From NCBI GenBank assembly GCA_019359175.1, contig JAHHHU010000015.1, positions 78,574-142,573 of the forward strand: a DNA stretch of 64,000 nucleotides, in the 5' to 3' direction. Under the pieces are notes generated by a model that had not been told where the DNA came from, made no database searches, and worked only from the letters and a program-made list of their open reading frames with translations. A program made the translations under genes and the position numbers. Source of the DNA: Phormidium tanganyikae FI6-MK23 (GTDB lineage Bacteria > Cyanobacteriota > Cyanobacteriia > Leptolyngbyales > Leptolyngbyaceae). Position 1 is the first letter of the stretch. Each line of letters begins with the position of its first letter. Of the stretch, positions 1 through 64,000 are shown piece by piece.

Positions 1-151
1 CAGCAAAATTAGGGTTCTCTTTAGTCTAATGAATCTTTTACAAAATCTAAAGAATTCGACTTTAGTTCGATCGACTTGCACAAAGGTAAAAAAAATCGCG
101 CGGATTCACTACACTTAAATAGATTTGTATTGAGAAGGGTTAGGAGGGCTT

Positions 152-1705
152 GTGCGCCTGTTTACGACCGTCGCGGGATTGCGGTGCTACTTGAAGCTAG
201 CTCAGGGAAAACAACCGATCGCGACGGATTCCGTAGAGTCGATCGGGTTTGTTCCAACGATGGGCGCACTGCACGAGGGACACCTGAGCCTCATCGATCG
301 TGCCCGACAAGAAAATGATCTCGTCGTCGTCAGCATTTTCGTTAATCCGCTGCAATTTGGAGCGAATGAGGATCTGAGCCGCTACCCCCGGACATTAGAG
401 CGCGATCGTATTCTCTGTGAGAAAGCGGGCGTTGATGTGATCTTCGCACCGAGTCCAGCAGAAATGGGAGCCGATCCGCCCACTCCGACTAGGGTTCAAC
501 CCTCGATCGAGCTTGTCGCTGGACTCTGTGGCGCGTCTCGTCCCGGACATTTTGAAGGAGTCGCGACAATTGTGACAAAACTCTTAAACTTAGTGCAGCC
601 CGATCGCGCTTATTTCGGGCAAAAAGATGCTCAACAACTGGCAATGATTCAGCAATTGGTCAAAGATTTGAATCTACCTGTTGCGATCGTCGGTTGCTCG
701 ATCGTGCGTGAAGAGAGCGGATTAGCCCTAAGTTCCCGGAACCAATACTTATCGGATGAAGAAAAGATAAAGGCAACGGCGCTTTATCGAGGATTGTCAC
801 AAGCTGAAAAACTGTTTCGATCCGGAGAGCGCGTAAGTGCTACCTTAGTTCAGGCAGTAGAACAGGAACTCGAAAAAGTGCCTGAACTGCGACCGGAGTA
901 TATCGAACTTGTTGATCCGATGACGCTGAAAACATTAGAAACCGTGACCGATGAGGGTTTGTTAGCGCTAGCTGCGCGTTTAGGTTCGACCCGCCTAATT
1001 GACAACTGCACGCTGCGCGATCGTCGTCCGATGATTGCGATCGATGGCCCTGCGGGAGCGGGAAAGTCCACCGTGGCACGTGGGGTAGCGGCTGAACTGG
1101 GTTTGTTTTATCTCGATACGGGCGCAATGTATCGGGCGCTCACTTGGTTTGTGCTGCAATCGAGCGCGGATTTCAACGATGAACCGACTGTCGCAGAATT
1201 GGCGCATCAGTGTGAGATCGATTTTCAGACCGATACGGCGATCCCGATCGTGTTTGTGAATGGGCAGGATGTGACGCAAGCGATTCGGTCGCCGGAAGTG
1301 ACGGCCCATGTTTCGACGATCGCGGCACAGGCGGCAGTTCGGGAAGCGTTGGTGAAACAGCAGCAAAATTACGGTCGGCGCGGCGGGATTGTCGTGGATG
1401 GGCGCGATATTGGCACGCACGTTTTCCCAGATGCGGAAGTGAAAATTTATTTAACTGCATCGATTCAAGAGCGGGCGCGACGCAGACAGCTTGATTTAAA
1501 AAATCTGGGGCAGCCGGATGTGAATTTGGCGGAGTTAGAAGAAGCGATTTTTGAGCGCGATCGTAAAGATAGTACTCGCGTGATTTCGCCGCTCCGTAAA
1601 GCCGTAGATGCGATCGAGATTCAAACCGATGATTTGAGCGTGTCGGAAGTGCTGAATCGGATTGTCAGCCTTTATCAAGAAAAGACGGCTCCGGTTTCAA
1701 TCTAA
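152..1705 (+). CDS. panC/cmk: Bifunctional pantothenate synthetase / cytidylate kinase
   Basis: Fusion of two cytosolic enzymes. PanC (about residues 1-275) joins pantoate and beta-alanine with ATP to make pantothenate for CoA. Cmk (about 288-517) phosphorylates CMP and dCMP. Seen: PanC motif PTMGALHEGHLSLI with the HxGH signature and the SGLALSSRNQYLS loop; then a second start-like MIAIDGPAGAGKST P-loop and DGRDIGTHVFPDAEVKIYL, typical of Cmk. The start is GTG at 152, about 5 nt after a strong TAGGAGGG Shine-Dalgarno. The fusion is established for cyanobacteria, and 517 aa fits it. A 28-nt hairpin terminator follows. No partner genes of either pathway are adjacent. Confidence 0.96.
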   Translation: MRLFTTVAGLRCYLKLAQGKQPIATDSVESIGFVPTMGALHEGHLSLIDRARQENDLVVVSIFVNPLQFGANEDLSRYPRTLERDRILCEKAGVDVIFAPSPAEMGADPPTPTRVQPSIELVAGLCGASRPGHFEGVATIVTKLLNLVQPDRAYFGQKDAQQLAMIQQLVKDLNLPVAIVGCSIVREESGLALSSRNQYLSDEEKIKATALYRGLSQAEKLFRSGERVSATLVQAVEQELEKVPELRPEYIELVDPMTLKTLETVTDEGLLALAARLGSTRLIDNCTLRDRRPMIAIDGPAGAGKSTVARGVAAELGLFYLDTGAMYRALTWFVLQSSADFNDEPTVAELAHQCEIDFQTDTAIPIVFVNGQDVTQAIRSPEVTAHVSTIAAQAAVREALVKQQQNYGRRGGIVVDGRDIGTHVFPDAEVKIYLTASIQERARRRQLDLKNLGQPDVNLAELEEAIFERDRKDSTRVISPLRKAVDAIEIQTDDLSVSEVLNRIVSLYQEKTAPVSI

Positions 1706-1730
1706 ATCGCGCCTTTAGATTCAATCACTC

Positions 1731-1765
1731 CCGTAGAAATGCGATCGCATTTCTACGGTTTTTTT
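1731..1765 (+). terminator. Rho-independent terminator built around a HIP1 octamer
   Basis: A perfect 28-nt palindrome at 1731-1758 (arms begin CCGTAGAAAT) has GCGATCGC at its centre and is followed directly by a T run. It lies 26 nt after the panC/cmk stop codon and would end that transcript. Confidence 0.88.
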
Positions 1766-2155
1766 ATCTTTCTGCCTTACTGGGTTCCAACTCCTGATTG
1801 AGTGAAAACTATGAGATTGGGATCGAAGTAAAGCAGAAATTTATATCGGTAATAAAGGTAGATTCTTAGCTTATTAAAGAGCTAATGAAGAGTGTTGTCT
1901 CTATGCGTAAAATCTCACAGATGACTGTAGTTTATTATCAACGGCACTTGCTAGTATTCTTTATAACAATCTAGCATAAGTATTTGTCCGTATAAACACG
2001 TATTCAGCTTTCAAAGAGAAGCTGCGCGTTCATTAATCAGGATGTAAGACAAGTTCAAGCCAACCGCTTGCTGCTTCAATCTGCCCCCGTTGGTTCAATT
2101 CGCTTTAGAGCGCGTTGGACAGTTTTCATCTGCCTAAATTTGGATAAGCTCGACG
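1766..2155. other. Gene-free region upstream of the NRPS
   Basis: About 390 nt, AT-rich, with no convincing open frame, tRNA or repeat. It must hold the promoter of the NRPS gene. I could not settle on a -35/-10 pair with proper spacing; TATAAC and TATAAA hexamers occur near 1960-2000. Confidence 0.5.
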
Positions 2156-5100
2156 ATGACATCAGCAAAAGCGAATCAAATTTCATCTTCTCAATCTCCG
2201 TCTGTGCCTGTTACTCCTTTCATTACCACTGAAATTACTGTTACCGATCGAACAACTCCTGCCCGTCCTGAATCGTCCGAAATTGAGGCAGCTTACCCAC
2301 TGTCACCGATGCAGCAGGGAATGTTGTTTCATCATCGGTATGAGCCGCGATCGGGAGTTGACATCGAGCAAGTCGTTTGTACGCTGCGAGAAGCGGTGAA
2401 AATCGAGCGGTTTGTTGAAGTGTGGCAGCAGGTAGTAGACAGACACGCGATTTTGAGGACTTGCATCGGGTGGGACTCGCAGAATGAGCCGATTCAACAA
2501 GTACGATCGTCGATCGATGTCAAGCTTAAAATGCGAGATTGGCAATCACTAACTCCCGCGCAACAATCGGAGCAGTTGAATGAGTTTTTAATTCACGATC
2601 GACAACGCAACTTTGATTTATCTGATTCGCTGATGCGGTTTGCGTTGATTCAAATCGCGCCCGATGTGTATGAGTTTGTTTGGTCGTTTCATCACATTTT
2701 GCTAGATGGTCGATCAATCACGCGAATTTTGCAAGAAGTGTTCGCGCTGTATGACGATCCGTTTGCTCAATTACTGCCCGCGCGTCCGTATCAGGACTAT
2801 ATTGAGCAACTCCAGCAGCAAGATTGGTCACAGTCAAAATCTTATTGGCAGCAGCTTCTCAAAGGGTTTACAACTCCAACGCCGCTGCTCACTGTTCCGA
2901 CGCTGCAACCTGTCGAGAAACGATCAGGACATCAGACAGCAGAACTGCAATTTTCCGCGCAGTTCACACAGACGCTACGATCGTTTACCGAACAGCACAA
3001 TATTACGCCGAATACTTTAGTACAAGCAGCTTGGGCGCTTTTGCTACATCGATATAGCAGTGAAGAAACGGTCGTGTTCGGAGCAACGAGAGCTTGTCGA
3101 AAGTCGCTGCTCAATGGCGAATCGATCACCGGATTGATGATGAATACATTGCCTGTCCGAGTCGATCTCTCAGCCGAGACGACGCTTTTATCTTGGTTGC
3201 AGGAACTACGATCGCAGCATCTTACGATCCGACCATACGAAAATACGCCGCTCTCACAAGTTCAAGCATGGAGTGAGATGCCACGCGGAACAGCATTGTT
3301 TGAAAGCATTGTTGTGTTTGAGCATCAATCACTTAGAGATCGTATTCACACGAAGCAAAATCGCAGCTTTGACCTGATTGAACAACCTTCATTCCCATTG
3401 GTGCTGATTGGAAGTTTGGGCACAGGATTAACCTTGAAGCTTTCTTATGATCGACAACGATTTGAAGCTGCAACAATCGATCGAATGCTCGGTCATCTAC
3501 ATGTGTTGCTATCAGGCATGATTGCTGATCCGAATCAAAGATTGTCAGAGATTCCATTATTAACCGCAACTGAGCGACATCAATTGTTGTTTGATTGGAA
3601 TGCAACAGAGGCGAACTATCAGCAGCATCTCTGTTTACATCAATTGTTTGAGGCACAAGTTGAGCGCACTCCGAACGCGATCTCAACGGTTTACCACGGG
3701 CAGTCTTTGACCTATGCAGAAGTGAATCAGCAAGCCAATCAGATTGCACATCATTTACGATCGCTGGGTGTGAGAGCAGGTGAATTTGTCGGTGTGTTTC
3801 TCGATCGAGGTTTGGAAATGATTCCCGCGCTGCTCGGAATTTTGAAAGCGGGCGGGGCTTATATTCCTTTAGAAACTAGCTTTCCAAAGGCTCGGATTGA
3901 ATGGATTCTTGATTCGCTTTCAGTGCGATGGGTGATGACTCAAGCGCATCACGTTCCGACCTTTGAAGCGATCGAGCTACCGCAACTAGAGCATTTACTC
4001 TGCTTAGATGTCGCGCAATTCGAGAATTCATCACAGCATAAGGTCTGCACACAAAGCAATTTGCAGCAATGTTCGATCGAGAATCTACCCTTACACAACA
4101 CTTCAGAAGATACCGCATATGTTATCTTCACTTCTGGTTCCACTGGGACTCCAAAAGGCGTTGTGGTAAAACATCGACCTGTGATCAATTTGATTGAATG
4201 GGTGAATCGAACATTCAATGTGAACCAGTGCGATCGCGTTTTGTTCATCACGTCGCTGTGTTTTGACCTCTCGGTTTATGACATTTTTGGACTATTAGCA
4301 GCAGGCGGATCGATTCAGATTGCATCGAGCGATGATGTTCGTGATCCGCAAGTGTTGATTGATCTATTGCAGTCAGAACCGATTACGTTCTGGGATTCAG
4401 CACCGCCCGCATTACAGCAACTATCACCGCTGTTTTCTACGCTGCTCGATCGTCCGTCTTCGCTCCGATTGGTGTTTCTGAGTGGCGATTGGATTCCGGT
4501 GACATTGCCGATCGCATTGCAAGAAACGTTTCCGGGGCTGCAAGTGATTTCGCTTGGTGGAGCAACTGAAGCAACCGTGTGGTCAAACTTTTATCCTATC
4601 GATCGAGTTGAGCCGCACTGGACAAGCATCCCCTACGGTAAGCCGATTCAAAATGCTCAATACTATGTGTTAGATCCGCAGTTCAAGCCGTGCCCGATCG
4701 GAGTCACTGGAGAACTATACATCGCTGGAGATTGTCTCGCATCCGGCTACACTGATCCGGTGAAAACTGAAGAGCGCTTTTTGCCGAATCCATTCAGTTC
4801 TGATCCCGATGCTCGACTGTATCGCACAGGTGACTTAGCTCGCTTTTTTGAAGATGGCAACATTGAATTTTTAGGACGAATTGATCATCAAGTGAAGATT
4901 CGCGGCTATCGGATCGAGCTGGGTGAAATCGAAGCAGTTCTATCGCAACATCAAGCCGTGCAAGATTCGATCGTGATGGCACGCGAAGATCAACCCGGAG
5001 AAAAACGGTTGGTCGCTTACGTGGTGAAAAAAGCTGATTTAGATGTTGCTACGCTGCGTCAACATTTGCGCGAAAAGCTTCCAGAATATATGGTTCCGTC

Positions 5101-6199
5101 TGCGATCGCGTTTCTCGATACTATCCCGCTGACTCAAAATGGCAAAGTCGATCGACGCGCTTTACCTGCCCCCGAAGCGACCCAGATTGTTAGCTCTGAT
5201 GTGATTGAACTGACCCAAAACCCGCTAGAACGACAGTTAATGTTCATTTGGGAAAGAGTGCTAGAAGTTCAACCGATCGCAACTACAGACAACTTCTTTG
5301 ATCTCGGTGGAAATTCACTTACAGCCGTCAAACTAATCAATCAAGTCGAGAAAGCATTCGGGCAAGAACTCTCGATCGCTTCATTGTTCCAAGCACCGAC
5401 GATCGAGCAATTTGCTGAAATTCTCCGGGATGGTCGTCCGGTTGATCCTTGGGCAATCATCGAAATCACACCGCTGAACGGAAAGAAACCGCCCTTATTC
5501 TGGTGTCAAAATTACGGCGATATGATTCCTCACCTCGAGCCGGATCAGCCCTTTTTCGCGCTGGAGTCCGGCTATCAGCAAGTGAAAAATCCCGAAACAC
5601 ATATCAAAGATTGGGCGCAGGGCTATGTCGATCGCATTCGTCAAATTCAACCTGAAGCACCTTATCTAATCGGAGGTTACTGCTTCGGGGGCTATGTTGC
5701 TTTAGAGATTGCTCAGATTTTGAGATTGCAAGGTCAGGAAGTTGCTTTGTTAGCTCTGGTTGAAACATTTGGTTCTGAAGTGCCGTACTATCAGCGCAAT
5801 CAATGGACGCTTCGTAATGCCATCATTCAGCTTGCTAGTCTTCGACGACGGATGCTCTCGATTTTTGAAAGTCGCCAGCATAAACTCGAAGATCAAAAAA
5901 TAGCAAAACAAAAGGGTGGCAGAGTGGTAAAAGTGGTACTGCCGCCAGACAAACCGATCCAGCAAGCCGTTCAGAGCTACACCCCACAGCCCTACTTTGG
6001 CAAAGTGGTTTTGTTTGAGGCAGAGCTGAGTTCACTCAAATCAGTTTTGTCTCCGAAAGCCTTCTGGGGGAAAATCTTTCAGGGTGATTTTACGATCGAA
6101 TCCGTCAAAGGAACGCATCAAACCGTTGTGTTCCATCAGAACGGGCGGGAGTTGGTGAAGCGGATTCAGGCAGTCGTCGATCGCGTAATTTCACCTTGA
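2156..6199 (+). CDS. Single-module nonribosomal peptide synthetase (C-A-PCP-TE)
   Basis: Cytosolic megasynthase of 1347 aa. Domains by eye: Ser/Thr/Pro-rich N-terminal tail (1-43); condensation domain (44-480) with AYPLSPMQQGMLFHH and an intact HHILLDG active site near residue 178; adenylation domain (500-1005) with FTSGSTGTPKG near 657 and NGKVDRRAL near 995; peptidyl carrier with DNFFDLGGNSLTAVK (Ser near 1052); thioesterase (1095-1347) with GGYCFGG, so the nucleophile is Cys1176 rather than Ser, and a late GTHQTVV His. By alignment from memory the A-domain code reads roughly D-L-Y-D-F-S-L-V-W-K, closest to cysteine-type codes (DLYNLSLIWK); this is uncertain. The C domain is an ordinary one, not a cyclization domain. 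No other NRPS/PKS, tailoring or export gene is adjacent, so the donor must come in trans or the C domain acylates a starter. The gene stands alone between panC/cmk and an M48-like gene. Confidence 0.93.
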   Translation: MTSAKANQISSSQSPSVPVTPFITTEITVTDRTTPARPESSEIEAAYPLSPMQQGMLFHHRYEPRSGVDIEQVVCTLREAVKIERFVEVWQQVVDRHAILRTCIGWDSQNEPIQQVRSSIDVKLKMRDWQSLTPAQQSEQLNEFLIHDRQRNFDLSDSLMRFALIQIAPDVYEFVWSFHHILLDGRSITRILQEVFALYDDPFAQLLPARPYQDYIEQLQQQDWSQSKSYWQQLLKGFTTPTPLLTVPTLQPVEKRSGHQTAELQFSAQFTQTLRSFTEQHNITPNTLVQAAWALLLHRYSSEETVVFGATRACRKSLLNGESITGLMMNTLPVRVDLSAETTLLSWLQELRSQHLTIRPYENTPLSQVQAWSEMPRGTALFESIVVFEHQSLRDRIHTKQNRSFDLIEQPSFPLVLIGSLGTGLTLKLSYDRQRFEAATIDRMLGHLHVLLSGMIADPNQRLSEIPLLTATERHQLLFDWNATEANYQQHLCLHQLFEAQVERTPNAISTVYHGQSLTYAEVNQQANQIAHHLRSLGVRAGEFVGVFLDRGLEMIPALLGILKAGGAYIPLETSFPKARIEWILDSLSVRWVMTQAHHVPTFEAIELPQLEHLLCLDVAQFENSSQHKVCTQSNLQQCSIENLPLHNTSEDTAYVIFTSGSTGTPKGVVVKHRPVINLIEWVNRTFNVNQCDRVLFITSLCFDLSVYDIFGLLAAGGSIQIASSDDVRDPQVLIDLLQSEPITFWDSAPPALQQLSPLFSTLLDRPSSLRLVFLSGDWIPVTLPIALQETFPGLQVISLGGATEATVWSNFYPIDRVEPHWTSIPYGKPIQNAQYYVLDPQFKPCPIGVTGELYIAGDCLASGYTDPVKTEERFLPNPFSSDPDARLYRTGDLARFFEDGNIEFLGRIDHQVKIRGYRIELGEIEAVLSQHQAVQDSIVMAREDQPGEKRLVAYVVKKADLDVATLRQHLREKLPEYMVPSAIAFLDTIPLTQNGKVDRRALPAPEATQIVSSDVIELTQNPLERQLMFIWERVLEVQPIATTDNFFDLGGNSLTAVKLINQVEKAFGQELSIASLFQAPTIEQFAEILRDGRPVDPWAIIEITPLNGKKPPLFWCQNYGDMIPHLEPDQPFFALESGYQQVKNPETHIKDWAQGYVDRIRQIQPEAPYLIGGYCFGGYVALEIAQILRLQGQEVALLALVETFGSEVPYYQRNQWTLRNAIIQLASLRRRMLSIFESRQHKLEDQKIAKQKGGRVVKVVLPPDKPIQQAVQSYTPQPYFGKVVLFEAELSSLKSVLSPKAFWGKIFQGDFTIESVKGTHQTVVFHQNGRELVKRIQAVVDRVISP

Positions 6200-6256
6200 A
6201 GCATTCTTTAAATTTTTGATTGGGTACTCTAGAATCGCTGTCACTCAGGGAACCCT

Positions 6257-8419
6257 ATGTCTTCTTTTCCGGCGTTAGATGAACTAGAAGCAGGGCTAAC
6301 GGCGCTTCAGAACGGGCAGACCGATGATGCGATCGCCCAACTGACCCAATTTCTCACGGCTCAAGAGAGCGATCATCCCGATGCCCTCAAAGCAAAGATG
6401 GGACTGGTACGGGCATATGCTCAAAGCGGAAAGTCTGACGATGCGATCGCTCTTTGCCAATCGCTCCAACTGAATCAACACGAAAAAGTGCGATCGTGGG
6501 CAACTCAAATGATGGTGAAACTTGTGCTTGTCGATTCGGGATTTGTGCCAATCGATGCTCCAACGCAATCGATTCGACGTAAACGAGTTGAGGAGCGATC
6601 GCCAGAACCCGCTCCGATTCAACCGGAATCGATCGGAGCCGTCCAACCTGAACCCACTTCGCCCGAAACGCCGCACGTCTGGAGAAATGCGGGACGCGCC
6701 CAACGCTGGCAACCCCTTCCCCGGATCAGTTCGACTCGTTTGCAGTGGGCAAAAGTGGGAAGTGCGATCGCACTTCTCTCAACCTTATCTTTGATCTGGT
6801 GGGTGTCGGGGTCGATCGCTTGGGCAAGGTTCACGGTGATCACGAGATTATTGCGCTGGAATGCCGAACTGCCGGATCAGACGATTCCTGTGCTGCAATT
6901 TGGATTGAGCTTACTCATTCTGTTTTTTGCATCTCCGTGGATTATGGATGCAATTTTGAAAGGATTGTATGGACTCAAACCGCTCTCAACGGCTGTGATC
7001 GCGCGTCACAGTGCGGAAACACATCGCCTGATTCAACGATTTTCCCAACAGCGCAAAATTCCGATTCCTAAACTTGGAATTCTGCCGACTCAGACTCCGA
7101 TCGCTTTTACTTACGGTTGCTTACCCAAGTTCGCTCGAATTGTGGTGAGTCAAGGGCTTTTAGACAGCTTGAGCGAGGAAGAAATTGCGGCAATTTATGC
7201 AAGTGAATTCGGTCATATTGCTCACTGGGATTTTGCTTGGATGTCGCTGATTATGGTGACGCTGCAACTTCCTTATTCAATCTATCGACAGTGCGCGATC
7301 GTGAGCGATCGATTACGGAAATTCAAGTTCAATCATGCTTTTGTTTCTAAATTGATTGAAATTGCTGCTGATGTCATTGTGGCAATTTCTGCGATCGCTT
7401 ATGGATTTTTTCGGCTGTTTCGCTGGTCGGGATTATGGCTCTCAAGACAGCGGATTGTTTATAGCGATCGATATGCTTGCGATCTGACAGGAAACCCAAA
7501 CGGACTTGCACGCGCGTTGATTAAAACTACGATCGCAACGGCTCAGACGATTAAGTATGAAAAGCAAACGCACGATTTATTAGAAAGTTTCGAGCTTTTT
7601 AGTCCGATCAGTTATCAGAACGCAATTCTATTTGAAGAATTATTCGATCGAGTTTCTTTATCGACTTTATTTCAGTGGGATTTTGCAAATTGCGATCGCA
7701 GTGAATCCGTGCTCAATTGCTCTCATCCTTTAACGGGAACGCGACTATCAAAAATCATGAGTTACTGTCAGCAATGGCATCTCGAACCTGAGTTAGAAAT
7801 CGAACCCGCAGCGCAAACAAAACAGAAAAAAAACCTACTACAATTTGCGCCACTTTTTGGAAGTTTGACGGGAATCACGATCGCATTTCTATTCTGGCTG
7901 ATTGCTCATCTTCTATATGTCACCGGAAATTTTCGCTTAAATTGGCTAGCCAGCGACTACAGTTTATTTCCGAGCTTCGCGCTCATCGGATTTGGAATTG
8001 GCACGATCGTTCGATTTAATCGCTTTTTTCCTGAATCGCGCAACCCGCAAACCGATCTTATTCACCTTCTCACTCAGCCCGATTTAACTTTAATCGAGAG
8101 TCCCGTTATTCGACTCGAAGGAACCTTAATCGGTCGAACAGGAGCCAGCAATCAACTCGCTCAAGATCTTCTGTTACAAACTGAAACAGGCTTGATCAGA
8201 TTGCACCACTGCTCCCAATTCGGCGCGATCGGGAATCTCTTATCCCCAATCCCGATCGGACAAAGCGCGATCGTCACCGGATGGCTCCGACGCAGCGCCA
8301 CCCCTTGGATCGACGTGGACACGATTAGAACGCGATCGCTACTCCGCAGCGGACATCAAACTTGGTCGCTCATCGTGGCAATCGGGTCAATCCTTTTAGG
8401 CATCGCACAGATTTTGTAA
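6257..8419 (+). CDS. TPR-like / degenerate M48 peptidase-fold membrane protein
   Basis: 720 aa. Residues 1-90 look like short helical repeats of TPR type (DDAIAQLTQFL, DDAIALCQSL). TM segments lie near 170-195 and 212-232. An M48 (HtpX/Ste24-like) domain follows to about residue 500, then two more TM segments (about 540-590), a soluble stretch and a final TM at the C-terminus. M48 enzymes bind zinc with HExxH plus a downstream Glu. Here the motif reads S316-E-F-G-H320, so the first His is Ser, and the usual third-ligand position appears as YSDRYACD with Asp404. It may therefore be a non-catalytic scaffold or use altered metal ligands. It starts 57 nt after the NRPS stop, with AGGGA before the ATG. 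An intact M48 protease is encoded at 21754-22593. Confidence 0.75.
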   Translation: MSSFPALDELEAGLTALQNGQTDDAIAQLTQFLTAQESDHPDALKAKMGLVRAYAQSGKSDDAIALCQSLQLNQHEKVRSWATQMMVKLVLVDSGFVPIDAPTQSIRRKRVEERSPEPAPIQPESIGAVQPEPTSPETPHVWRNAGRAQRWQPLPRISSTRLQWAKVGSAIALLSTLSLIWWVSGSIAWARFTVITRLLRWNAELPDQTIPVLQFGLSLLILFFASPWIMDAILKGLYGLKPLSTAVIARHSAETHRLIQRFSQQRKIPIPKLGILPTQTPIAFTYGCLPKFARIVVSQGLLDSLSEEEIAAIYASEFGHIAHWDFAWMSLIMVTLQLPYSIYRQCAIVSDRLRKFKFNHAFVSKLIEIAADVIVAISAIAYGFFRLFRWSGLWLSRQRIVYSDRYACDLTGNPNGLARALIKTTIATAQTIKYEKQTHDLLESFELFSPISYQNAILFEELFDRVSLSTLFQWDFANCDRSESVLNCSHPLTGTRLSKIMSYCQQWHLEPELEIEPAAQTKQKKNLLQFAPLFGSLTGITIAFLFWLIAHLLYVTGNFRLNWLASDYSLFPSFALIGFGIGTIVRFNRFFPESRNPQTDLIHLLTQPDLTLIESPVIRLEGTLIGRTGASNQLAQDLLLQTETGLIRLHHCSQFGAIGNLLSPIPIGQSAIVTGWLRRSATPWIDVDTIRTRSLLRSGHQTWSLIVAIGSILLGIAQIL

Positions 8420-8980
8420 CGAATAGTTGCGTTCTCTACCAATGTAGTGTTACATTTCTTTACAAGGAGTCCAACACATCCTGAAGTGACTCAGCCGCAA
8501 TTGGCTTACAGAACTATCAGTATTCGGTTTTTCTCCTCCCAACACAGCAAGCTGAACCAGCCGACCTACGGTCGACTGGTTTTTAATGTCGCCGCTCTTA
8601 CCCGATCTTGCAAAATCTAACAATCGAAATAGCACTCAAGGGGGAAATTGCTGAAGTCGCTCGAATCTGACAGACGAGCATGATACCTTTAAGAGTGGCG
8701 CATATCCTGGGGACACAGTAACCAAGTTGCTGAACCTCAACCCTCCAGTCATCACCAAACACTCATGGCGATGATCGATGCCGCAAAGACCTTCCGGGTT
8801 CAGTTTGAAACCCTTGGAGAGTCTAAGCGGTACGATCGTAAACCCGTGTAAGGTTGGCACGTGAGGTGACGGAAATGTCTGTATCGTCTAACCTGAGCCA
8901 ACGAAAACAGAGTGTAACTGAGGAACGTCTGGTAAGCGTCCGTATCATGTATTAGGATCAAAGTCTGGAGGTGTTTCGAT
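8420..8980 (+). other. Long non-coding leader region of the RRM gene, with a hairpin
   Basis: 561 nt with no believable reading frame. At 8557-8579 a 10-bp stem (CCAGCCGACC against GGTCGACTGG, one mismatch, 3-nt loop) is followed by five T: a rho-independent terminator or attenuator. It may end the 6257 transcript or a short RNA. The remaining 400 nt before the RRM gene probably include its promoter and a long 5' UTR; cyanobacterial rbp genes are known for leader-dependent cold regulation. The Shine-Dalgarno GGAGGT sits just before the start at 8981. Confidence 0.5.
8557..8584 (+). terminator. Hairpin with T run between the M48-like gene and rbp
   Basis: Left arm 8557-8566, loop 8567-8569, right arm 8570-8579, then T at 8580-8584. 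It lies about 140 nt past the upstream stop codon, so it could also close a short independent RNA starting near 8440. Confidence 0.65.
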
Positions 8981-9445
8981 ATGTCAGTTCGTCTATATGT
9001 GGGCAATCTGCCCGAAGATTTAAGTCGGCAAGACCTCGAAGCTGCATTTGCGGATGCAGGCGAAGGAGTCTCTGCTAAGTTGATTACCGATCGCAAAACT
9101 GGAAAGTGTCGCGGTTTTGGCTTTGTCACCGTTAAGACCGATGAATTGGCGGATCAGTTCATCGAAAAATACAACGGAGTCAGCATCAAGGAAAGCGCTA
9201 TCAAAATTGAGAAAGCGTTGCCTCGATCCAAAGACAAAGCGGACGAACCCGAAGCGGCTCCGGCGGCTGGCGCTCCTTCAGCCGGAAAGCGCAAAAGCGG
9301 CGGCAGCACCAACAACAGCAACAAATCACGCCGCACGACGACCACTTCTTCTTCCGATCCGGATTCGATTCAACCCGATCCGCGCTGGGCACAAGAACTG
9401 GAAAAGCTCAAGCAAATGTTGGCAACTCAAACCAGCAACTCCTAA
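8981..9445 (+). CDS. RRM-type RNA-binding protein
   Basis: 154 aa. One RNA recognition motif occupies residues 2-83, with RNP2 (LYVGNL) and RNP1 (CRGFGFVTV) intact. A low-complexity basic tail follows (about 84-154), rich in Ala, Ser, Thr, Asn and Lys. Cyanobacterial Rbp proteins of this type bind U-rich RNA; several are cold-induced, and some localise photosystem mRNAs. Most have a Gly-rich tail or none; this one instead has a Ser/Thr/Lys linker. A GGAGGT ribosome site lies 8 nt before the ATG. A strong hairpin follows at 9446-9487. Confidence 0.93.
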   Translation: MSVRLYVGNLPEDLSRQDLEAAFADAGEGVSAKLITDRKTGKCRGFGFVTVKTDELADQFIEKYNGVSIKESAIKIEKALPRSKDKADEPEAAPAAGAPSAGKRKSGGSTNNSNKSRRTTTTSSSDPDSIQPDPRWAQELEKLKQMLATQTSNS

Positions 9446-9487
9446 AATCACGATCGCTGATCGGCTCGTTCGATCAGCATCGTGATT
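9446..9487 (+). terminator. Imperfect 17-bp hairpin after rbp
   Basis: The arms 9446-9463 and 9471-9487 pair with a single bulged C around a 7-nt loop, starting at the stop codon. Only a short, interrupted T stretch follows, so it may stabilise the mRNA 3' end as much as terminate. Confidence 0.55.
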
Positions 9488-9549
9488 CGGTTTGTATCAT
9501 TGCTTTGTCACGGGAACCCTAGGTAACAGTGTTGTAGGGTTTCGTTGTG

Positions 9550-10875
9550 ATGAAGCGTTTAAACGATCGAGCATTTCACATCCTCCAGACTGAGGTTCGG
9601 CGATGTCTTGATGTTAATGAGATTGGGCAAGTTCAGCTTGAGCTTGCCCTTCGTCGTTTGGAGAAGTTGCGCCTCCAGTCTGGTACGCCTGTAACCGAAG
9701 CAGAATTACGAGAAACGATCGTCGATCTAATTCCAAAGTTCGATCCTAAAGTTCTTCGCCAAGCAGCAAAAGCAAATTGCCCACCGTCGAGCCTCTGGTT
9801 GGGTCTTAAATTGGGAGCGATCGCGATCGTGGTCGGTGCTGGCGGAATTTGGTTGGTAAATCGTCCGATTCCGTGGATTCGTTATCCGGTGATGCAGGTT
9901 GCTCCGTTTCTGCTCACACCGAGTTACATGGCGATGGATCACGACTATCGAGGTGCGATCGCGCTGGTTGAACAATCGGACCAACTGGTGAATGAAGCGA
10001 CTGCATTTGAAGATTTAGACCTCGGAACGCAAAAAGTGAGAGCGGCTCAGAAGCATTTAGATCAATTGCCTGCTTGGTTTTTGGGACACTATCCAGAAGA
10101 TTACTGCCGCTGGGCAATGTGTCGATGGCGGTTCACGATCGACGAATTCAAATCTGCGCGGCAAGAGATTGCCCGCATGGATGCAAAGCTATTTCAGGAG
10201 AAGAATGCTCAAACTCGCTTCGAGCAAACTGAACAAGCGTTAGGCGAAGCAATTCGCGTGATTCGAGATAACGAGATTGGAGAAAATCGAACGGCTGCGA
10301 TCGCGGATTGGCGATCGGCAATTGATACTCTCAGCCAGCTTCCCGATTCAACTTTGGCGGGACGACTTGCCCGCAATAAATTAAGTGCAACCGAGCGCGA
10401 CTTTCAATCGCTCGTTGGATTTCAAGCGAATAGCGATCGTAATGGGCGCTTGATCGAAGTTGCGGAAATCAGTGCGAACGCTGCAAAACAGCAGACTAAA
10501 AAAGAGCCAATGTCGCTGATCGAACTTGAGCAAGTCCAAGAGGCTTGGAAAACTGCGATCGCAAAATTAGAGCGGATTCAAGACACCGATTCAGACTCTG
10601 TAGAAGCTGGACAGAGAATCATTGCCTACAAAACGAATCTCAACGCGATCGGGGTCAGAATCCAGCATGAGAAAGACTCAATCGGAGCCTACGAAACTGC
10701 GGAACGGATGAGCGAAAGACTCGCCTCAACAGCTAATCCAAAAATGGTCGATCGATCTTATGTTCTCGGACAGTACCGCGCGATTTTGAATCAACTGGGC
10801 AAAGTGAAACCAAATACAACGGTTTACACCAAAGCAGAAGAAATGAGAATTTCCGCTGAGAAACGGATGCAATAA
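9550..10875 (+). CDS. Hypothetical one-pass membrane protein with helical C-terminal region
   Basis: 441 aa; family not recognised. Residues 1-80 are soluble and helical (EVRRCLDVNEIGQVQLELALRRLEKLR). One TM segment is near 92-115 (LGLKLGAIAIVVGAGGIWLV). The large C-terminal part, probably outside the cytoplasm, is charged and helical with coiled-coil character: a conserved-looking GHYPEDYCRWAMCRWRF stretch near 176-192, then many Gln/Glu/Lys-rich helices. Start: ATG at 9550; the GTG immediately before it is the alternative. It stands alone, followed by a terminator and then the surface cluster. No catalytic motif is visible. Confidence 0.7.
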   Translation: MKRLNDRAFHILQTEVRRCLDVNEIGQVQLELALRRLEKLRLQSGTPVTEAELRETIVDLIPKFDPKVLRQAAKANCPPSSLWLGLKLGAIAIVVGAGGIWLVNRPIPWIRYPVMQVAPFLLTPSYMAMDHDYRGAIALVEQSDQLVNEATAFEDLDLGTQKVRAAQKHLDQLPAWFLGHYPEDYCRWAMCRWRFTIDEFKSARQEIARMDAKLFQEKNAQTRFEQTEQALGEAIRVIRDNEIGENRTAAIADWRSAIDTLSQLPDSTLAGRLARNKLSATERDFQSLVGFQANSDRNGRLIEVAEISANAAKQQTKKEPMSLIELEQVQEAWKTAIAKLERIQDTDSDSVEAGQRIIAYKTNLNAIGVRIQHEKDSIGAYETAERMSERLASTANPKMVDRSYVLGQYRAILNQLGKVKPNTTVYTKAEEMRISAEKRMQ

Positions 10876-11045
10876 GCTTGTTTCGAGTTTTTGCCCGATC
10901 GTTCCGCCGATTAGCCTATGCTGTCCCAACTTTTCCTCAGTGCTTTAGCGGAACTTCGCAAACCCTTGATAAAGATTGCACGATCTTGGGCACGTTCTAA
11001 ACGTACAAACTATGCCCTTTGGTAGATGATGCACAAAGTTAACTT

Positions 11046-11067
11046 GCGTTCAAACGCGGATTTTTTT
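11046..11067 (+). terminator. Short rho-independent terminator
   Basis: GCGTT-CA-AACGC stem-loop followed within 3 nt by seven T. It lies 170 nt after the stop of the 9550 gene and insulates the surface-protein operon from it. Confidence 0.7.
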
Positions 11068-11085
11068 GAGCCTTGTGCTTCTTGA

Positions 11086-11138
11086 GTCAATTAGAAGGTC
11101 AAACGCGCAGCACTTCCGCGTTTGACCTTCTAATTGAC
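11086..11138. repeat. Perfect 22-bp inverted repeat with 9-nt loop
   Basis: Arms 11086-11107 and 11117-11138 match perfectly (core AGAAGGTCAAACGCG). No T run follows on either side, so it is not an ordinary terminator. It sits about 95 nt before the first surface-protein start, probably in its 5' leader or promoter region. Confidence 0.85.
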
Positions 11139-11233
11139 CTTCACCAGCTTTTTCCTTAACTCGATCGCACTTTAACCCCAAATTGGGGCAAGTTTTGTGC
11201 GCCGTTTTCTCAATTCTTACTCTGTCGCCCAGT

Positions 11234-13690
11234 ATGAAAACAACTACTCATAAGCTTCTAGCTGCTACTTTCGTGATTGGAAGTAGTCTTTCTGGAGTTC
11301 AAACTGCTCTCGCTCAAACTGCTGCTGGCACAACCATTAGCAACACTGCAACCGCAACCTACTCCGACGGAACAACCACTTACAACGCCACTTCCAACAC
11401 CGTAACCGTCAAAGTTGCTGAAGTTCCAGGAATTAATATCGTGGCACAAAGTCCCAGTAACTCTACACCGATTCCAGGGACAACGATCACCGTTGATTTT
11501 GACATTACAAACGTTGGAAACGATCCAACTCAGTTCTTCATTCCGGGCAAAGTCAAACTATCGGATGGCACGAACTTTGAGCAAGTCGGTGATCTACAAA
11601 TCATTTCAGTGAATGGAACAACAGTAAGTGCCTCTGTTCCTGCGGATGGGGGTGAGACTGGAGCACTGTTAGGTGCAAATGGTTCAATTGCGGTCAGTGG
11701 TGTCGTTCGAGTTCGAGCCACAATTCTTGTTAGACCAACCGCGATCGCAACTTCAACCACAACGGTTTCCCTTGGAAATACGATTACGCCGAATGCTCAA
11801 AACGTCCCTCATGATCCGACGACGAATGCCGGTGGTAAGGATATCGATGTTCACACCGTAGACAATGCAGATACGGTTGCAGGCGAAACTCCAGGCGTGA
11901 TCACCCAAATCAACGAAGCGATGGCGACTAGTACTGCCATTACAGTCAATGCTCGTTTGCAAGCTTTTGCCACTCTTCTCAAGGCAACCTCAAGCTACAG
12001 CAACAACAACACGCCTTCAGTCTTAACAGACGACACATTGACCTATTCGTTAGCACTCCGGGTAGAAAATCCAGCTTCACCTCCCACTGGGCTGGTCGCT
12101 TCAGATCTACATCCAACTGCAATCAACTTAGATGGTGGCACTGGCAATCAAAACCGCATTCTCGTTTCTGATGCCATTCCCGCAGGAACGGAGCTGAGTT
12201 CTACAATTCCAACCCCACCAGACAATACATGGCAGGTGGTCTACACGTTGAGCGATGTCTCAGTTGCAGCACACAAAGCAAACTGGGTTACAGTTCGTCC
12301 TGCTGGCACGATTACGCGGGTGGGTTTTATTCGATCGACATCGGTTCTAAAAGGAGCATCCGTCACAGGCTTCTCGTTCTCGGTGAATCCGCTCTCTAGC
12401 TTTACAGGCGGACGAGTCGCAAACATTGCCCAAGCCTTTGGTCAATCTCAGCCCGGAGCTACTACACCCGGAACCTCTACTCAACTGGTTTACGATGAAT
12501 CCGGTGATCAGTCGCCCAACAACCAACTGGACGGTGGCAACCCTGATCCAACAACGGGTGGCGCACCTGGAACGGGTCTTGGCATTGGTGATGGAGTCGC
12601 AGACCCAACGAAGGACGGTATTGATCCAGGAACCGGAACAAATTCAGCCGACACCGCAACCACCAACCAAGGTAGCAACAATGATACCGACGGGGGCGAA
12701 GACACGGTTTCTACGATCGCTGCAACTCCGCTCAACGGCCCGAACAATCGCCCCGATGCGATCAACACGACCAATAATGACGACTTTACCAATCGATCGA
12801 TTCAGCTTCCCGCCGATCTCAATCCTGCAACTCCATTAACGGATGCTCAAACACCCGCAGTAACCTTCAATAACACCGTTCAGAACACTAGCGGTAGCCC
12901 ACAAACGATCGCACTGCTTCCGACTGCGCCTGCAACCGCCGTCGATCTCCCGCTTGGAACACTCGTCACGATTACTGCGGGAACTGATATTGCGGTTTAT
13001 CGCTATGACGGAACGAAGTTTGTGTTTCAAGCCACGGGCAGCAGCAATACAAGCGCAACTGATCCGGTAAAACTGATGGACATTCCAGCGAGTGACAATG
13101 CTCCGGGAGGTTTAGACCAGGTGAATTACACGATGACGATCGACCTTCCGGGAAGTACAGTAGCTGACCCGATCGCGCAAGTCAAAGGATTCCCAGTTCC
13201 GATTCTGGCATTTGTCGATCAAAACAATAACGGTGCTCCAACCAACACCCCTGGAAACCTCACGATCAACCGACTCTATACCGGATATGTCGGACTTGAA
13301 AAAGATGCCCGCATTCTAGAGGGAGGAAGTGAAGTTGTTGGATACACCACCGATCAAACTGCGTTGAGCGCTGCCGCAAGACCTGGACGAATCATCGAAT
13401 ATCGAATTCGTTACCGCAACGTTTCGACCCTTGCTCCGAGCAATTCTGGCAGCGTTGACCTTCCAGCAAACAACTTAGTCATCACTGAAGATGGCTTAGA
13501 TGCTCCGAACAATTGGTTCACATCCACAAAAGACCCTGTGAGCGGAACGATTCCAGGTTCGGCAATTGATCCGAATGGAACCATCGGCGGCACATCCAAC
13601 GGCGGAGACATCCAAATCTACGTTGACACGCTGACAAGCCTTGCCCCTCAAGGCTCAGGAACATTCATCTTCCGTCGCCGAATTAATTAG
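11234..13690 (+). CDS. Exported DUF11-like surface protein
   Basis: 818 aa from ATG 11234, chosen because it begins a clean signal peptide (MKTTTHKLLAATFV...TALAQ); the frame opens upstream at 11183. The mature chain is Thr/Asn/Asp/Gly-rich and beta-stranded, with DUF11-like Ig folds: an N-terminal TTISNTATATYSDG stretch, a domain near 50-130 (IPGTTITVDFDITNVGND), an Asp/Asn/Gly-rich Ca-binding-like linker (about 420-500) and a final domain ending GTFIFRRRIN. There is no TM anchor, LPXTG or PEP-CTERM. It is the first gene of a five-gene co-directional block, 20 nt before the next. Role inferred: extracellular or outer-membrane-attached structural protein. Confidence 0.82.
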   Translation: MKTTTHKLLAATFVIGSSLSGVQTALAQTAAGTTISNTATATYSDGTTTYNATSNTVTVKVAEVPGINIVAQSPSNSTPIPGTTITVDFDITNVGNDPTQFFIPGKVKLSDGTNFEQVGDLQIISVNGTTVSASVPADGGETGALLGANGSIAVSGVVRVRATILVRPTAIATSTTTVSLGNTITPNAQNVPHDPTTNAGGKDIDVHTVDNADTVAGETPGVITQINEAMATSTAITVNARLQAFATLLKATSSYSNNNTPSVLTDDTLTYSLALRVENPASPPTGLVASDLHPTAINLDGGTGNQNRILVSDAIPAGTELSSTIPTPPDNTWQVVYTLSDVSVAAHKANWVTVRPAGTITRVGFIRSTSVLKGASVTGFSFSVNPLSSFTGGRVANIAQAFGQSQPGATTPGTSTQLVYDESGDQSPNNQLDGGNPDPTTGGAPGTGLGIGDGVADPTKDGIDPGTGTNSADTATTNQGSNNDTDGGEDTVSTIAATPLNGPNNRPDAINTTNNDDFTNRSIQLPADLNPATPLTDAQTPAVTFNNTVQNTSGSPQTIALLPTAPATAVDLPLGTLVTITAGTDIAVYRYDGTKFVFQATGSSNTSATDPVKLMDIPASDNAPGGLDQVNYTMTIDLPGSTVADPIAQVKGFPVPILAFVDQNNNGAPTNTPGNLTINRLYTGYVGLEKDARILEGGSEVVGYTTDQTALSAAARPGRIIEYRIRYRNVSTLAPSNSGSVDLPANNLVITEDGLDAPNNWFTSTKDPVSGTIPGSAIDPNGTIGGTSNGGDIQIYVDTLTSLAPQGSGTFIFRRRIN

Positions 13691-13710
13691 TGGAACTATA
13701 GGAGAGAACA

Positions 13711-14271
13711 ATGAAACGGAATTTTCTTTGGATTGGGTTAGGACTTACGGCAACGGTAGCGATGTTTCCGATCGATGGAACACCCGCCGCTGCCAGATTA
13801 TTCGATCGCGGTTTGTCGATCGCTCAAACGCTAAACCAGCCGAAAGTTGAACTGAAATTGATCGCAAAACAGAAGGTCGTGCAGAAAGATTCTCAAGGCA
13901 AAGAGCAAGCGTCTTGGGCGGTGTTGACCAAAGATACAACTGTTCAGAAAGGGGCAATTCTGCGATTTCAAGTCGTTGCTAAGAACACAGGCGATCGAGC
14001 TGCTGAAAAGCTCGTGGTGACGCAGCCGATTCCGAAGGGAACGACTTATGCGATCGGAACTGCGACTCAAAGCGGGGCAGAACTCACCTATAGCATTGAT
14101 GGCGGCAAAACGTTCGCGGCGAATCCGATGGTGCAAGTGACTTTACCCGATGGCAGAGCAGTGATGCAGCCTGCGCCTCCTGAAGCTTACAGCCATGTGC
14201 GCTGGACACTTGGCAAAGCGATCGCGCCGAAAAGCGGGCTGGAGTTGACCTACGACGTAAGCGTTCGGTAA
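13711..14271 (+). CDS. Small exported single-domain DUF11-like protein
   Basis: 186 aa. Signal peptide at residues 1-28 (MKRNFLWIGLGLTATVAMFP...), then one beta-rich domain with a typical DUF11 pattern: VQKGAILRFQVVAKNTGDRAAEKLVVTQPIPKGTTY, and a C-terminal SGLELTYDVSVR strand. It has no lipobox Cys or TM anchor. AGGAGA lies just before the ATG. It follows the large surface protein by 20 nt, so it is almost surely co-transcribed, and a strong hairpin comes 8 nt after the stop. Likely a periplasmic or surface partner subunit (inference). Confidence 0.78.
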   Translation: MKRNFLWIGLGLTATVAMFPIDGTPAAARLFDRGLSIAQTLNQPKVELKLIAKQKVVQKDSQGKEQASWAVLTKDTTVQKGAILRFQVVAKNTGDRAAEKLVVTQPIPKGTTYAIGTATQSGAELTYSIDGGKTFAANPMVQVTLPDGRAVMQPAPPEAYSHVRWTLGKAIAPKSGLELTYDVSVR

Positions 14272-14279
14272 CTGCCTGG

Positions 14280-14316
14280 AACTTCGATCGCGCTCAAACT
14301 GCGATCGAAGTTTTCT
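14280..14316 (+). terminator. Intra-cluster terminator with HIP1-like stem
   Basis: Perfect 12-bp stem (AACTTCGATCGC / GCGATCGAAGTT) with a 9-nt loop, and a T-rich tail from 14311. It lies between the second and third surface genes and could lower expression of the downstream three relative to the first two. Confidence 0.8.
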
Positions 14317-14343
14317 TCCCTGAAAATTTACCCCTTCAAGACC

Positions 14344-15855
14344 GTGAACCTATCGACCTCGACCAAAGTGCATCGGCTTTACCGCACTCTCAATGCTTGC
14401 AGTGCTGCATTGTTGGTTAGCTCTTTTAGTGCTGCTGCTTTTACGAATTCTGCACAAGCACAAACAAAGACCGCAACCATTACAAATCGCGCAACTTACC
14501 GCTACAGCGATCCAGCAGGCAGCACATTCAGTAGTTCTACAAATCAGCTTCAGCAAGGCTTGATCGATCCACTTGGTCGGATTACAGGATGTGCAGGCGA
14601 AGTCTTATCGAGCTATTCAGGGTTTAGCATGAGTGTCTATGAAGCCGATGCGTCTGGGGTTGAACTCGGTGCGATCATGTCTCTGACACGAACAGAGCTT
14701 CCTGATATTCCGAACAATGGAATCTCGGCTGGACTTGATCCAAATCGCCAAAATAGCAATCCTTTCTTTCTCGGCACAAACAGCGATGGTCGGTATAACT
14801 TCCTGCTTGATGATACACGCGGACAATTAGCGATCGGCAAACGCTATATTCTCGTGATCACTCCACCCCAAGGATCAATCTACAGCCAGCGTCGAGTGCG
14901 GTTAACGATTACAGGTCGTACAGGGCGGCAGGTTGCTTACAATGCTACTTCGCTCGATGGTAAACCACTAAACACAACAACAGGTTTAACCTCGATCGAT
15001 GGACAGTTGAACATTCAAGATGCAGAGCAGGTCGGATTGTCGCTTGCTGCGATCGATGTGGATGCAAGTATCTGTCAAGGACAGGCGATTCAGATTATTA
15101 AAACCGCAGATAGAGCGACCGCAGTACCAGGAGACACCGTTCTATATCGGCTCTCAGTTCGCAATCTCGCTAGCGCTCCCGTGAGCAATTTAACCATCAC
15201 AGACTTATTGCCGCTCGGTTTCCGATTCCGTGAAAATAGCGCAAAAGCAGAATTTCAAAACACGATCGTTCCAGTAGGCGCAAGTGCGAACGGTTCTACA
15301 ATCACTTTTACCCTTTCAAACATCACCCTTCCAGCGAACGATGGGGCAAAGACTCCAGTTCTCAACATTGCTTACGCAGCAACATTAACACCGGACGCAA
15401 TTCGAGGAACAGGACAGAATCGCGCTTCTGTTCAAGGAACGCGATCGGACAATCAAGACATTGTGAGAGATGGCCCTGCACTGCATCGACTGCGGGTTCG
15501 CAATGGGATTTTAACCGACTGTGGAACGATTATCGGTCGAGTATTTGAAGATAAAAACTTTGATGGTGAACAGCAGGCTGGAGAGCCTGGAATCCCGAAT
15601 GCAGTGGTGTTCCTAGATGACGGCAATCGCATCACAACGGATCAAAATGGATTGTTCTCCGTTGCGAATGTGCTATCAGGATATCGCACAGGTGTTTTAG
15701 ATCTCAGCAGCATTCCGAACTACACGCTTGCCCCGAATCAGAAATTTAGTGAGCGCAATAGTCAATCTCGTTTAGTTCACCTCGCGCCCGGTGGATTGGT
15801 GCGAATGAACTTTTCGGTCACTCCAGCGCAACGGGGGCAGGAAAATGAAATTTAG
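14344..15855 (+). CDS. Exported DUF11 / SdrD-B-like protein
   Basis: 503 aa from a GTG start. Signal peptide to about residue 39 (ends NSAQAQ), a beta-rich N-terminal region with NRATYRYSDPAG, a DUF11 domain near 250-370 (IIKTADRATAVPGDTVLYRLSVRN), and an SdrD-B/Cna-B-like domain near 393-460 (GRVFEDKNFDGEQQ, GEPGIPNAVVFLDDG). Its stop overlaps the start of the outer-membrane protein gene by 11 nt, implying translational coupling. In other bacteria an SdrD-B-like domain can sit directly in front of an Ig/beta-barrel chain; here the two parts are separate, coupled genes (inference). No anchor motif is visible. Confidence 0.82.
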   Translation: MNLSTSTKVHRLYRTLNACSAALLVSSFSAAAFTNSAQAQTKTATITNRATYRYSDPAGSTFSSSTNQLQQGLIDPLGRITGCAGEVLSSYSGFSMSVYEADASGVELGAIMSLTRTELPDIPNNGISAGLDPNRQNSNPFFLGTNSDGRYNFLLDDTRGQLAIGKRYILVITPPQGSIYSQRRVRLTITGRTGRQVAYNATSLDGKPLNTTTGLTSIDGQLNIQDAEQVGLSLAAIDVDASICQGQAIQIIKTADRATAVPGDTVLYRLSVRNLASAPVSNLTITDLLPLGFRFRENSAKAEFQNTIVPVGASANGSTITFTLSNITLPANDGAKTPVLNIAYAATLTPDAIRGTGQNRASVQGTRSDNQDIVRDGPALHRLRVRNGILTDCGTIIGRVFEDKNFDGEQQAGEPGIPNAVVFLDDGNRITTDQNGLFSVANVLSGYRTGVLDLSSIPNYTLAPNQKFSERNSQSRLVHLAPGGLVRMNFSVTPAQRGQENEI

Positions 15856-18800
15856 CAAACGATCGATTTACGCATTCTGTTTGATCCCGTTGATTGCAAT
15901 CGCAATTAAAGTTCCTCAAGCGATCGCAACTCCCGTTCCCGCCCAAACCCAGCCGCAAGTCGTTCTAAAGTTCGTTTCTCCAACGCCTGACAGTGTTCTT
16001 GATCTACCTTCTGCAACGGTTGTATTGCAATACCCGAAAGGCGCACAGGTTGAACTCTTCGCAAATGGAGAGCGTGTTCTCGATCGCTTAATCGGACGCA
16101 CCGAAACCAGCAGCACCACGATCACACAAACGTGGTACGGTGTTTCGCTCAAAGAAGGCAAGAACACATTAACGGCGCAGACTGTTATCAATGGCGTAGA
16201 AGTTGAAAGCACTTCGGTGGATGTGCAAGTTCGAGGAGAAGCGACGAAGTTAACAATCAACTCAGCCGAATCGCGCATTCCGGCAGATGGTCGATCGATT
16301 GCTAGGATCGAAGGTCAGCTATTAGATGCACAAGGTAATTTATCAAATCGCGATACGACAGTTACTTTATCGGCAACCGCAGGCGAATTTACTGGAGCAG
16401 ATGCAGACCGAGATCAGCCTGGGTTTCAAGTCAAAGCACAGCAAGGGCGATTTACAGCAACCTTGAGAGCGGGACTTGATCCGAGAACTGTCACCGTTCA
16501 GGCGCGTGCAAATACACTGGAAGCTTTTTCACAACTGAGTTTTGAAACTGATCTCAGACCTGCGATAGCAACAGGTGTGATTGATCTGCGCTTAGGAAAA
16601 CGTGGGACGGACTACTACGGTAGTTTGAGAAACTTCAATCCCGCCGACGGCAACAATTCTTACCGGCTCGATGCCAAAGCCGCAGTCTTCGCGACAGGTC
16701 GCATCGGGACTTGGCTCTTTACAGGAGCCTACAACAATAGCCGAACACTGAATGAAACCTGTGATTCGACTTCGCGTTTATATCGGGACACTCAAGCCTG
16801 TGATCAAAACTATCCGGTCTATGGTGATAGTTCCTCTACAACCGTAACGACTCCATCGCAAGATAGTTTGTATCTCAAGTTTGAGCGGACTTCTCCCGTT
16901 CCGGGTGCGGGAACTGACTATGCGATGTGGGGCGACTACAACACTGAGGAATTCGCACGTCGATCGCAACAATTTACCGCCACCACGCGCCAACTCCACG
17001 GGTTCAAAGCAAACTACAATGTCGGAAGTCTGCAAGTCACAGGCATCTTTGCCGATAGCTTAGAAGGGTTTCAGCGAGATACGATCGCACCCGATGGCAC
17101 AAGCGGCTTCTACTTTGTTTCGCGACGATTGCTAATCGAAGGCAGCGAGAATGTTTTTCTCGAAACCGAAGAACTGAATCGACCGGGAACCGTGATCGAT
17201 CGTAAACCGCTCAATCGAGGGGCAGACTATGATGTTGACTACGATCGAGGTTCTCTTCTGTTTCGTCAGCCGATTCTCAGAACCGATGTCGGTCAGAACG
17301 GTGAAACGTTGGTGCGTCGCATTGTCGTGACTTACCAGTATGACCAACCCGGATCGAACAATAACATCTATGCGGGTCGGGTTCAGTACAACATTGCGCG
17401 GGGACTCGATCGAGAAAGTTGGATCGGCGCAACGTACTTCAAAGAAAATCAAGGAGTCCGCCAATTTGAACTATTCGGAGCTGATGCGCTACTAACGTTT
17501 GGAACATCAACTCAGTTGATTGCAGAATATGCACATTCTGAAAGCTCATTAGACTTTGGCAATGAGGTTCGCGGTTCAGCCTATCGCTTTGAACTCAACA
17601 GCAAAATCGCTCAAGGCGTTTTTGGACAAGCTTACTACCGCAAAACGGATGCAGGCTTTAACAACAACGCGACGACTAGCTTTACACCGGGACAAACCCG
17701 CTACGGCGCACAAGTGACCGCTGCGATTTCTCCGACGACCAATGTGAGAGTTCAGTACGACAAGGAAGACAATACAGGGGTTGCACCTCGTCCGTTAACG
17801 CTGATTGATGAATTGATCACGCCTCGCACCGCTCCCACACCTGGATCGCGCGTAGACAACTCTCTGACAACTATCACAGCAGGCGTTGATCAAAAGTTTG
17901 GAACTGCAAACTTTAGCTTAGATTGGCTACATCGCGATCGACAAGATCGCCTCACGCCTTCCGTCTTCGACACCAGTTCTGGTCAATTGCGATCGCGTCT
18001 CACTTTCCCACTCACCCAAACCCTCACCTTTCTCGCCCAAAACGAAACCACTTTGTCTTCTGAGGTGGATCAGGTTTACAACGATCGAACATTGCTCGGC
18101 TTAAACTGGCGTGCAATGCCTGGAGTGAGTGTTCAACTCTCACAGCAGTTCTATCATCGCGGTCAATTTGCAGGCGAATCGCTTACGAATCTCAGCGTAT
18201 TAGGTGAATATAAGCTGCTACGAGACACGACTCTAACCGGACGCTATACGCTGCTCGGCGGTGCAAACGGAATGAACATTCAATCCGCAGTTGGACTCAA
18301 TCAAATTCTGAAGCTCTCTCCTGGACTGCGAATGAATCTGGCTTATGAGCATATCTTTAGCACGATCTCCAGCCAGAGCGCATCGGGAAGCATTTTTGCT
18401 CAACCGTTTGCAGTTGGACAGAGTGCTTCTAGTTTAGGACTCGATGGCGGTGATAACTACAGCATCGGACTCGAATACTCGGACGATTCTAAGTTTCAAG
18501 CGAGTGCTAGATATGAACATCGCACTTCTTCCGCTGGCGCAAACACTGTCATCTCAGCTAGTGCCGCCGGCAAGATCAGTCCTTCACTCACCGCATTAGT
18601 TCAATACCAACAAGCTAACGCCGCAAACCAAACTTTAGTTGGACTCGACGACACGAAAACCTTAAAAGTTGGACTGGCTTACCGCGATCCGAATGACGAT
18701 CGCTTTAATGCTCTCCTGCGCTACGAATACCGCAAAAATCCCTCCACGATTCCCGATACGATCCTCTTTGGCAGCGGGACAGGCACAAACGAGAACCTTT

Positions 18801-19240
18801 TTGCGATCGAAGCCATCTACGCTCCAGACTGGCGCTGGGAATTTTACGGAAAATGTGCCTTGAGAGATAGCACCTCGTATCTTGCAAGTGATTTAGCAGG
18901 AACGAGTACAGTCACGCTGGCACAAGGGCGCGCGGTCTACCGTTTAGGCTACCGCTGGGATGTCGCAGCCGAAGGACGCTGGATCGGTCAATCCAACACA
19001 GGCTTTAACGAACTCGGTTGGGCACTGGAAGCGGGATATTATTTATCACCGAATCTTAGATTATCAGCAGGTTATAGCTTTGGACGGGCAAACGATCGAG
19101 ATTTTACGGGTTCGCGATCGTCCGGTGGCGTGTATTTTGGCGTAACCCTCAAAGTCAACGAACTGTTCAACGGCTTCGGACTGCAACGCATTCCTAAACC
19201 GCAATCGGAACCAAAACCTGTTGCAATTTCAGAGAATTGA
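15845..19240 (+). CDS. Large outer-membrane beta-barrel protein with Ig/Big-1 domains
   Basis: 1131 aa. Signal peptide at residues 1-30; an Ig-like domain near 38-130 (YPKGAQVELFANGERV); a Big-1/invasin-type domain near 133-235 (INSAESRIPADGRSIARIEGQLLDAQGN); then about 850 residues of alternating, aromatic-ended strands separated by Asn/Gly/Asp-rich turns, typical of a large beta-barrel (repeated YEHRTSS, LEYSDDSKFQASARYEH, YRLGYRWDVAAEGRWIG). The last strands (GGVYFGVTLKVNELF) precede a 20-residue Pro-rich tail. No TonB box or plug is recognisable. Its neighbours are exported surface proteins, so it may anchor or export them (inference). The next start overlaps or abuts this stop. Confidence 0.82.
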   Translation: MKFSKRSIYAFCLIPLIAIAIKVPQAIATPVPAQTQPQVVLKFVSPTPDSVLDLPSATVVLQYPKGAQVELFANGERVLDRLIGRTETSSTTITQTWYGVSLKEGKNTLTAQTVINGVEVESTSVDVQVRGEATKLTINSAESRIPADGRSIARIEGQLLDAQGNLSNRDTTVTLSATAGEFTGADADRDQPGFQVKAQQGRFTATLRAGLDPRTVTVQARANTLEAFSQLSFETDLRPAIATGVIDLRLGKRGTDYYGSLRNFNPADGNNSYRLDAKAAVFATGRIGTWLFTGAYNNSRTLNETCDSTSRLYRDTQACDQNYPVYGDSSSTTVTTPSQDSLYLKFERTSPVPGAGTDYAMWGDYNTEEFARRSQQFTATTRQLHGFKANYNVGSLQVTGIFADSLEGFQRDTIAPDGTSGFYFVSRRLLIEGSENVFLETEELNRPGTVIDRKPLNRGADYDVDYDRGSLLFRQPILRTDVGQNGETLVRRIVVTYQYDQPGSNNNIYAGRVQYNIARGLDRESWIGATYFKENQGVRQFELFGADALLTFGTSTQLIAEYAHSESSLDFGNEVRGSAYRFELNSKIAQGVFGQAYYRKTDAGFNNNATTSFTPGQTRYGAQVTAAISPTTNVRVQYDKEDNTGVAPRPLTLIDELITPRTAPTPGSRVDNSLTTITAGVDQKFGTANFSLDWLHRDRQDRLTPSVFDTSSGQLRSRLTFPLTQTLTFLAQNETTLSSEVDQVYNDRTLLGLNWRAMPGVSVQLSQQFYHRGQFAGESLTNLSVLGEYKLLRDTTLTGRYTLLGGANGMNIQSAVGLNQILKLSPGLRMNLAYEHIFSTISSQSASGSIFAQPFAVGQSASSLGLDGGDNYSIGLEYSDDSKFQASARYEHRTSSAGANTVISASAAGKISPSLTALVQYQQANAANQTLVGLDDTKTLKVGLAYRDPNDDRFNALLRYEYRKNPSTIPDTILFGSGTGTNENLFAIEAIYAPDWRWEFYGKCALRDSTSYLASDLAGTSTVTLAQGRAVYRLGYRWDVAAEGRWIGQSNTGFNELGWALEAGYYLSPNLRLSAGYSFGRANDRDFTGSRSSGGVYFGVTLKVNELFNGFGLQRIPKPQSEPKPVAISEN

Positions 19241-19248
19241 GAACCAAT

Positions 19249-21207
19249 ATGAAAGTACTTCAGTCCTTCACGCGGATGCAGCTTAATCGACTGGCATGGA
19301 GTTTCTGCCTTGCGGGAGGCATCTCGATCACTATCTTAGACTCTGCCAAGGCCCAAATTCCTGTCAGCATCAATACAACTTCAGCTCCTGCGCCTCCATT
19401 CTCTTACACAACTCAAAAAGCTCCGGGTGGCACAACTACAAACTACTCAACTTTCACTAACTACACGCTCAATTTTGGTAAAAGCACAAATTTTATTTTT
19501 AGTGGTATCAGCATTGGAGCCGCAAATTACTCAGTTCAGCAGACTGCGGACATCATCGGCATCAGAAGAAGGAATAATGCACAAGTCACGGGAGCTCGAC
19601 AAATTATTTTGTTTCAACGCGATTCCAAAGTTGCAACAACCGTTGATCTAGCTCCTTCATTTGTAGATACGATGGAAGCAGCATTGCTGAGTAACATCAT
19701 TAATCGGGGCGCAGATAATGTATTTGCGAACACAGGAGATGCAGCAGGAAACAACAACAACATTGAGCGAATTGACTTCATCACATCCACAGGTATCACT
19801 GCACCCTCCGCTTCTAAAATTGGGCAAGTCGGATTCGTAGTTCTCGATCGAGGTGGCAATGACCCTTTCAAGATTGCTGCTATTACCGCTATTAATCCAG
19901 TAACAAATCAACCTACTGCTTTAGGCACTCTTGTATCAGTCTCAAACTCTACCACTAATTGGGGACGTTCAACTAACTCTAGCCAAACCATCAACACAAC
20001 AGTTCTACGAAGAGATGGAAGCGGAGATCTTCAACCTTCAGAAGATGCAAACAATCAACCAATTTCAGGCACGTTTGTCTCTTACACTACGCTTGGCATT
20101 ACAGCAGGGCAAAAAATTTACGGATATGCTATCTTTCCAAGTGACGTTACTATCTTGATGGATCTTGTCGGCTTAACCAACGTTCCAACAGATACGAATA
20201 TCACATCAGGCGGATTAGATCTGCTTGCAGGAGGGTTAAGCTTTACGGAGTATCCAACGACCGACCTTAAAATCACCAAAACAGATAATCAGACAACTGC
20301 GATCGCGGGTAGCACGATTAACTATTTGATCTCTATCACTAATCAAGGAACTTCAGCGCTCACATCCATTAAGGTGACGGACGTTATTCCAACTGCAATT
20401 CAAAGCCCCGTTCTCACCCCAAGCACTGGTTCCTACAACAGCACAACTGGAGATTGGACAGGACTCAATCTCGCACCTAATACAACAATCACACTAACGA
20501 TTAGTGGCAGAATTGACCCGATTTTTTCTGGCACGCTTGCAAATACTGCTACTGTTAGCCCACCGTCTGGTGTTGAAGATTTCAATCCTGATAACAATAG
20601 CGCGACGGATACCACGACAGTTACGCCCGCATCTCCTATTCCTAATGTTCGATTAGTCAAGCGAATCACCGCACTCAATAGTACTCCTTACACCAATACG
20701 ATCGATGATCCTGCTGACACCAACGACGATAGCTCACACAACTGGACACCTAACTATCTAACAGGTCGCACAGGTAAAGGAGTGACTGCGGGCGATACCG
20801 TTCCCGTTAAACCTGGTGATAGTCTAGAGTACACCATTTACTTTTTGTCAGACGGGGCGGCTCCTGCTCAGAATGTCAGGCTCTGCGACCTAGTTCCTAC
20901 GAACACAACCTTTCTGCCGAGTGTCTTCAACAGCAATACCCCAAAAGATAGCGGTACATCCGTCGGGGATTTTGGCATCCGATTAACGATCGGCAGTTCC
21001 ACCAGCTATCTCAGCAACGCAAACGATACTCCCGATCGCGGTCAGTTCTTCGCCTCTGGAACTTCTGCCCCTTGCGGCATAAACGGCGCGCTCGTCGTCG
21101 CCCCCAATGGTGCAATCACCGTGAATCTCAACAATATTCCTAATGCGACCACAAAGGGAACTCCGAATTCCTTCGGCTTCATTCGATTTCGCGCGAAGGT
21201 GAACTAA
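19249..21207 (+). CDS. Exported DUF11 repeat protein
   Basis: 652 aa from ATG 19249; a TTG at 19237 overlapping the previous stop is the alternative and would couple translation. Signal peptide through about residue 36 (ending SAKAQ). A Thr/Asn-rich beta region (40-330) is followed by a clear DUF11 domain at about 340-460 (TDLKITKTDNQTTAIAGSTINYLISITNQG) and a second, longer DUF11-like unit (485-650) with a CDLVPTN...CGINGAL Cys pair that could form a disulphide. It ends FIRFRAKVN, resembling the FIFRRRIN end of the first cluster protein. It has no membrane anchor. Last gene of the block; its stop overlaps the convergent DUF456 gene by 4 nt. Confidence 0.82.
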   Translation: MKVLQSFTRMQLNRLAWSFCLAGGISITILDSAKAQIPVSINTTSAPAPPFSYTTQKAPGGTTTNYSTFTNYTLNFGKSTNFIFSGISIGAANYSVQQTADIIGIRRRNNAQVTGARQIILFQRDSKVATTVDLAPSFVDTMEAALLSNIINRGADNVFANTGDAAGNNNNIERIDFITSTGITAPSASKIGQVGFVVLDRGGNDPFKIAAITAINPVTNQPTALGTLVSVSNSTTNWGRSTNSSQTINTTVLRRDGSGDLQPSEDANNQPISGTFVSYTTLGITAGQKIYGYAIFPSDVTILMDLVGLTNVPTDTNITSGGLDLLAGGLSFTEYPTTDLKITKTDNQTTAIAGSTINYLISITNQGTSALTSIKVTDVIPTAIQSPVLTPSTGSYNSTTGDWTGLNLAPNTTITLTISGRIDPIFSGTLANTATVSPPSGVEDFNPDNNSATDTTTVTPASPIPNVRLVKRITALNSTPYTNTIDDPADTNDDSSHNWTPNYLTGRTGKGVTAGDTVPVKPGDSLEYTIYFLSDGAAPAQNVRLCDLVPTNTTFLPSVFNSNTPKDSGTSVGDFGIRLTIGSSTSYLSNANDTPDRGQFFASGTSAPCGINGALVVAPNGAITVNLNNIPNATTKGTPNSFGFIRFRAKVN

Positions 21208-21743
21208 GTCCACATCACAGACGACCACGTTGACCAGACGAAGACACCAACCGCCACGATCGCTAAAACCACCTCGATCAAATTGCCGATGATCGCGCCA
21301 AACCCGATCGCAAGACTGACTTTTCCCGCAGTCTTCAGCCGTTCAGAAGTAGTTAAATCTCGCTGATATAGATACTCACCGATAAAGCCGCCGAGCAGTC
21401 CCCCAACGAGAATTCCAGCGATCGGGCCGCCGAGCGGCAAAACGGGCAACAAACCAAAAAAGCCGATCGCCATTCCCGCGAACATTCCATACTGGCTCCA
21501 TTTACTGGCTCCAACTTGCTTCGCACCCCAGTAAGACCCCAACCATTCCACCACCGCACTCAAAATCAGCGCCACAAAAATCAACCCCAGCGGCAACAGC
21601 GGGATTGCAAACTTTGTCACCACACACCAGACCAAAATCGCTGCCAGAATCAAACTCGGCCCGGGCACTCCGGGCAACACTGCCCCCGCAACTCCAACCA
21701 GCATCACCGCAACTAATACCCAATACAAAATCATCAAACTCAT
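21204..21743 (-). CDS. DUF456 family membrane protein
   Basis: 179 aa, hydrophobic, with four to five TM segments and Gly-rich loops (GVAGAVLPGVPGPSLILAAIL; LGGPIAGILVGGLLGGFIGEYLYQRD), which fit the DUF456 pattern. Function unknown. The start at 21743 is chosen over an upstream in-frame one because AGGAGA precedes it and the longer form would overlap the next gene. It follows the M48 protease gene by 10 nt, so the two probably form a transcript. Confidence 0.85.
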   Translation of the reverse strand: MSLMILYWVLVAVMLVGVAGAVLPGVPGPSLILAAILVWCVVTKFAIPLLPLGLIFVALILSAVVEWLGSYWGAKQVGASKWSQYGMFAGMAIGFFGLLPVLPLGGPIAGILVGGLLGGFIGEYLYQRDLTTSERLKTAGKVSLAIGFGAIIGNLIEVVLAIVAVGVFVWSTWSSVMWT

Positions 21744-21753
21744 CTTGCTTCTC

Positions 21754-22593
21754 CTATCTGCGGCGAACGGCTTGAGCAAAGCGATCGCGTCCATCTTCTA
21801 ACTCGGTCGGAATGCCTTGAGGAAAGGTTTTCTGAATCGCCGCTTTCAAAGACTGTAAGCGATTTCCCGGATCGGGGTGAGAACTGAGAAACTCCGGTTG
21901 TCGTCCGCCCGCACCTTGCGCCAGGATTTGCATCAGTTCCAAAATGCCGCGCGGAGTGTAGCCTGCTTCGAGCAGGAATTTTAGCCCTAAACGATCGCTT
22001 TCCGACTCATCCTGACGACCATAGCGCAGATCCACCATTTGATTCACCGCAGACGCGATCGCAGCGGCTCCTTGTCCGCCATCTTGTCCCCCACTTGCCG
22101 CAACCCCGATCGCACTGACCAGCGATGTGCCTAACTGCTGTTTTGCTAAATGTTCGGCTCCGTGCCGCCCGACGACGTGCCCGACTTCATGCCCAAACAC
22201 AGCGGCTAACTGTGCTTCGGAGTTCATTCGCCCCAGAAGCGCGGCTGTGATGAAGATTTGACCGCCAGGAAGCGCAAACGCATTCACCGTTTTGGGATCG
22301 CGCAGAAGATGAAACTCAAACGGATAAGGAGACTTCGCAGCTTCCGATCGCTGCACGACTCGTTCACCGACCGTATCGATATACGCTTGCAGGGATTCAT
22401 CAGGGAACAGCCCCCCGTGTCGGGCTGCCATTTGCTGACGGCTTTGCAGTCCGAGAACGACTTCTTGGCGGGGAGTTAATTGGATTCGTTGCTTTTCGCC
22501 TGTGACTGGGTTGGTATCGGTCGTTCCGTAGTAGCTAAAGAGTCCACCAATTGCAAAAACCAGTCCTAAGATTAATCGAATTAAAACGCTCAC
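21754..22593 (-). CDS. M48 family metalloprotease (BepA/LoiP-like, exported)
   Basis: 279 aa. The N-terminal hydrophobic segment (MSVLIRLILGLVFAIGGLF) acts as signal or anchor, with the catalytic domain on the periplasmic side. Zinc site intact: FGHEVGHVVGRH provides HExxH and DESESDRLG the third ligand Glu. This subgroup generally degrades or chaperones misfolded envelope proteins. Only about 1.4 kb from the beta-barrel cluster, it would be a plausible quality-control factor for it (inference). Divergent from the DUF4870 gene. Confidence 0.92.
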   Translation of the reverse strand: MSVLIRLILGLVFAIGGLFSYYGTTDTNPVTGEKQRIQLTPRQEVVLGLQSRQQMAARHGGLFPDESLQAYIDTVGERVVQRSEAAKSPYPFEFHLLRDPKTVNAFALPGGQIFITAALLGRMNSEAQLAAVFGHEVGHVVGRHGAEHLAKQQLGTSLVSAIGVAASGGQDGGQGAAAIASAVNQMVDLRYGRQDESESDRLGLKFLLEAGYTPRGILELMQILAQGAGGRQPEFLSSHPDPGNRLQSLKAAIQKTFPQGIPTELEDGRDRFAQAVRRR

Positions 22594-22708
22594 AGCAGGG
22601 ATTCAGAAATTATACGATCGATGTATTTTGAAATGCTCTAATTGTATAAATCAAGTACTCTAGGGATGCTGTTCATGATTTGTTGCATGAACGTTGGACA
22701 CTGAACCG

Positions 22709-23161
22709 ATGAATGAGTCGTTAGATTTATCCACCCGACGCTGGGGAATGAGTTGTCATCTGTCAGGATTGCTGGCAATTCTCATTTGCTCGTTTGCGCC
22801 AATTCCGTTTCTAGGTGCGCTGTTTCCTTATATTGCTTGGCGATTGGGACGCGATCGACATCCGTTTATTGATGAGCAAGGACGAGAAGCGATTAATTTT
22901 CAGCTTTCGATGTCGATCTATCTATTAGTTGCCGTAATCTCGTGGATATTTCTTGCTTTTACAACCTGCATGGTTGCAATTTCGGGAGCAGGTTCGACCC
23001 AAAATAGTATGGGCAATGCCTTCTCTTGGCTGATGATTCTGGGATTTGTTGCGATCTCAACTTTTGCTGCATTTATGATCGCAGTCATTAGTTTTGCCGC
23101 AGTAAAAGCAAATCGGGGACAGTCTTATCGCTATCCTTTTAATCTGCGTTTTTTGCAGTAG
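22709..23161 (+). CDS. DUF4870 domain membrane protein
   Basis: 150 aa from ATG 22709; the frame opens at TTG 22694. Starts RRWGMSCHLSGLLAIL, continues PYIAWRLGRDRHPFIDEQGREAINFQLS, the signature of DUF4870, and has about four TM segments. Function unknown. Ends 36 nt before the convergent subtilase stop. Confidence 0.85.
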   Translation: MNESLDLSTRRWGMSCHLSGLLAILICSFAPIPFLGALFPYIAWRLGRDRHPFIDEQGREAINFQLSMSIYLLVAVISWIFLAFTTCMVAISGAGSTQNSMGNAFSWLMILGFVAISTFAAFMIAVISFAAVKANRGQSYRYPFNLRFLQ

Positions 23162-23197
23162 AGCCGCTTCAACAAAACAGACTGCATCTCAGCATCT

Positions 23198-25069
23198 TTA
23201 TGCGATCGCGTTTGTTGTGGATTCGATTAAAATCTGTCGCACTTGATCATGCGTTAGGTTCGGATTTGCGTTGAGCATCAGTGCCACGATGCCAGAAATG
23301 TAAGGGGCTGCCATTGATGTGCCCCACCAGCCCGCTTGATAGGTATTTCCTGGAATCGTGGAGTCAATGCCGCGACCCGGAGCGAGAACATAGCGCATTT
23401 GTGGATCACTGCCCGATCGATTTGAAAAAGAAGTCAGTCGTCGATCGCGATCCACCGCTCCTACCGCAATCCCAAATTGAGTGGCATACCGCGCGGGATT
23501 GCTCGGTTGAGCTGCACCTTCGTTTAGTGCAGCCATGACCGTAATCACATTGCGACTCGCAGCGTAAGCGAGAGCATCCCGTAACTGCGGCGAATCTGTC
23601 CACCACAGCGATAAATTAATCACACGCGCACCGTTATCAACCGCATACCGAATCGCGTTTACTAAGTTAGCATTCCAGTTATCCTGAGCATTCGTAACGC
23701 GGATCGGCATTATTGTTGCATTATACGCAACGCCTGTGATTCCAATATTGTTTCGATCTGCTGCAATTATGCCACTCACCGCAGTTCCGTGAGCGCTCGA
23801 AGGAGAAACATCATTGTTATTTAAGCTAAAATTCCAGCCGTGAATGTCATCTACAAACCCATTCCGATCGTCATCAATGCCGTTTCCCGAAATTTCTCTC
23901 GCATTCGTCCAAAGGCTTGAACTTAGATCAGAATGCGACAGATCAATCCCAGAATCGATTACTGCGATCGTAATACCTTGCCCGGTATATCCACGCGCCC
24001 AAACTTCTGGTACATTCAGTAGATCTGTTGTCCAAGTTGTGTCTGAAACTTGAGCAAAAGGCGCTTGTTGAATTGTTGCTGCAACTGCAACCGCTGCATT
24101 CACGATTCCATAACCAGAGTTTGAGTTATAAGTCGGTTGCTTCGTTGCAAATTCTGATTGCTTAAAGGATTGAATTTGCCATCCGCTAAAGGTTTCTAAC
24201 TTTGTCGATCGCTGAAATTCAAATCGATTAATCTCCCAGTATTCAAGCTTTCCAGTCTGAGCTTGTTGCCAAAGAATATCCGCTGTACCGTCTTGGTTAT
24301 AGTCGTTAATGCCTTTTATTTCCCAACTGGAATCCACCACGAACGGCAAGTAAATATCTAGATCGAAGCTCATCCCATTCATTTGCCAAATTACGGTCTG
24401 TCCGGTCTGATTGTTTCGCCACACTAAATCGGGATTTTTGTCCGCATTAAAATCACCGCTTCCCACCATTTTCCAATTCGTATCAGGAACAGAAGTGATA
24501 AAAAATCCGCGCTCGATCGCCGTTCCATTCATCTGCCAGAAACCATTCGCTCCGGTGCGATCGTTGCGCCAAAACACATCCAAATCGCCATCCCGGTCAT
24601 AGTCCTGCACATCTGCAATTTTCCAGGCGCGATCGCTCACCGTTTCCAAATACTGACCGACTTCTAGCGCCATTCCATTCATCTGCCAGAGTACGATTTG
24701 CCCTGTGCTTTGATTGCGCCACAGAAGATCACGATCGCCATCTTGATCGAAGTCTCCAACCCGCTGCACCTGCCAATTCAAATCCCCGATCGTAATCAGA
24801 TTAACGCGCTGTCCATTTGTTGAAAAATACAGTGAGTTATCGCGTCGATCGCACCAAAGTAAATCAGATTTGGAATCGCGATCGTAATCATAAATATCAA
24901 CGATTTGGAGATTCGGCTCGGCAACAAGATTAGAAGCGCGATTGATAATGCGATTTTCAGAGATCGAGAACCAAGCGGTTTCACCCGTGTTGAAATTGGA
25001 GGCAATTAAATCAGCAGGCTGAACAATCGCGCTCCAGGAAGTCGGTACTAAACTGCTTCCGGAAGCCAT
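23198..25069 (-). CDS. Subtilisin-like S8 protease with N-terminal FG-GAP-like repeats
   Basis: 623 aa. Residues 20-300 hold five repeats of VCBS/FG-GAP type, each with an acidic loop and a WQMNG-like strand (DFDQDGDRDLLWRNQSTGQ, DYDRDGDLDVFWRNDRTGA, DFNADKNPDLVWRNNQTGQ). The peptidase domain follows with a complete triad: Asp in VIDSGIDLSHSDL (near 372), His in HGTAVSGI (near 423), Ser in GTSMAAP (near 583). There is no Sec signal peptide; Ca-binding-type repeats without a signal suggest type I or other non-Sec export (inference). Repeats usually follow the peptidase domain; here they precede it. Single-gene unit. Confidence 0.92.
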   Translation of the reverse strand: MASGSSLVPTSWSAIVQPADLIASNFNTGETAWFSISENRIINRASNLVAEPNLQIVDIYDYDRDSKSDLLWCDRRDNSLYFSTNGQRVNLITIGDLNWQVQRVGDFDQDGDRDLLWRNQSTGQIVLWQMNGMALEVGQYLETVSDRAWKIADVQDYDRDGDLDVFWRNDRTGANGFWQMNGTAIERGFFITSVPDTNWKMVGSGDFNADKNPDLVWRNNQTGQTVIWQMNGMSFDLDIYLPFVVDSSWEIKGINDYNQDGTADILWQQAQTGKLEYWEINRFEFQRSTKLETFSGWQIQSFKQSEFATKQPTYNSNSGYGIVNAAVAVAATIQQAPFAQVSDTTWTTDLLNVPEVWARGYTGQGITIAVIDSGIDLSHSDLSSSLWTNAREISGNGIDDDRNGFVDDIHGWNFSLNNNDVSPSSAHGTAVSGIIAADRNNIGITGVAYNATIMPIRVTNAQDNWNANLVNAIRYAVDNGARVINLSLWWTDSPQLRDALAYAASRNVITVMAALNEGAAQPSNPARYATQFGIAVGAVDRDRRLTSFSNRSGSDPQMRYVLAPGRGIDSTIPGNTYQAGWWGTSMAAPYISGIVALMLNANPNLTHDQVRQILIESTTNAIA

Positions 25070-25180
25070 AAATTCGACAAGCCATGAGGAACGATGCCTC
25101 CAGAGTTCCCGGCTTACTTTGTCAAATCTTTACAAAATCGGTGATCCTCATCACCCGCGATCGGTGATGTCAACAAGCTT

Positions 25181-25657
25181 CTAGCAGCACTTCACCCAAC
25201 TCGAACACACTTCACCCGCCTGCCCATAGTAAAACTCTTTTTTCCAAATCGGCGCACGATGCTTCAAGGTATCGATCGCATACTGACACGCCTCAAATGC
25301 TTCTTTTCGGTGCGGACATCCCACCGCGACCAGCACACTCACCTCACCGATTTCTAACCGCCCAATCCGGTGATGAATCACCACATGAGTCGCATCGCTC
25401 CAAGTCTGCCGAATCTCCGCGGCAATCTGTTTGAACACCTCGATCGCCATTGGCTCATACGCCTGATATTCCAGATGCAACACAGAAAAGCCTTCGCTAT
25501 TGTTGCGAACCATCCCACTCATCAGAACGATCGCACCATTCGCCGCATCATCCGCCTGTTTGTAAACTTCCTCGATCGACAGAGGCGCGATCGTAATGAC
25601 AAAGTGATCATTCGGATGAGCAGAAATCGATTTAGAACCAATCGAAGAAACCAACAT
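25181..25657 (-). CDS. moaE: Molybdopterin synthase catalytic subunit
   Basis: 158 aa, cytosolic. With MoaD-thiocarboxylate, MoaE inserts sulfur into precursor Z (cPMP) to make molybdopterin. Seen: the LEYQAYEPMA core, IHHRIGRLEIGEVSVLVAV, CPHRKEAFEACQYAID and the active-site KHRAPIWKKE lysines. A non-homologous N-terminal 25 residues suggest the true start may be slightly downstream. No other moa gene is adjacent. The MOSC protein at 47879 is the only other molybdenum-cofactor-related gene in the window. Confidence 0.94.
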   Translation of the reverse strand: MLVSSIGSKSISAHPNDHFVITIAPLSIEEVYKQADDAANGAIVLMSGMVRNNSEGFSVLHLEYQAYEPMAIEVFKQIAAEIRQTWSDATHVVIHHRIGRLEIGEVSVLVAVGCPHRKEAFEACQYAIDTLKHRAPIWKKEFYYGQAGEVCSSWVKCC

Positions 25658-25757
25658 AGCAGTTCAGGTAACGGGGTATCCATATCTTAGCGATGGCAGC
25701 TCCATTAAAAGACGAGGAGATTTTTCACTCCCCGTTTTTAGCTCGATCGCACTCTGA

Positions 25758-26024
25758 CTATGAAGGGTTATTTGCAACACTAATCGCCAAAATCCGGATC
25801 ACGATGTTCGCAGCAATCGCCGCCGACCATAGAACCATGATGTTTTTGAAGTTGTGTCGATCGACGTTTTGCCAACCCCAAATAAATGTGTAGATGCCGC
25901 AAAAAATTCCAAAGATTCCCCAGCCCACTCCCTTATCAGGAAAGAGCTTCAGCAGAACAAGAATCAAACACACCAGACTCACAATTGATGCTGCCACACT
26001 AACCAATCCGAGCAAAGCTTCCAT
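25758..26024 (-). CDS. Small membrane protein
   Basis: 88 aa with two to three TM segments (VSVAASIVSLVCLILVLLKLF; GWGIFGIFCGIYTFIWGW; VLWSAAIAANIVIRILAI). Family not recognised. It is the last gene of a tight same-strand run starting at 27576 (38 nt after the DUF2752 gene), which supports it being real. Confidence 0.7.
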   Translation of the reverse strand: MEALLGLVSVAASIVSLVCLILVLLKLFPDKGVGWGIFGIFCGIYTFIWGWQNVDRHNFKNIMVLWSAAIAANIVIRILAISVANNPS

Positions 26025-26062
26025 TCACAGAGCCTCAAAAAACCTGTTGTCATAAAAGCACA

Positions 26063-26479
26063 TCACAGGACGAATTGATAGAACTCATTTGTAAAAAAGC
26101 ACAATCGAATCAGCCAATAAACCAAGAAACTACCGAGAAGCACGATCGTGATCCCAGTCCGCCGCTCAATTCGATCGACAATTCTTACAAGCCTGATTCG
26201 AGGCGACTTTGGAAGCACGATCGTGAATAAAATTAATCCCGCAACTCCAACCACGATCGGCGCAAAGGCGTGGATTTTTAGAGCGTGATCAAAATGACCG
26301 TGCAGCAGTTCTAACGTTGCGCGTGACAGTCCACAACCCGGACAAGGAACGCCCAACCCATGCCGGATCGGACATTGCCAACTCGGTAAACCTATTGACA
26401 TCAACCCAAAGTGAAGTGTGGCTGTTCCAGCGAGAATAACGCAGAGTTGGCGCGATCGCATCAGCGAAGAAAGCAGCAT
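26063..26479 (-). CDS. DUF2752 family membrane protein
   Basis: 138 aa, about three TM segments. The characteristic DUF2752 motif CPIRHGLGVPCPGCGLSRA is present, with its Cys pair. Function unknown. It begins 3 nt after the DUF429 stop, so it is in the same operon. Confidence 0.88.
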   Translation of the reverse strand: MLLSSLMRSRQLCVILAGTATLHFGLMSIGLPSWQCPIRHGLGVPCPGCGLSRATLELLHGHFDHALKIHAFAPIVVGVAGLILFTIVLPKSPRIRLVRIVDRIERRTGITIVLLGSFLVYWLIRLCFFTNEFYQFVL

Positions 26480-26482
26480 CGG

Positions 26483-27199
26483 TTAAACCAACGGTGACGG
26501 AACCACAATATACCCTGATGCTCGATCGCCAAGCACTAAATTCTTTTCTGATCCCCAGTACCACCAGTACGCAGCAACATAGGCACAAATCAAACTATCG
26601 ATCTGATCTTCGATCGCTTTTAGTTCAGTTCCTTTGTTGGGTAGTTCCGGTAGCGTTTCTAGCTTTAATCGCGGTTCCATCTCAGGTAATCGCTCTAGAA
26701 TTAGCTGCCGTAATTTTTCTAGTTCAGGTTTGCGTTGCGCGATCGTGCCTTTTTTGTATTTCAGAATTTGATTCAACTGAAATAAATGAATCATTGCCGG
26801 ATGTGGAAAGACTTCGATCTGATAGCGTCCGGGTCGCTGTGCCTCGATCGTTGGTGCATGTTCAAACCCTCGCGCTTCCAAACTCAGCCCCACGCCAATC
26901 GTTCGATCGGCAAAGGGAAGACCCAAATTTGCGGGATAGCAGCCAGCGTGATAGCGTCCAAAGTGCTTGTGAGCCAAGCGATCGGGAAGTCGCATTCCGG
27001 TTTGATTTGGAATCAGCGTTGGGGCATCGACTGCCACGATCGCGGAATCTGGGGCTTGCGCGTCGATCCAGGCGAAAATTTCGTCGATCGAGCTTTCTCG
27101 CCGCAGATCCCGCAGCATCAATGCTCCATTCACAAGCTCTAAACAGCACAACCCGCTAGGATTTGAACTCCAACCTAAATCGATCCCCAAACATTTCAC
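26483..27199 (-). CDS. DUF429 family protein (predicted RNase H-fold nuclease)
   Basis: 238 aa, cytosolic. Starts MKCLGIDLGWSSNPSGLC with a GIDLxW strand, then VAVDAPTLIP, RLPDRLAHKHFGRYHAG, EVFPHPAMIHLF and EDQIDSLICAYVAAY, carrying the spaced acidic residues expected of the DUF429/RNase H-like fold. Substrate unknown. Its start overlaps the end of the 27196 gene by 4 nt (ATGA), so the two are translationally coupled. Confidence 0.85.
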   Translation of the reverse strand: MKCLGIDLGWSSNPSGLCCLELVNGALMLRDLRRESSIDEIFAWIDAQAPDSAIVAVDAPTLIPNQTGMRLPDRLAHKHFGRYHAGCYPANLGLPFADRTIGVGLSLEARGFEHAPTIEAQRPGRYQIEVFPHPAMIHLFQLNQILKYKKGTIAQRKPELEKLRQLILERLPEMEPRLKLETLPELPNKGTELKAIEDQIDSLICAYVAAYWWYWGSEKNLVLGDRASGYIVVPSPLV

Positions 27200-27576
27200 G
27201 ATCGATTCTCTTCGGTTCTCAAGCGTTCCACTTCTGCCCGAATTGCGGCTAACTGCGCCGTTAGCTCTTGTAATTCGAGTTGGACTTCCGGGGAGGGCGT
27301 GGGAACCGTGGTTGCAGTCGTTGTCACTGTAGTTCCAGAATTCATCTCGCCTCGACGTTGAGCTACAAAGGTATCAACATAGCTCCGGGCTTCTTGTTCG
27401 GTCACTTCCCCCTTTTCTGCCCACTCGCGCGTTAGTTGCTCTAATTCAAGCTTGAGTTTAGTTAAATTTGCCTCTCGCCTCTGAGGATTTTGGAGAATTT
27501 CGACAAGTGATGCAGTCGCTCCCAGCGTGACCCGAAAGCTTCTTTGCAACATCCGAACGACAGTATCAGAATTCAT
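27196..27576 (-). CDS. Conserved cyanobacterial helical protein (phasin-like)
   Basis: 126 aa. N-terminal helix RMLQRSFRVTLGATASLVEIL, basic linker NPQRREANLTKLKLELEQL, then EVTEQEARSYVDTFV, a Thr-rich hinge and a C-terminal coiled coil (LQELTAQLAAIRAEVERLR). It resembles small phasin-like/PHA-associated helical proteins of cyanobacteria, but that is a weak family match. Heads a four-gene tight run with DUF429, DUF2752 and the 88-aa protein. Confidence 0.72.
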   Translation of the reverse strand: MNSDTVVRMLQRSFRVTLGATASLVEILQNPQRREANLTKLKLELEQLTREWAEKGEVTEQEARSYVDTFVAQRRGEMNSGTTVTTTATTVPTPSPEVQLELQELTAQLAAIRAEVERLRTEENRS

Positions 27577-27646
27577 AAATTCAGACCGTGCAACTCAATG
27601 CTTTGATCTTACTGCAAGGAATTTGAGCGGCGACTTTTTTGCAGCA

Positions 27647-30253
27647 TTACTTGATGGCGAGGAGTGCCCTCCAATCTGCGATCGCGCTTTCACTCCAGTA
27701 CCAACTTTTACTCAATGCACTGATTTGAAACTGAGTCGGGGATTGTTGCAGGACGCGATCGCGCGATGTCACTGCTTCTCGTCTGAGTCGATCGCGGGTG
27801 CTTCCAGTCTGAGATTGCGCCGTTTTATTCGCCACAAGCGCCAATCCTGCGCGTGCTGTGAGTTCGTCTTGTCTTGCTGACCCACCCGCACTTTCGGCAA
27901 GCTTTGCTGCTTCTATCCACGTTCTACCCGCTCGATTGAAATTACCTTGTGAATAGTAAACAAAGCCCAAAGCGTTTAGAACTTGAGGCGTGCGATTGCC
28001 TTTGAGCGAGGTTTCAAAATAGCCTTGCGCTTCATTCAAACTGTAGTTGCTCTTTTTCAGTTGAACCGACTGCCACGCAATCCGACCCCGCAAAAAGCTC
28101 ACGGCTGGATTGTCTAACTTATCAGGCGGCACGTTTTGAAAAGCGGTTTCTGCGGCAATGATTTCACCGTTGTTGAGAAGCTCCTCGATCGCATCTTGTC
28201 CCGCGCGTAGATTCCCCTGAGCAAAACTACTGGTCGCGGTTGCCACTAAGGTACTCGATCGACTCGGATTCGCGCCCGGAGATCGATTGATCTGGCTGAT
28301 ATTGTCGATCAGTTCGTTCGGGGATGGCGTAGTCGAAGCTTTCCAAGTCGAAAAGCCCCACACACCCAAAACCGCAGCAATCGCAGTTCCCAAAATTCCA
28401 GCCGCGATCCAGGGACGACGGGGACGACGCGGCGGCTCCGCCTTACGAGTGCCAAAAATGCGATCGGTGACAGGTTCTTCGATTTTTACTTCCTCGACGT
28501 GCAGATAAGGCGCGATCGAAGGTTCGGGATCTGGAAGTTGAGCTGGAGTCGAATTTTGGGCAGGCACTAGATTGTGAGCGGTTTCTAATCGCTGAAGATT
28601 GCGTCTTGCATCACTCAAACTCGGCTCATATTGCAGCGCCATTTTATAAGCCACGATCGCTTCGGTCGGGCTACCCAACTGCTCTAAAACCCTTCCCATT
28701 TCGCTGAATGCTTCTGCACATTGGGGATCAAGCTCGATCGCACGACCGTAAGCAACGATCGCGCCTGTGAAATCCTGATTTTGCGATCGCAGTCTACCCA
28801 ACGTTAAGCAATCTTCCGCTGTTTGAAGCTGTGTTTCATCGGTATTGGTTGTGATCGGCTCAAAGAATTGCTCTCCCGTATCCGGTTTCGAGAACGGATT
28901 TTCTTCCGGTTCGCGAATTTCCCGCAGCATTTCGAGAATGGCTTGTCGATCGCTGTCCTCCGGATCTTCAAATTCTAAATCCGGGAAAAGCGCTTCGGCT
29001 TCATCGAGATCCAGCGGATCGTTTGTAATCGCATTGGTATCGATGGCAAGTTGCGGATCTTGGAGTGAGTAAGTCGGCTGAAGAGGCGCGGCTGGCTGGA
29101 GATAGCCATCGAAATCGGGATGCAGGTAGAGAATCGGCAACGCCCAATACAACTGATTTGAGCCGTAAGAAGACAGCAATCCTTGACGCGCCCGACTGAG
29201 ACTTAAATCGATCGGGTAACGCTGCTTCAAATTGCGGTAAAACAAACGACTGAGCGTCAACGCCACATCATCGGGAATGCGTTCCGCCATCGCCAACACT
29301 GCCGGAATTCCACGCTTCAAAAGAGCATCAGTGAGATTGCTCGACTCGGTTTCATCGGTGGGATCTGCGGTTGCGGTATACACGCCGCGACAAGAATTAA
29401 ACACCGCCATCCGTACCCCGTTATTCACCAGCAATCCCGCGAGATCATCGCCGCTGAGAACCTCGGTTAATCCAGTTCGATCGCTGACTAGATATAAATC
29501 TCCGCCAGACATTCCTAAATTGCTGTGTCCAGCATAGTGCAGCACTTGATAGTGCCCTTGCTCTAAGGCTTGGGTCAACTGCTCACGTCCGGGCTGATCC
29601 AAAATGGTTAAATCAATTTCGCCGATCGCTTGTCCATCGCGTTGCAGTTCATCGCGCAGATGATTCGCTTCGCGCCGCAGTTCCAGCACTTCTTGATCGG
29701 TCGGAGCCGCCAGCACCATGAGAATTCTCAGCGGTTGATTTGGGTCAAGCTCGATCGAGCGATGCGGCTGCAAAATTGTCCCCATCGGTGCAAATGCCGC
29801 CTGATAGCGCGAAAACACGACATCGGTTCCGGTTGCCAGCGGTCGCGCTCCGGCATACAGCACCTCCCACGGTAAACGCGGTAAACGATCGCCTTTTAAT
29901 CCCAATCTCAGCCGTAAACCTTCGCGTCGATTTTGGGCAATTCCTTGAGCCGTCATCCAACTATCGCGGATTGTGCCTTGAAACAGCGCATTGTAGAGTT
30001 TTTGCCCCAGTTCAACCAAGTTCGGGGAAAGCGCATCGCTGCCTGTTGCGGATTGGGAGAGCGATCGCATTCTGCCACGCAAAATTCCGAGCAGCGGATC
30101 ATGCATCAATTGGCGGGCTTGTTCGAGCCATTCTTCGACGTGCCAAGTGACGAGTTCTTCCGCCAAAGGAACTCCAGGCGAAACCCGTTCGGTTCTCACC
30201 CAATATTCATCGCCTCGAACTGGCGTTACGGAAATGTAGAACTCCTGCTTCAC
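27647..30253 (-). CDS. CHAT-domain protease-like protein with TPR and TM
   Basis: 868 aa from GTG 30253, preceded by GGAGGG; the frame opens further up at 30337 but lacks such a site. N-terminal region about 1-120; caspase-like CHAT domain about 150-400 with His in VLHYAGHSNLG (near 239) and Cys in VFNSCRGV (near 286), so the dyad is present; TPR-type repeats near 480-560 (QDFTGAIVAYGRAIELDP, SPTEAIVAYKMALQYEP); one TM near 605-628; then a C-terminal helical-repeat region, outside if the CHAT part is cytosolic. CHAT proteases cut partner proteins in several bacterial defence or signalling systems. No obvious substrate gene is adjacent. Confidence 0.88.
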   Translation of the reverse strand: MKQEFYISVTPVRGDEYWVRTERVSPGVPLAEELVTWHVEEWLEQARQLMHDPLLGILRGRMRSLSQSATGSDALSPNLVELGQKLYNALFQGTIRDSWMTAQGIAQNRREGLRLRLGLKGDRLPRLPWEVLYAGARPLATGTDVVFSRYQAAFAPMGTILQPHRSIELDPNQPLRILMVLAAPTDQEVLELRREANHLRDELQRDGQAIGEIDLTILDQPGREQLTQALEQGHYQVLHYAGHSNLGMSGGDLYLVSDRTGLTEVLSGDDLAGLLVNNGVRMAVFNSCRGVYTATADPTDETESSNLTDALLKRGIPAVLAMAERIPDDVALTLSRLFYRNLKQRYPIDLSLSRARQGLLSSYGSNQLYWALPILYLHPDFDGYLQPAAPLQPTYSLQDPQLAIDTNAITNDPLDLDEAEALFPDLEFEDPEDSDRQAILEMLREIREPEENPFSKPDTGEQFFEPITTNTDETQLQTAEDCLTLGRLRSQNQDFTGAIVAYGRAIELDPQCAEAFSEMGRVLEQLGSPTEAIVAYKMALQYEPSLSDARRNLQRLETAHNLVPAQNSTPAQLPDPEPSIAPYLHVEEVKIEEPVTDRIFGTRKAEPPRRPRRPWIAAGILGTAIAAVLGVWGFSTWKASTTPSPNELIDNISQINRSPGANPSRSSTLVATATSSFAQGNLRAGQDAIEELLNNGEIIAAETAFQNVPPDKLDNPAVSFLRGRIAWQSVQLKKSNYSLNEAQGYFETSLKGNRTPQVLNALGFVYYSQGNFNRAGRTWIEAAKLAESAGGSARQDELTARAGLALVANKTAQSQTGSTRDRLRREAVTSRDRVLQQSPTQFQISALSKSWYWSESAIADWRALLAIK

Positions 30254-30524
30254 TGGACACCCTCCAACAATCTGACCCGCTGCGATCCCATCTGAAGATC
30301 GATCACTTCTTTCTCTATAACCACCGACGAGCAGCATCGTTCAGGGAAAATTCGCAATCGATCGCACTCTATAAGCATTACAAATTTTTGCCTCGATCGA
30401 GACTCAAACTGATTCGCGATCGATCTTTGGCTTCCATATCCTAGACGTAATTCACTTCATTCAGAGACGCATCCTTTACTCAAAGGTTACGGAAAGTTCA
30501 AGAAAACTTTGTCTTAACTTTAAG
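30254..30524. other. Gene-free divergent promoter region (CHAT gene / sodB side)
   Basis: About 270 nt without a credible reading frame, rich in CGATCG motifs. It should hold the promoter of the CHAT gene on the minus strand. No repeat or tRNA seen. Confidence 0.45.
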
Positions 30525-30634
30525 TATTCCCACTCAGAGCGTCCGGAGGACAAGCGGATTTTTCAGGAAAGTGGAATGGTAGATGCACCCTGATTTATCG
30601 CCCTCGTTCATGCCTAGTGAATGAGGGTTTTTTA
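30525..30634 (+). ncRNA. Candidate small RNA upstream of sodB
   Basis: A terminator on the plus strand at 30601-30634 has no protein gene before it: the CHAT gene points away. The preceding 75 nt can form GTCC-GGA-GGAC (about 30540-30550) and TCAGG...CCTGA stems. Possible transcript start near 30520 after a TAAGTAT-like -10 (inference). It could instead be a transcription attenuator in a long sodB leader. It does not match Yfr1 or Yfr2 motifs that I can recall. Confidence 0.45.
30601..30634 (+). terminator. Strong rho-independent terminator 115 nt before sodB
   Basis: CCCTCGTTCA pairs with TGAATGAGGG (one G-T wobble) around a 7-nt loop, followed by six T. Orientation is plus, upstream of the sodB start. 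Confidence 0.88.
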
Positions 30635-30748
30635 TTTGTGCAAACCCTCTCCTCGCTTTTGGGATAGAATTTTCAGGGTTAAGTTATGTTTCTACTTGAT
30701 GCCCAGATTGCAGAAAGATAGAGCAGACAATAGAGAGGAATTGAACAC

Positions 30749-31348
30749 ATGGCATTCACACAAGCTCCTTTACCTTTTGCAAAAGATGCCCTTGAGCCGT
30801 ATGGCATGAAGGCGGAGACGTTCGATTATCACTACGGCAAGCACCATGCAGCTTATGTGGCGAACCTCAATAAGCTGGTGGAAGGCACAGACCTGGAAAG
30901 TATGGCGATCGAAGATGTGATCAAACAGTCGTATGGCGATACGTCGAAGGCTGGCATTTTCAACAATGCGGCACAAGTTTGGAACCACACCTTTTTCTGG
31001 AATTCGCTTAAAGCGGGTGGCGGTGGCGCTCCGACGGGCGAACTCGCGGCAAAAATTGATGCGGCTTTCGGGAGCTTTGACAAGTTCAAGGAAGAATTTA
31101 GCAATGCAGCAGCGACTCAGTTTGGCAGCGGCTGGGCATGGCTCGTGGAGGATGGCGGTACGCTAAAGGTGACAAAGACCCCGAATGCAGAAAATCCTCT
31201 AGTTCATGGTCAAAAGCCTTTGCTGACGTTGGATGTGTGGGAACACGCCTATTATCTTGATTTCCAAAATGCTCGTCCTGCGTTCATCAAGAACTATCTG
31301 GAGAACTTAGTCAACTGGGATTTCGTCGCTCAAAATCTGGCAGCGTAG
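30749..31348 (+). CDS. sodB: Superoxide dismutase, iron type
   Basis: 199 aa, cytosolic; converts superoxide to peroxide and oxygen. Metal ligands lie in HYGKHHAAYV (His near 26), NHTFFWNSLK (His near 74) and DVWEHAYYLDFQ (Asp and His near 158-162). Length and the WNHTFFWNSLKAGGGG stretch fit FeSOD of cyanobacteria. No signal peptide. AGAGGA precedes the ATG. A terminator and possible small RNA sit just upstream. Confidence 0.96.
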   Translation: MAFTQAPLPFAKDALEPYGMKAETFDYHYGKHHAAYVANLNKLVEGTDLESMAIEDVIKQSYGDTSKAGIFNNAAQVWNHTFFWNSLKAGGGGAPTGELAAKIDAAFGSFDKFKEEFSNAAATQFGSGWAWLVEDGGTLKVTKTPNAENPLVHGQKPLLTLDVWEHAYYLDFQNARPAFIKNYLENLVNWDFVAQNLAA

Positions 31349-31530
31349 ATCTCAGAAGCTTACTGCGAATCAAACCCGCTCCGGGCTGGAAGTTTTGTCA
31401 TTAGCCACATTTTCAGAGTCTTTAATTTACTCAAGAAGTACATCCTCAAACCCCGATGCGATCGCTGATTATCGGTCATTCTCAATAAGGCTTCTCTTTT
31501 GATAAGAAAAGACTAGGATAGAAAGACGAC

Positions 31531-31653
31531 GCAGCAAGGGTTTTAGGAGATGTGGGTAATGACAAGCCCTTCAGCTTGCCGCCATTACGTATGCACCACT
31601 GAAATCACAGACGAAGCATCATCTAGCAAGTCAATGAGGGACAGTTGCTCTGC
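31531..31653. ncRNA. Structured intergenic region, candidate RNA
   Basis: Between sodB and birA (convergent, 342-nt gap) lies a long nested fold: GCAGCAA (31531-31537) with TTGC-TC-TGC (31645-31653), GGTTTTA with TGAAATC, GTGG (31552) with CCAC (31596), GTAATG (31556-31561) with CATTAC (31583-31588), and CAAG with CTTG. It could be a 6S-like or other small RNA. Strand undetermined; no clear terminator seen. The rest of the gap is featureless. Confidence 0.35.
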
Positions 31654-31690
31654 TTCCACCTGACAAACTCAAATTACCGCCTCAGCCCGG

Positions 31691-32410
31691 CTAGGATGTC
31701 AACGAAATCACTCGTCCCGATCGATAAGCTTTCACACTATCCGTGAATCGAATTAACAATCGTCCTTCTTCATCGATTCCGGCTCCTTGTCCTGCAACTT
31801 GTTCACCTGCCGACTCAAACACGATCGCAGTTCCAAGTAAAACATCACGCGCCCGAATCTCCGGTAACACTTCCACCAGAGCGCGATCGCACAATTGCAG
31901 CAAACAATATCGCAGTTGCTCTAACAATGCTTGCTGACCTGGAACAGATGCTGAAATCTGCTCTAAGCTAATCGCGCCTTGGACTGATTCCGGTACACCC
32001 TCGCAATTGATTCCAATTCCCACAATCATCTGAGCCTGATCAGACCGGACGCGAGACTCGCATAGAATACCCGCAAGCTTTCGACCTTCTATAAACACAT
32101 CATTCGTCCACTTGAGGCGAAGTCTTCCGCGTTGCTCAATCACTAATGTCTCGATCGCGTGAATCACTGCCAGTCCAGCAATTAAACTAAAACCCGACAA
32201 TTGAGCGATCGACAGATCCAGCACAAAACTCGCAGTCAACACCCCAGGCGAAGACATCCAAACGCGATCGAACTGTCCCCGTCCTGCGGTTTGATTGCGC
32301 GTAAAAACAACATCCCCGTGATTTAGCCGAGAAAGCTGCTCTAACGCCCAAGTATTCGTGCTGTCGCAGCGTTCCAACTCAATCAACCAGCTTGATCGCG
32401 CCTCGTCCAT
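31691..32410 (-). CDS. birA: Biotin--[acetyl-CoA-carboxylase] ligase, class I
   Basis: 239 aa, cytosolic; activates biotin as biotinyl-AMP and attaches it to the AccB carrier lysine. Seen: STNTWALEQL, TAGRGQFDRVW (the GRGxxxRxW biotin/AMP loop), LKWTNDVFIEGRKLAGIL and a short C-terminal SH3-like domain. It lacks the N-terminal DNA-binding domain, so it is not a repressor. It follows the exosortase unit on the same strand, with a 68-nt gap. Confidence 0.94.
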   Translation of the reverse strand: MDEARSSWLIELERCDSTNTWALEQLSRLNHGDVVFTRNQTAGRGQFDRVWMSSPGVLTASFVLDLSIAQLSGFSLIAGLAVIHAIETLVIEQRGRLRLKWTNDVFIEGRKLAGILCESRVRSDQAQMIVGIGINCEGVPESVQGAISLEQISASVPGQQALLEQLRYCLLQLCDRALVEVLPEIRARDVLLGTAIVFESAGEQVAGQGAGIDEEGRLLIRFTDSVKAYRSGRVISLTS

Positions 32411-32478
32411 GCCTCGTCATCCCGATTCACCGATGACCATCTTAAACTAGACCGTATCCATCGCTAAACTCAGCAACC

Positions 32479-33120
32479 TTAGATTTCTGCTGACTTTGAA
32501 AAGAGATAGTTTAGAGTTGGATAAATATCAAACCAAATTTTTTCTAACATTTCACGATCTCCATTCGCTGTAGATACTTGTACCCAGACACACCGCTGAT
32601 CGCGCAAACTCGTGGAACTGAATAGCCACAGAATAATGCGATCGGCGCGGATGTCATAAAGATTACGATTGCGGGCGAACTGAGTTCCCGTGAACGTGCT
32701 TTCGCCGCGTGGGTTAATGCAAGCGCTGAGATAAGAGCGGTTTTCAATCTTAAATAGTCCGTAAAACCCAACTTCCGCTTTTTGTCGAATAACAGGTGGT
32801 TGAACTAAAGATATCGATCTATAAACTTGAAGATATTCTTTAATATCTCCACTAGTATTCGTTAAATAAAGAACTTCAATGTCGATCTTGTTTTTATTCT
32901 GTTGATATTGATATTTTCTTCCACTTTGAAAAGTTTTTTGATTTTCATGAATCGCAACAGACTGTATTTTTGAGTTTGACAGTTCTATAAAGTGCGGAAT
33001 CTCAAATTTAAGAGCAGTTGAGTTGCTTTGATTGGGGCAAAAGATAGCTTTTATGCAGATTGAAGCCGTATTCAGGATAAGAACACTAATTAGTCCGAAT
33101 TTAAAGCGATCGAGATTCAT
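32479..33120 (-). CDS. Cyanoexosortase A system-associated protein
   Basis: 213 aa from ATG 33120 (the frame opens earlier inside the exosortase gene). One N-terminal TM (FKFGLISVLILNTASICI), then a periplasmic domain with the family pattern: GRKYQYQQ, IDIEVLYLTNTSGDIKEYL, FYGLFKIENRSYLSACINPRGESTF, LRDQRCVWVQVS, IWFDIYPTL. These proteins accompany cyanoexosortase A one to one, a role comparable to EpsI-like partners; the biochemical role is unknown. It overlaps the exosortase stop by 20 nt, so it is translationally coupled. Confidence 0.88.
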   Translation of the reverse strand: MNLDRFKFGLISVLILNTASICIKAIFCPNQSNSTALKFEIPHFIELSNSKIQSVAIHENQKTFQSGRKYQYQQNKNKIDIEVLYLTNTSGDIKEYLQVYRSISLVQPPVIRQKAEVGFYGLFKIENRSYLSACINPRGESTFTGTQFARNRNLYDIRADRIILWLFSSTSLRDQRCVWVQVSTANGDREMLEKIWFDIYPTLNYLFSKSAEI

Positions 33121-33901
33121 AAGTTGAAAGTAGAAACTGACAAGCAAGACTAAACAAAATAACTGCGATCGTCGAAAACACAAACGAACCATTTCCGACG
33201 TGCCAATACTCAAATGCTTTCTGATCTCCAAGCGCAACTAGAACTGCCATGAGTGCGACCCGGAGTGCATTGATGAGAAACGCGATCGTAACTGCAACTC
33301 CGGGAACTAGCAACTTTTGATAGTGCTGAGTAGGCTGAAGAAATAGATACATCAACGCAACGCCGAAAAGCTGTAGCATCGTTGCGACTCCTGCACATCC
33401 CGAATAAACCTCGATCGAGCCTTTCGGTAGACTGATGAGAACGTTTTGTACTGAAACCTGAAAACCTAAGCTCCACAAAGCAAATGCTGAAACTTGAGCA
33501 GTGAGCGGTGACGGATCAAAGAACAGCAAAATCAATCCTGGAGGAATCGCAAATACGAATAGAATTAGCAATTCTTGCCAGTATTGTTTTAGGTTCTTGA
33601 TGCCCGATGCGATGAGAGCGAGAGCAGCGATCGACAAAATTGGAAAAATCCTGAGAAAGATATCATTTCCAGAGATCGAAGCGCTTTTGCTCAAAACAGG
33701 AATCAGAATTAAAGTACCAAGTACGATCGAAGTTAGATCGCTGGAGAAAACAAGCTGCGAATGTTTTTGGCGCAGAATTAGAATCGCGGCTGACCAGTAT
33801 AAAAGACTAGAACCAATCAGATCAGTGTTGTCGCTTCTAAAAACAAGGCTAAGATGCAGCAGAATCAAAGCAGAAAGCAGTCCGAGCAATCCGTATCGCA
33901 T
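33101..33901 (-). CDS. crtA: Cyanoexosortase A
   Basis: 266 aa from ATG 33901; a GTG at 33970 with a GAGGTGAGG site would add 23 residues and is a fair alternative. Polytopic membrane transpeptidase with about eight TM segments. The exosortase triad is present: Cys in VYSGCAGVATMLQLFG, Arg in INALRVALMAVL and His in EYWHVGNGSFVF. Exosortases cleave the C-terminal PEP-CTERM signal of exported proteins. The gene lies about 110 nt downstream of a kinase/vWA protein with such a signal and is followed by its dedicated partner. The symbol crtA here means cyanoexosortase A, not a carotenoid gene. Confidence 0.9.
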   Translation of the reverse strand: MRYGLLGLLSALILLHLSLVFRSDNTDLIGSSLLYWSAAILILRQKHSQLVFSSDLTSIVLGTLILIPVLSKSASISGNDIFLRIFPILSIAALALIASGIKNLKQYWQELLILFVFAIPPGLILLFFDPSPLTAQVSAFALWSLGFQVSVQNVLISLPKGSIEVYSGCAGVATMLQLFGVALMYLFLQPTQHYQKLLVPGVAVTIAFLINALRVALMAVLVALGDQKAFEYWHVGNGSFVFSTIAVILFSLACQFLLSTYESRSL

Positions 33902-34012
33902 TTTAGAGTAATCATTCAGTAAAAAAGGGCACTTTGAGCAGGCAGAACGCGGAAAGATGACATCAAACACACCTCACCTCAAACCTATCCCAGTCGCACC
34001 CCAGAACAAGCT

Positions 34013-36940
34013 TTAATCTTTCACAACCTTCGCTCGTCGCCGCCCGAATCGCCACCACAAAAGCGCGATCGCAACAATACTTCCGGCAATTTCCGCAGGC
34101 TCAGGAACTTCTTGAGTCTGATTGCCCGGATTTGGTTGCATATTCGGTGGTAGTTCTACAGGAACATCAACCTTCTGACTCGAATTTGGCGCAACTCGCT
34201 GATTTTGGCTAACTGCAATAAAAGCAGTGTATTTCGACATCAACCGATAATCGAGTGCAGTATCAGTAATCGCTTTCACACCCGCGTCTGTTTCTTTGGC
34301 AAACATTTGATTTGATAGTTCTTTGATGCGCGATCGACCCCAAAGTTGAGCAATTCCACCTGATAGCGAATTCGTTGAATTTGCAGCAAAATCAACCGGA
34401 ACTGTTTTCTCAAACTTCGCGCCTCCTGCCGCAGTTCCGGTAATTTTCAGCATTCCATCAGTACGATCGCGCTTTTTGCCAAAAATCACGATCGGCTGAT
34501 TCGCGAATAAGTCGGGAATCTTTTGCGGATAGATTTCTGGGGCTTCTCCTGTGCCTTGCCAACTGACTTCGATGTTGGTTAATACAGGATTGTTAATTTG
34601 CTGGAAGAACTGTTCTACCGCTTTTCCAGACTGTCCTGGAAGCACAATCTGAGAAGTTCCGCGACCGAGTTCGGCAACTCGATCGATTAAGAACCGATTC
34701 ACCGAACTCCCGACCCCAAAGCTATACAGTCGATTTCCAGGCTTGAGATTTTTTTGAACTTCTGCAATTACACGCTCATCATCCCCGATCAAGCCATCGG
34801 TTAGCAAAACAACGCTGCGTAAACGTCCTTCTGGTGCAGGCGGGAACTTCATCACCTCTTGAATGCCGTTGAATAGTTCAGTGCCGCCATTTGCGCCGAT
34901 TTTGTTGATGTAGTCGATCGCGCGGTTGCGGTTCTCTGGTGTGTTCGCTAGAGGACTCTCAGAAAGCTTTTGAGTCGTACTTGCAAAGTCCATCAATGAA
35001 AACGTATCATTCGGGTTCAAGCCATTGATAAATCGTCGCATCAGGTCTTTTGAAGCTTGAATCGGTTCACCGGATTGTGAGCCAGAAGTATCAATTAGAA
35101 AGACTACATCTTTTGGAACAATTTCGCTTTGCTGATAGTTCACTGCAGGAATTAAATAACTGGCAAAATGTCCGCCACGCTGATCCACATCAGTTAGAGT
35201 TGTAGACTGTGCTTGTGTGTCTGAAACCTGGTACTGCAACACAAAATCTTTGTTTGGAATCGTGTTCTCATTTGCAAGTTGAATGCGAGTCGATCGACCT
35301 TCTGATTGAGCCTGAATTTGATGAGTTGTTGATCGAATCCCTTTGATCGGCACACCTGCATCAATCTCAACGGTCATTCCAATATTTTGTCCAGGACGCA
35401 TGACTGGAGTTGATGCGATCGCAGTTTTTACTCCATCGTTTGGATTGTACCGAGGTGCAACGACCATCGGAAATGAGAACTCATAGTTCCCTTTCTCAAA
35501 CTTCAGGCTTTCGGTGTATCGAATTTTGACATCAATTTTTTCACCCGGTTTAATGTTCGCAAGCGATTGTGTAAATACATTGTCGCGCTCTTGTTCAAGC
35601 AATCCTGCGGTTTTCCCTTCTTGTTTTGCCGCCTCAAACATCTGTTTTGCTTCTTGGCGCTTTTTGATCAAGCCGCGAATAATGCGATCGCCAACTCGAA
35701 TTTCCATGTCATCCACTGCCGCTTCATCAGGTAGCGGGAACAGATACACCGCTTCTAACGGTGTCGTAAAGGGATTCGTAAAGGTTTGCGTAACTTCCAC
35801 ACGCGACACATTACCCGTAACTCGCGCCATGACTTCCGTATGCTGCAATGGAAAGGATTGTTGTTCTCCGCTTTTGGTGCTGTATAACCCTGCGATCGTC
35901 GATTTGGGGGTGATCACATCTGGCGAAACTTGCTGAACGACCGGAGAAACGAAGGTTCTTAGCCCACCAAAAGCCGCGATCGTGACAACACCCGCGATGC
36001 TTGCAACTAGGTAGCGTTTCTTGAATCTTCTGGGCTTCGATCGAAGATCTTTGAGAACACTGTCAACAGTTGCATAACGCTTTGTTGTTCCACTTTCTAG
36101 CAGTTTGTCGAGAACAGTTCCGAGCCACTCGGTTACAATCTTTTTGTGCTTAAATCCATCATGCTTATTCAGATAGTGTCGCCACACCCATTTATTCTCA
36201 CCGCTATCGAACAATTCAAACGGTGATATCTGTGTGAGGAGATGAATGCAGGTTACGCCCAAACTGTAGAGATCGCTAGCATAAACCGCTTTGCCTCGAA
36301 CTTGTTCCGGTGCAGTGTACGCCGCAGAGCCAATCATTGTTCCGGTTTTGCCCAGTGTTGTCTCAGTCGTGTACTTTGCTGCACCAAAATCAACTAGAAC
36401 TAACTTACGATCGCTCGATCGACGCACAATGTTTTCCGGTTTGATGTCGCGATGAATCACTTGATGTTCATGCACAAATTTCAGAATCGGTAAAATGTCC
36501 TGCAATAGTTGTCGAATCTGAGTTTCGTTGAATGCTCCCACGTCTGCGAGTTCTTGCGCCAAGTTGCGACCATCAACAAATTCCTGCACTAGATACTGAT
36601 TTCCTTCTACCTCAAAATAGTTCAATAGCTTCGGGATTTGAGAATGTTGACCGAGCGTTTCAAGCCGTTGCGCTTCGAGTCGAAATAGTTCTGCTGCTTT
36701 ATCGGTGTTCGAGTGCGGATAGAATTGCTTGATCACACAGCGAGAATTCTCCACTTCATCGGTAACGAGTAATGTTCGCCCGAATCCGCCTTGACCGATT
36801 AAGCGAATCGCACGATATCGATCAAACAATAGTAACGGCGTTTCACAATCACAACACTGGAAAGCATTGAGCAGATTTTCAGGATGCTTGCAGGTGGGAT
36901 TAAAGCAGTGCGAAGTATAGGTCGAACTTGTAGTTTGCAT
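34013..36940 (-). CDS. Transmembrane Ser/Thr kinase with VIT and vWA domains and a PEP-CTERM tail
   Basis: 975 aa. Residues 1-36: Cys-rich CFNPTC...CCDC stretch common in cyanobacterial kinases. Kinase domain 41-300: GQGGFG loop, VIKQF lysine, HRDIKPENIV catalytic loop, DFGAAK; all key residues present. TM near 309-328 (RYLVASIAGVVTIAAFGG). VIT domain about 360-500. vWA about 605-785 with a MIDAS motif DTSGSQSG and LTDGLIGDD. A Pro/Asn-rich linker ends in VPEPAEIAG + hydrophobic helix + GRRRAK, a PEP-CTERM sorting signal. Predicted topology: cytosolic kinase, vWA outside, second TM removed or processed by the exosortase. It is encoded just upstream of that exosortase on the same strand. Ligand and substrate are unknown. 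Confidence 0.92.
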   Translation of the reverse strand: MQTTSSTYTSHCFNPTCKHPENLLNAFQCCDCETPLLLFDRYRAIRLIGQGGFGRTLLVTDEVENSRCVIKQFYPHSNTDKAAELFRLEAQRLETLGQHSQIPKLLNYFEVEGNQYLVQEFVDGRNLAQELADVGAFNETQIRQLLQDILPILKFVHEHQVIHRDIKPENIVRRSSDRKLVLVDFGAAKYTTETTLGKTGTMIGSAAYTAPEQVRGKAVYASDLYSLGVTCIHLLTQISPFELFDSGENKWVWRHYLNKHDGFKHKKIVTEWLGTVLDKLLESGTTKRYATVDSVLKDLRSKPRRFKKRYLVASIAGVVTIAAFGGLRTFVSPVVQQVSPDVITPKSTIAGLYSTKSGEQQSFPLQHTEVMARVTGNVSRVEVTQTFTNPFTTPLEAVYLFPLPDEAAVDDMEIRVGDRIIRGLIKKRQEAKQMFEAAKQEGKTAGLLEQERDNVFTQSLANIKPGEKIDVKIRYTESLKFEKGNYEFSFPMVVAPRYNPNDGVKTAIASTPVMRPGQNIGMTVEIDAGVPIKGIRSTTHQIQAQSEGRSTRIQLANENTIPNKDFVLQYQVSDTQAQSTTLTDVDQRGGHFASYLIPAVNYQQSEIVPKDVVFLIDTSGSQSGEPIQASKDLMRRFINGLNPNDTFSLMDFASTTQKLSESPLANTPENRNRAIDYINKIGANGGTELFNGIQEVMKFPPAPEGRLRSVVLLTDGLIGDDERVIAEVQKNLKPGNRLYSFGVGSSVNRFLIDRVAELGRGTSQIVLPGQSGKAVEQFFQQINNPVLTNIEVSWQGTGEAPEIYPQKIPDLFANQPIVIFGKKRDRTDGMLKITGTAAGGAKFEKTVPVDFAANSTNSLSGGIAQLWGRSRIKELSNQMFAKETDAGVKAITDTALDYRLMSKYTAFIAVSQNQRVAPNSSQKVDVPVELPPNMQPNPGNQTQEVPEPAEIAGSIVAIALLWWRFGRRRAKVVKD

Positions 36941-37175
36941 AGTCGGGTGAAGGAAGTGAGATATAAACGAAATCAGTAGAAGAATTACTAGAAGAGATGC
37001 TTTATTGTGCGGTTGAGAATACTTTATTCAATGCTGCGATTGAGCTGCAATACAGCGATTTCAAGAATAGTTCAGCCTGTTTTTTGTAAGAGTTCAGGAA
37101 AGTTCAGCCCCGATCGATTGCCGCGTTGGGAAAAGTGAGTTTTAATGGAGGCGATCATCTTGCTGGTGTTCGGGA

Positions 37176-38423
37176 ATGGATGTGGAGAGTGCGATCTCGC
37201 TTGCGGATGAGCTAATCTTCAAGTCGAGCGGGAAATCGATGAATGATTTGCAGCGCATTGTGTTTCGCGGTGCGTGGCAGGGAAAAAGCTTCACGGAGAT
37301 TCATCAAGATTGCCGCGATCGCTGTGGACTGGATCATCTGATGCGAAATGTCGGCCCTGAATTATGGAAATTGCTCTCTGAAGCGACAGGAACCAAGGTA
37401 ACGAAGAATTACCTTCAAGGTGCATTCTCAAAACTCAGAACTGAATCTGTGAGCGATCAGGTGTATGTCGATCGTGTTCCCTTCGAGCAAGAATGCTACG
37501 CGGAAATTCTCAAACCGGGTGCATTAATCCGAATCCGAGCGGCTCAAGATATGGGAAAAACTTGGCTCATGGAACAGGTTCTTAGTCACGCTCGCCAAAA
37601 TGGTTATCGAACTCAAGCGTTTAACTTTGAGCTTTGTGATAGTACAGTCTTAACGGACTTGAATAAGTTCTCTCAATGGTTTTGTGCAAGTATTGCCCAT
37701 GCTATTGGCTTACCGAATCGTTTATCTGATTACTGGGTTGATATTTTCGGATGTAACTACAACAGTACTTTGTATTTCGAGAACTATTTACTTCAGCAGA
37801 TCGAGACTCCGATTGTTCTCGCACTCGATAAAGTCGATATTGTGTTTGAACATAGTGCGATCGCGACTGATTTCTGTGCGCTTCTTAGAGGCTGGAATCA
37901 ACGCGCCATGCAGGGTGACGAGATTGGCGCGATCTGGAAAAAGCTAAGATTGATCATTGTGCATTCCACCGAAGTTTACGGCAATTTGGATATCAATCAT
38001 TCCCCGATCGGCGGTGTTGGTTTGATTGTAAAACTGCCAGAATTTAATCGCGAGCAAGTGCAAGAACTATTGAATCGATATCAACTCGATTGGAAGCTCG
38101 ATCGCTTAATGAATCTCGTCGGGGGTCATCCTTATTTAATCCAACACGCAATCAAACAAAAACTATCGCTTGATCAATTGCTTCAATCTGCCGCAACCGA
38201 ATCGGGAATTTATAGCGACCATCTCCGAAGACATTGGGCACAGTTACAACAGACAGCGAATCTTGCGATCGCATTCAAACAAGTCATTTCATCGATCGAA
38301 CCCGTTCCACTTGATCCACTGCAAGCTTTTAAGCTCGAAAGTATGGGACTGGTGCATCTACAAGGAAATGCAGCGATTCCGCGCTGTGAACTTTATCGGC
38401 AATATTTTCTCGATCGACTTTAG
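37176..38423 (+). CDS. vMAP-type HTH plus AAA-like ATPase protein
   Basis: 415 aa, cytosolic. Residues 1-95 resemble the helical/HTH domain of vWA-MoxR-associated proteins (ISLADELIFKSSGK, LQRIVFRGAWQGKSFTEI, NVGPELWKLLSEATG). Residues 100-415 are an AAA-like (AAA_35 type) NTPase with Walker A AAQDMGKTW (first Gly missing) and a C-terminal GGHPYLIQHAI sensor region. The usual Walker B LDEVD reads ALDKVD, so the catalytic Glu is Lys near residue 219, which predicts binding without normal hydrolysis. Divergent from the kinase-vWA gene with a 235-nt shared promoter region. Stop overlaps the convergent oxygenase gene by 4 nt. Confidence 0.75.
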   Translation: MDVESAISLADELIFKSSGKSMNDLQRIVFRGAWQGKSFTEIHQDCRDRCGLDHLMRNVGPELWKLLSEATGTKVTKNYLQGAFSKLRTESVSDQVYVDRVPFEQECYAEILKPGALIRIRAAQDMGKTWLMEQVLSHARQNGYRTQAFNFELCDSTVLTDLNKFSQWFCASIAHAIGLPNRLSDYWVDIFGCNYNSTLYFENYLLQQIETPIVLALDKVDIVFEHSAIATDFCALLRGWNQRAMQGDEIGAIWKKLRLIIVHSTEVYGNLDINHSPIGGVGLIVKLPEFNREQVQELLNRYQLDWKLDRLMNLVGGHPYLIQHAIKQKLSLDQLLQSAATESGIYSDHLRRHWAQLQQTANLAIAFKQVISSIEPVPLDPLQAFKLESMGLVHLQGNAAIPRCELYRQYFLDRL

Positions 38424-39121
38424 CGAGTAAATTTTTTCCACTGATTTGGGGGTGGCGTTAAAAACTCGTATGCGCCTGCCGCTTTCTCTGTGGCTGTCAA
38501 TACAATATCAAAGGATAAAGACACCCGCAATTCCTCTGTTTCATTCATCGTTACTGCATGGCGCTGTTTTGCTGGAAAGATCAGTAACCGCCCCTCGACT
38601 GGTGGATAAGCAGCATAAAGCTGATTCAAATTGTTATCCGCATCCACAATATCTGTATTCTCACTCCCCAGACCCGGACAAACCTCATTCACTCGCGCAT
38701 CATTAAAGAAAAGCAAACTTCCCGGATCGTACATCTCCTCGGTTGGCACTTGGATATAGTAAACCGCACTAATGTGAGCTGTATTGTGGCAATGAGCACC
38801 GACTTCTTGTTCTGTGCGTGAAACAATGGGCCAAGCTCGTTGAATATAAAGATCGACTTTGCTCAAATCAACCCCAATGTTCTGTAAATAAGCCGCGACG
38901 TGCTGTTCGACCTGCCCTACAATCCACTGAAAAGCGGGATGAATGTGAATCTGATTGACTCCGTGAATGTCTCCAGTCCAAGCCATTTCAGGATAGTTAT
39001 GAGGTTCGACTGTCTCTCCTTCTAGCTGTAGGACTGCCTCAAGCAAGCTGTGTTGATGTGTTGGAGCATCGGGCAGATCTTCATAGTAAATCGCTAAGGG
39101 AAACCAAGTCTCGATCGGCAT
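38420..39121 (-). CDS. TIGR02466-like putative 2OG-Fe(II) oxygenase
   Basis: 233 aa, cytosolic. MPIETWFPLAIYYEDL start, a double-stranded beta-helix with GAHCHNTAHISAVYYIQVP (metal-binding His region) and GRLLIFPAKQRHAV...RVSLSFDI (second His and the 2-oxoglutarate-binding Arg), as in TIGR02466 and prolyl-hydroxylase-like proteins. Substrate unknown. Sits between two AAA-like genes and is transcribed against both. Confidence 0.8.
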   Translation of the reverse strand: MPIETWFPLAIYYEDLPDAPTHQHSLLEAVLQLEGETVEPHNYPEMAWTGDIHGVNQIHIHPAFQWIVGQVEQHVAAYLQNIGVDLSKVDLYIQRAWPIVSRTEQEVGAHCHNTAHISAVYYIQVPTEEMYDPGSLLFFNDARVNEVCPGLGSENTDIVDADNNLNQLYAAYPPVEGRLLIFPAKQRHAVTMNETEELRVSLSFDIVLTATEKAAGAYEFLTPPPNQWKKFTR

Positions 39122-39228
39122 TTGATGATTTTTTAATACTTTGTACGATCGAGTTTAACAGTTATTGCATTTGCATTATCGAGAGATAAGATAGGGAATC
39201 AGCTTCGTCGGCGATCTCCAGTAGGCAC

Positions 39229-42200
39229 ATGACACACACTTACCAAGTCGGCGGCAACTTACCGATCGATGCTCCCACTTATGTCAAACGAAACGCCGAT
39301 CGTACACTTTACGAGCATCTGAAAAACGGCAATTTTTGCTATGTGCTAAATTCTCGCCAGATGGGGAAATCGAGCTTGCGGGTTCAGACCATGCACCGAT
39401 TACAGAATGAGAATGTGGCTTGTGCAGTGATTGATTTAACCACGATCGGGATTGAGCAAATTAGTTCAGAGCAATGGTACGCCAGTTTAATTGGAAGTTT
39501 AGCCAATCGATTTAAGCTGAAGTTCGATTTAGTCGCTTGGTGGCGCGATCGACAACTTCTCACCCCAGTTCAACGCTGGAGCAACTTTCTAGAAGAGATT
39601 CTACTTGCCCAGATCCATCAACAAATTGTGATCTTTATCGATGAGATTGACAGTGTTCTCAGCCTTGCTTTTCCGATTGAAGATTTTTTTGCCTCGATTC
39701 GCGCTTGCTATAACCGTCGTGTTGAACATTCTGATTACGATCGATTAACTTTCGCATTGTTAGGAGTCGCATCGCCTTCCCATCTGATGCAAGATAAACA
39801 GCGAACTCCATTTAACATTGGATATGCGATCGAGCTTTCCGGTTTTCAATTGCCTGAAGTCGATGTTCTCGCTCAAGGATTGCCTGTTTCTGATCCAAAA
39901 GCAGTGATCAAAGAAATCCTTTACTGGACGGGCGGGCAACCTTTTTTAACTCAGAAGCTTTGTCGATTCGTTGAACAAACAGGCGATGCAAACATTGAAC
40001 GAATAGTACGATCGCGCATTCTAGAACAGTGGGAATTCCAAGACGAACCGACGCATTTGAAAACAATTCGCGATCGCTTACTCAACAAACGCACGGGTAG
40101 ACTGCTCGGACTCTATCAACGCGCACTTACAAACAATCTATTAACTGACGGCAGTTTTGATCAGCTCGAACTAAGACTTTCTGGATTAGTCGTCGAATAC
40201 CAGGGATATTTAACCGTTTACAATCCCATCTATGCCGAAGTGTTTAACCTTGATTGGGTAGAACAGATTTTAACGAGCATTTGTCCGTATGCGGCTGCGC
40301 TGAATGCTTGGATTGCATCAGGGCAGAATGAATCCTGGTTACTACGAAAACAAGCACTGCAAGAAGCGCAAACTTGGGCGATTGGGAAAAGTTTAAGCGA
40401 TCGAGATTATTGGTTCCTTGATGCCAGTCGCGAACTCGAAACCCGCGAAGTTCAGAAAGCGCTGGAAGCAGAACGACACGCGAAAGAACTTGCAGAACAA
40501 GCCAACCAAATTCTCAGTCAAGCTAGACAAAAAGCTGAAGCAGAAGAACGCAAAGCCAATCAGCGACTCGCAAGAACGCAATGGAAAGCACGTTGGGTCG
40601 CACGGATTGGCTTTGGAATGTTAGCGCTAATGTCGATCGCTGCAATTACCGTGAGCCTGGAAGCCCGCAATGTTCTCCAAAACGCCGAAATCGCCCGCCG
40701 CTCTGTTGAAGTCGAAAGCCTAAACGCTGCTTCACAACTTCGATCGATTAAAAATGATCAATTAAGTGGACTGCTAGAGAGCGTTAAAGCAGTGCAAAGC
40801 TTTTCAAAATTACCTTCTCAAGCACAATCTAAATTACTGACAGAAACCAGCAACACCTTACAACAATCAATCTATGGTATTCACGAATGGAATCGCTTAC
40901 AAGAACACCAAGATAAAGTAAACGGTGTCGCATTTAGCAATGATGGAAAACGGATCGCAACCGCAAGCGATGATGCAACCGTTAAACTTTGGACAATTGA
41001 AGGTGAATTAATCAAAACCTTATCCTGCGGGCAAGAGACGCGCTGTAGTGCATTGACAAACGTTGCATTTACCCCTGACGATCGACTTTTAGCCGCGAGT
41101 CAAAACGGCAAGATTTACATTTGGAATTCAGCAGGCGAGTTGATCAAAACACTATCAGGGCACACACAAGGAATTGAGAGCGTGACTGTTAGCGATCGCA
41201 CAATTGCTTCTGCGAGTTGGGACAATACGATTCGACTCTGGAATTCCAACGGTGACGAAATCAAAACTCCCCAAGCTTTGAGACATAAAGGCGCAGTCTA
41301 CACGGTGAGCTTTCGTTCAGATGGAAAAACTTTAGCCTCCGCAGGTGAACATGGAGACATCAAACTTTGGACATTGCAAGGCAAGTTATTGAAACAATGG
41401 AAAGCCCATGATACTCAGATTAATAGCTTAAGCTTTTCAGATGAACTATTAGCTTCAGCAAGTAGCGATGGAACAGTGAAACTCTGGCGAGACGGAACAT
41501 TAGTCAAAACATTAAGTAGCCGAAACGGACAAGTTTACAGCGCGAGTTTTAGTCCTGATGGTCAAACGATCGCAACTGCACACCAAGATGGAACTGTCAA
41601 ACTTTGGCGCGTGTCCGATGGGCGCGAAATCGATGTTTTTACAGGTCACAAAGGTGCGATTTACAGTGTGAGCTTTAGCCCTGATGGAAAAGTTCTCGCA
41701 TCATCAAGTTATGACAATAGTGTGAAGCTTTGGCGATTAGGAAATTCCTTGCGTCGAGTGCTGCGTGGACACACCGCAGAAGTGAACAGCATTAACTTTA
41801 GTCCAAATGGGCAACAGATGGTGAGCGCGAGTCAGGATGGCAGCATTAAACTATGGGATGTGAACGGGCGATTTTTAAGCACGATCGCTTCTCATCCCAA
41901 TTGGTTTCAAAGCGCAGTTTTTAGCCCTGATGGTTCGATGATCGCCACCGCAAGCCGCGATCGCACAATCAAACTCTGGAAACCCGATGGAACTCTACTA
42001 AAAACGTTCGCAAGTCACACGGGACGAGTCTACAACATTGCATTTAGTCCCGATGGTCAAACCTTGGTTTCTGCGAGTTACGACGCTTCGATCAAACTCT
42101 GGGATCTGCAAGGAACCTTGATTAGAACAATTCGGGGACATAACGGCAGGATCTACAGCGCACAATTTAGCCATGATGGAAATACGTTCGTGTCAGCAGG

Positions 42201-42726
42201 TGGAGACGAAACGGTTCGATTGTGGGATCGACAAGGGAAACAACTCCGCCAAATGAACGGACACAGCGGCAGAATTTACAACGCTGAGATCAGCCCAGAT
42301 GATCAAATGATTGTCTCTGGTGGAAATGATGGGGTGCTGAGATTTTGGGACTTTCAGGGAAAAGAAGTGATCGCTGTCAAAAGTGATGGCGGTGCAATCT
42401 ACAGCATTGCGATCAGTTCAGATAGTCAAACCTTTGCAACCGGACACCAGGACGGAACGATTCGGATCTGGGATCGCAAAGGAACTTTAATCAAAACGCT
42501 CAGAGGTCACACTGGAATTGTCGAAGGTTTGAGTTTTAGCCCCGATGCCGATCAGTTCTTAGCCTCTGCAAGCCGCGATAAGACGGTTATCCTGTGGCAG
42601 TGGCGATCGAGCCTCGATCAACTCCTCGCTCAAAGCTGCGATTGGCTCCAGAATTACTTGAAAAATAATGCGACCGTCAAAGACCGCGATCGACCTGTGT
42701 GCGAATCATCTCCAGCGACGCTTTGA
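39229..42726 (+). CDS. AAA-like / WD40-repeat membrane protein
   Basis: 1165 aa. AAA_35-type NTPase about 1-350 with an intact Walker A (NSRQMGKSSL, near 42) and Walker B (IFIDEIDSV, near 137); charged coiled coil about 395-450 (AERHAKELAEQANQILSQA); one TM near 456-477; then 14 WD40 repeats from about 560 to 1130 (for example FSPDGQTIATAHQDGTVKLW), enough for two seven-bladed propellers, probably outside the membrane if the NTPase is inside. Family members are signalling or STAND-like scaffolds. It is the intact counterpart of the AAA-like protein at 37176. A stem-loop follows 9 nt after the stop. Confidence 0.92.
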   Translation: MTHTYQVGGNLPIDAPTYVKRNADRTLYEHLKNGNFCYVLNSRQMGKSSLRVQTMHRLQNENVACAVIDLTTIGIEQISSEQWYASLIGSLANRFKLKFDLVAWWRDRQLLTPVQRWSNFLEEILLAQIHQQIVIFIDEIDSVLSLAFPIEDFFASIRACYNRRVEHSDYDRLTFALLGVASPSHLMQDKQRTPFNIGYAIELSGFQLPEVDVLAQGLPVSDPKAVIKEILYWTGGQPFLTQKLCRFVEQTGDANIERIVRSRILEQWEFQDEPTHLKTIRDRLLNKRTGRLLGLYQRALTNNLLTDGSFDQLELRLSGLVVEYQGYLTVYNPIYAEVFNLDWVEQILTSICPYAAALNAWIASGQNESWLLRKQALQEAQTWAIGKSLSDRDYWFLDASRELETREVQKALEAERHAKELAEQANQILSQARQKAEAEERKANQRLARTQWKARWVARIGFGMLALMSIAAITVSLEARNVLQNAEIARRSVEVESLNAASQLRSIKNDQLSGLLESVKAVQSFSKLPSQAQSKLLTETSNTLQQSIYGIHEWNRLQEHQDKVNGVAFSNDGKRIATASDDATVKLWTIEGELIKTLSCGQETRCSALTNVAFTPDDRLLAASQNGKIYIWNSAGELIKTLSGHTQGIESVTVSDRTIASASWDNTIRLWNSNGDEIKTPQALRHKGAVYTVSFRSDGKTLASAGEHGDIKLWTLQGKLLKQWKAHDTQINSLSFSDELLASASSDGTVKLWRDGTLVKTLSSRNGQVYSASFSPDGQTIATAHQDGTVKLWRVSDGREIDVFTGHKGAIYSVSFSPDGKVLASSSYDNSVKLWRLGNSLRRVLRGHTAEVNSINFSPNGQQMVSASQDGSIKLWDVNGRFLSTIASHPNWFQSAVFSPDGSMIATASRDRTIKLWKPDGTLLKTFASHTGRVYNIAFSPDGQTLVSASYDASIKLWDLQGTLIRTIRGHNGRIYSAQFSHDGNTFVSAGGDETVRLWDRQGKQLRQMNGHSGRIYNAEISPDDQMIVSGGNDGVLRFWDFQGKEVIAVKSDGGAIYSIAISSDSQTFATGHQDGTIRIWDRKGTLIKTLRGHTGIVEGLSFSPDADQFLASASRDKTVILWQWRSSLDQLLAQSCDWLQNYLKNNATVKDRDRPVCESSPATL

Positions 42727-42734
42727 ATGACAGC

Positions 42735-42757
42735 CTTTACCTTTAAGAAAGGTAAAG
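42735..42757 (+). terminator. Perfect 10-bp stem-loop after the WD40 gene
   Basis: CTTTACCTTT-AAG-AAAGGTAAAG, 9 nt after the stop codon. No clean T run follows, so it may protect the 3' end or terminate weakly. Confidence 0.5.
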
Positions 42758-43173
42758 AATTGGTCGTATTTGATACAGAATTTTTCTACTATTCTTTAAC
42801 TTTCTCAACTTAGTTTCTAAAGATTCCCAAATTGCATCGATCGAATTCGGGGATCAAATAAAAAACTTGCAAATGTATTCTAAAAGGACTTCCATCTTTA
42901 GGAAGAAAGACTAGAATATTGAGTGTCAAGTTTACTTCACACAACAAGCCGCCAAAGCTTACTCGAATTGCGGAAAGTTTGCAAAAAATTGAAGCGATCG
43001 CATATGTTTTGTTAAGATAAGTGAAGCAGATTCGACACACCACGATAGAAACTGGGATCGTCTCTCCAGACTCTAAATTCATCGCCCGTAATTGCTTCAT
43101 TGATCGTTGTAGACACTTCACGGACGAATCCCCCTACACAAGACCATCTCACCAGTTCGAGGAACGTTTCAGC
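42758..43173. other. Gene-free region before the Mo-nitrogenase-like gene
   Basis: About 415 nt, AT-rich on the left. Open frames crossing it look non-coding in composition. One HIP1 site is near 42993. Promoter of the next gene presumably lies in the right half; nothing else is supported. Confidence 0.4.
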
Positions 43174-43554
43174 ATGAGCTTTCAGAAACTTGGTGGCTCC
43201 GCGCAAGAGCGCGATCGTCACAACGGAATTGCAGTCTCTGGCTGGGTTTCTCACCCATTCACCGCCCACACACCTTCCCAAAACCACAACCCTAAAATTG
43301 CCCCGCTCGCCCCGCTGCGGCGCAAAATCGACAGTCTCGAAGTCCATGACTCCAAACTTGCTCACTTTCTCGCCGAACACATTCCGTCTCAGTGCCCATT
43401 TGAGCGTGATGTAACCCTATTGGGTCGCACGCTCTTTCATATTCCCCCACTTTGCAAGCTCAATCCGCTTTACGAAGAAGTCGTCGCACTTCGCTTTCGT
43501 GCATTGTGCTATTTGGCGGATGAATGCGGCGAAGATATCAGTCAGTATTGTTAA
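43174..43554 (+). CDS. Mo-dependent nitrogenase C-terminus-like protein
   Basis: 126 aa from ATG 43174, chosen because GAGGAA precedes it and because similarity only begins after this point. The conserved part APLRRKIDSLEVHDSKLAHFLAEHIP, CPFERDVTLLGR and CKLNPLYEEVVALRFRAL, CYLADECGEDISQYC fits the Mo-nitro_C family, small stand-alone cyanobacterial proteins named after a nitrogenase domain. No nif genes are present here, so a role in nitrogen fixation is not implied. A terminator follows. Confidence 0.82.
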   Translation: MSFQKLGGSAQERDRHNGIAVSGWVSHPFTAHTPSQNHNPKIAPLAPLRRKIDSLEVHDSKLAHFLAEHIPSQCPFERDVTLLGRTLFHIPPLCKLNPLYEEVVALRFRALCYLADECGEDISQYC

Positions 43555-43580
43555 AGTCATTCAGTTTAATTTTGCACAGC

Positions 43581-43605
43581 AGCGGTTGAATCAACCGCTT
43601 TTTTA
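43581..43605 (+). terminator. Rho-independent terminator
   Basis: AGCGGTTG-AAT-CAACCGCT followed by six T, 27 nt after the stop of the Mo-nitro_C-like gene. Confidence 0.88.
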
Positions 43606-43859
43606 TTGCGATCGATTTTGTCCGCAACACTTCGCCATTCATCTTTCTAAATCCTGCAACTTACTCGAAAAAACTTGGTGAAATCAAGCGATCGCACAAC
43701 CATCAACTTTCATCTCATTAGGAAGTCTCCCCATAAATTGGCGTTTAGAAATTAATGCCCAATTTGTTCAACTCTATCTAGAATGGATTTACGCGAGGAA
43801 GTCACTCAGAGAGTAGTAGCTGGGTGCTGTTGTAGTTTAAATAGAAGGCAGATTTCAGC
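43606..43859. other. Upstream region of the 43860 gene
   Basis: About 250 nt, no gene. Contains HIP1-like sites and, near the right end, a TTTAAAT-type AT-rich box that may be part of the promoter. Shine-Dalgarno is weak (AGAAGG about 13 nt upstream). Confidence 0.35.
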
Positions 43860-44624
43860 ATGGCGATCATTGCGCTTAAGGCGTGGTATTTGGAGCAGTA
43901 TGAACCCATTCGGGAACTGGAGAAACGTCCCCACGACCTGAGACTGAGCAAAAATAGTCTGTTGAAATCAGGACTGCGGGCTGACTTTCTAGAAGACAGC
44001 AGCGAAGTAAAAAAATCGACTTGGTTTCAGCGTTATCTTCTAGGCGAAATGGTCGAGTTTTATATCGAAGGCAGCGGCGGCTATGCGATTTCTAACATTG
44101 ATCTCTCTAGCCACGAAATCTATTTCTCAAAACAAGAAGTGATGGCGAACCTGGAGCCTGAGATCTTCTTTTCCTATCAAACCGAGTTTACGGATTCCGG
44201 CGATCTGCTGCGCGATGAACTCGAATCGATCGTCGATAGCCTCAATCGCCGATCGCGTCTCCCAATTACGCTTAGAGAATCGCACCGACTCAGCGAAGGA
44301 GCAATCCGCATCAATAGTTCACTGATGCGATCGATTCGGCAATGTCTTTTGTTTATCGGAGACGGAACCTCGATCGCTCAAATTGCCGATACGCCACCGC
44401 TTTTAATTCCCAGCCCGAAAGTCTGTGTTGAGACGGGGTACGCGCTGCAAAGTAAGCGATCTGAGCAAGTTTTATTGGTGCAAATGGAGCGATCGGAGAT
44501 GCCCGGACAGTTTCCGTTTGATCTGCCAAGCCAGAATCGTTTGGTGTTCAAGGATAAGACTCAACTGCGAAAACTTTTGCCCAAAGCGATCGAGTCGCAG
44601 TTACAGCGCTTCAATCTACTTTAA
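43860..44624 (+). CDS. Conserved cyanobacterial protein with possible TIR-like C-terminal domain
   Basis: 254 aa, cytosolic. N-terminal half: AWYLEQYEPIRELEKRPHDLRLSKNSLLKSGLRADFLED and FYIEGSGGYAISNIDL, EIYFSKQEVM; not a domain I can name. C-terminal half: CLLFIGDGTSIAQI...VCVETGYALQSKRSEQVLLVQME...FPFDLPSQNRLVFKDK, similar in layout to TIR-like nucleotide-binding domains, where a Glu beside GYAL is important. That resemblance is by pattern only. Single gene between a terminator and a convergent permease. Confidence 0.72.
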   Translation: MAIIALKAWYLEQYEPIRELEKRPHDLRLSKNSLLKSGLRADFLEDSSEVKKSTWFQRYLLGEMVEFYIEGSGGYAISNIDLSSHEIYFSKQEVMANLEPEIFFSYQTEFTDSGDLLRDELESIVDSLNRRSRLPITLRESHRLSEGAIRINSSLMRSIRQCLLFIGDGTSIAQIADTPPLLIPSPKVCVETGYALQSKRSEQVLLVQMERSEMPGQFPFDLPSQNRLVFKDKTQLRKLLPKAIESQLQRFNLL

Positions 44625-44717
44625 CTGTGAATTCGACAGTTTTTCGCTTGTTGGAAAAAAGGGCAGAGATCAGATTCATGCCCCCTTACTTGCCGTTTAG
44701 CTCAACTTCATTAGACA

Positions 44718-46154
44718 TTAGACATCAACGATCTCTTGTTCTACAGGCAATTCCGTTGGAGAAGTTGACGGACTTTGAGGTAGTAACCAACTCAGTAGAA
44801 TCGCGGTTAAACCTCCTGTCGAAGTCGCAGACGCAAAAACATTTTTGATGAGGTCTGGCTTACCAACAAATAGTTCCGGCACAAACGCTGCTCCCAAACC
44901 TGCCGCTAGAGAAACTGCAATAATAATTGTTGCTCGTCGATCGAGTTCTTCTTCAGAAATAATTTTAATCCCGGCAACGGCGATTGAACCAAACATCACC
45001 GTAGTTGCTCCACCTAGCACAGGTTGAGGAATGGCTTGAAAAATTCCACCTACTAAAGGCAACAGTCCCAACAGCGCTAAAATTCCTGAAATAAAGAACC
45101 CAACATAGCGGCTTCCTACGCCTGTCATTTGAATCACACCCGTATTTTGGCTAAACGTTGTGATTGGAAACGTATTGAGCATTGCGGCAAGAGACGAATT
45201 TAGACCATCCGCCAATACTCCTGCTTTGATTCGGCGGAAATAAACGCTGCCGCGAATAGGTTCACCAGACACCGAAGATGTGGCAGTTAAATCTCCGACT
45301 GACTCGATCGCAGTTAACGGAAAAAGGATCAGGAACGGAATCAATGCTGTGAATTCAAAGCTCATGCCATAGCGGAATGGCTGCGGCAAACTCGCGATGG
45401 GTAATTGACTTAACGCACTAAAATTCACCATTCCCATAAACATTGCTGCAACGTAGCCGACAGCTAGACCAACTGCGATCGCGCTCATCCGAATCATTTG
45501 ATTTTTCGAGAGCGTCAGCAAAATCACAATCAGAAAAACGGTTCCACCTAACAAAAGATTCTGAGGGTTTGCAAAGGTTTTGTTGGCGATTGCAGCACGC
45601 CCCCCTGCCATACTGATAATTCCAGTTTGAATCAAACTCAATCCGATTAGCATGACGAGCGTTCCCGATACGATCGGGGTCACAATCTTACTCAACAAAT
45701 GAAGGAAGCGACTCAAGATCACATTGACAAACGCGCCAAAAAAGCAGACCCCAAAGATTAATGCAAGCGCTTGTTGAGGAGAGCGACCGCCCTGAATCGC
45801 AGTGAGTCCCACACCCAAAATCGATCCTAAGAATGCAAAACTAGTTCCTTGTAGACTTAGCAATCCCGACCCGATCGGGCCAAACGTTTTACATTGAATA
45901 AAGGTGCAAACACCAGATGCGAACAGGGACATACTGATGATGTAACTAGTATCGGTTGGCGGGAGTCCGAGATTTGTGCAGATGATCAACGGGGGTGTCA
46001 CGATGCCGACAAATGAGGCTAGAACGTGCTGAATCGCGACGAAAATTGTTTCTATCAAAGGGGGTCGATCGTGCAGTCCGTAGATGAGTTCTGAAGGGCG
46101 TGTTGAGCGATCGTTGAGTTCTATTGGGTCAGTCGCTTGCTTTTGTTGAACCAT
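44718..46154 (-). CDS. NCS2 family nucleobase (xanthine/uracil) permease
   Basis: 478 aa inner-membrane transporter with 12-14 TM segments, importing a purine or pyrimidine base with a cation. Seen: IQHVLASFVGIVTPPLII at the first TM, the FGPIGSGLLSLQGTSFAF region and the NCS2 signature SQNTGVIQMTGVGSR. Xanthine/uric-acid type is more likely than uracil, but specificity cannot be read. No purine riboswitch is seen upstream; a CTGTATACAG palindrome at 46192-46201 may be an operator. Divergent from the RecB-like gene. Confidence 0.9.
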   Translation of the reverse strand: MVQQKQATDPIELNDRSTRPSELIYGLHDRPPLIETIFVAIQHVLASFVGIVTPPLIICTNLGLPPTDTSYIISMSLFASGVCTFIQCKTFGPIGSGLLSLQGTSFAFLGSILGVGLTAIQGGRSPQQALALIFGVCFFGAFVNVILSRFLHLLSKIVTPIVSGTLVMLIGLSLIQTGIISMAGGRAAIANKTFANPQNLLLGGTVFLIVILLTLSKNQMIRMSAIAVGLAVGYVAAMFMGMVNFSALSQLPIASLPQPFRYGMSFEFTALIPFLILFPLTAIESVGDLTATSSVSGEPIRGSVYFRRIKAGVLADGLNSSLAAMLNTFPITTFSQNTGVIQMTGVGSRYVGFFISGILALLGLLPLVGGIFQAIPQPVLGGATTVMFGSIAVAGIKIISEEELDRRATIIIAVSLAAGLGAAFVPELFVGKPDLIKNVFASATSTGGLTAILLSWLLPQSPSTSPTELPVEQEIVDV

Positions 46155-46191
46155 TTTTGTTTTTGTTGCAACCTTTATTGGTGTGCGTATT

Positions 46192-46201
46192 CTGTATACA
46201 G
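46192..46201. promoter_or_regulatory. Palindrome in the permease / nuclease intergenic region
   Basis: CTGTATACAG, a perfect 10-nt palindrome about 40 nt upstream of the permease start, in a 234-nt divergent region. Possible operator; no known regulator is assigned. Confidence 0.25.
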
Positions 46202-46388
46202 ATAATGATTAAACTCAGATTAAAACTGTTACCTAATTTACATTTAGGCTTCTATATAATCTCGGATTGTGAACGTAGATAAGATTGCTCAGTATCGTTA
46301 AGATGGTGAAACTTTCGCTTTAGAATCAGACATAGTTGATACATCTGATTGATTCCGCAGTCCGCCTAATTTTTGCTAACTTATAGGC

Positions 46389-47879
46389 ATGATGATTACT
46401 GCTGATCTGCTGCTGAACTATCAACGCTGTAGCCGTCGAGCTTTTCTCGATCGATACGGGGATGCTGAACAAAAAGATCCCCCAAACGATTACTTGGTAA
46501 AGCTGATACAAGATAGTGCAGAAAATCGGCGGCAGGTACTCGCAACCCAAGATCATCGACAGCCGAAGTACAAATCCGGCGACTGGCGTAAGGGCGCAGA
46601 AGAGACTCTAGAACTGATGCGATCGGGAGTCGATCGTATTTATCAACCTGTTTTACTAGCGGAAGAAGCAGGCGTGACGCTCGTTGCCAATCCTGATCTA
46701 TTAGTGAGACAGACGGGTGAATCGATCTTTGGCGACTGGATTTATGTACCGAGCGAAATTAAGCTCAGCAAGCGCCCGAAACAGGAGTATCAAATCATCG
46801 TGGCTTACTTTGTCAAAGTGTTAGCCGCTGTTCAAGGGGCTTGGGCTGAAGAAGCTTGGTTGATTTTGAAGGAAAGAGGCGCGTTTGCGGTGGATTTGTG
46901 GGAAACAATTCCACGAATGGAAGCGATTCTTTCGAGTTGCCTTGAGACAATGACGCATCAGCAAGAACCGGAAGTTTTTATCTCTCGAAGTCGATGTAGT
47001 TTGTGTCATTGGTTTAATCACTGTTACGCGATCGCCAAATCGGAACAGCATCTTTCTTTGCTTCCGGGTGTGACGCAATCGCGATATGTTCAACTGCAAG
47101 CGCTCAATCTGACGACGCTCGAAGCCCTAGCAGAAACACCTCCCGCTCGTCTTGAGCCGCTCCCCGGTTTTGGTAGCGAAACGGCACACAAGATTGTTAG
47201 ACAAGCTCGATCGACGCTGCAAAATGTAGCGCTCTTGGGTGAAAGTCTTGCATCTCATACCGTTGGAAAGCGCCCCTTCCGAATGCCCGCGATTCCAACA
47301 GCCGAGATCGAGCTTTATTTTGATATCGAAGCTGAACCGAGCTTGAATCTAGTTTATTTACATGGAATATTGGTCGTCGATCGGATAAATCAGACTGAAG
47401 TTTTTCATCCTTTGCTAGCAGAAACACCCGAAGAAGAACCGATAGCGTGGCAAAAACTAATCGACTTACTGTGGGCGTATCCGAGTGCGCCCATTTTTCA
47501 TTTTTGCCCGTATGAAGTGCAGACAGTTGAACGACTTGGAAAGTTATTTGAAACTCCAAATGAATTGATTCAGCCGTTGTTATCACGATTTGTTGATCTA
47601 CATGATTGTGTCACTCAAACGGTAACGCTTCCGGTAGAAAGCTACGCGCTGAAGCATATTGCGCGTTGGGTTGGGTTTGATTGGCGCGATTCGAGTGCGA
47701 ATGGGGCACAGTCGATTTATTGGTACGCGCAATGGTTAGCGACAGGCGATCGCAGTTATTTAGAATCGATTTTGATCTACAACGAAGATGATTGTCGGGC
47801 GACTTATCAAGTGAAAGAATGGTTGGTGGATTTCTTGGATCACGCAATCGCGCAAAATGAACTAGGTTACGCAGTGTAA
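46389..47879 (+). CDS. TM0106 family RecB-like nuclease
   Basis: 496 aa, cytosolic. N-terminal RecB/Cas4-like nuclease (MITADLLLNYQRCSRRAFLD, SEIKLSKRPKQEYQIIVAYF) with a first Cys near residue 14 and a later CSLCHWFNHC cluster, a layout that suggests an Fe-S site as in Cas4. A helix-hairpin-helix-like stretch (LEPLPGFGSETAHKIV) and an RNase H-like domain follow (ELYFDIEAEPSLNLVYLHG...YNEDDCRATYQV). Role in DNA repair or processing is inferred from the family. Its TAA overlaps the ATG of the MOSC gene (TAATG). Confidence 0.88.
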   Translation: MMITADLLLNYQRCSRRAFLDRYGDAEQKDPPNDYLVKLIQDSAENRRQVLATQDHRQPKYKSGDWRKGAEETLELMRSGVDRIYQPVLLAEEAGVTLVANPDLLVRQTGESIFGDWIYVPSEIKLSKRPKQEYQIIVAYFVKVLAAVQGAWAEEAWLILKERGAFAVDLWETIPRMEAILSSCLETMTHQQEPEVFISRSRCSLCHWFNHCYAIAKSEQHLSLLPGVTQSRYVQLQALNLTTLEALAETPPARLEPLPGFGSETAHKIVRQARSTLQNVALLGESLASHTVGKRPFRMPAIPTAEIELYFDIEAEPSLNLVYLHGILVVDRINQTEVFHPLLAETPEEEPIAWQKLIDLLWAYPSAPIFHFCPYEVQTVERLGKLFETPNELIQPLLSRFVDLHDCVTQTVTLPVESYALKHIARWVGFDWRDSSANGAQSIYWYAQWLATGDRSYLESILIYNEDDCRATYQVKEWLVDFLDHAIAQNELGYAV

Positions 47880-48661
47880 TGGCAAAACTCGAACACATTC
47901 TGATTTATCCGATCAAATCCCTAGACGGCATTTCGGTAAGCCAGGCAGAGATTCTGCCCGGTGGCGCGTTGGAACACGATCGAGAATTTTGCATAGTCGA
48001 TCAAACGGGAAACTGGGTGAACGGTAAACGGACTGCAAAGATTCACCAAATTCGATCACAGTTTGATCTTAAAGCGCGAATTGTTACACTCTCGGTTCAA
48101 AACGATCGTCTAGTGAGCTTTCATCTCGATCACGGTCGTAGCGGGATCGAAGGTTGGCTAAGTGATTATTTTGGCTTTTCTGTATTTTTGAAGCAAAACT
48201 CGACGACCGGATTTCCAGACGATCCAGTTTCGCCAGGGCCAACAATCGTTAGTATTGCAACGCTTGAACAGGCAGCTTCTTGGTTTGCGGAAATGACGAT
48301 CGAGGAAATGCGATCGCGGCTTCGCAGCAATTTAGAGATCACCGATGTTCCCGCCTTTTGGGAAGAACAGCTTTACTCAGCAGATGAAACGTCGATCGTG
48401 TTTCAACTTGGTGAGGTTGAAATTCAAGGAATCAATCCCTGTGCGCGGTGTATCGTTCCAACCCGCGATACGGTTTCGGGCGATCGCTATCCCCAGTTTC
48501 AAAAAATATTCACTACGCAGCGCGAGAAAGAACTTCCAGACTGGGCAGCAAAAGAGCGATTCGATCACTATTATCGAATGGCGGTAAATACCCGAATCGC
48601 TGCTTCTGAAGCCGGAAAAGTTCTAAAAGTCGGGGATATCCTATCTCACTGGACGAGTTGA
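47879..48661 (+). CDS. MOSC domain protein
   Basis: 260 aa, cytosolic. MOSC N-terminal beta-barrel (LEHILIYPIKSLDGISVSQAEI, HDREFCIVD) then the MOSC domain with the conserved Cys in INPCARCIVPTRD, as in YcbX/mARC-like proteins that bind molybdenum cofactor and reduce N-hydroxylated compounds. No ferredoxin domain is fused. It starts inside the stop of the nuclease gene. Its last 21 nt overlap the convergent 48641 gene. Confidence 0.9.
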   Translation: MAKLEHILIYPIKSLDGISVSQAEILPGGALEHDREFCIVDQTGNWVNGKRTAKIHQIRSQFDLKARIVTLSVQNDRLVSFHLDHGRSGIEGWLSDYFGFSVFLKQNSTTGFPDDPVSPGPTIVSIATLEQAASWFAEMTIEEMRSRLRSNLEITDVPAFWEEQLYSADETSIVFQLGEVEIQGINPCARCIVPTRDTVSGDRYPQFQKIFTTQREKELPDWAAKERFDHYYRMAVNTRIAASEAGKVLKVGDILSHWTS

Positions 48662-49483
48662 ACCTGCTGCAACCACATTCATTCGCTGTGTCACCATCGT
48701 CATTCCTCCGTGTCGAACCAACACAGCCGACACCCACTGAGATCCAGCGGTACTTGGTGCTTTGCCCACTTTGAACAACCCACCAGAAGTTAACAAATCT
48801 AGATCAGCGGTCGCAGGCTTGAGATAACCATTTGAATTCACAGGCTCTTGAACCACTGCACCGAGCAACAAATCATTCTCTAGCGGCTCTTGCACGATCG
48901 CATCAAAACTAAATTCTTGTCCAGTTCGCACCTGATCAGGAAGACTCACATTCACCGAAGGCGGCTTATCTCCAGTCGTGATCAAGTTTTTCTCAGACAA
49001 AATATCTTGCCGCACGATCTTTTGGTTCTGGAACTGTTGGCGCGATCGCAATGTCGCATCCAATTTCACCTGCTGCCCATTTTGCGTTTGAGTTCCCGTA
49101 ATGCGCGTTACCGTCTCTGCCTGAAATCCGTTACTACTCGGCTGCCAAGACTGCAACTCTGTTTTATAAGTCAGCGTGGGATACTGTTTCCACAATTGCG
49201 TCAAAGATTGCTCCAAACCCTGACGATTCAACCCATCAGAATGAGTGAAATTCGGACTATAAAATTGAAGCACTTCTTGAGCATTTCTACGATTCGCGGC
49301 GGCATCAAGTTGGCTGATCGCTTGTTTCAATTCTGCGGGTGCAGTATCCGGAGTTGCGGCAGTCGCTCGATCACTTTGTAGAGAACCTGACGCGATCGCA
49401 AAACTCAAACCAAGCAAAAATAAAAGTTGCCAAGACCGGACGCTGAACGGGGCAGAAAATCTCAAACGCATAAGAACACTCAT
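48641..49483 (-). CDS. Exported NTF2-like (SnoaL/DUF4440 type) protein
   Basis: 280 aa. Signal peptide at residues 1-43 (LLFLLGLSFAIASGS...ATAA), then an NTF2-like domain about 50-165 (ISQLDAAANRRNAQEVLQFYSPNFTHSDG) and a beta-rich C-terminal domain about 175-280. There is no visible catalytic set; likely a periplasmic binding or structural protein. The 3' end overlaps the MOSC gene by 21 nt in convergent orientation. Confidence 0.78.
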   Translation of the reverse strand: MSVLMRLRFSAPFSVRSWQLLFLLGLSFAIASGSLQSDRATAATPDTAPAELKQAISQLDAAANRRNAQEVLQFYSPNFTHSDGLNRQGLEQSLTQLWKQYPTLTYKTELQSWQPSSNGFQAETVTRITGTQTQNGQQVKLDATLRSRQQFQNQKIVRQDILSEKNLITTGDKPPSVNVSLPDQVRTGQEFSFDAIVQEPLENDLLLGAVVQEPVNSNGYLKPATADLDLLTSGGLFKVGKAPSTAGSQWVSAVLVRHGGMTMVTQRMNVVAAGSTRPVR

Positions 49484-49629
49484 CTACTGAAAGCTTCTAA
49501 TCACTATACACGCGATTCCAAAGCAAGCCGAATTTCCATACTTCAAATCCCGAAGCGATCATCTACATTGAGAAACTGTTTTCGCATCGATCGAGCATTC
49601 TATACTTTAGCGACACTCAACCCATGTAA

Positions 49630-49923
49630 AACGATGCTCACGTCCGCTCAGACCTCACAGCTTCTTGGTGTTTAGAACTCGCACGCGATATTACTCAACA
49701 CCAAGAAGCGATCGCACATTTACTCAACTTCGAGATGCGATCGTGCAGGACGAAGCAGCAAAAACTTTGATTGATGGAATTTAGGCAGAAGTTCTTGCGG
49801 CTCGTCGATCGGCTGAGTTCTGGCAACAATTAAGCGATGTCGAAAAAGATGTCTCAGAACGTCTCGCCCAAAATCATGTCCAGCTTCAACAGAACTATCT
49901 CCGCCTGATACAAGAAATGTAGC
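49630..49923 (+). pseudogene. Remnant of a small helical protein gene
   Basis: Coding-like fragments appear in more than one frame. MLTSAQTSQLLGV from 49635 stops at once; ELARDITQHQEAIAHLLN follows in another frame; then from about 49727 QLRDAIVQDEAAKTLIDGI, an in-frame TAG near 49783, and AEVLAARRSAEFWQQLSDV, RLAQNHVQLQQNYLRLIQEM to a stop at 49923. So at least one frameshift and one nonsense change separate helical, charged segments. Family not recognised. Confidence 0.5.
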
Positions 49924-50034
49924 GACTTGTTCTAGAGCGATTGCGACCACGCCAATTGGCCAATTGATAGATGAATCACTCTTGTTTAATCAGGATCATT
50001 TGTCTATTCACTATGATGCGTGGAAGCAATCAAA

Positions 50035-50211
50035 ATGTCAGTGGAAGAAGGAAATAGAGCAGTTGTCCAACGATATTACGGAGAAGTCTTCAATCAAGGA
50101 CAAGAAGCCATCTTAGATGAAATTATTTCTCCTGACTATATGGATTACGGATACAATCCACCAGGACGAGGCATCGAAGGCGCAAAAGAAGATTTTCCCG
50201 GAATGCAGTGA
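50035..50211 (+). pseudogene. N-terminal fragment of a SnoaL-like ester cyclase
   Basis: 58 aa from ATG 50035. MSVEEGNRAVVQRYYGEVFNQG...IISPDYMDYG matches the first third of SnoaL-like polyketide/ester cyclase proteins (about 130 aa), but the frame ends at GAKEDFPGMQ and nothing similar follows. Truncated, probably non-functional. Confidence 0.6.
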
Positions 50212-50619
50212 ACTGGTTAAATTTGCTGCAACAACTTAATGCTGTTCCTGCCTAGTTCGCAGTTCTTTAAGTGATCAGAGTTATGGCTTATTGTAAAGTT
50301 GCCTAAAGTCTTTTCCATCTTAAGAAAACTCTCTAAGCAAGCTTAATGATTCGTTCAGTTTTGTGTAATCAAAACTTAGTAAAACAATGTGAACATTTTT
50401 TATTAAGAACCTTAGCGAAAAACGCGATTGAATCTTGTAAACGCCATTTCTTCATGTAAATGATTAGCTTGTTTGTATTTCTTAATTAGTTACAAAAGCG
50501 ATCGCTTTTCAATTACAAACTTTCTCTAAGAAATACCGATAAATTGCGAAATATACAAATATTAAACTTCATATGCAGACACTAGAAAAATAAAGATAGA
50601 TGTCCATAAGATGAGAGCA
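50212..50619. other. AT-rich region upstream of psbA
   Basis: About 400 nt, strongly AT-rich, without a gene. A 16-nt palindrome AAAAGCGATCGCTTTT (about 50496-50511) contains HIP1. The psbA promoter is expected here, but I could not fix a convincing -35/-10 pair. Confidence 0.45.
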
Positions 50620-50646
50620 GGTAAATAACGGGTTCCGAAATTTACC
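50620..50646 (+). promoter_or_regulatory. Stem-loop in the psbA 5' leader
   Basis: GGTAAAT (50620-50626) pairs with ATTTACC (50640-50646), followed by a T-rich stretch, 40 nt before the psbA ATG. There is no Shine-Dalgarno next to the start. It resembles a weak terminator or an mRNA-stability element, in line with known leader-based psbA control. Confidence 0.5.
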
Positions 50647-50685
50647 GATTTTTATTTCTTGTTGTTTCTAGCAATTATCAAAATT

Positions 50686-51771
50686 ATGACCACAACACTA
50701 CAAAGACGCGAAAGCGGCAATGTGTGGGAGCGCTTCTGTAACTGGGTCACATCGACCGACAACCGCATTTATGTGGGTTGGTTCGGCGTATTGATGATCC
50801 CGACCTTGCTCTCTGCAACCATCTGCTACCTCATTGCCTTCATCGCAGCCCCTCCTGTTGATATCGATGGCATCCGCGAACCCGTTGCCGGGTCGTTGAT
50901 GTTCGGCAACAACATCATCTCTGGTGCAGTTGTTCCTTCGTCGAATGCGATCGGACTTCACTTCTACCCGATTTGGGAAGCAGCTTCCTTAGATGAATGG
51001 TTGTATAACGGCGGCCCTTATCAACTCGTTGTATTCCACTTCTTGATCGGAATCTTCGCTTACCTCGGTCGTCAGTGGGAACTCTCCTACCGCCTTGGAA
51101 TGCGTCCTTGGATCTGCGTTGCTTACAGCGCTCCGGTGTCTGCTGCAACCGCAGTGTTCTTGATCTATCCTTTGGGTCAAGGCTCGTTCTCGGATGGAAT
51201 GCCTTTGGGTATCTCCGGTACGTTCAACTTTATGATCGTATTCCAAGCAGAACACAACATCCTGATGCACCCCTTCCATATGTTGGGAGTCGCAGGTGTG
51301 TTTGGTGGTTCACTCTTCTCGGCAATGCACGGTTCACTCGTCACTTCTTCCTTGGTGCGTGAAACCACCGAAGCAGAAAGCCAAAACTACGGCTACAAGT
51401 TTGGACAAGAAGAAGAGACCTACAACATCGTTGCAGCGCACGGCTACTTCGGGCGGTTGATCTTCCAATACGCCTCGTTTAACAACTCGCGCGCCCTGCA
51501 CTTCTTCTTGGGAGCATGGCCCGTTGTTTGTATCTGGTTCACCGCATTGGGTGTCTCGACGATGGCATTCAACCTAAACGGCTTCAACTTCAACCAATCG
51601 ATTTTGGATTCTCAAGGTCGCGTAGTGAATACATGGTCTGACATGATCAACCGTGCGAACCTGGGGATGGAAGTGATGCACGAGCGTAACGCTCACAACT
51701 TCCCGCTCGACTTGGCGACGGTTGGCGGGCAAACACCTGTTGCAATGCAAGCTCCAGCGATCAACGGCTAA
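50686..51771 (+). CDS. psbA: Photosystem II D1 protein
   Basis: 361 aa from ATG 50686 ([20 protein letters not shown]); the frame opens 27 nt earlier. Thylakoid membrane, five TM helices; binds P680, QB and ligands of the Mn cluster. Seen: H118 region [11 protein letters not shown]198 and H215 regions, [26 protein letters not shown] loop, and the [13 protein letters not shown]-terminus where CtpA cuts after Ala344; here a 17-residue extension follows, one longer than usual. Residue 130 is Gln (GRQWELSYR), the low-light (D1:1-like) form. Monocistronic, with a terminator after it. Confidence 0.98.
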
Positions 51772-51832
51772 TTGCTAAAAAAGTGCGGGGGTTACTCTTG
51801 AAGCAACGCCCACACAATAACCCTTGATTGAA

Positions 51833-51870
51833 AGAGATCCCCCAGCCGAAGCCGAGGGATCTCTGCTTTG
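51833..51870 (+). terminator. psbA terminator
   Basis: AGAGATCCC pairs with GGGATCTCT (51833-51841 / 51856-51864), followed by a T-containing tail, 60 nt after the psbA stop. Confidence 0.75.
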
Positions 51871-51898
51871 TCTAGCTTACACTTAACAAAACTTAATG

Positions 51899-52474
51899 TT
51901 AAGCCTTTTTCCAACGTTGAGCCGCGATCGCAATTCTTTCTCCATAGCTCTCCGCCGTTTTCTGGTCGCCTGGATCGAGCGTTGCAAGTGCGCCACTCAT
52001 ATCGGGAATCGTCTGCCCCATTACACCCAGATATGCCCCCAATCGGTTCATGGTGCCATCATTCGCATCAGCGTTCCCGACCCAAACCATACCGTGTTGA
52101 GCCGCATTAATTGATAGATACAGCAATGTTCCTTGCTTATCTCCGCTCAAACTGCCGGAATGCGTGAACCCGCCTGAGATCTTATCTTTCCAGCCTTGCA
52201 CAAACCAGACTGAGCTTGCCGCATCAATAAACGCTTTGAACTGAGCCGCAACGCCCCCCATATACGTCGGAGATCCAAAGACGATAGCATCTTACTGACT
52301 CAGCTTTTCTAGCGCTGCATCATCTTTCCATTGTCCATTGACAATCTGTTCGCCCGCAATTCTGATTAGCTCTACGGTTGCGCCTTCGACTCGGCCCACA
52401 CCTGCGGCGACTGCTTCCGCCATTAAATGCGTGTGGCCTGCGCCAGAGAAATACACGATCAATACTTTTGTCAT
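51899..52474 (-). pseudogene. Flavodoxin-family (WrbA-like) gene interrupted by one in-frame TAA
   Basis: The reading frame runs from ATG 52474 (MTKVLIVYFSGAGHTHLMAEAV, the FMN-phosphate loop) through LEKLSQ, then a TAA at 52292-52294, and continues in the same frame with DAIVFGSPTYMGGVAAQFKAFID to RWKKA at 51899. The two halves together make a normal-length NAD(P)H-dependent flavodoxin-like protein of about 190 aa; the stop falls just before the conserved D-A-I-V-F-G-S-P strand. Everything else looks intact, so the loss is recent, or the stop is read through, or it is a sequencing error. Confidence 0.85.
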
Positions 52475-52545
52475 AAGATTCCTACATTGATTATTTGAAC
52501 TCAAACAATACTATAACGTGACTGGAAGAAAAGCACGATCGCACT

Positions 52546-52583
52546 TAAAAAGCCGCCCGATCTAATCTTGATCGAGCGGCTTT
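52546..52583 (-). terminator. Terminator of ndhB
   Basis: On the minus strand GCCGC-T-CGATC pairs with GATCG-G-GCGGC around a 7-nt loop and is followed by five T. It lies 20 nt past the ndhB stop. Confidence 0.85.
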
Positions 52584-52602
52584 CACAAATTTTCAACCCA
52601 GT

Positions 52603-54189
52603 CTAACCGTGAATTTCAGCTTGGGGAATTTCAGCAGTTTCTCGGCTCGGTTGTTCCGCGATCGGCTGCGTTTTGATCACCGCTTGCTGCAACATCGGCG
52701 ACTTGATCACCGAATTATTCGCCAAGGTGAACAAAGGATTCGAGAGAATTCCAGCGATCGAAGTTGCGATCAACGTCAAGATCAAACCGACTTGAAGCGG
52801 ACGCATACCGGGAAGATTCCAAACGATCGGCGGATAGTTCTTCACCGCTTCCGACATTTCTTGCGGCTCCTTCACGACCATCATCTTCACCACGCGGATG
52901 TAGTAATAGATCGAAATCACGCTCGTTACCAAGCCTAAAATTACGAGCGGATACGCCCCTGCTTGCCAACCTGCCCAGAACAGATACAGCTTTCCGAAGA
53001 AGCCTGCTAACGGTGGAATTCCGCCCAGCGACAACAGACAGATACTCAACGCCAAAGTCAGCAGCGGGTCTTTCTGATACAAGCCAGAATATTCGCTGAT
53101 TTGATCCGTTCCTGTCCGCAGCGAGAACAGAATAATGCAGGTAAACGCGCCCAAGTTCATGAACAAATAGATCATCAAGTAGAAGATCATGCTGGCATAT
53201 CCGGCATTTGAGCCGATTACCAACCCGATCATCACAAAGCCCGCTTGACCGATCGACGAATACGCTAGAAGTCGCTTCATGCTGGTTTGTGCCAGTGCCA
53301 CGACGTTTCCAAGCACCATACTCAGAATCGCCAGCGTCGTCATCACGAGATGCCACTGCTCCGTCACTTGCGGAAATGCCGTGACCAACAGACGAATCGC
53401 TAAACCGAATCCAGCCGCTTTTGAACCGACGGAAAGGAAAGCTACAACCGGAGTGGGCGAACCTTCGTACACATCTGGAGTCCACTGGTGGAACGGAACC
53501 GCTGCGATCTTGAAGGCAATTCCCGCGATCGCAAACACCAGCGCAATCACTAGACCGATCGATTGATCCAATCCTGCCGCTGAGATTTTTTGGGCGATCG
53601 TCGTCAGTTGCGTTTCGCCGCCAGACAGTCCATACAGCAAGGACGCACCGTAGAGGAAAATCGCTGAACTCGATGCCCCAATTAACAGATATTTCAGCGC
53701 AGCTTCGTTCGATCGTGGATCGCGCTTAGTGTAGCCCGTCAATAAATAAGACGAAATACTGAGCGTTTCTAGCGACACATAGACCGCGACGAATTCATCT
53801 GAACCGCAGAGAAACATCCCGCCCAACGTTGCGGTGAGCAGAATCGTGAGGAATTCTGCGAGCGTGGTTCCTGACTGCTCGACATAGCGCACCGACATCA
53901 GAATCGTGACGGCTGCCGAGAGCGCAACGATCCCCCGAAGGACGATACTCAAAGGATCGCTATTAAATTCACCCAAAAACCCGATCGGCGTTGGGCTATC
54001 CCAAAGTGTAAACAGCGCACCCACCGCTGTCAGCAAACCGCCAACTGCAAAATAAGGTGTCCATTTTGCAGAGCTTTGTCGCCCCACAATGAGATCGCCC
54101 ACCAGAACGATGAGCAAGGTGGTGATCACAATCACCTCTGGAAGAATCGTCCCAGCATTTAACTGAGTCACGAGAGAAGCAAAATCCAT
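52603..54189 (-). CDS. ndhB: NAD(P)H-quinone oxidoreductase subunit 2
   Basis: 528 aa, thylakoid membrane, about 14 TM segments. Proton-pumping antiporter-like subunit of the NDH-1 complex used in respiration, cyclic electron flow and CO2 uptake. Seen: [49 protein letters not shown] with conserved Glu/Lys, and [28 protein letters not shown]. Length and sequence are normal for cyanobacteria. Monocistronic; divergent from topA with 507 nt between. Confidence 0.97.
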
Positions 54190-54696
54190 AGCACGAAGTC
54201 CGTATGAGCAGGAATTTACAAAAATTTATGCTAGGCGCACATTTATTTGAGTCAAGCGAATACTTCGCCTCTTAGGGATTCTAACGCGCGATGCTGTCCC
54301 GTTCTCGTCGAATCTAACTTCTCTACCGAAACTAGCGATAGGGATCATGTGACTCACTCATCAAGTCTGATCTATCATTATTGACATTATTGATCGAACA
54401 ACTGTCTTGAAAGGAATTTCGCGGCAAAAGATAGACGATCGTGAATCAATCGTCTAGAGTCTAGAACTTAGACGATTGCCCGACTCGACGACTGCCCTTG
54501 ATTCTGGATTTGGATCATTTTCTAGTGAATCAATCGGATCAGTTGGGTATGGTTATAAGTTAGAAGCGGGTGACTAAGCCGTTGCATTACGCCTCAGATT
54601 AGTTTTCCGTACCCCACGATCGAACAAATTGAGTGATATTGGTATCAATACGCGCCGATTTCCTTGTTGAATAGCGATTTCTAGTTAGACAGACTC
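54190..54696. other. Divergent ndhB / topA intergenic region with alternating inverted repeats
   Basis: 507 nt, no gene. It must carry both promoters. The only structure I see is the repeat set at 54432-54477 (separate entry). Confidence 0.5.
54432..54477. repeat. Three alternating copies of an 8-nt inverted repeat
   Basis: TAGACGAT (54432-54439), its reverse complement ATCGTCTA (54449-54456), and TAGACGAT again (54469-54476, extending to a 9-bp match). The middle copy can pair with either outer one, giving two mutually exclusive hairpins, or the set may be an operator array. Confidence 0.7.
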
Positions 54697-57399
54697 ATGC
54701 CAACCCTTGTCATTGTCGAATCTCCGACCAAAGCCCGCACCATTCGGAATTACCTGCCCCGCGATTTTCGCGTCGAGGCATCAATGGGTCATGTGCGCGA
54801 TTTGCCTCAATCGACGAGTGATGTACCCGATTCGATCACCGATAAACGGGTGCGAGAACTCGGTGTCAACGTTGAAGCAGGCTTTGAACCCATTTATCTG
54901 ATTCCAAAAGACAAAGCGAAAATCGTTAAGACTTTAAAAGACGCTTTAAAAGATGCGGATGAGTTGCTCTTAGCGACTGACGAAGATCGGGAAGGCGAAA
55001 GTATTAGCTGGCACTTGCTTCAGCTTCTTAAGCCGAAAGTACCTGTGAAGCGAATGGTGTTTCATGAGATCACGGAAGAAGCGATTCAAAGCGCGATCGA
55101 GAACTGCCGCGACATCGATGAACGATTGGTACGCGCTCAGGAGACGAGACGAATTCTCGATCGTTTAGTCGGCTACACGCTTTCGCCCCTGTTGTGGAAA
55201 AAAATCGCGTATGGTCTGTCGGCTGGACGGGTGCAATCGGTTGCGGTGCGTTTACTAGTTAATCGGGAACGTCAGCGCCGCGCCTTCCGTAGAGGAACCT
55301 ACTGGGATTTGAAAGCCCTTTTAGCAACCGAGGCGGCTCCAAAGCAAGAATTTGAAGCAAAACTGGTCGCGTTAGCAGGTCGCAAGGTTGCAACAGGCGC
55401 AGATTTTGATGAAGCGACTGGGCAAATTGCCGCAGGTCGAAACGTCGTGCTGTTGAGCGAGGAAGAAGCGAGAACGCTACAAGCCCGACTAGACGGTAAA
55501 ACCTGGACGGTTTCGGATCTCGAAGAACGTCCTGTGACTCGCAAGCCTTCACCGCCGTTTACGACTTCCACGTTGCAGCAAGAATCGAACCGAAAATTAG
55601 GCTTATCTGCGCGGGACACGATGCGGACGGCTCAGAGTTTGTACGAGCAAGGGTATATCACCTATATGCGGACAGACTCGGTGCATTTGTCACAGCAAGC
55701 GATCGCGGCTGCCCGCAGTTGTGTTGAAGCAATGTACGGAACCGAATACCTCAGTCCCCAACCGCGCCAATACACGACCAAGAGTAAAGGCGCACAGGAA
55801 GCACACGAGGCGATTCGTCCTTCTGGTGGTACGTTCCGTACTCCAAAACAGACCGGACTAAAAGATCGAGAGTTAAAACTTTACGACTTGATTTGGAAGC
55901 GAACCGTCGCGACTCAGATGGCAGAAGCGCGCCAAACTCAAGTCACCGCACAAATTCAAGTTGAAGATGCAGGCTTTAGAGCAAGCGGTAAGCGAATTGA
56001 TTTTCCGGGATTCTTCCGGGCGTATGTCGAAGGATCAGACGATCCGAACGCTGCGATCGAGAACCAAGAAATTATCCTGCCGCCGATGCGAGCTGGGGAT
56101 CATCCGAATTGCAATCATTTAGAAGCGATCGGGCATGAAACCCAACCGCCCGCACGATTCACCGAAGCTTCTCTGGTCAAAACCTTGGAAAGCGAGGGAA
56201 TCGGCAGACCTTCAACTTATGCCAGCATCATCGGCACGATCACCGACGAGCGCAAAGGATACGCGCAACTGGTCGGCAATACTTTAGTGCCAACCTTTAC
56301 TGCATTTGCGGTCGTGGACTTGCTGGAGAAGCATTTTCCAGACATTGTAGATTTGCGGTTCACGTCCAAGATGGAGCAGACGCTCGATGATATTGCCGCA
56401 GGCGAAGTCGATTGGCTACCGTATCTGAAACAGTTTTATTCTGGGGATCAAGGGCTTGAAACTCAGGTTAGAGAGCGCGATAGCAATATCGATCCAAAAG
56501 AAGCGCGGACGATTCACTTAGACGATCTAGACGCGAAAGTTCGGATTAGTCGCACTGGAGCCTACATCGAATCGGAGAACGGCAATATCAATTTGCCGAG
56601 AGATCTGCCGCCTGCAGATCTCGATCCCGAACAGGTCGAAATCTTGCTTAAAGGGCCGAACAAGCTCGGTTTCCATCCTGAGACGGGAGAGCCAATCTAC
56701 GTCAAACTTGGTCCTTACGGTCACTATATTCAGCTTGGCGACAGGACTGAAGAAAATCAGAAGCCCAAAAACGTCTCAATTCCGCCCAAGGTCAAACCCG
56801 AAGCGGTGACGTTAGATATGGCGGTCGGATTACTGTCTCTCCCTAGAAATTTGGGAGTTCATCCCGAAACGGAGCGGAAAATTCAGGCGGCGATCGGGAG
56901 ATTTGGCCCGTACATCGTGCATGATTTGGGCAAAGACGAGGAAGGAAAACAGAAGAAAGATTATCGATCGCTAAAAGCGGGCGATGATGTCGTGACAATT
57001 ACGCTCGATCGAGCATTGGAACTGTTTGCTGAACCGAAAGCCGTTCGCGGTAAACGAGGAGCAGCAACACCAATTCGAGAGATGGGCGCACATCCAAGCG
57101 ATGGGGAACCCGTTAATATTTATAACGGCCCTTACGGCGCTTACCTCAAACACGGGAAGGTGAACGCTTCCCTTCCAGAAGGTCAAACCGTTGAAGATAT
57201 CACGATGGATGTGGCGGTTGAAGCGTTAGCCGCAAAAGCGGGAACGAAGAAAACTACGAAGTCGAAGAAGACTTCAACGACTAAGACGACTACGAAGAAA
57301 ACGACTGCGACGAAAACTGCGGCAAAGCGATCGACGACGAAAGCGGCAGCAGCAAAAAAATCGACAGGCACAAGCAAGCGCGTCAAAGCAAACGATTAG
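54697..57399 (+). CDS. topA: DNA topoisomerase I
   Basis: 900 aa, cytosolic; type IA topoisomerase relaxing negative supercoils. Toprim domain at the start (LVIVESPTKARTIRNYL, LLLATDEDREGESISWHL), LSAGRVQSVAVRLL, catalytic Tyr323 in GYITYMRTDS, and EAHEAIRPS. After about residue 590 there are cyanobacterial-type C-terminal repeats (GPYGHYIQLGDR, GRFGPYIVHDLG, NGPYGAYLKHGK) instead of zinc ribbons, then a 60-residue Lys/Thr-rich tail like histone H1, likely for DNA binding. Long divergent leader shared with ndhB. Confidence 0.97.
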   Translation: MPTLVIVESPTKARTIRNYLPRDFRVEASMGHVRDLPQSTSDVPDSITDKRVRELGVNVEAGFEPIYLIPKDKAKIVKTLKDALKDADELLLATDEDREGESISWHLLQLLKPKVPVKRMVFHEITEEAIQSAIENCRDIDERLVRAQETRRILDRLVGYTLSPLLWKKIAYGLSAGRVQSVAVRLLVNRERQRRAFRRGTYWDLKALLATEAAPKQEFEAKLVALAGRKVATGADFDEATGQIAAGRNVVLLSEEEARTLQARLDGKTWTVSDLEERPVTRKPSPPFTTSTLQQESNRKLGLSARDTMRTAQSLYEQGYITYMRTDSVHLSQQAIAAARSCVEAMYGTEYLSPQPRQYTTKSKGAQEAHEAIRPSGGTFRTPKQTGLKDRELKLYDLIWKRTVATQMAEARQTQVTAQIQVEDAGFRASGKRIDFPGFFRAYVEGSDDPNAAIENQEIILPPMRAGDHPNCNHLEAIGHETQPPARFTEASLVKTLESEGIGRPSTYASIIGTITDERKGYAQLVGNTLVPTFTAFAVVDLLEKHFPDIVDLRFTSKMEQTLDDIAAGEVDWLPYLKQFYSGDQGLETQVRERDSNIDPKEARTIHLDDLDAKVRISRTGAYIESENGNINLPRDLPPADLDPEQVEILLKGPNKLGFHPETGEPIYVKLGPYGHYIQLGDRTEENQKPKNVSIPPKVKPEAVTLDMAVGLLSLPRNLGVHPETERKIQAAIGRFGPYIVHDLGKDEEGKQKKDYRSLKAGDDVVTITLDRALELFAEPKAVRGKRGAATPIREMGAHPSDGEPVNIYNGPYGAYLKHGKVNASLPEGQTVEDITMDVAVEALAAKAGTKKTTKSKKTSTTKTTTKKTTATKTAAKRSTTKAAAAKKSTGTSKRVKAND

Positions 57400-57418
57400 G
57401 CGAATCGCTTAATTGAAT

Positions 57419-57479
57419 CAAAATTTGTACTCCTCCAGTTTTTTCATTTTAAGATCAAGCTGGAGGAGTACAAATTTTG
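57419..57479. repeat. Perfect 20-bp inverted repeat after topA
   Basis: Arms 57419-57438 and 57460-57479 (core GTACTCCTCCAG) with a 21-nt spacer that itself holds a T6 run. It lies 19 nt after the topA stop and 46 nt before the thioesterase start. No T run follows the right arm, so it is not a simple terminator. Confidence 0.8.
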
Positions 57480-57525
57480 CGCTGAGATACGCCACAAAAA
57501 GAAGGAGTATCTAGGAAATTACTTG

Positions 57526-58038
57526 ATGTCTCAGTCTATCGATTCTGCGATCGTCTATGCTCAGGAGATTGAAGTACAGTCGGAGCATTGCGACTTACAA
57601 AATCACTTGAACAATGTGGTTTATGTTCAGATTCAAGATATTGCGATCGCTGCATATCGTTCAAAAGGATACTCTCGCGACATTGATGAGCAAAACAGTA
57701 TCATCTGGTTTGTTCGCCGTCACGAAGTAGACTATTTAGCTCCTGCATTCAAGGGCGAAACAATTCGATTAGCAACCTGGGTAGAACGGGCAACGTTATC
57801 TACCTTTCTCCGTCGAACTGAATTTACTCGAATTGTCGATCGACAGGTACTTTGTCAAGCCATCACGGAATGTTGTTACTTTGATGCGAACCGCAACCGT
57901 CCCGCGAAAATTCCACGCGAAATCAAAACTCGTTTCTCCCAGTCGAGACTTAATTTCGTTTTCGTTCCAATTTCCTCTGCATTGCTTCTCCCACCACAGA
58001 ATTCACCAAGCCACCTAAAAGCATGGAGAAAGCGCTGA
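57526..58038 (+). CDS. Hotdog-fold acyl-CoA/ACP thioesterase
   Basis: 170 aa from ATG 57526 (preceded by AAGGAGT 20 nt up). Hotdog fold of 4-hydroxybenzoyl-CoA/YbgC type: EIEVQSEHCDLQNHLNNVVYVQIQDIA (variant of the usual DxxxHxNN active-site helix start), VRRHEVDYLAPAFKGETIRLATWVE. The fold is complete by about residue 142; the last 29 residues (FVFVPISSALLLPP...) are read from DNA antisense to the next gene, an 89-nt convergent overlap, and are probably an acquired extension. Substrate unknown; may act on phylloquinone or acyl-ACP intermediates. Confidence 0.85.
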   Translation: MSQSIDSAIVYAQEIEVQSEHCDLQNHLNNVVYVQIQDIAIAAYRSKGYSRDIDEQNSIIWFVRRHEVDYLAPAFKGETIRLATWVERATLSTFLRRTEFTRIVDRQVLCQAITECCYFDANRNRPAKIPREIKTRFSQSRLNFVFVPISSALLLPPQNSPSHLKAWRKR

Positions 58039-58867
58039 GGTAAAGCCATAGCAGCAAAATAATCACCGCCCCGATCGCGCCGTAAACTTGATTAAAATTG
58101 CCAACGCGAGACACATAGAATCGCAGCAATCCAGAGAGCATCGCCCAGAGTAACGCCGCCAAAATTGCCCCTGGCATAATCGGTCTACCATGCTGCCAAT
58201 GACTTGTGCCGTGTCGATAAATAAAGCCTAGAGCAAGTGTCACGATCGATAATGCGATCGGTAAACTCAGCAATTGCCAGAGGTAAAACAGACTATGAGC
58301 AAAACTACCACTGCGGTAAGCAACGATCTGAACTGCAATATCGGTGATAAAGATAATCAGCAGTGCAACTACGAGCAGTAAAAATGTTCCTAACGCTAAA
58401 GCTAACGCCACTAATTTCGCTTGCCAGAAAGGTCGAACTCGATCGCGCGGAATGCGATAAATCTGATCCAAAGCTGCCATCGTCGCACCCGTGACGCTCG
58501 AAGAGATCCAAATTGATGCTAAAAAACTGAGCGAAAACAATCCCTGATTGCTTTTTGCCCTCAAGTATCGAAGTGATTCCTGAGTGAGAATCGATGCCTG
58601 TTCGGGGATCACCTGACCGAGTTGATTGGTGAGCGTGCCAAAGTTAGCTTCTGAGATCTCGAAAAGCCCGATCGCACTCAGTACCGCCAATGCTGCCGGG
58701 AACAGTGCAAAAATCGCATTGTAAGCAATTTCAGCCGAGAGTCCGGGTAACCGATGATAAGCAGCCCGTCGAATGAGTGCTGCCAGTGTCTTTAAGTTGA
58801 GATGCTTGAAAAATTGGAGAAATCGGGTGAGCAGAGCTAAACCAGACTGGCTGAGGCGTTTCAGCAT
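57950..58867 (-). CDS. YihY/BrkB family membrane protein
   Basis: 305 aa, inner membrane, six TM segments. Family signature: LSAEIAYNAIFALFPAALAVLSAIGL, ASIWISSSVTGATMAALDQIYRI, RPFWQAKLVALALALG, and FYVSRVGNFNQVYGAIGAVIILLLWLYLS. Formerly called RNase BN in error; function unclear. 3' end overlaps the thioesterase by 89 nt. It lies downstream of the 58962 gene on the same strand (94-nt gap). Confidence 0.93.
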   Translation of the reverse strand: MLKRLSQSGLALLTRFLQFFKHLNLKTLAALIRRAAYHRLPGLSAEIAYNAIFALFPAALAVLSAIGLFEISEANFGTLTNQLGQVIPEQASILTQESLRYLRAKSNQGLFSLSFLASIWISSSVTGATMAALDQIYRIPRDRVRPFWQAKLVALALALGTFLLLVVALLIIFITDIAVQIVAYRSGSFAHSLFYLWQLLSLPIALSIVTLALGFIYRHGTSHWQHGRPIMPGAILAALLWAMLSGLLRFYVSRVGNFNQVYGAIGAVIILLLWLYLSAFSMLLGGLVNSVVGEAMQRKLERKRN

Positions 58868-58961
58868 TTTGAATGAGTAGACTTCTGCTCGAATCTTAGC
58901 AACTTAGCCGATAGAGGCGAGACGTGATGTAACGGAAGCGTGACAAATTGTACGGCGTTTT

Positions 58962-60716
58962 TTATCGAGCAGAGGCAGTGATGCAGGCTGTGTCTAGGAG
59001 TGTGAATTGAGCAGTAGTCAACCCTGAGCAGCGCGTTAGGTTTGCGAGTGCTGGAGTTTTTCCCTGCTGTAGGTTGTTTAACGCGATCGTATACTCAGGC
59101 TGAAAGCTTTCCAGCCATTCCGCTTTGGTTAGATATTCAGGTGTAAATGCCGATCGCTCAATCAGCCAAAATTTGATTTGATATCGCTCGATCGCTTGTT
59201 TTGCCAAAGTTAAATCTGGGCTGTACTGTGCCTGCATCACATCAATGATTCGCTGGCGAATCTGACGGTAATACCCTAGATGAAACGGCAATGAATGTTC
59301 TTTGCTAAATAAAACGGGGCGTTGAGCAAAAGTCGAAAGATTGTTTGCTTCGTCTGAAAGGGTTGCAGTCAAAGTATCTTTAGGCTGATTTTGCAAAAAT
59401 TGATAAAGTGCGGCGTTATTTCCAACACGGAAGTTTGTGTTCGGAAATCCTGCTGAGAATTGGGGATAGAAAAGAACAACGATCGCGATCGCAAACAGTA
59501 GCGATAGTCTTACACTGAATGAAAGCCATTTTTGCCGCAGAAATAAAGCTTCGCAAGCAGTGAATATTGCATCAAAGAGGATAGTCAGAACAATTCCCGC
59601 AGAAATCGCCAATACAATTCGGAAGCTGTGAGTCGTATATCGAGTCGGAAAAAATAGTCTAAGTAACAATAAATGAGCCGCTACAAATAGTCCCAAAGAG
59701 ACATAAACGATCTGTGGTAGAACTGCCATAGCTTCGCTGCACGGAGTGTTCGGACGATTGATTCGTTGCACCAGTGGAAATTTCGATTCATGTCGCATCA
59801 AAATCGGCAAGAGTAATCCAAACCAGATCAACGGGGGCATCAAGGGCGGAATGATGCCGCTATGTTCGCCAATGAGCCAGAATCTCCAAGGATTCGGATC
59901 AAAAAAGGGATGTCTTCCACCGGGATGGAGTTCGGGCATTGTCCAAGCTTGCGATCGCGTAATCAGTGGCGCAAATTCAGCAGAAGAGCGTGCATAAGGT
60001 AAAAGTGCGATCGCGCTTAAACTTATACAAATTCCGACGAACACAAGCTGATTGGAATGCAAAAGAAGCTTTCCAGTTTCCCAGTACAAAAGTCTCAAAC
60101 ATAAAAGCGCGATCGTAATAAATACTAATGGCGGATAGATCAGCGCTTGTAGAACTAACACAGCAAGCATACCCAATCGCTGATTTCGGATTAAATAGTA
60201 TAAGAATGCTAAGAATAACGGCGTGACAAATGCTCTGGGAGTTGCAGAACTCAAATCATCCCTAAACCACAGGCTTTGATTAAGCAACAGCGTTGCGATG
60301 AATCCAGTTACAGGCAATGGAAACAAGCGTAAGCAAATTGCAAAGCTGTACGCTGTTGCAATCAGTCCCAGTGCGACGGGAAGCACCTTGCTCAACCAAA
60401 GAGGCTGCACCCCCAATACTGACATCAAGTGATAGAGCGCAGCGTATCCCGGTGGCGTAATTGATTTAAAGTACTGTGCAATTAAGTCATTTGGTAAGAG
60501 CGTCGGATCAATCCACTGCTGCATCCAAAACACATACTCTCGTGCATCGTCTTGAACTACATATTCAGTGCGAAAGGCTTTTTGAAGTGCAAGGCTGCCG
60601 TAGTAAAGCGCAAAACCTACACTCAAACCGAACCAAAGTACGATCGAAAAATTTGCACGATCGAGCTTTTGATCCGTTGAAGTGATGAAAAAACGATGTA
60701 GCCGCGAGATGAGCAT
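58962..60716 (-). CDS. Polytopic membrane protein, possible GT-C glycosyltransferase
   Basis: 584 aa with about 12 TM segments and a C-terminal soluble domain of 150 residues. Early loop YVVQDDAREYVFWMQQWIDP contains a DD/DxxE-type acidic pair near the first periplasmic loop, as in GT-C glycosyltransferases that use lipid-linked sugars; also QYFKSITPPGYAAL. The tail (NAALYQFLQNQPKDTLTATLSDEAN...) resembles the C-terminal domains of such proteins. Exact family not named. A remnant of an O-antigen ligase lies upstream, suggesting this was once part of a polysaccharide locus. Confidence 0.75.
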   Translation of the reverse strand: MLISRLHRFFITSTDQKLDRANFSIVLWFGLSVGFALYYGSLALQKAFRTEYVVQDDAREYVFWMQQWIDPTLLPNDLIAQYFKSITPPGYAALYHLMSVLGVQPLWLSKVLPVALGLIATAYSFAICLRLFPLPVTGFIATLLLNQSLWFRDDLSSATPRAFVTPLFLAFLYYLIRNQRLGMLAVLVLQALIYPPLVFITIALLCLRLLYWETGKLLLHSNQLVFVGICISLSAIALLPYARSSAEFAPLITRSQAWTMPELHPGGRHPFFDPNPWRFWLIGEHSGIIPPLMPPLIWFGLLLPILMRHESKFPLVQRINRPNTPCSEAMAVLPQIVYVSLGLFVAAHLLLLRLFFPTRYTTHSFRIVLAISAGIVLTILFDAIFTACEALFLRQKWLSFSVRLSLLFAIAIVVLFYPQFSAGFPNTNFRVGNNAALYQFLQNQPKDTLTATLSDEANNLSTFAQRPVLFSKEHSLPFHLGYYRQIRQRIIDVMQAQYSPDLTLAKQAIERYQIKFWLIERSAFTPEYLTKAEWLESFQPEYTIALNNLQQGKTPALANLTRCSGLTTAQFTLLDTACITASAR

Positions 60717-60941
60717 TTGGATTTGTATTTTAGAAAACAGGATTATTCTCTCTTGTTTTTGATCCCTTCATTTTTATCCAATGAGTAAAGTTTTTTTTGA
60801 CTTAGAGAACTGAAAACACCAAATTGAGCTTTGAAAATTGTGAGTGACATTCGAGACTAGGGCAATTCTGAATGCTGAAAAATAAGAATATAAAGCTGTG
60901 TAAAGCGCTAGATTGAATCTTGCTTATACTCAAGAAGCTGA
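60717..60941. other. Intergenic stretch before the inverted-repeat element
   Basis: About 225 nt, AT-rich; includes the likely promoter of the 58962 gene (minus strand). No gene seen. Confidence 0.4.
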
Positions 60942-61053
60942 CTAACTCTAACGTCAGTTCGACAGAAAAGTGGCTTGCTCCGTTTGGGAATCCAGGAAGC
61001 AGAAGCCGCTTGCAACGAAGCGAAAAAACTCGTCGAACTGACGTTAGAGTTAG
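60942..61053. repeat. 112-nt element bounded by perfect 22-bp inverted repeats
   Basis: Left arm 60942-60963 and right arm 61032-61053 are perfectly complementary (core CTAACGTCAGTTCGAC). The 68-nt interior can form two smaller hairpins (GGCTT...AAGCC; CGCTT-GCAACG-AAGCG), giving a closed multi-branched fold. It could be a miniature mobile element (MITE) or a structured RNA. It lies just left of an O-antigen ligase remnant. Confidence 0.7.
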
Positions 61054-61088
61054 GGGCAATCTGAGCGTTAATTTGGGCATTTAGCGCC

Positions 61089-61481
61089 GTGGCGCTTAAT
61101 GAGCCTAGCTCTAGGGAGTTTTCCCTACCTCGATTTGGAACCATGACCCAGCCGCCTCACACAGGCTCTTGGCGGGGCGTTTATAGGCACAAACAAGGCT
61201 TAGGAAATCAGATGACATTGTGCAGCGCGTTCTTTCTTGCATTGCTCAACAATGACTTGGTTAAAGCACACAAAAGACTGATTGTTTTCGGATTACTGAG
61301 TTCTGTGTTTCTCATTGCTGCATCTCGATCGTCAACCGGAATGATTTCATTTGCAGTGCTATCGCTGATCATTTATGTCTGTCATTCTCGGAAGTTTACC
61401 TTTGGCGTGATGTCGTTTGTTTTCCTGTGTTTGACGGCGTTAGCAAACACAGCCCTTTTGAATCTTCGGGCTGTGCGATGA
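61089..61481 (+). pseudogene. Internal fragment of an O-antigen ligase (ExoQ/WaaL-like)
   Basis: About 130 codons. LPRFGTMTQPPHTGSWRGVY, RHKQGLGNQMTLCSAFFLAL and LIAASRSSTGMISFAVLSLI correspond to the central part of O-antigen ligases (the GxWRGxxxHKN region and the SRSSTG TM). Full-length proteins have about 400-450 aa and 10-12 TM; both ends are missing here. The open frame starts with GTG at 61089 but has no plausible start context. Likely a decayed piece of a polysaccharide gene. Confidence 0.72.
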
Positions 61482-61484
61482 TAA

Positions 61485-62813
61485 CTACAGTGTGTAAGTA
61501 AAGTTCTCTACAACCATCCCAGGAGCACGAACGCCGCCTAAATTGCGGTGTCCATAGGTTCCGACATCGGGAATGAACTCCTGAAAGTTAGTTAATGCGA
61601 TCAGGTTTTCGCCCCAGAACTGATAGAAACTATCATCGAATCTGAGATTCTCGATCGGGGCAACAATTTCGCCATTTTCCACCCAGAAGCAAGCGTAACG
61701 AGTCATTCCCGTAATTCGACCTGTGGGACGATCGCTCCAGTTGAGATAGTGCAAATTCGAGAGATAAAGTCCTGTACCGAGCGTTGCAAGAATACGATCG
61801 TGGTTTAAGTCACCTGCGAGAATTTCCGGCGATCGTAGTCCTTCACCCTGAGTCGCCCCGTTCGCCTGAAGCCCATACTCTTTCGCAGTTGCAGACGAAG
61901 TGAGCATATTAATCAGTTCACCCGATTCGATCAGCGAAAGTTCCAACGGTGCAACTTCTCCGAGTTCATTAAATCGCGGCACTAATCCCGATTTGAAGTC
62001 CTCTTTCAGCGTGAATTTCGGAGAGAGCTTTTTCTCACCTCTTCGCATCGCACTAAAACAGCTTCCACCTTGTTGGTGTGAAGCTTCACTAATGCCACCC
62101 CAAGAAAGCATAGACATTAATTCAGCAACGGCAGCAGGCGCGAGATAGGTACGATATTGACCCCGTTGAATCGGTTTCGGCAGTTGTGCCATTCGTGCAA
62201 ACTGCGATCGAGATTCTTCAATCTTTAATTTATAAGATGAATCATCCCAATCCGATCCCGCTAGCGTTCCTTTTACCGCTTGTCCATCGGTTGTAAACAG
62301 TGAGTAATCGAGCGAATACGAATCGGTTGCAAACCAATGCTGTTGACCAACTGAATCCGCATAAGCTCGAATCACTGATCCGGCAGCATAGATACCCGTA
62401 AAATCGAGATCTGAAACGATCGGTAACAAGGTTGAAACGACTTTATCTGGATCAAGCAATTGACCTGAGTGAACTTCGCGACTGGTGTTGCTGCCAGAAG
62501 GAAGAACGAGATAGGGGTTTTCGGGAAGTTGTGGGACTTCTTCGCGCAGAGATGCGATCGCAGTTTCCGCCGTTTGTCGATCGAACTCCAAATCTCCCGT
62601 AAACGGAAACTCTCGATAGCTACTCCGCTGATTCTGCATCAACACTAATTGCAGACTGCCATCATTCACGGTTCCAGTTTGACGAACCTTCGCATGATTA
62701 AACCGAGTGAATTGGCTTTGTTCACTATCGAGGGTGAGCGTGAACTGTTCATCCGGTTTCAACTGAGCGCGAATCTCTTCTACCAGTTGGCTAAAGCTAG
62801 TTTCTGACATCAT
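61485..62813 (-). CDS. tldE: TldE/PmbA family metalloprotease subunit
   Basis: 442 aa from ATG 62813, which overlaps the tldD stop as ATGA and is preceded by GGAGGGG; a longer frame to 62930 has no support. PmbA/TldE pattern: an N-terminal domain with VRQTGTVNDGSLQLVL, then GLYLSNLHYLNWSDRPTGRITGMTRYACFWVENGEIV and GVRAPGMVVENFTYTL at the end. It forms a heterodimer with TldD and lacks the HExxxH of TldD. The TldD/E pair trims peptides, including RiPP leaders and antitoxin CcdA in enterics. Confidence 0.92.
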   Translation of the reverse strand: MMSETSFSQLVEEIRAQLKPDEQFTLTLDSEQSQFTRFNHAKVRQTGTVNDGSLQLVLMQNQRSSYREFPFTGDLEFDRQTAETAIASLREEVPQLPENPYLVLPSGSNTSREVHSGQLLDPDKVVSTLLPIVSDLDFTGIYAAGSVIRAYADSVGQQHWFATDSYSLDYSLFTTDGQAVKGTLAGSDWDDSSYKLKIEESRSQFARMAQLPKPIQRGQYRTYLAPAAVAELMSMLSWGGISEASHQQGGSCFSAMRRGEKKLSPKFTLKEDFKSGLVPRFNELGEVAPLELSLIESGELINMLTSSATAKEYGLQANGATQGEGLRSPEILAGDLNHDRILATLGTGLYLSNLHYLNWSDRPTGRITGMTRYACFWVENGEIVAPIENLRFDDSFYQFWGENLIALTNFQEFIPDVGTYGHRNLGGVRAPGMVVENFTYTL

Positions 62814-64000
62814 GCGCCCCCTCCAAAGACTTCGATATTGGCAAACACTGCGAGCGGGGAACCATGCCCAACCGTGATTGCCTGATTCGGTTCGCCTTTG
62901 CCGCACATGGGTGTGCCGTACATCTGCCAAGTCGAACGATCGCCCACTTCAACTAAGCCACCCCAGAACTGTGGAGTAATACTGCGATAGTTCGGATTTC
63001 GCAAAGTGGTTGTAAGTTTGCCGTTCTCAATGCGCTTGCCATACTCACAACTGAACTGGAATTTATGCCGCTGATCGTCGATCGACCAAGAGCGATTCGA
63101 TTCCATGTAAATTCCGCGATCGATGCCTGAAATAATCTCCTCAAAGCTTTTCTGACCCGGTTCGAGGTTGAGGTTTGCCATTCTATCGATCGGTGGACGA
63201 TTCCAAGAAGACGCGCGCGCACAGGCAACCCCTTTCACCCCAGTTCTGGCTTGACTTTCAAGGCTACCGACTCCGCGCTGTAACACGCCTTCTTTGATTA
63301 AATATTCACGGGTTGCAGGCGCGCCAGTGTCATCAAAGCTATAGCTTGCGAACTCTCCGGAAACCGTTGGATCAAAGGTAATGTTCATCAACGGCGAACC
63401 ATAGACCAAGTTCCCGAAGTCTTGCAGCTTCACAAAGCTACCGCCTGCATAGTTGCGCTCATCGCCCAAAATACGATCGAGTTCTAACGGATGCCCGACG
63501 CTTTCATGAATTTGCAGCAGCATTTGATCCGGTGCGAGAACGAGCGTCGTCGTCTCACTCGGACATTCTTCTGCCGTGAGAAGCTCGATCGCTTGAGTTC
63601 CAATCTGCTGAACTCTTGCCCACAAGTCCGGTGTGATGAAATACTCTAATCCGCCCTGATAGCAGCTTGCTAACCAACCATTATTCGATCGACGTTGTAC
63701 GACAGAACCTTCTTGAGCCGTCGCAGAATAGTCCGTCCCAATGCGAAAGAAATGCTGATAGACTTCTGAACCATTCGTACTGACAAACCAAGTTTCTGTC
63801 TCAGTCGTGAGAGCGGTCGCACTCGTTTGCACGATTTGATCCGACACCTTGAGTTCGCGAGTGATCTTAGTGAGCAGGTCGTTAATCTCACCCGGGCTCA
63901 GCGCATCGAATGGCTTGACCAACGGCGAAACATACTGCCCAACGACTTTAGGACGTGCCGAAAGTGGAGTCGAATAGATATTCCATTCTGAAGCCGCGAT
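62810..64000 (-). CDS. tldD: TldD family metalloprotease (5' end beyond the window)
   Basis: Partial: the frame stays open to the right edge (IAASEWNIYSTPLSARPKVVGQ precedes the 63922 TTG, which is not the true start). About 396 residues are visible out of roughly 480. The zinc motif HESVGHPLELDR is present (HExxxH), with NPNYRSITPQFWGGLVEVGD and CGKGEPNQAITVGHGSP near the end. Active partner of TldE, with which it overlaps by 4 nt. Confidence 0.94.
   Translation of the reverse strand: MAASEWNIYSTPLSARPKVVGQYVSPLVKPFDALSPGEINDLLTKITRELKVSDQIVQTSATALTTETETWFVSTNGSEVYQHFFRIGTDYSATAQEGSVVQRRSNNGWLASCYQGGLEYFITPDLWARVQQIGTQAIELLTAEECPSETTTLVLAPDQMLLQIHESVGHPLELDRILGDERNYAGGSFVKLQDFGNLVYGSPLMNITFDPTVSGEFASYSFDDTGAPATREYLIKEGVLQRGVGSLESQARTGVKGVACARASSWNRPPIDRMANLNLEPGQKSFEEIISGIDRGIYMESNRSWSIDDQRHKFQFSCEYGKRIENGKLTTTLRNPNYRSITPQFWGGLVEVGDRSTWQMYGTPMCGKGEPNQAITVGHGSPLAVFANIEVFGGGA

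Follow-up and report, generated by a model that had tools for sequence, protein, structure and literature searches.

The window analysed here, a stretch of 64,000 nucleotides from Phormidium tanganyikae FI6-MK23, encodes a transmembrane Ser/Thr kinase carrying a VIT domain, a vWA domain and a C-terminal PEP-CTERM tail, and this kinase fusion is probably a dedicated substrate of the cyanoexosortase A (CrtA) encoded beside it. This reading builds on the domains and their conserved catalytic residues, the tail, the gene linkage, a dedicated CrtA clade and the pattern of co-occurrence, all of them computed from sequence. The initial annotation had already proposed the kinase as a likely exosortase substrate, and the proposal gained support from the clade of the linked CrtA, from a linkage that persists through rearrangement and from one genome (G211) in which the kinase is the sole PEP-CTERM protein detected. 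That sorting would also control kinase signalling is a tentative extension.

Architecture of the kinase fusion

The protein is encoded by an open reading frame of 975 aa (34013..36940; this and all the features described below lie on the minus strand). Domain matches and the alignment of homologues bore out its first description as a kinase with catalytic motifs, a single transmembrane helix, a VIT domain, a vWA domain with a MIDAS and a PEP tail. The N-terminus carries a prefix of four cysteines (C12, C17, C29 and C32; 36845..36907), invariant in 16 homologues, and the model for kinases with such a prefix, NF045510, scored 15.8 bits on the window protein and 28-39.7 bits in three homologues (cut-off 24). 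The Ser/Thr protein kinase domain follows (residues 42-290; 36071..36817; PF00069, 142.6 bits), with a PknB-like fold, and the alignment of 16 fused homologues showed K71, E89, HRD 163-165, N170, DFG 184-186 and PE 211-212 to be invariant. Transmembrane helix 1 (residues 311-329; 35954..36010) coincides with a hydropathy peak and with a helix at residues 310-325 of the AlphaFold model; directly before it, on the predicted cytosolic side, stands the sequence RRFKKR, the net charge just ahead of the helix being +7. Beyond the helix lie the VIT domain (residues 365-475; 35516..35848; PF08487, 129.3 bits) and the vWA domain (residues 611-764; 34649..35110; VWA_3 PF13768, 74.5 bits), whose MIDAS (D617-x-S619-x-S621 together with D715) is intact and invariant in the 16 aligned fusions.

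The tail is reached through a disordered linker (residues 918-944, extending to 948 in the AlphaFold model; 34109..34189; pLDDT about 30), which in the 16-fusion alignment is conserved neither in length nor in sequence. The tail itself (34016..34108) consists of VPEP, a hydrophobic helix and RRR, with residues 945-971 reading VPEPAEIAGSIVAIALLWWRFGRRRAK; it resembles the type described by TIGR02595, and its PEP is invariant in 16/16 aligned proteins. In the AlphaFold model of the whole protein, of moderate confidence (mean pLDDT 69), the terminal helix spans residues 949-974. From the charges and the positive-inside rule, the predicted topology places the kinase inside, the VIT-vWA unit outside and the end of the tail inside.

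The tail as a candidate sorting signal

Taken alone, the window copy is a borderline match to TIGR02595, with 14.7-16.9 bits depending on the submitted length and 15.3 bits in the genome search (cut-off 16). Tails of close homologues reached 17.4-18.1 bits and that of the G211 protein 24.6 bits (23.9 bits in the search of its genome), those of the G300 and G229 fusions remaining at 10.8 and 13.5 bits, respectively. Two checks had been set in advance by the initial annotation, namely the comparison of the tail with PEP-CTERM models and its presence in homologues beside exosortase genes: as a family the tail matches, and those homologues keep it. A cleavable N-terminal signal peptide without internal transmembrane segments is found in 97% of PEP-CTERM members, with one integral-membrane exception (PMC1569441). 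The window protein shows the C-terminal anatomy of the family (PEP motif, hydrophobic helix and basic cluster), and at its other end, in place of a signal peptide, it has a kinase domain followed by the signal-anchor-like segment 311-329. According to model searches of the contigs, from which all PEP-CTERM counts per genome derive, the window genome encodes about eight other PEP-CTERM proteins, and those that were read have ordinary signal-peptide-like N-termini.

VIT proteins were gathered from 292 genomes of the phylum, from 42 genomes of the order and, in a scan covering 84,980 species, from the 80 best loci. A PEP tail ends 18/18 of the kinase-VIT-vWA fusions found in these sets, whereas the cyanobacterial VIT-vWA relatives that carry no kinase, about 65 in number, all lack it and have a different conserved C-terminus; the fusions share ancestry, and such counts are therefore not independent. 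Among 489 distinct open reading frames of at least 300 aa in the best 80 related loci, PEP-like tails occurred in ten, all of them kinase fusions, and in none of five other kinases. The association of tail with fusion in a Fisher test (6e-18) disregards relatedness and was for this reason not relied upon. The broader notion of every cyanobacterial VIT-vWA protein being an exosortase substrate was rejected, the kinase-free ones being without a tail and some of them without a signal peptide.

The tail might alternatively be nothing else than a second membrane anchor, PEP-CTERM-like by convergence, with the neighbouring exosortase acting on other proteins. The borderline score of the window copy and the other PEP-CTERM proteins of its genome would suit such an anchor, and so would the Okeania fusions described below, whose genomes lack CrtA. 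We nevertheless consider it unlikely, since an anchor would not explain a PEP held invariant over 16 fusions within an otherwise free linker, nor the non-fused VIT-vWA proteins that do without it. This invariance is the telling feature, and the comparison with homologues as a whole resolves the greater part of the doubt about a real sorting signal. The linkage that survives inversion, the matching CrtA clade and the G211 genome, presented in the following section, likewise speak for a dedicated substrate.

Linkage to crtA and a dedicated CrtA clade

The initial annotation had placed crtA and the gene of its associated protein next to the kinase on the same strand, overlapping by 20 nt, and both identities and the arrangement were confirmed. 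The cyanoexosortase A gene (33101..33901; TIGR03763, 231 bits, cut-off 150) opens as a reading frame at GTG 33970, ATG 33901 being the start position in homologues; the catalytic Cys, Arg and His are present in the alignment, within YSGCAG, NALR and WHVGNG. The cyanoexosortase A system-associated protein (32479..33120; TIGR04153, 139 bits, cut-off 100) starts at ATG 33120, and the crtA stop codon ends at 33101, which gives the 20-nt overlap. Its model (mean pLDDT 70) predicts an N-terminal transmembrane helix and a mixed alpha/beta domain. A fold search with this protein returned nothing significant (best E 0.04; MucB weak, probability 0.93, E 0.11), and no function is therefore claimed for it.

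The crtA and associated-protein pair, or a remnant of it at a contig edge, adjoins the kinase fusion in 12 of the 18 cases. Within the genus of the window the fusion is present in 5/8 genomes; in these five members, as in G300, the kinase gene is followed co-directionally by crtA and then by the associated-protein gene. The crtA genes lie beside the kinase in convergent orientation in Microseira wollei, two Oscillatoria, a Prochloraceae MAG and UBA8803, and in a Xenococcaceae MAG the associated protein only is found, convergent beside the kinase at a contig edge. The orientation thus differs among lineages, and the explanation of the linkage as one inherited operon was rejected. Proximity that survives such rearrangement argues for a functional link between kinase and exosortase. 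When gene coordinates were compared across the 292 genomes of the phylum, the window's was the only VIT-CrtA pair lying within a few kb.

In a 78-row CrtA tree with CrtB and CrtC as outgroups, a clade of 13 (support 94/96), sampled partly through the kinase, joins 11 kinase-linked CrtAs with those of a Xenococcaceae genome (L184) and of G211. The window CrtA belongs to this clade, and 63 other CrtAs fall outside it, including second and third copies from the same genomes. Three members of the window genus without the kinase fusion (G308, G311 and G312) do have CrtAs, none of them from the kinase-linked clade. Prochloraceae and G211 are sisters in the VIT-vWA tree (97/94) and, weakly, in the CrtA tree; the kinase-domain tree was poorly resolved and for that reason was not used for co-evolution.

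The G211 genome (completeness 100%) offers the minimal case. The kinase fusion is its only TIGR02595 match, a search of the genome with TIGR04155 gave no match, and no CrtB was found in it. Its single CrtA falls short of the TIGR03763 cut-off (138 against 150 bits) and has a long branch, inside the kinase-linked clade; the crtA gene overlaps that of the associated protein. The other exosortase of this genome is a CrtC, located beside its own PTPA-CTERM protein. With the kinase as the sole detected PEP-CTERM protein and with one CrtA, there is therefore one model-visible substrate, the kinase. Genomes of this kind, in which a single PEP-CTERM protein is detected, can be regarded as natural minimal systems.

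These observations also bear on two other roles that the kinase might have. As a monitor of sorting, it would signal exosortase shortage through its unprocessed tail and adjust the bulk export of PEP-CTERM proteins by phosphorylation. Kinase and sorting genes forming one unit would agree with this role, as would the CrtB or further CrtAs found in most carrier genomes and the several other PEP-CTERM proteins of the window genome; however, no bulk PEP-CTERM traffic was detected in G211 and the linked CrtA groups apart from the general CrtAs in the tree, so that a monitor appears quite improbable. The kinase could also regulate the exosortase pair, for example by phosphorylating CrtA or its partner, with the tail as a docking element instead of a processed signal. 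Close linkage and co-evolution suit a regulator as well as they suit a substrate, yet the full sorting-signal anatomy, with PEP at the predicted membrane edge, would be needless for a docking helix, which leaves this role very little credit.

Five fusions have no detected partner in the kinase-linked CrtA clade, namely those of G229, Oscillatoria SIO1A7, two Okeania and Symploca L144. The Symploca protein has a type I-like tail, its assembly contains no CrtA of the kinase-linked clade, and the kinase lies 1.4 kb from the contig end. The other four have a type II tail, PEPSFxxAxLxFGxxxGWK, and their VIT-vWA domains form one clade (100/99). CrtB is present in all four genomes, and in the two Okeania genomes no CrtA was found, only CrtB; in G229 and Oscillatoria SIO1A7 a TIGR02921 gene, encoding a polytopic VIT protein with PEP-CTERM, lies directly downstream of the fusion. 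Taken together, these features give about even chances that the type II fusions depend on CrtB and constitute a system of their own, in which case a kinase with its own CrtA would describe part of the family. Such a split does not contradict what is proposed above for type I, the group of the window protein.

If the type I fusion is a dedicated CrtA substrate, its processing could proceed as follows. Helix 1 would span the inner membrane, leaving the kinase in the cytosol and the VIT-vWA unit in the periplasm, and the PEP-CTERM helix would re-enter the membrane so that its arginines lie on the inside. The neighbouring CrtA, together with the associated protein, would recognise the PEP motif and remove the C-terminal helix, and the new C-terminus would be freed or joined to an envelope or polysaccharide acceptor, both the cleavage and the acceptor being putative. 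Since helix 1 is retained, the cleaved product would remain a membrane kinase. The outer domain would pass from being anchored at both ends to being free or tethered to the envelope, and a ligand or a load on the vWA domain might be read out as cytosolic phosphorylation. An exosortase would thereby have a transmembrane Ser/Thr kinase as its one dedicated substrate, and C-terminal processing, by shifting the outer domain from membrane-anchored to envelope-tethered, would set kinase output, a scheme that we put forward as possible and speculative.

Relation to known sorting and signalling systems

Exosortases are known so far from gene context and mutant phenotypes, and a system in which a single enzyme with its partner serves one recognisable substrate would be the simplest place for mapping the cut and the acceptor. 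Should the proposed scheme be true, the cyanobacterial 4-Cys kinases would be equipped with an outer sensor and physically connected to the envelope, exosortase biology would widen from matrix proteins to signalling receptors, and protein sorting would become a step of signal transduction.

PknB-type transmembrane Ser/Thr kinases have a single transmembrane segment and an extracytoplasmic sensor; they share the kinase fold with the window protein, and differ in their sensor, PASTA rather than VIT-vWA, and in having no C-terminal sorting signal. The VIT-vWA unit has the fold of the animal plasma proteins ITIH1 and ITIH4 (ITIH1 structure 6fpy, E 5.7e-34; ITIH4 1.6e-33 by sequence), which are linked to neither a kinase nor an exosortase. 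ITIH heavy chains lose a C-terminal propeptide and gain there an ester link to a polysaccharide, a parallel to be taken as a lead and not as evidence.

The single experimental study of a cyanoexosortase that our search returned concerns CrtB of Nostoc punctiforme, which acts on PEP-CTERM proteins and without which motility and biofilm are lost; its putative substrates, 35 in number, have signal peptides, and a kinase is not mentioned (PMC12188702). Peptides of the PEP-CTERM domain were never detected in either strain (PMC12188702), and the known CrtB system is therefore without a mapped cut. One enzyme with 35 putative substrates thus stands against the one kinase substrate proposed for the window system.

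VIT proteins in the hands of sorting enzymes are a known theme. The initial annotation pointed to VIT-vWA proteins as dedicated targets of a marine sortase. With the target family of the marine proteobacterial sortase (TIGR03788, 481.2 bits) the window protein shares a homologous VIT-vWA body of about 600 residues, the score, below the cut-off of 551.65, making it a relative and not a member; in that system the enzyme is a sortase and not an exosortase, and there is no kinase. The XrtN system VIT domain-containing protein (TIGR04477), paired one-to-one with XrtN in Bacteroidetes, is likewise a VIT target of a specific exosortase, although a different one, and has no kinase; up to E = 1 this model (cut-off 250) did not match the window protein. 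The TIGR02921 PEP-CTERM integral membrane protein of cyanobacteria and other organisms is, like the window protein, membrane-spanning, with a VIT domain, a PEP-CTERM tail (in 20 of the 21 cyanobacterial copies inspected) and, in our reading, a vWA-like region as well, but it has an N-terminal bundle of transmembrane helices and no kinase. No match of the window protein to TIGR02921 was found up to E = 1, and relatives scored about 15-16 bits (cut-off 200). The prevalence of this polytopic protein in cyanobacteria, together with the VIT protein that NCBI already assigns to the XrtN system, shows that the original view of PEP-CTERM proteins as normally passive exported ones was overstated. Our literature search returned no paper joining an exosortase with a VIT domain or with a Ser/Thr kinase. 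VIT proteins as exosortase targets are already represented by the NCBI-curated families TIGR02921 and TIGR04477, a kinase-bearing precedent was not found among them, and on the best reading the new part with respect to these known targets is a dedicated exosortase with a transmembrane kinase as its substrate.

Genes beside the kinase fusion and crtA

Upstream of the gene for the kinase-VIT-vWA-PEP fusion in the window lies a divergently transcribed gene for an AAA_35 (PF14516) protein (37176-38423, plus strand), which recurs by sequence in a genus relative (L097:5445-6719) and in genome G300 (L102:3-725), and whose product is a possible regulator or partner. In both Oscillatoria genomes a penicillin-binding protein gene immediately precedes crtA on the same strand (L137:12331-14661 and L186:7678-10134), with PF00912 and PF00905 domains found by domain search in L137.

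Fusion copies, tandems and kinase-free relatives

The fusion is divided among several frames in G300 (L102:1165-4381) and in UBA8803 (L189:6885-9883), the latter copy containing ambiguous bases; these splits may reflect decay or sequencing errors. At two other loci (L057:4112-10515 and L194:6846-13811) a gene for TIGR02921, a multi-TM VIT protein with a PEP-CTERM tail, lies directly downstream of the fusion gene and in the same orientation, each tandem being a pair of exosortase-type VIT substrates side by side; both genomes carry an additional TIGR02921 copy elsewhere. Cyanobacterial VIT-vWA proteins without a kinase (L138-L180) are of two kinds, with and without a signal-like segment at the N-terminus, and part of them may therefore be cytosolic.

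Other exosortases in the genomes

Of the four exosortases encoded by the window genome (contigs C5 (L088), C6 and C4 (L089)), two are CrtA and the others are a CrtB and a CrtC; the second CrtA adjoins an ordinary PEP-CTERM protein (TIGR04155, 33 bits). In G211, where one PEP-CTERM protein was detected, a PTPA-CTERM protein adjoins a CrtC exosortase (contig C85, L297:3278-5725), the two constituting a small, separate sorting system.
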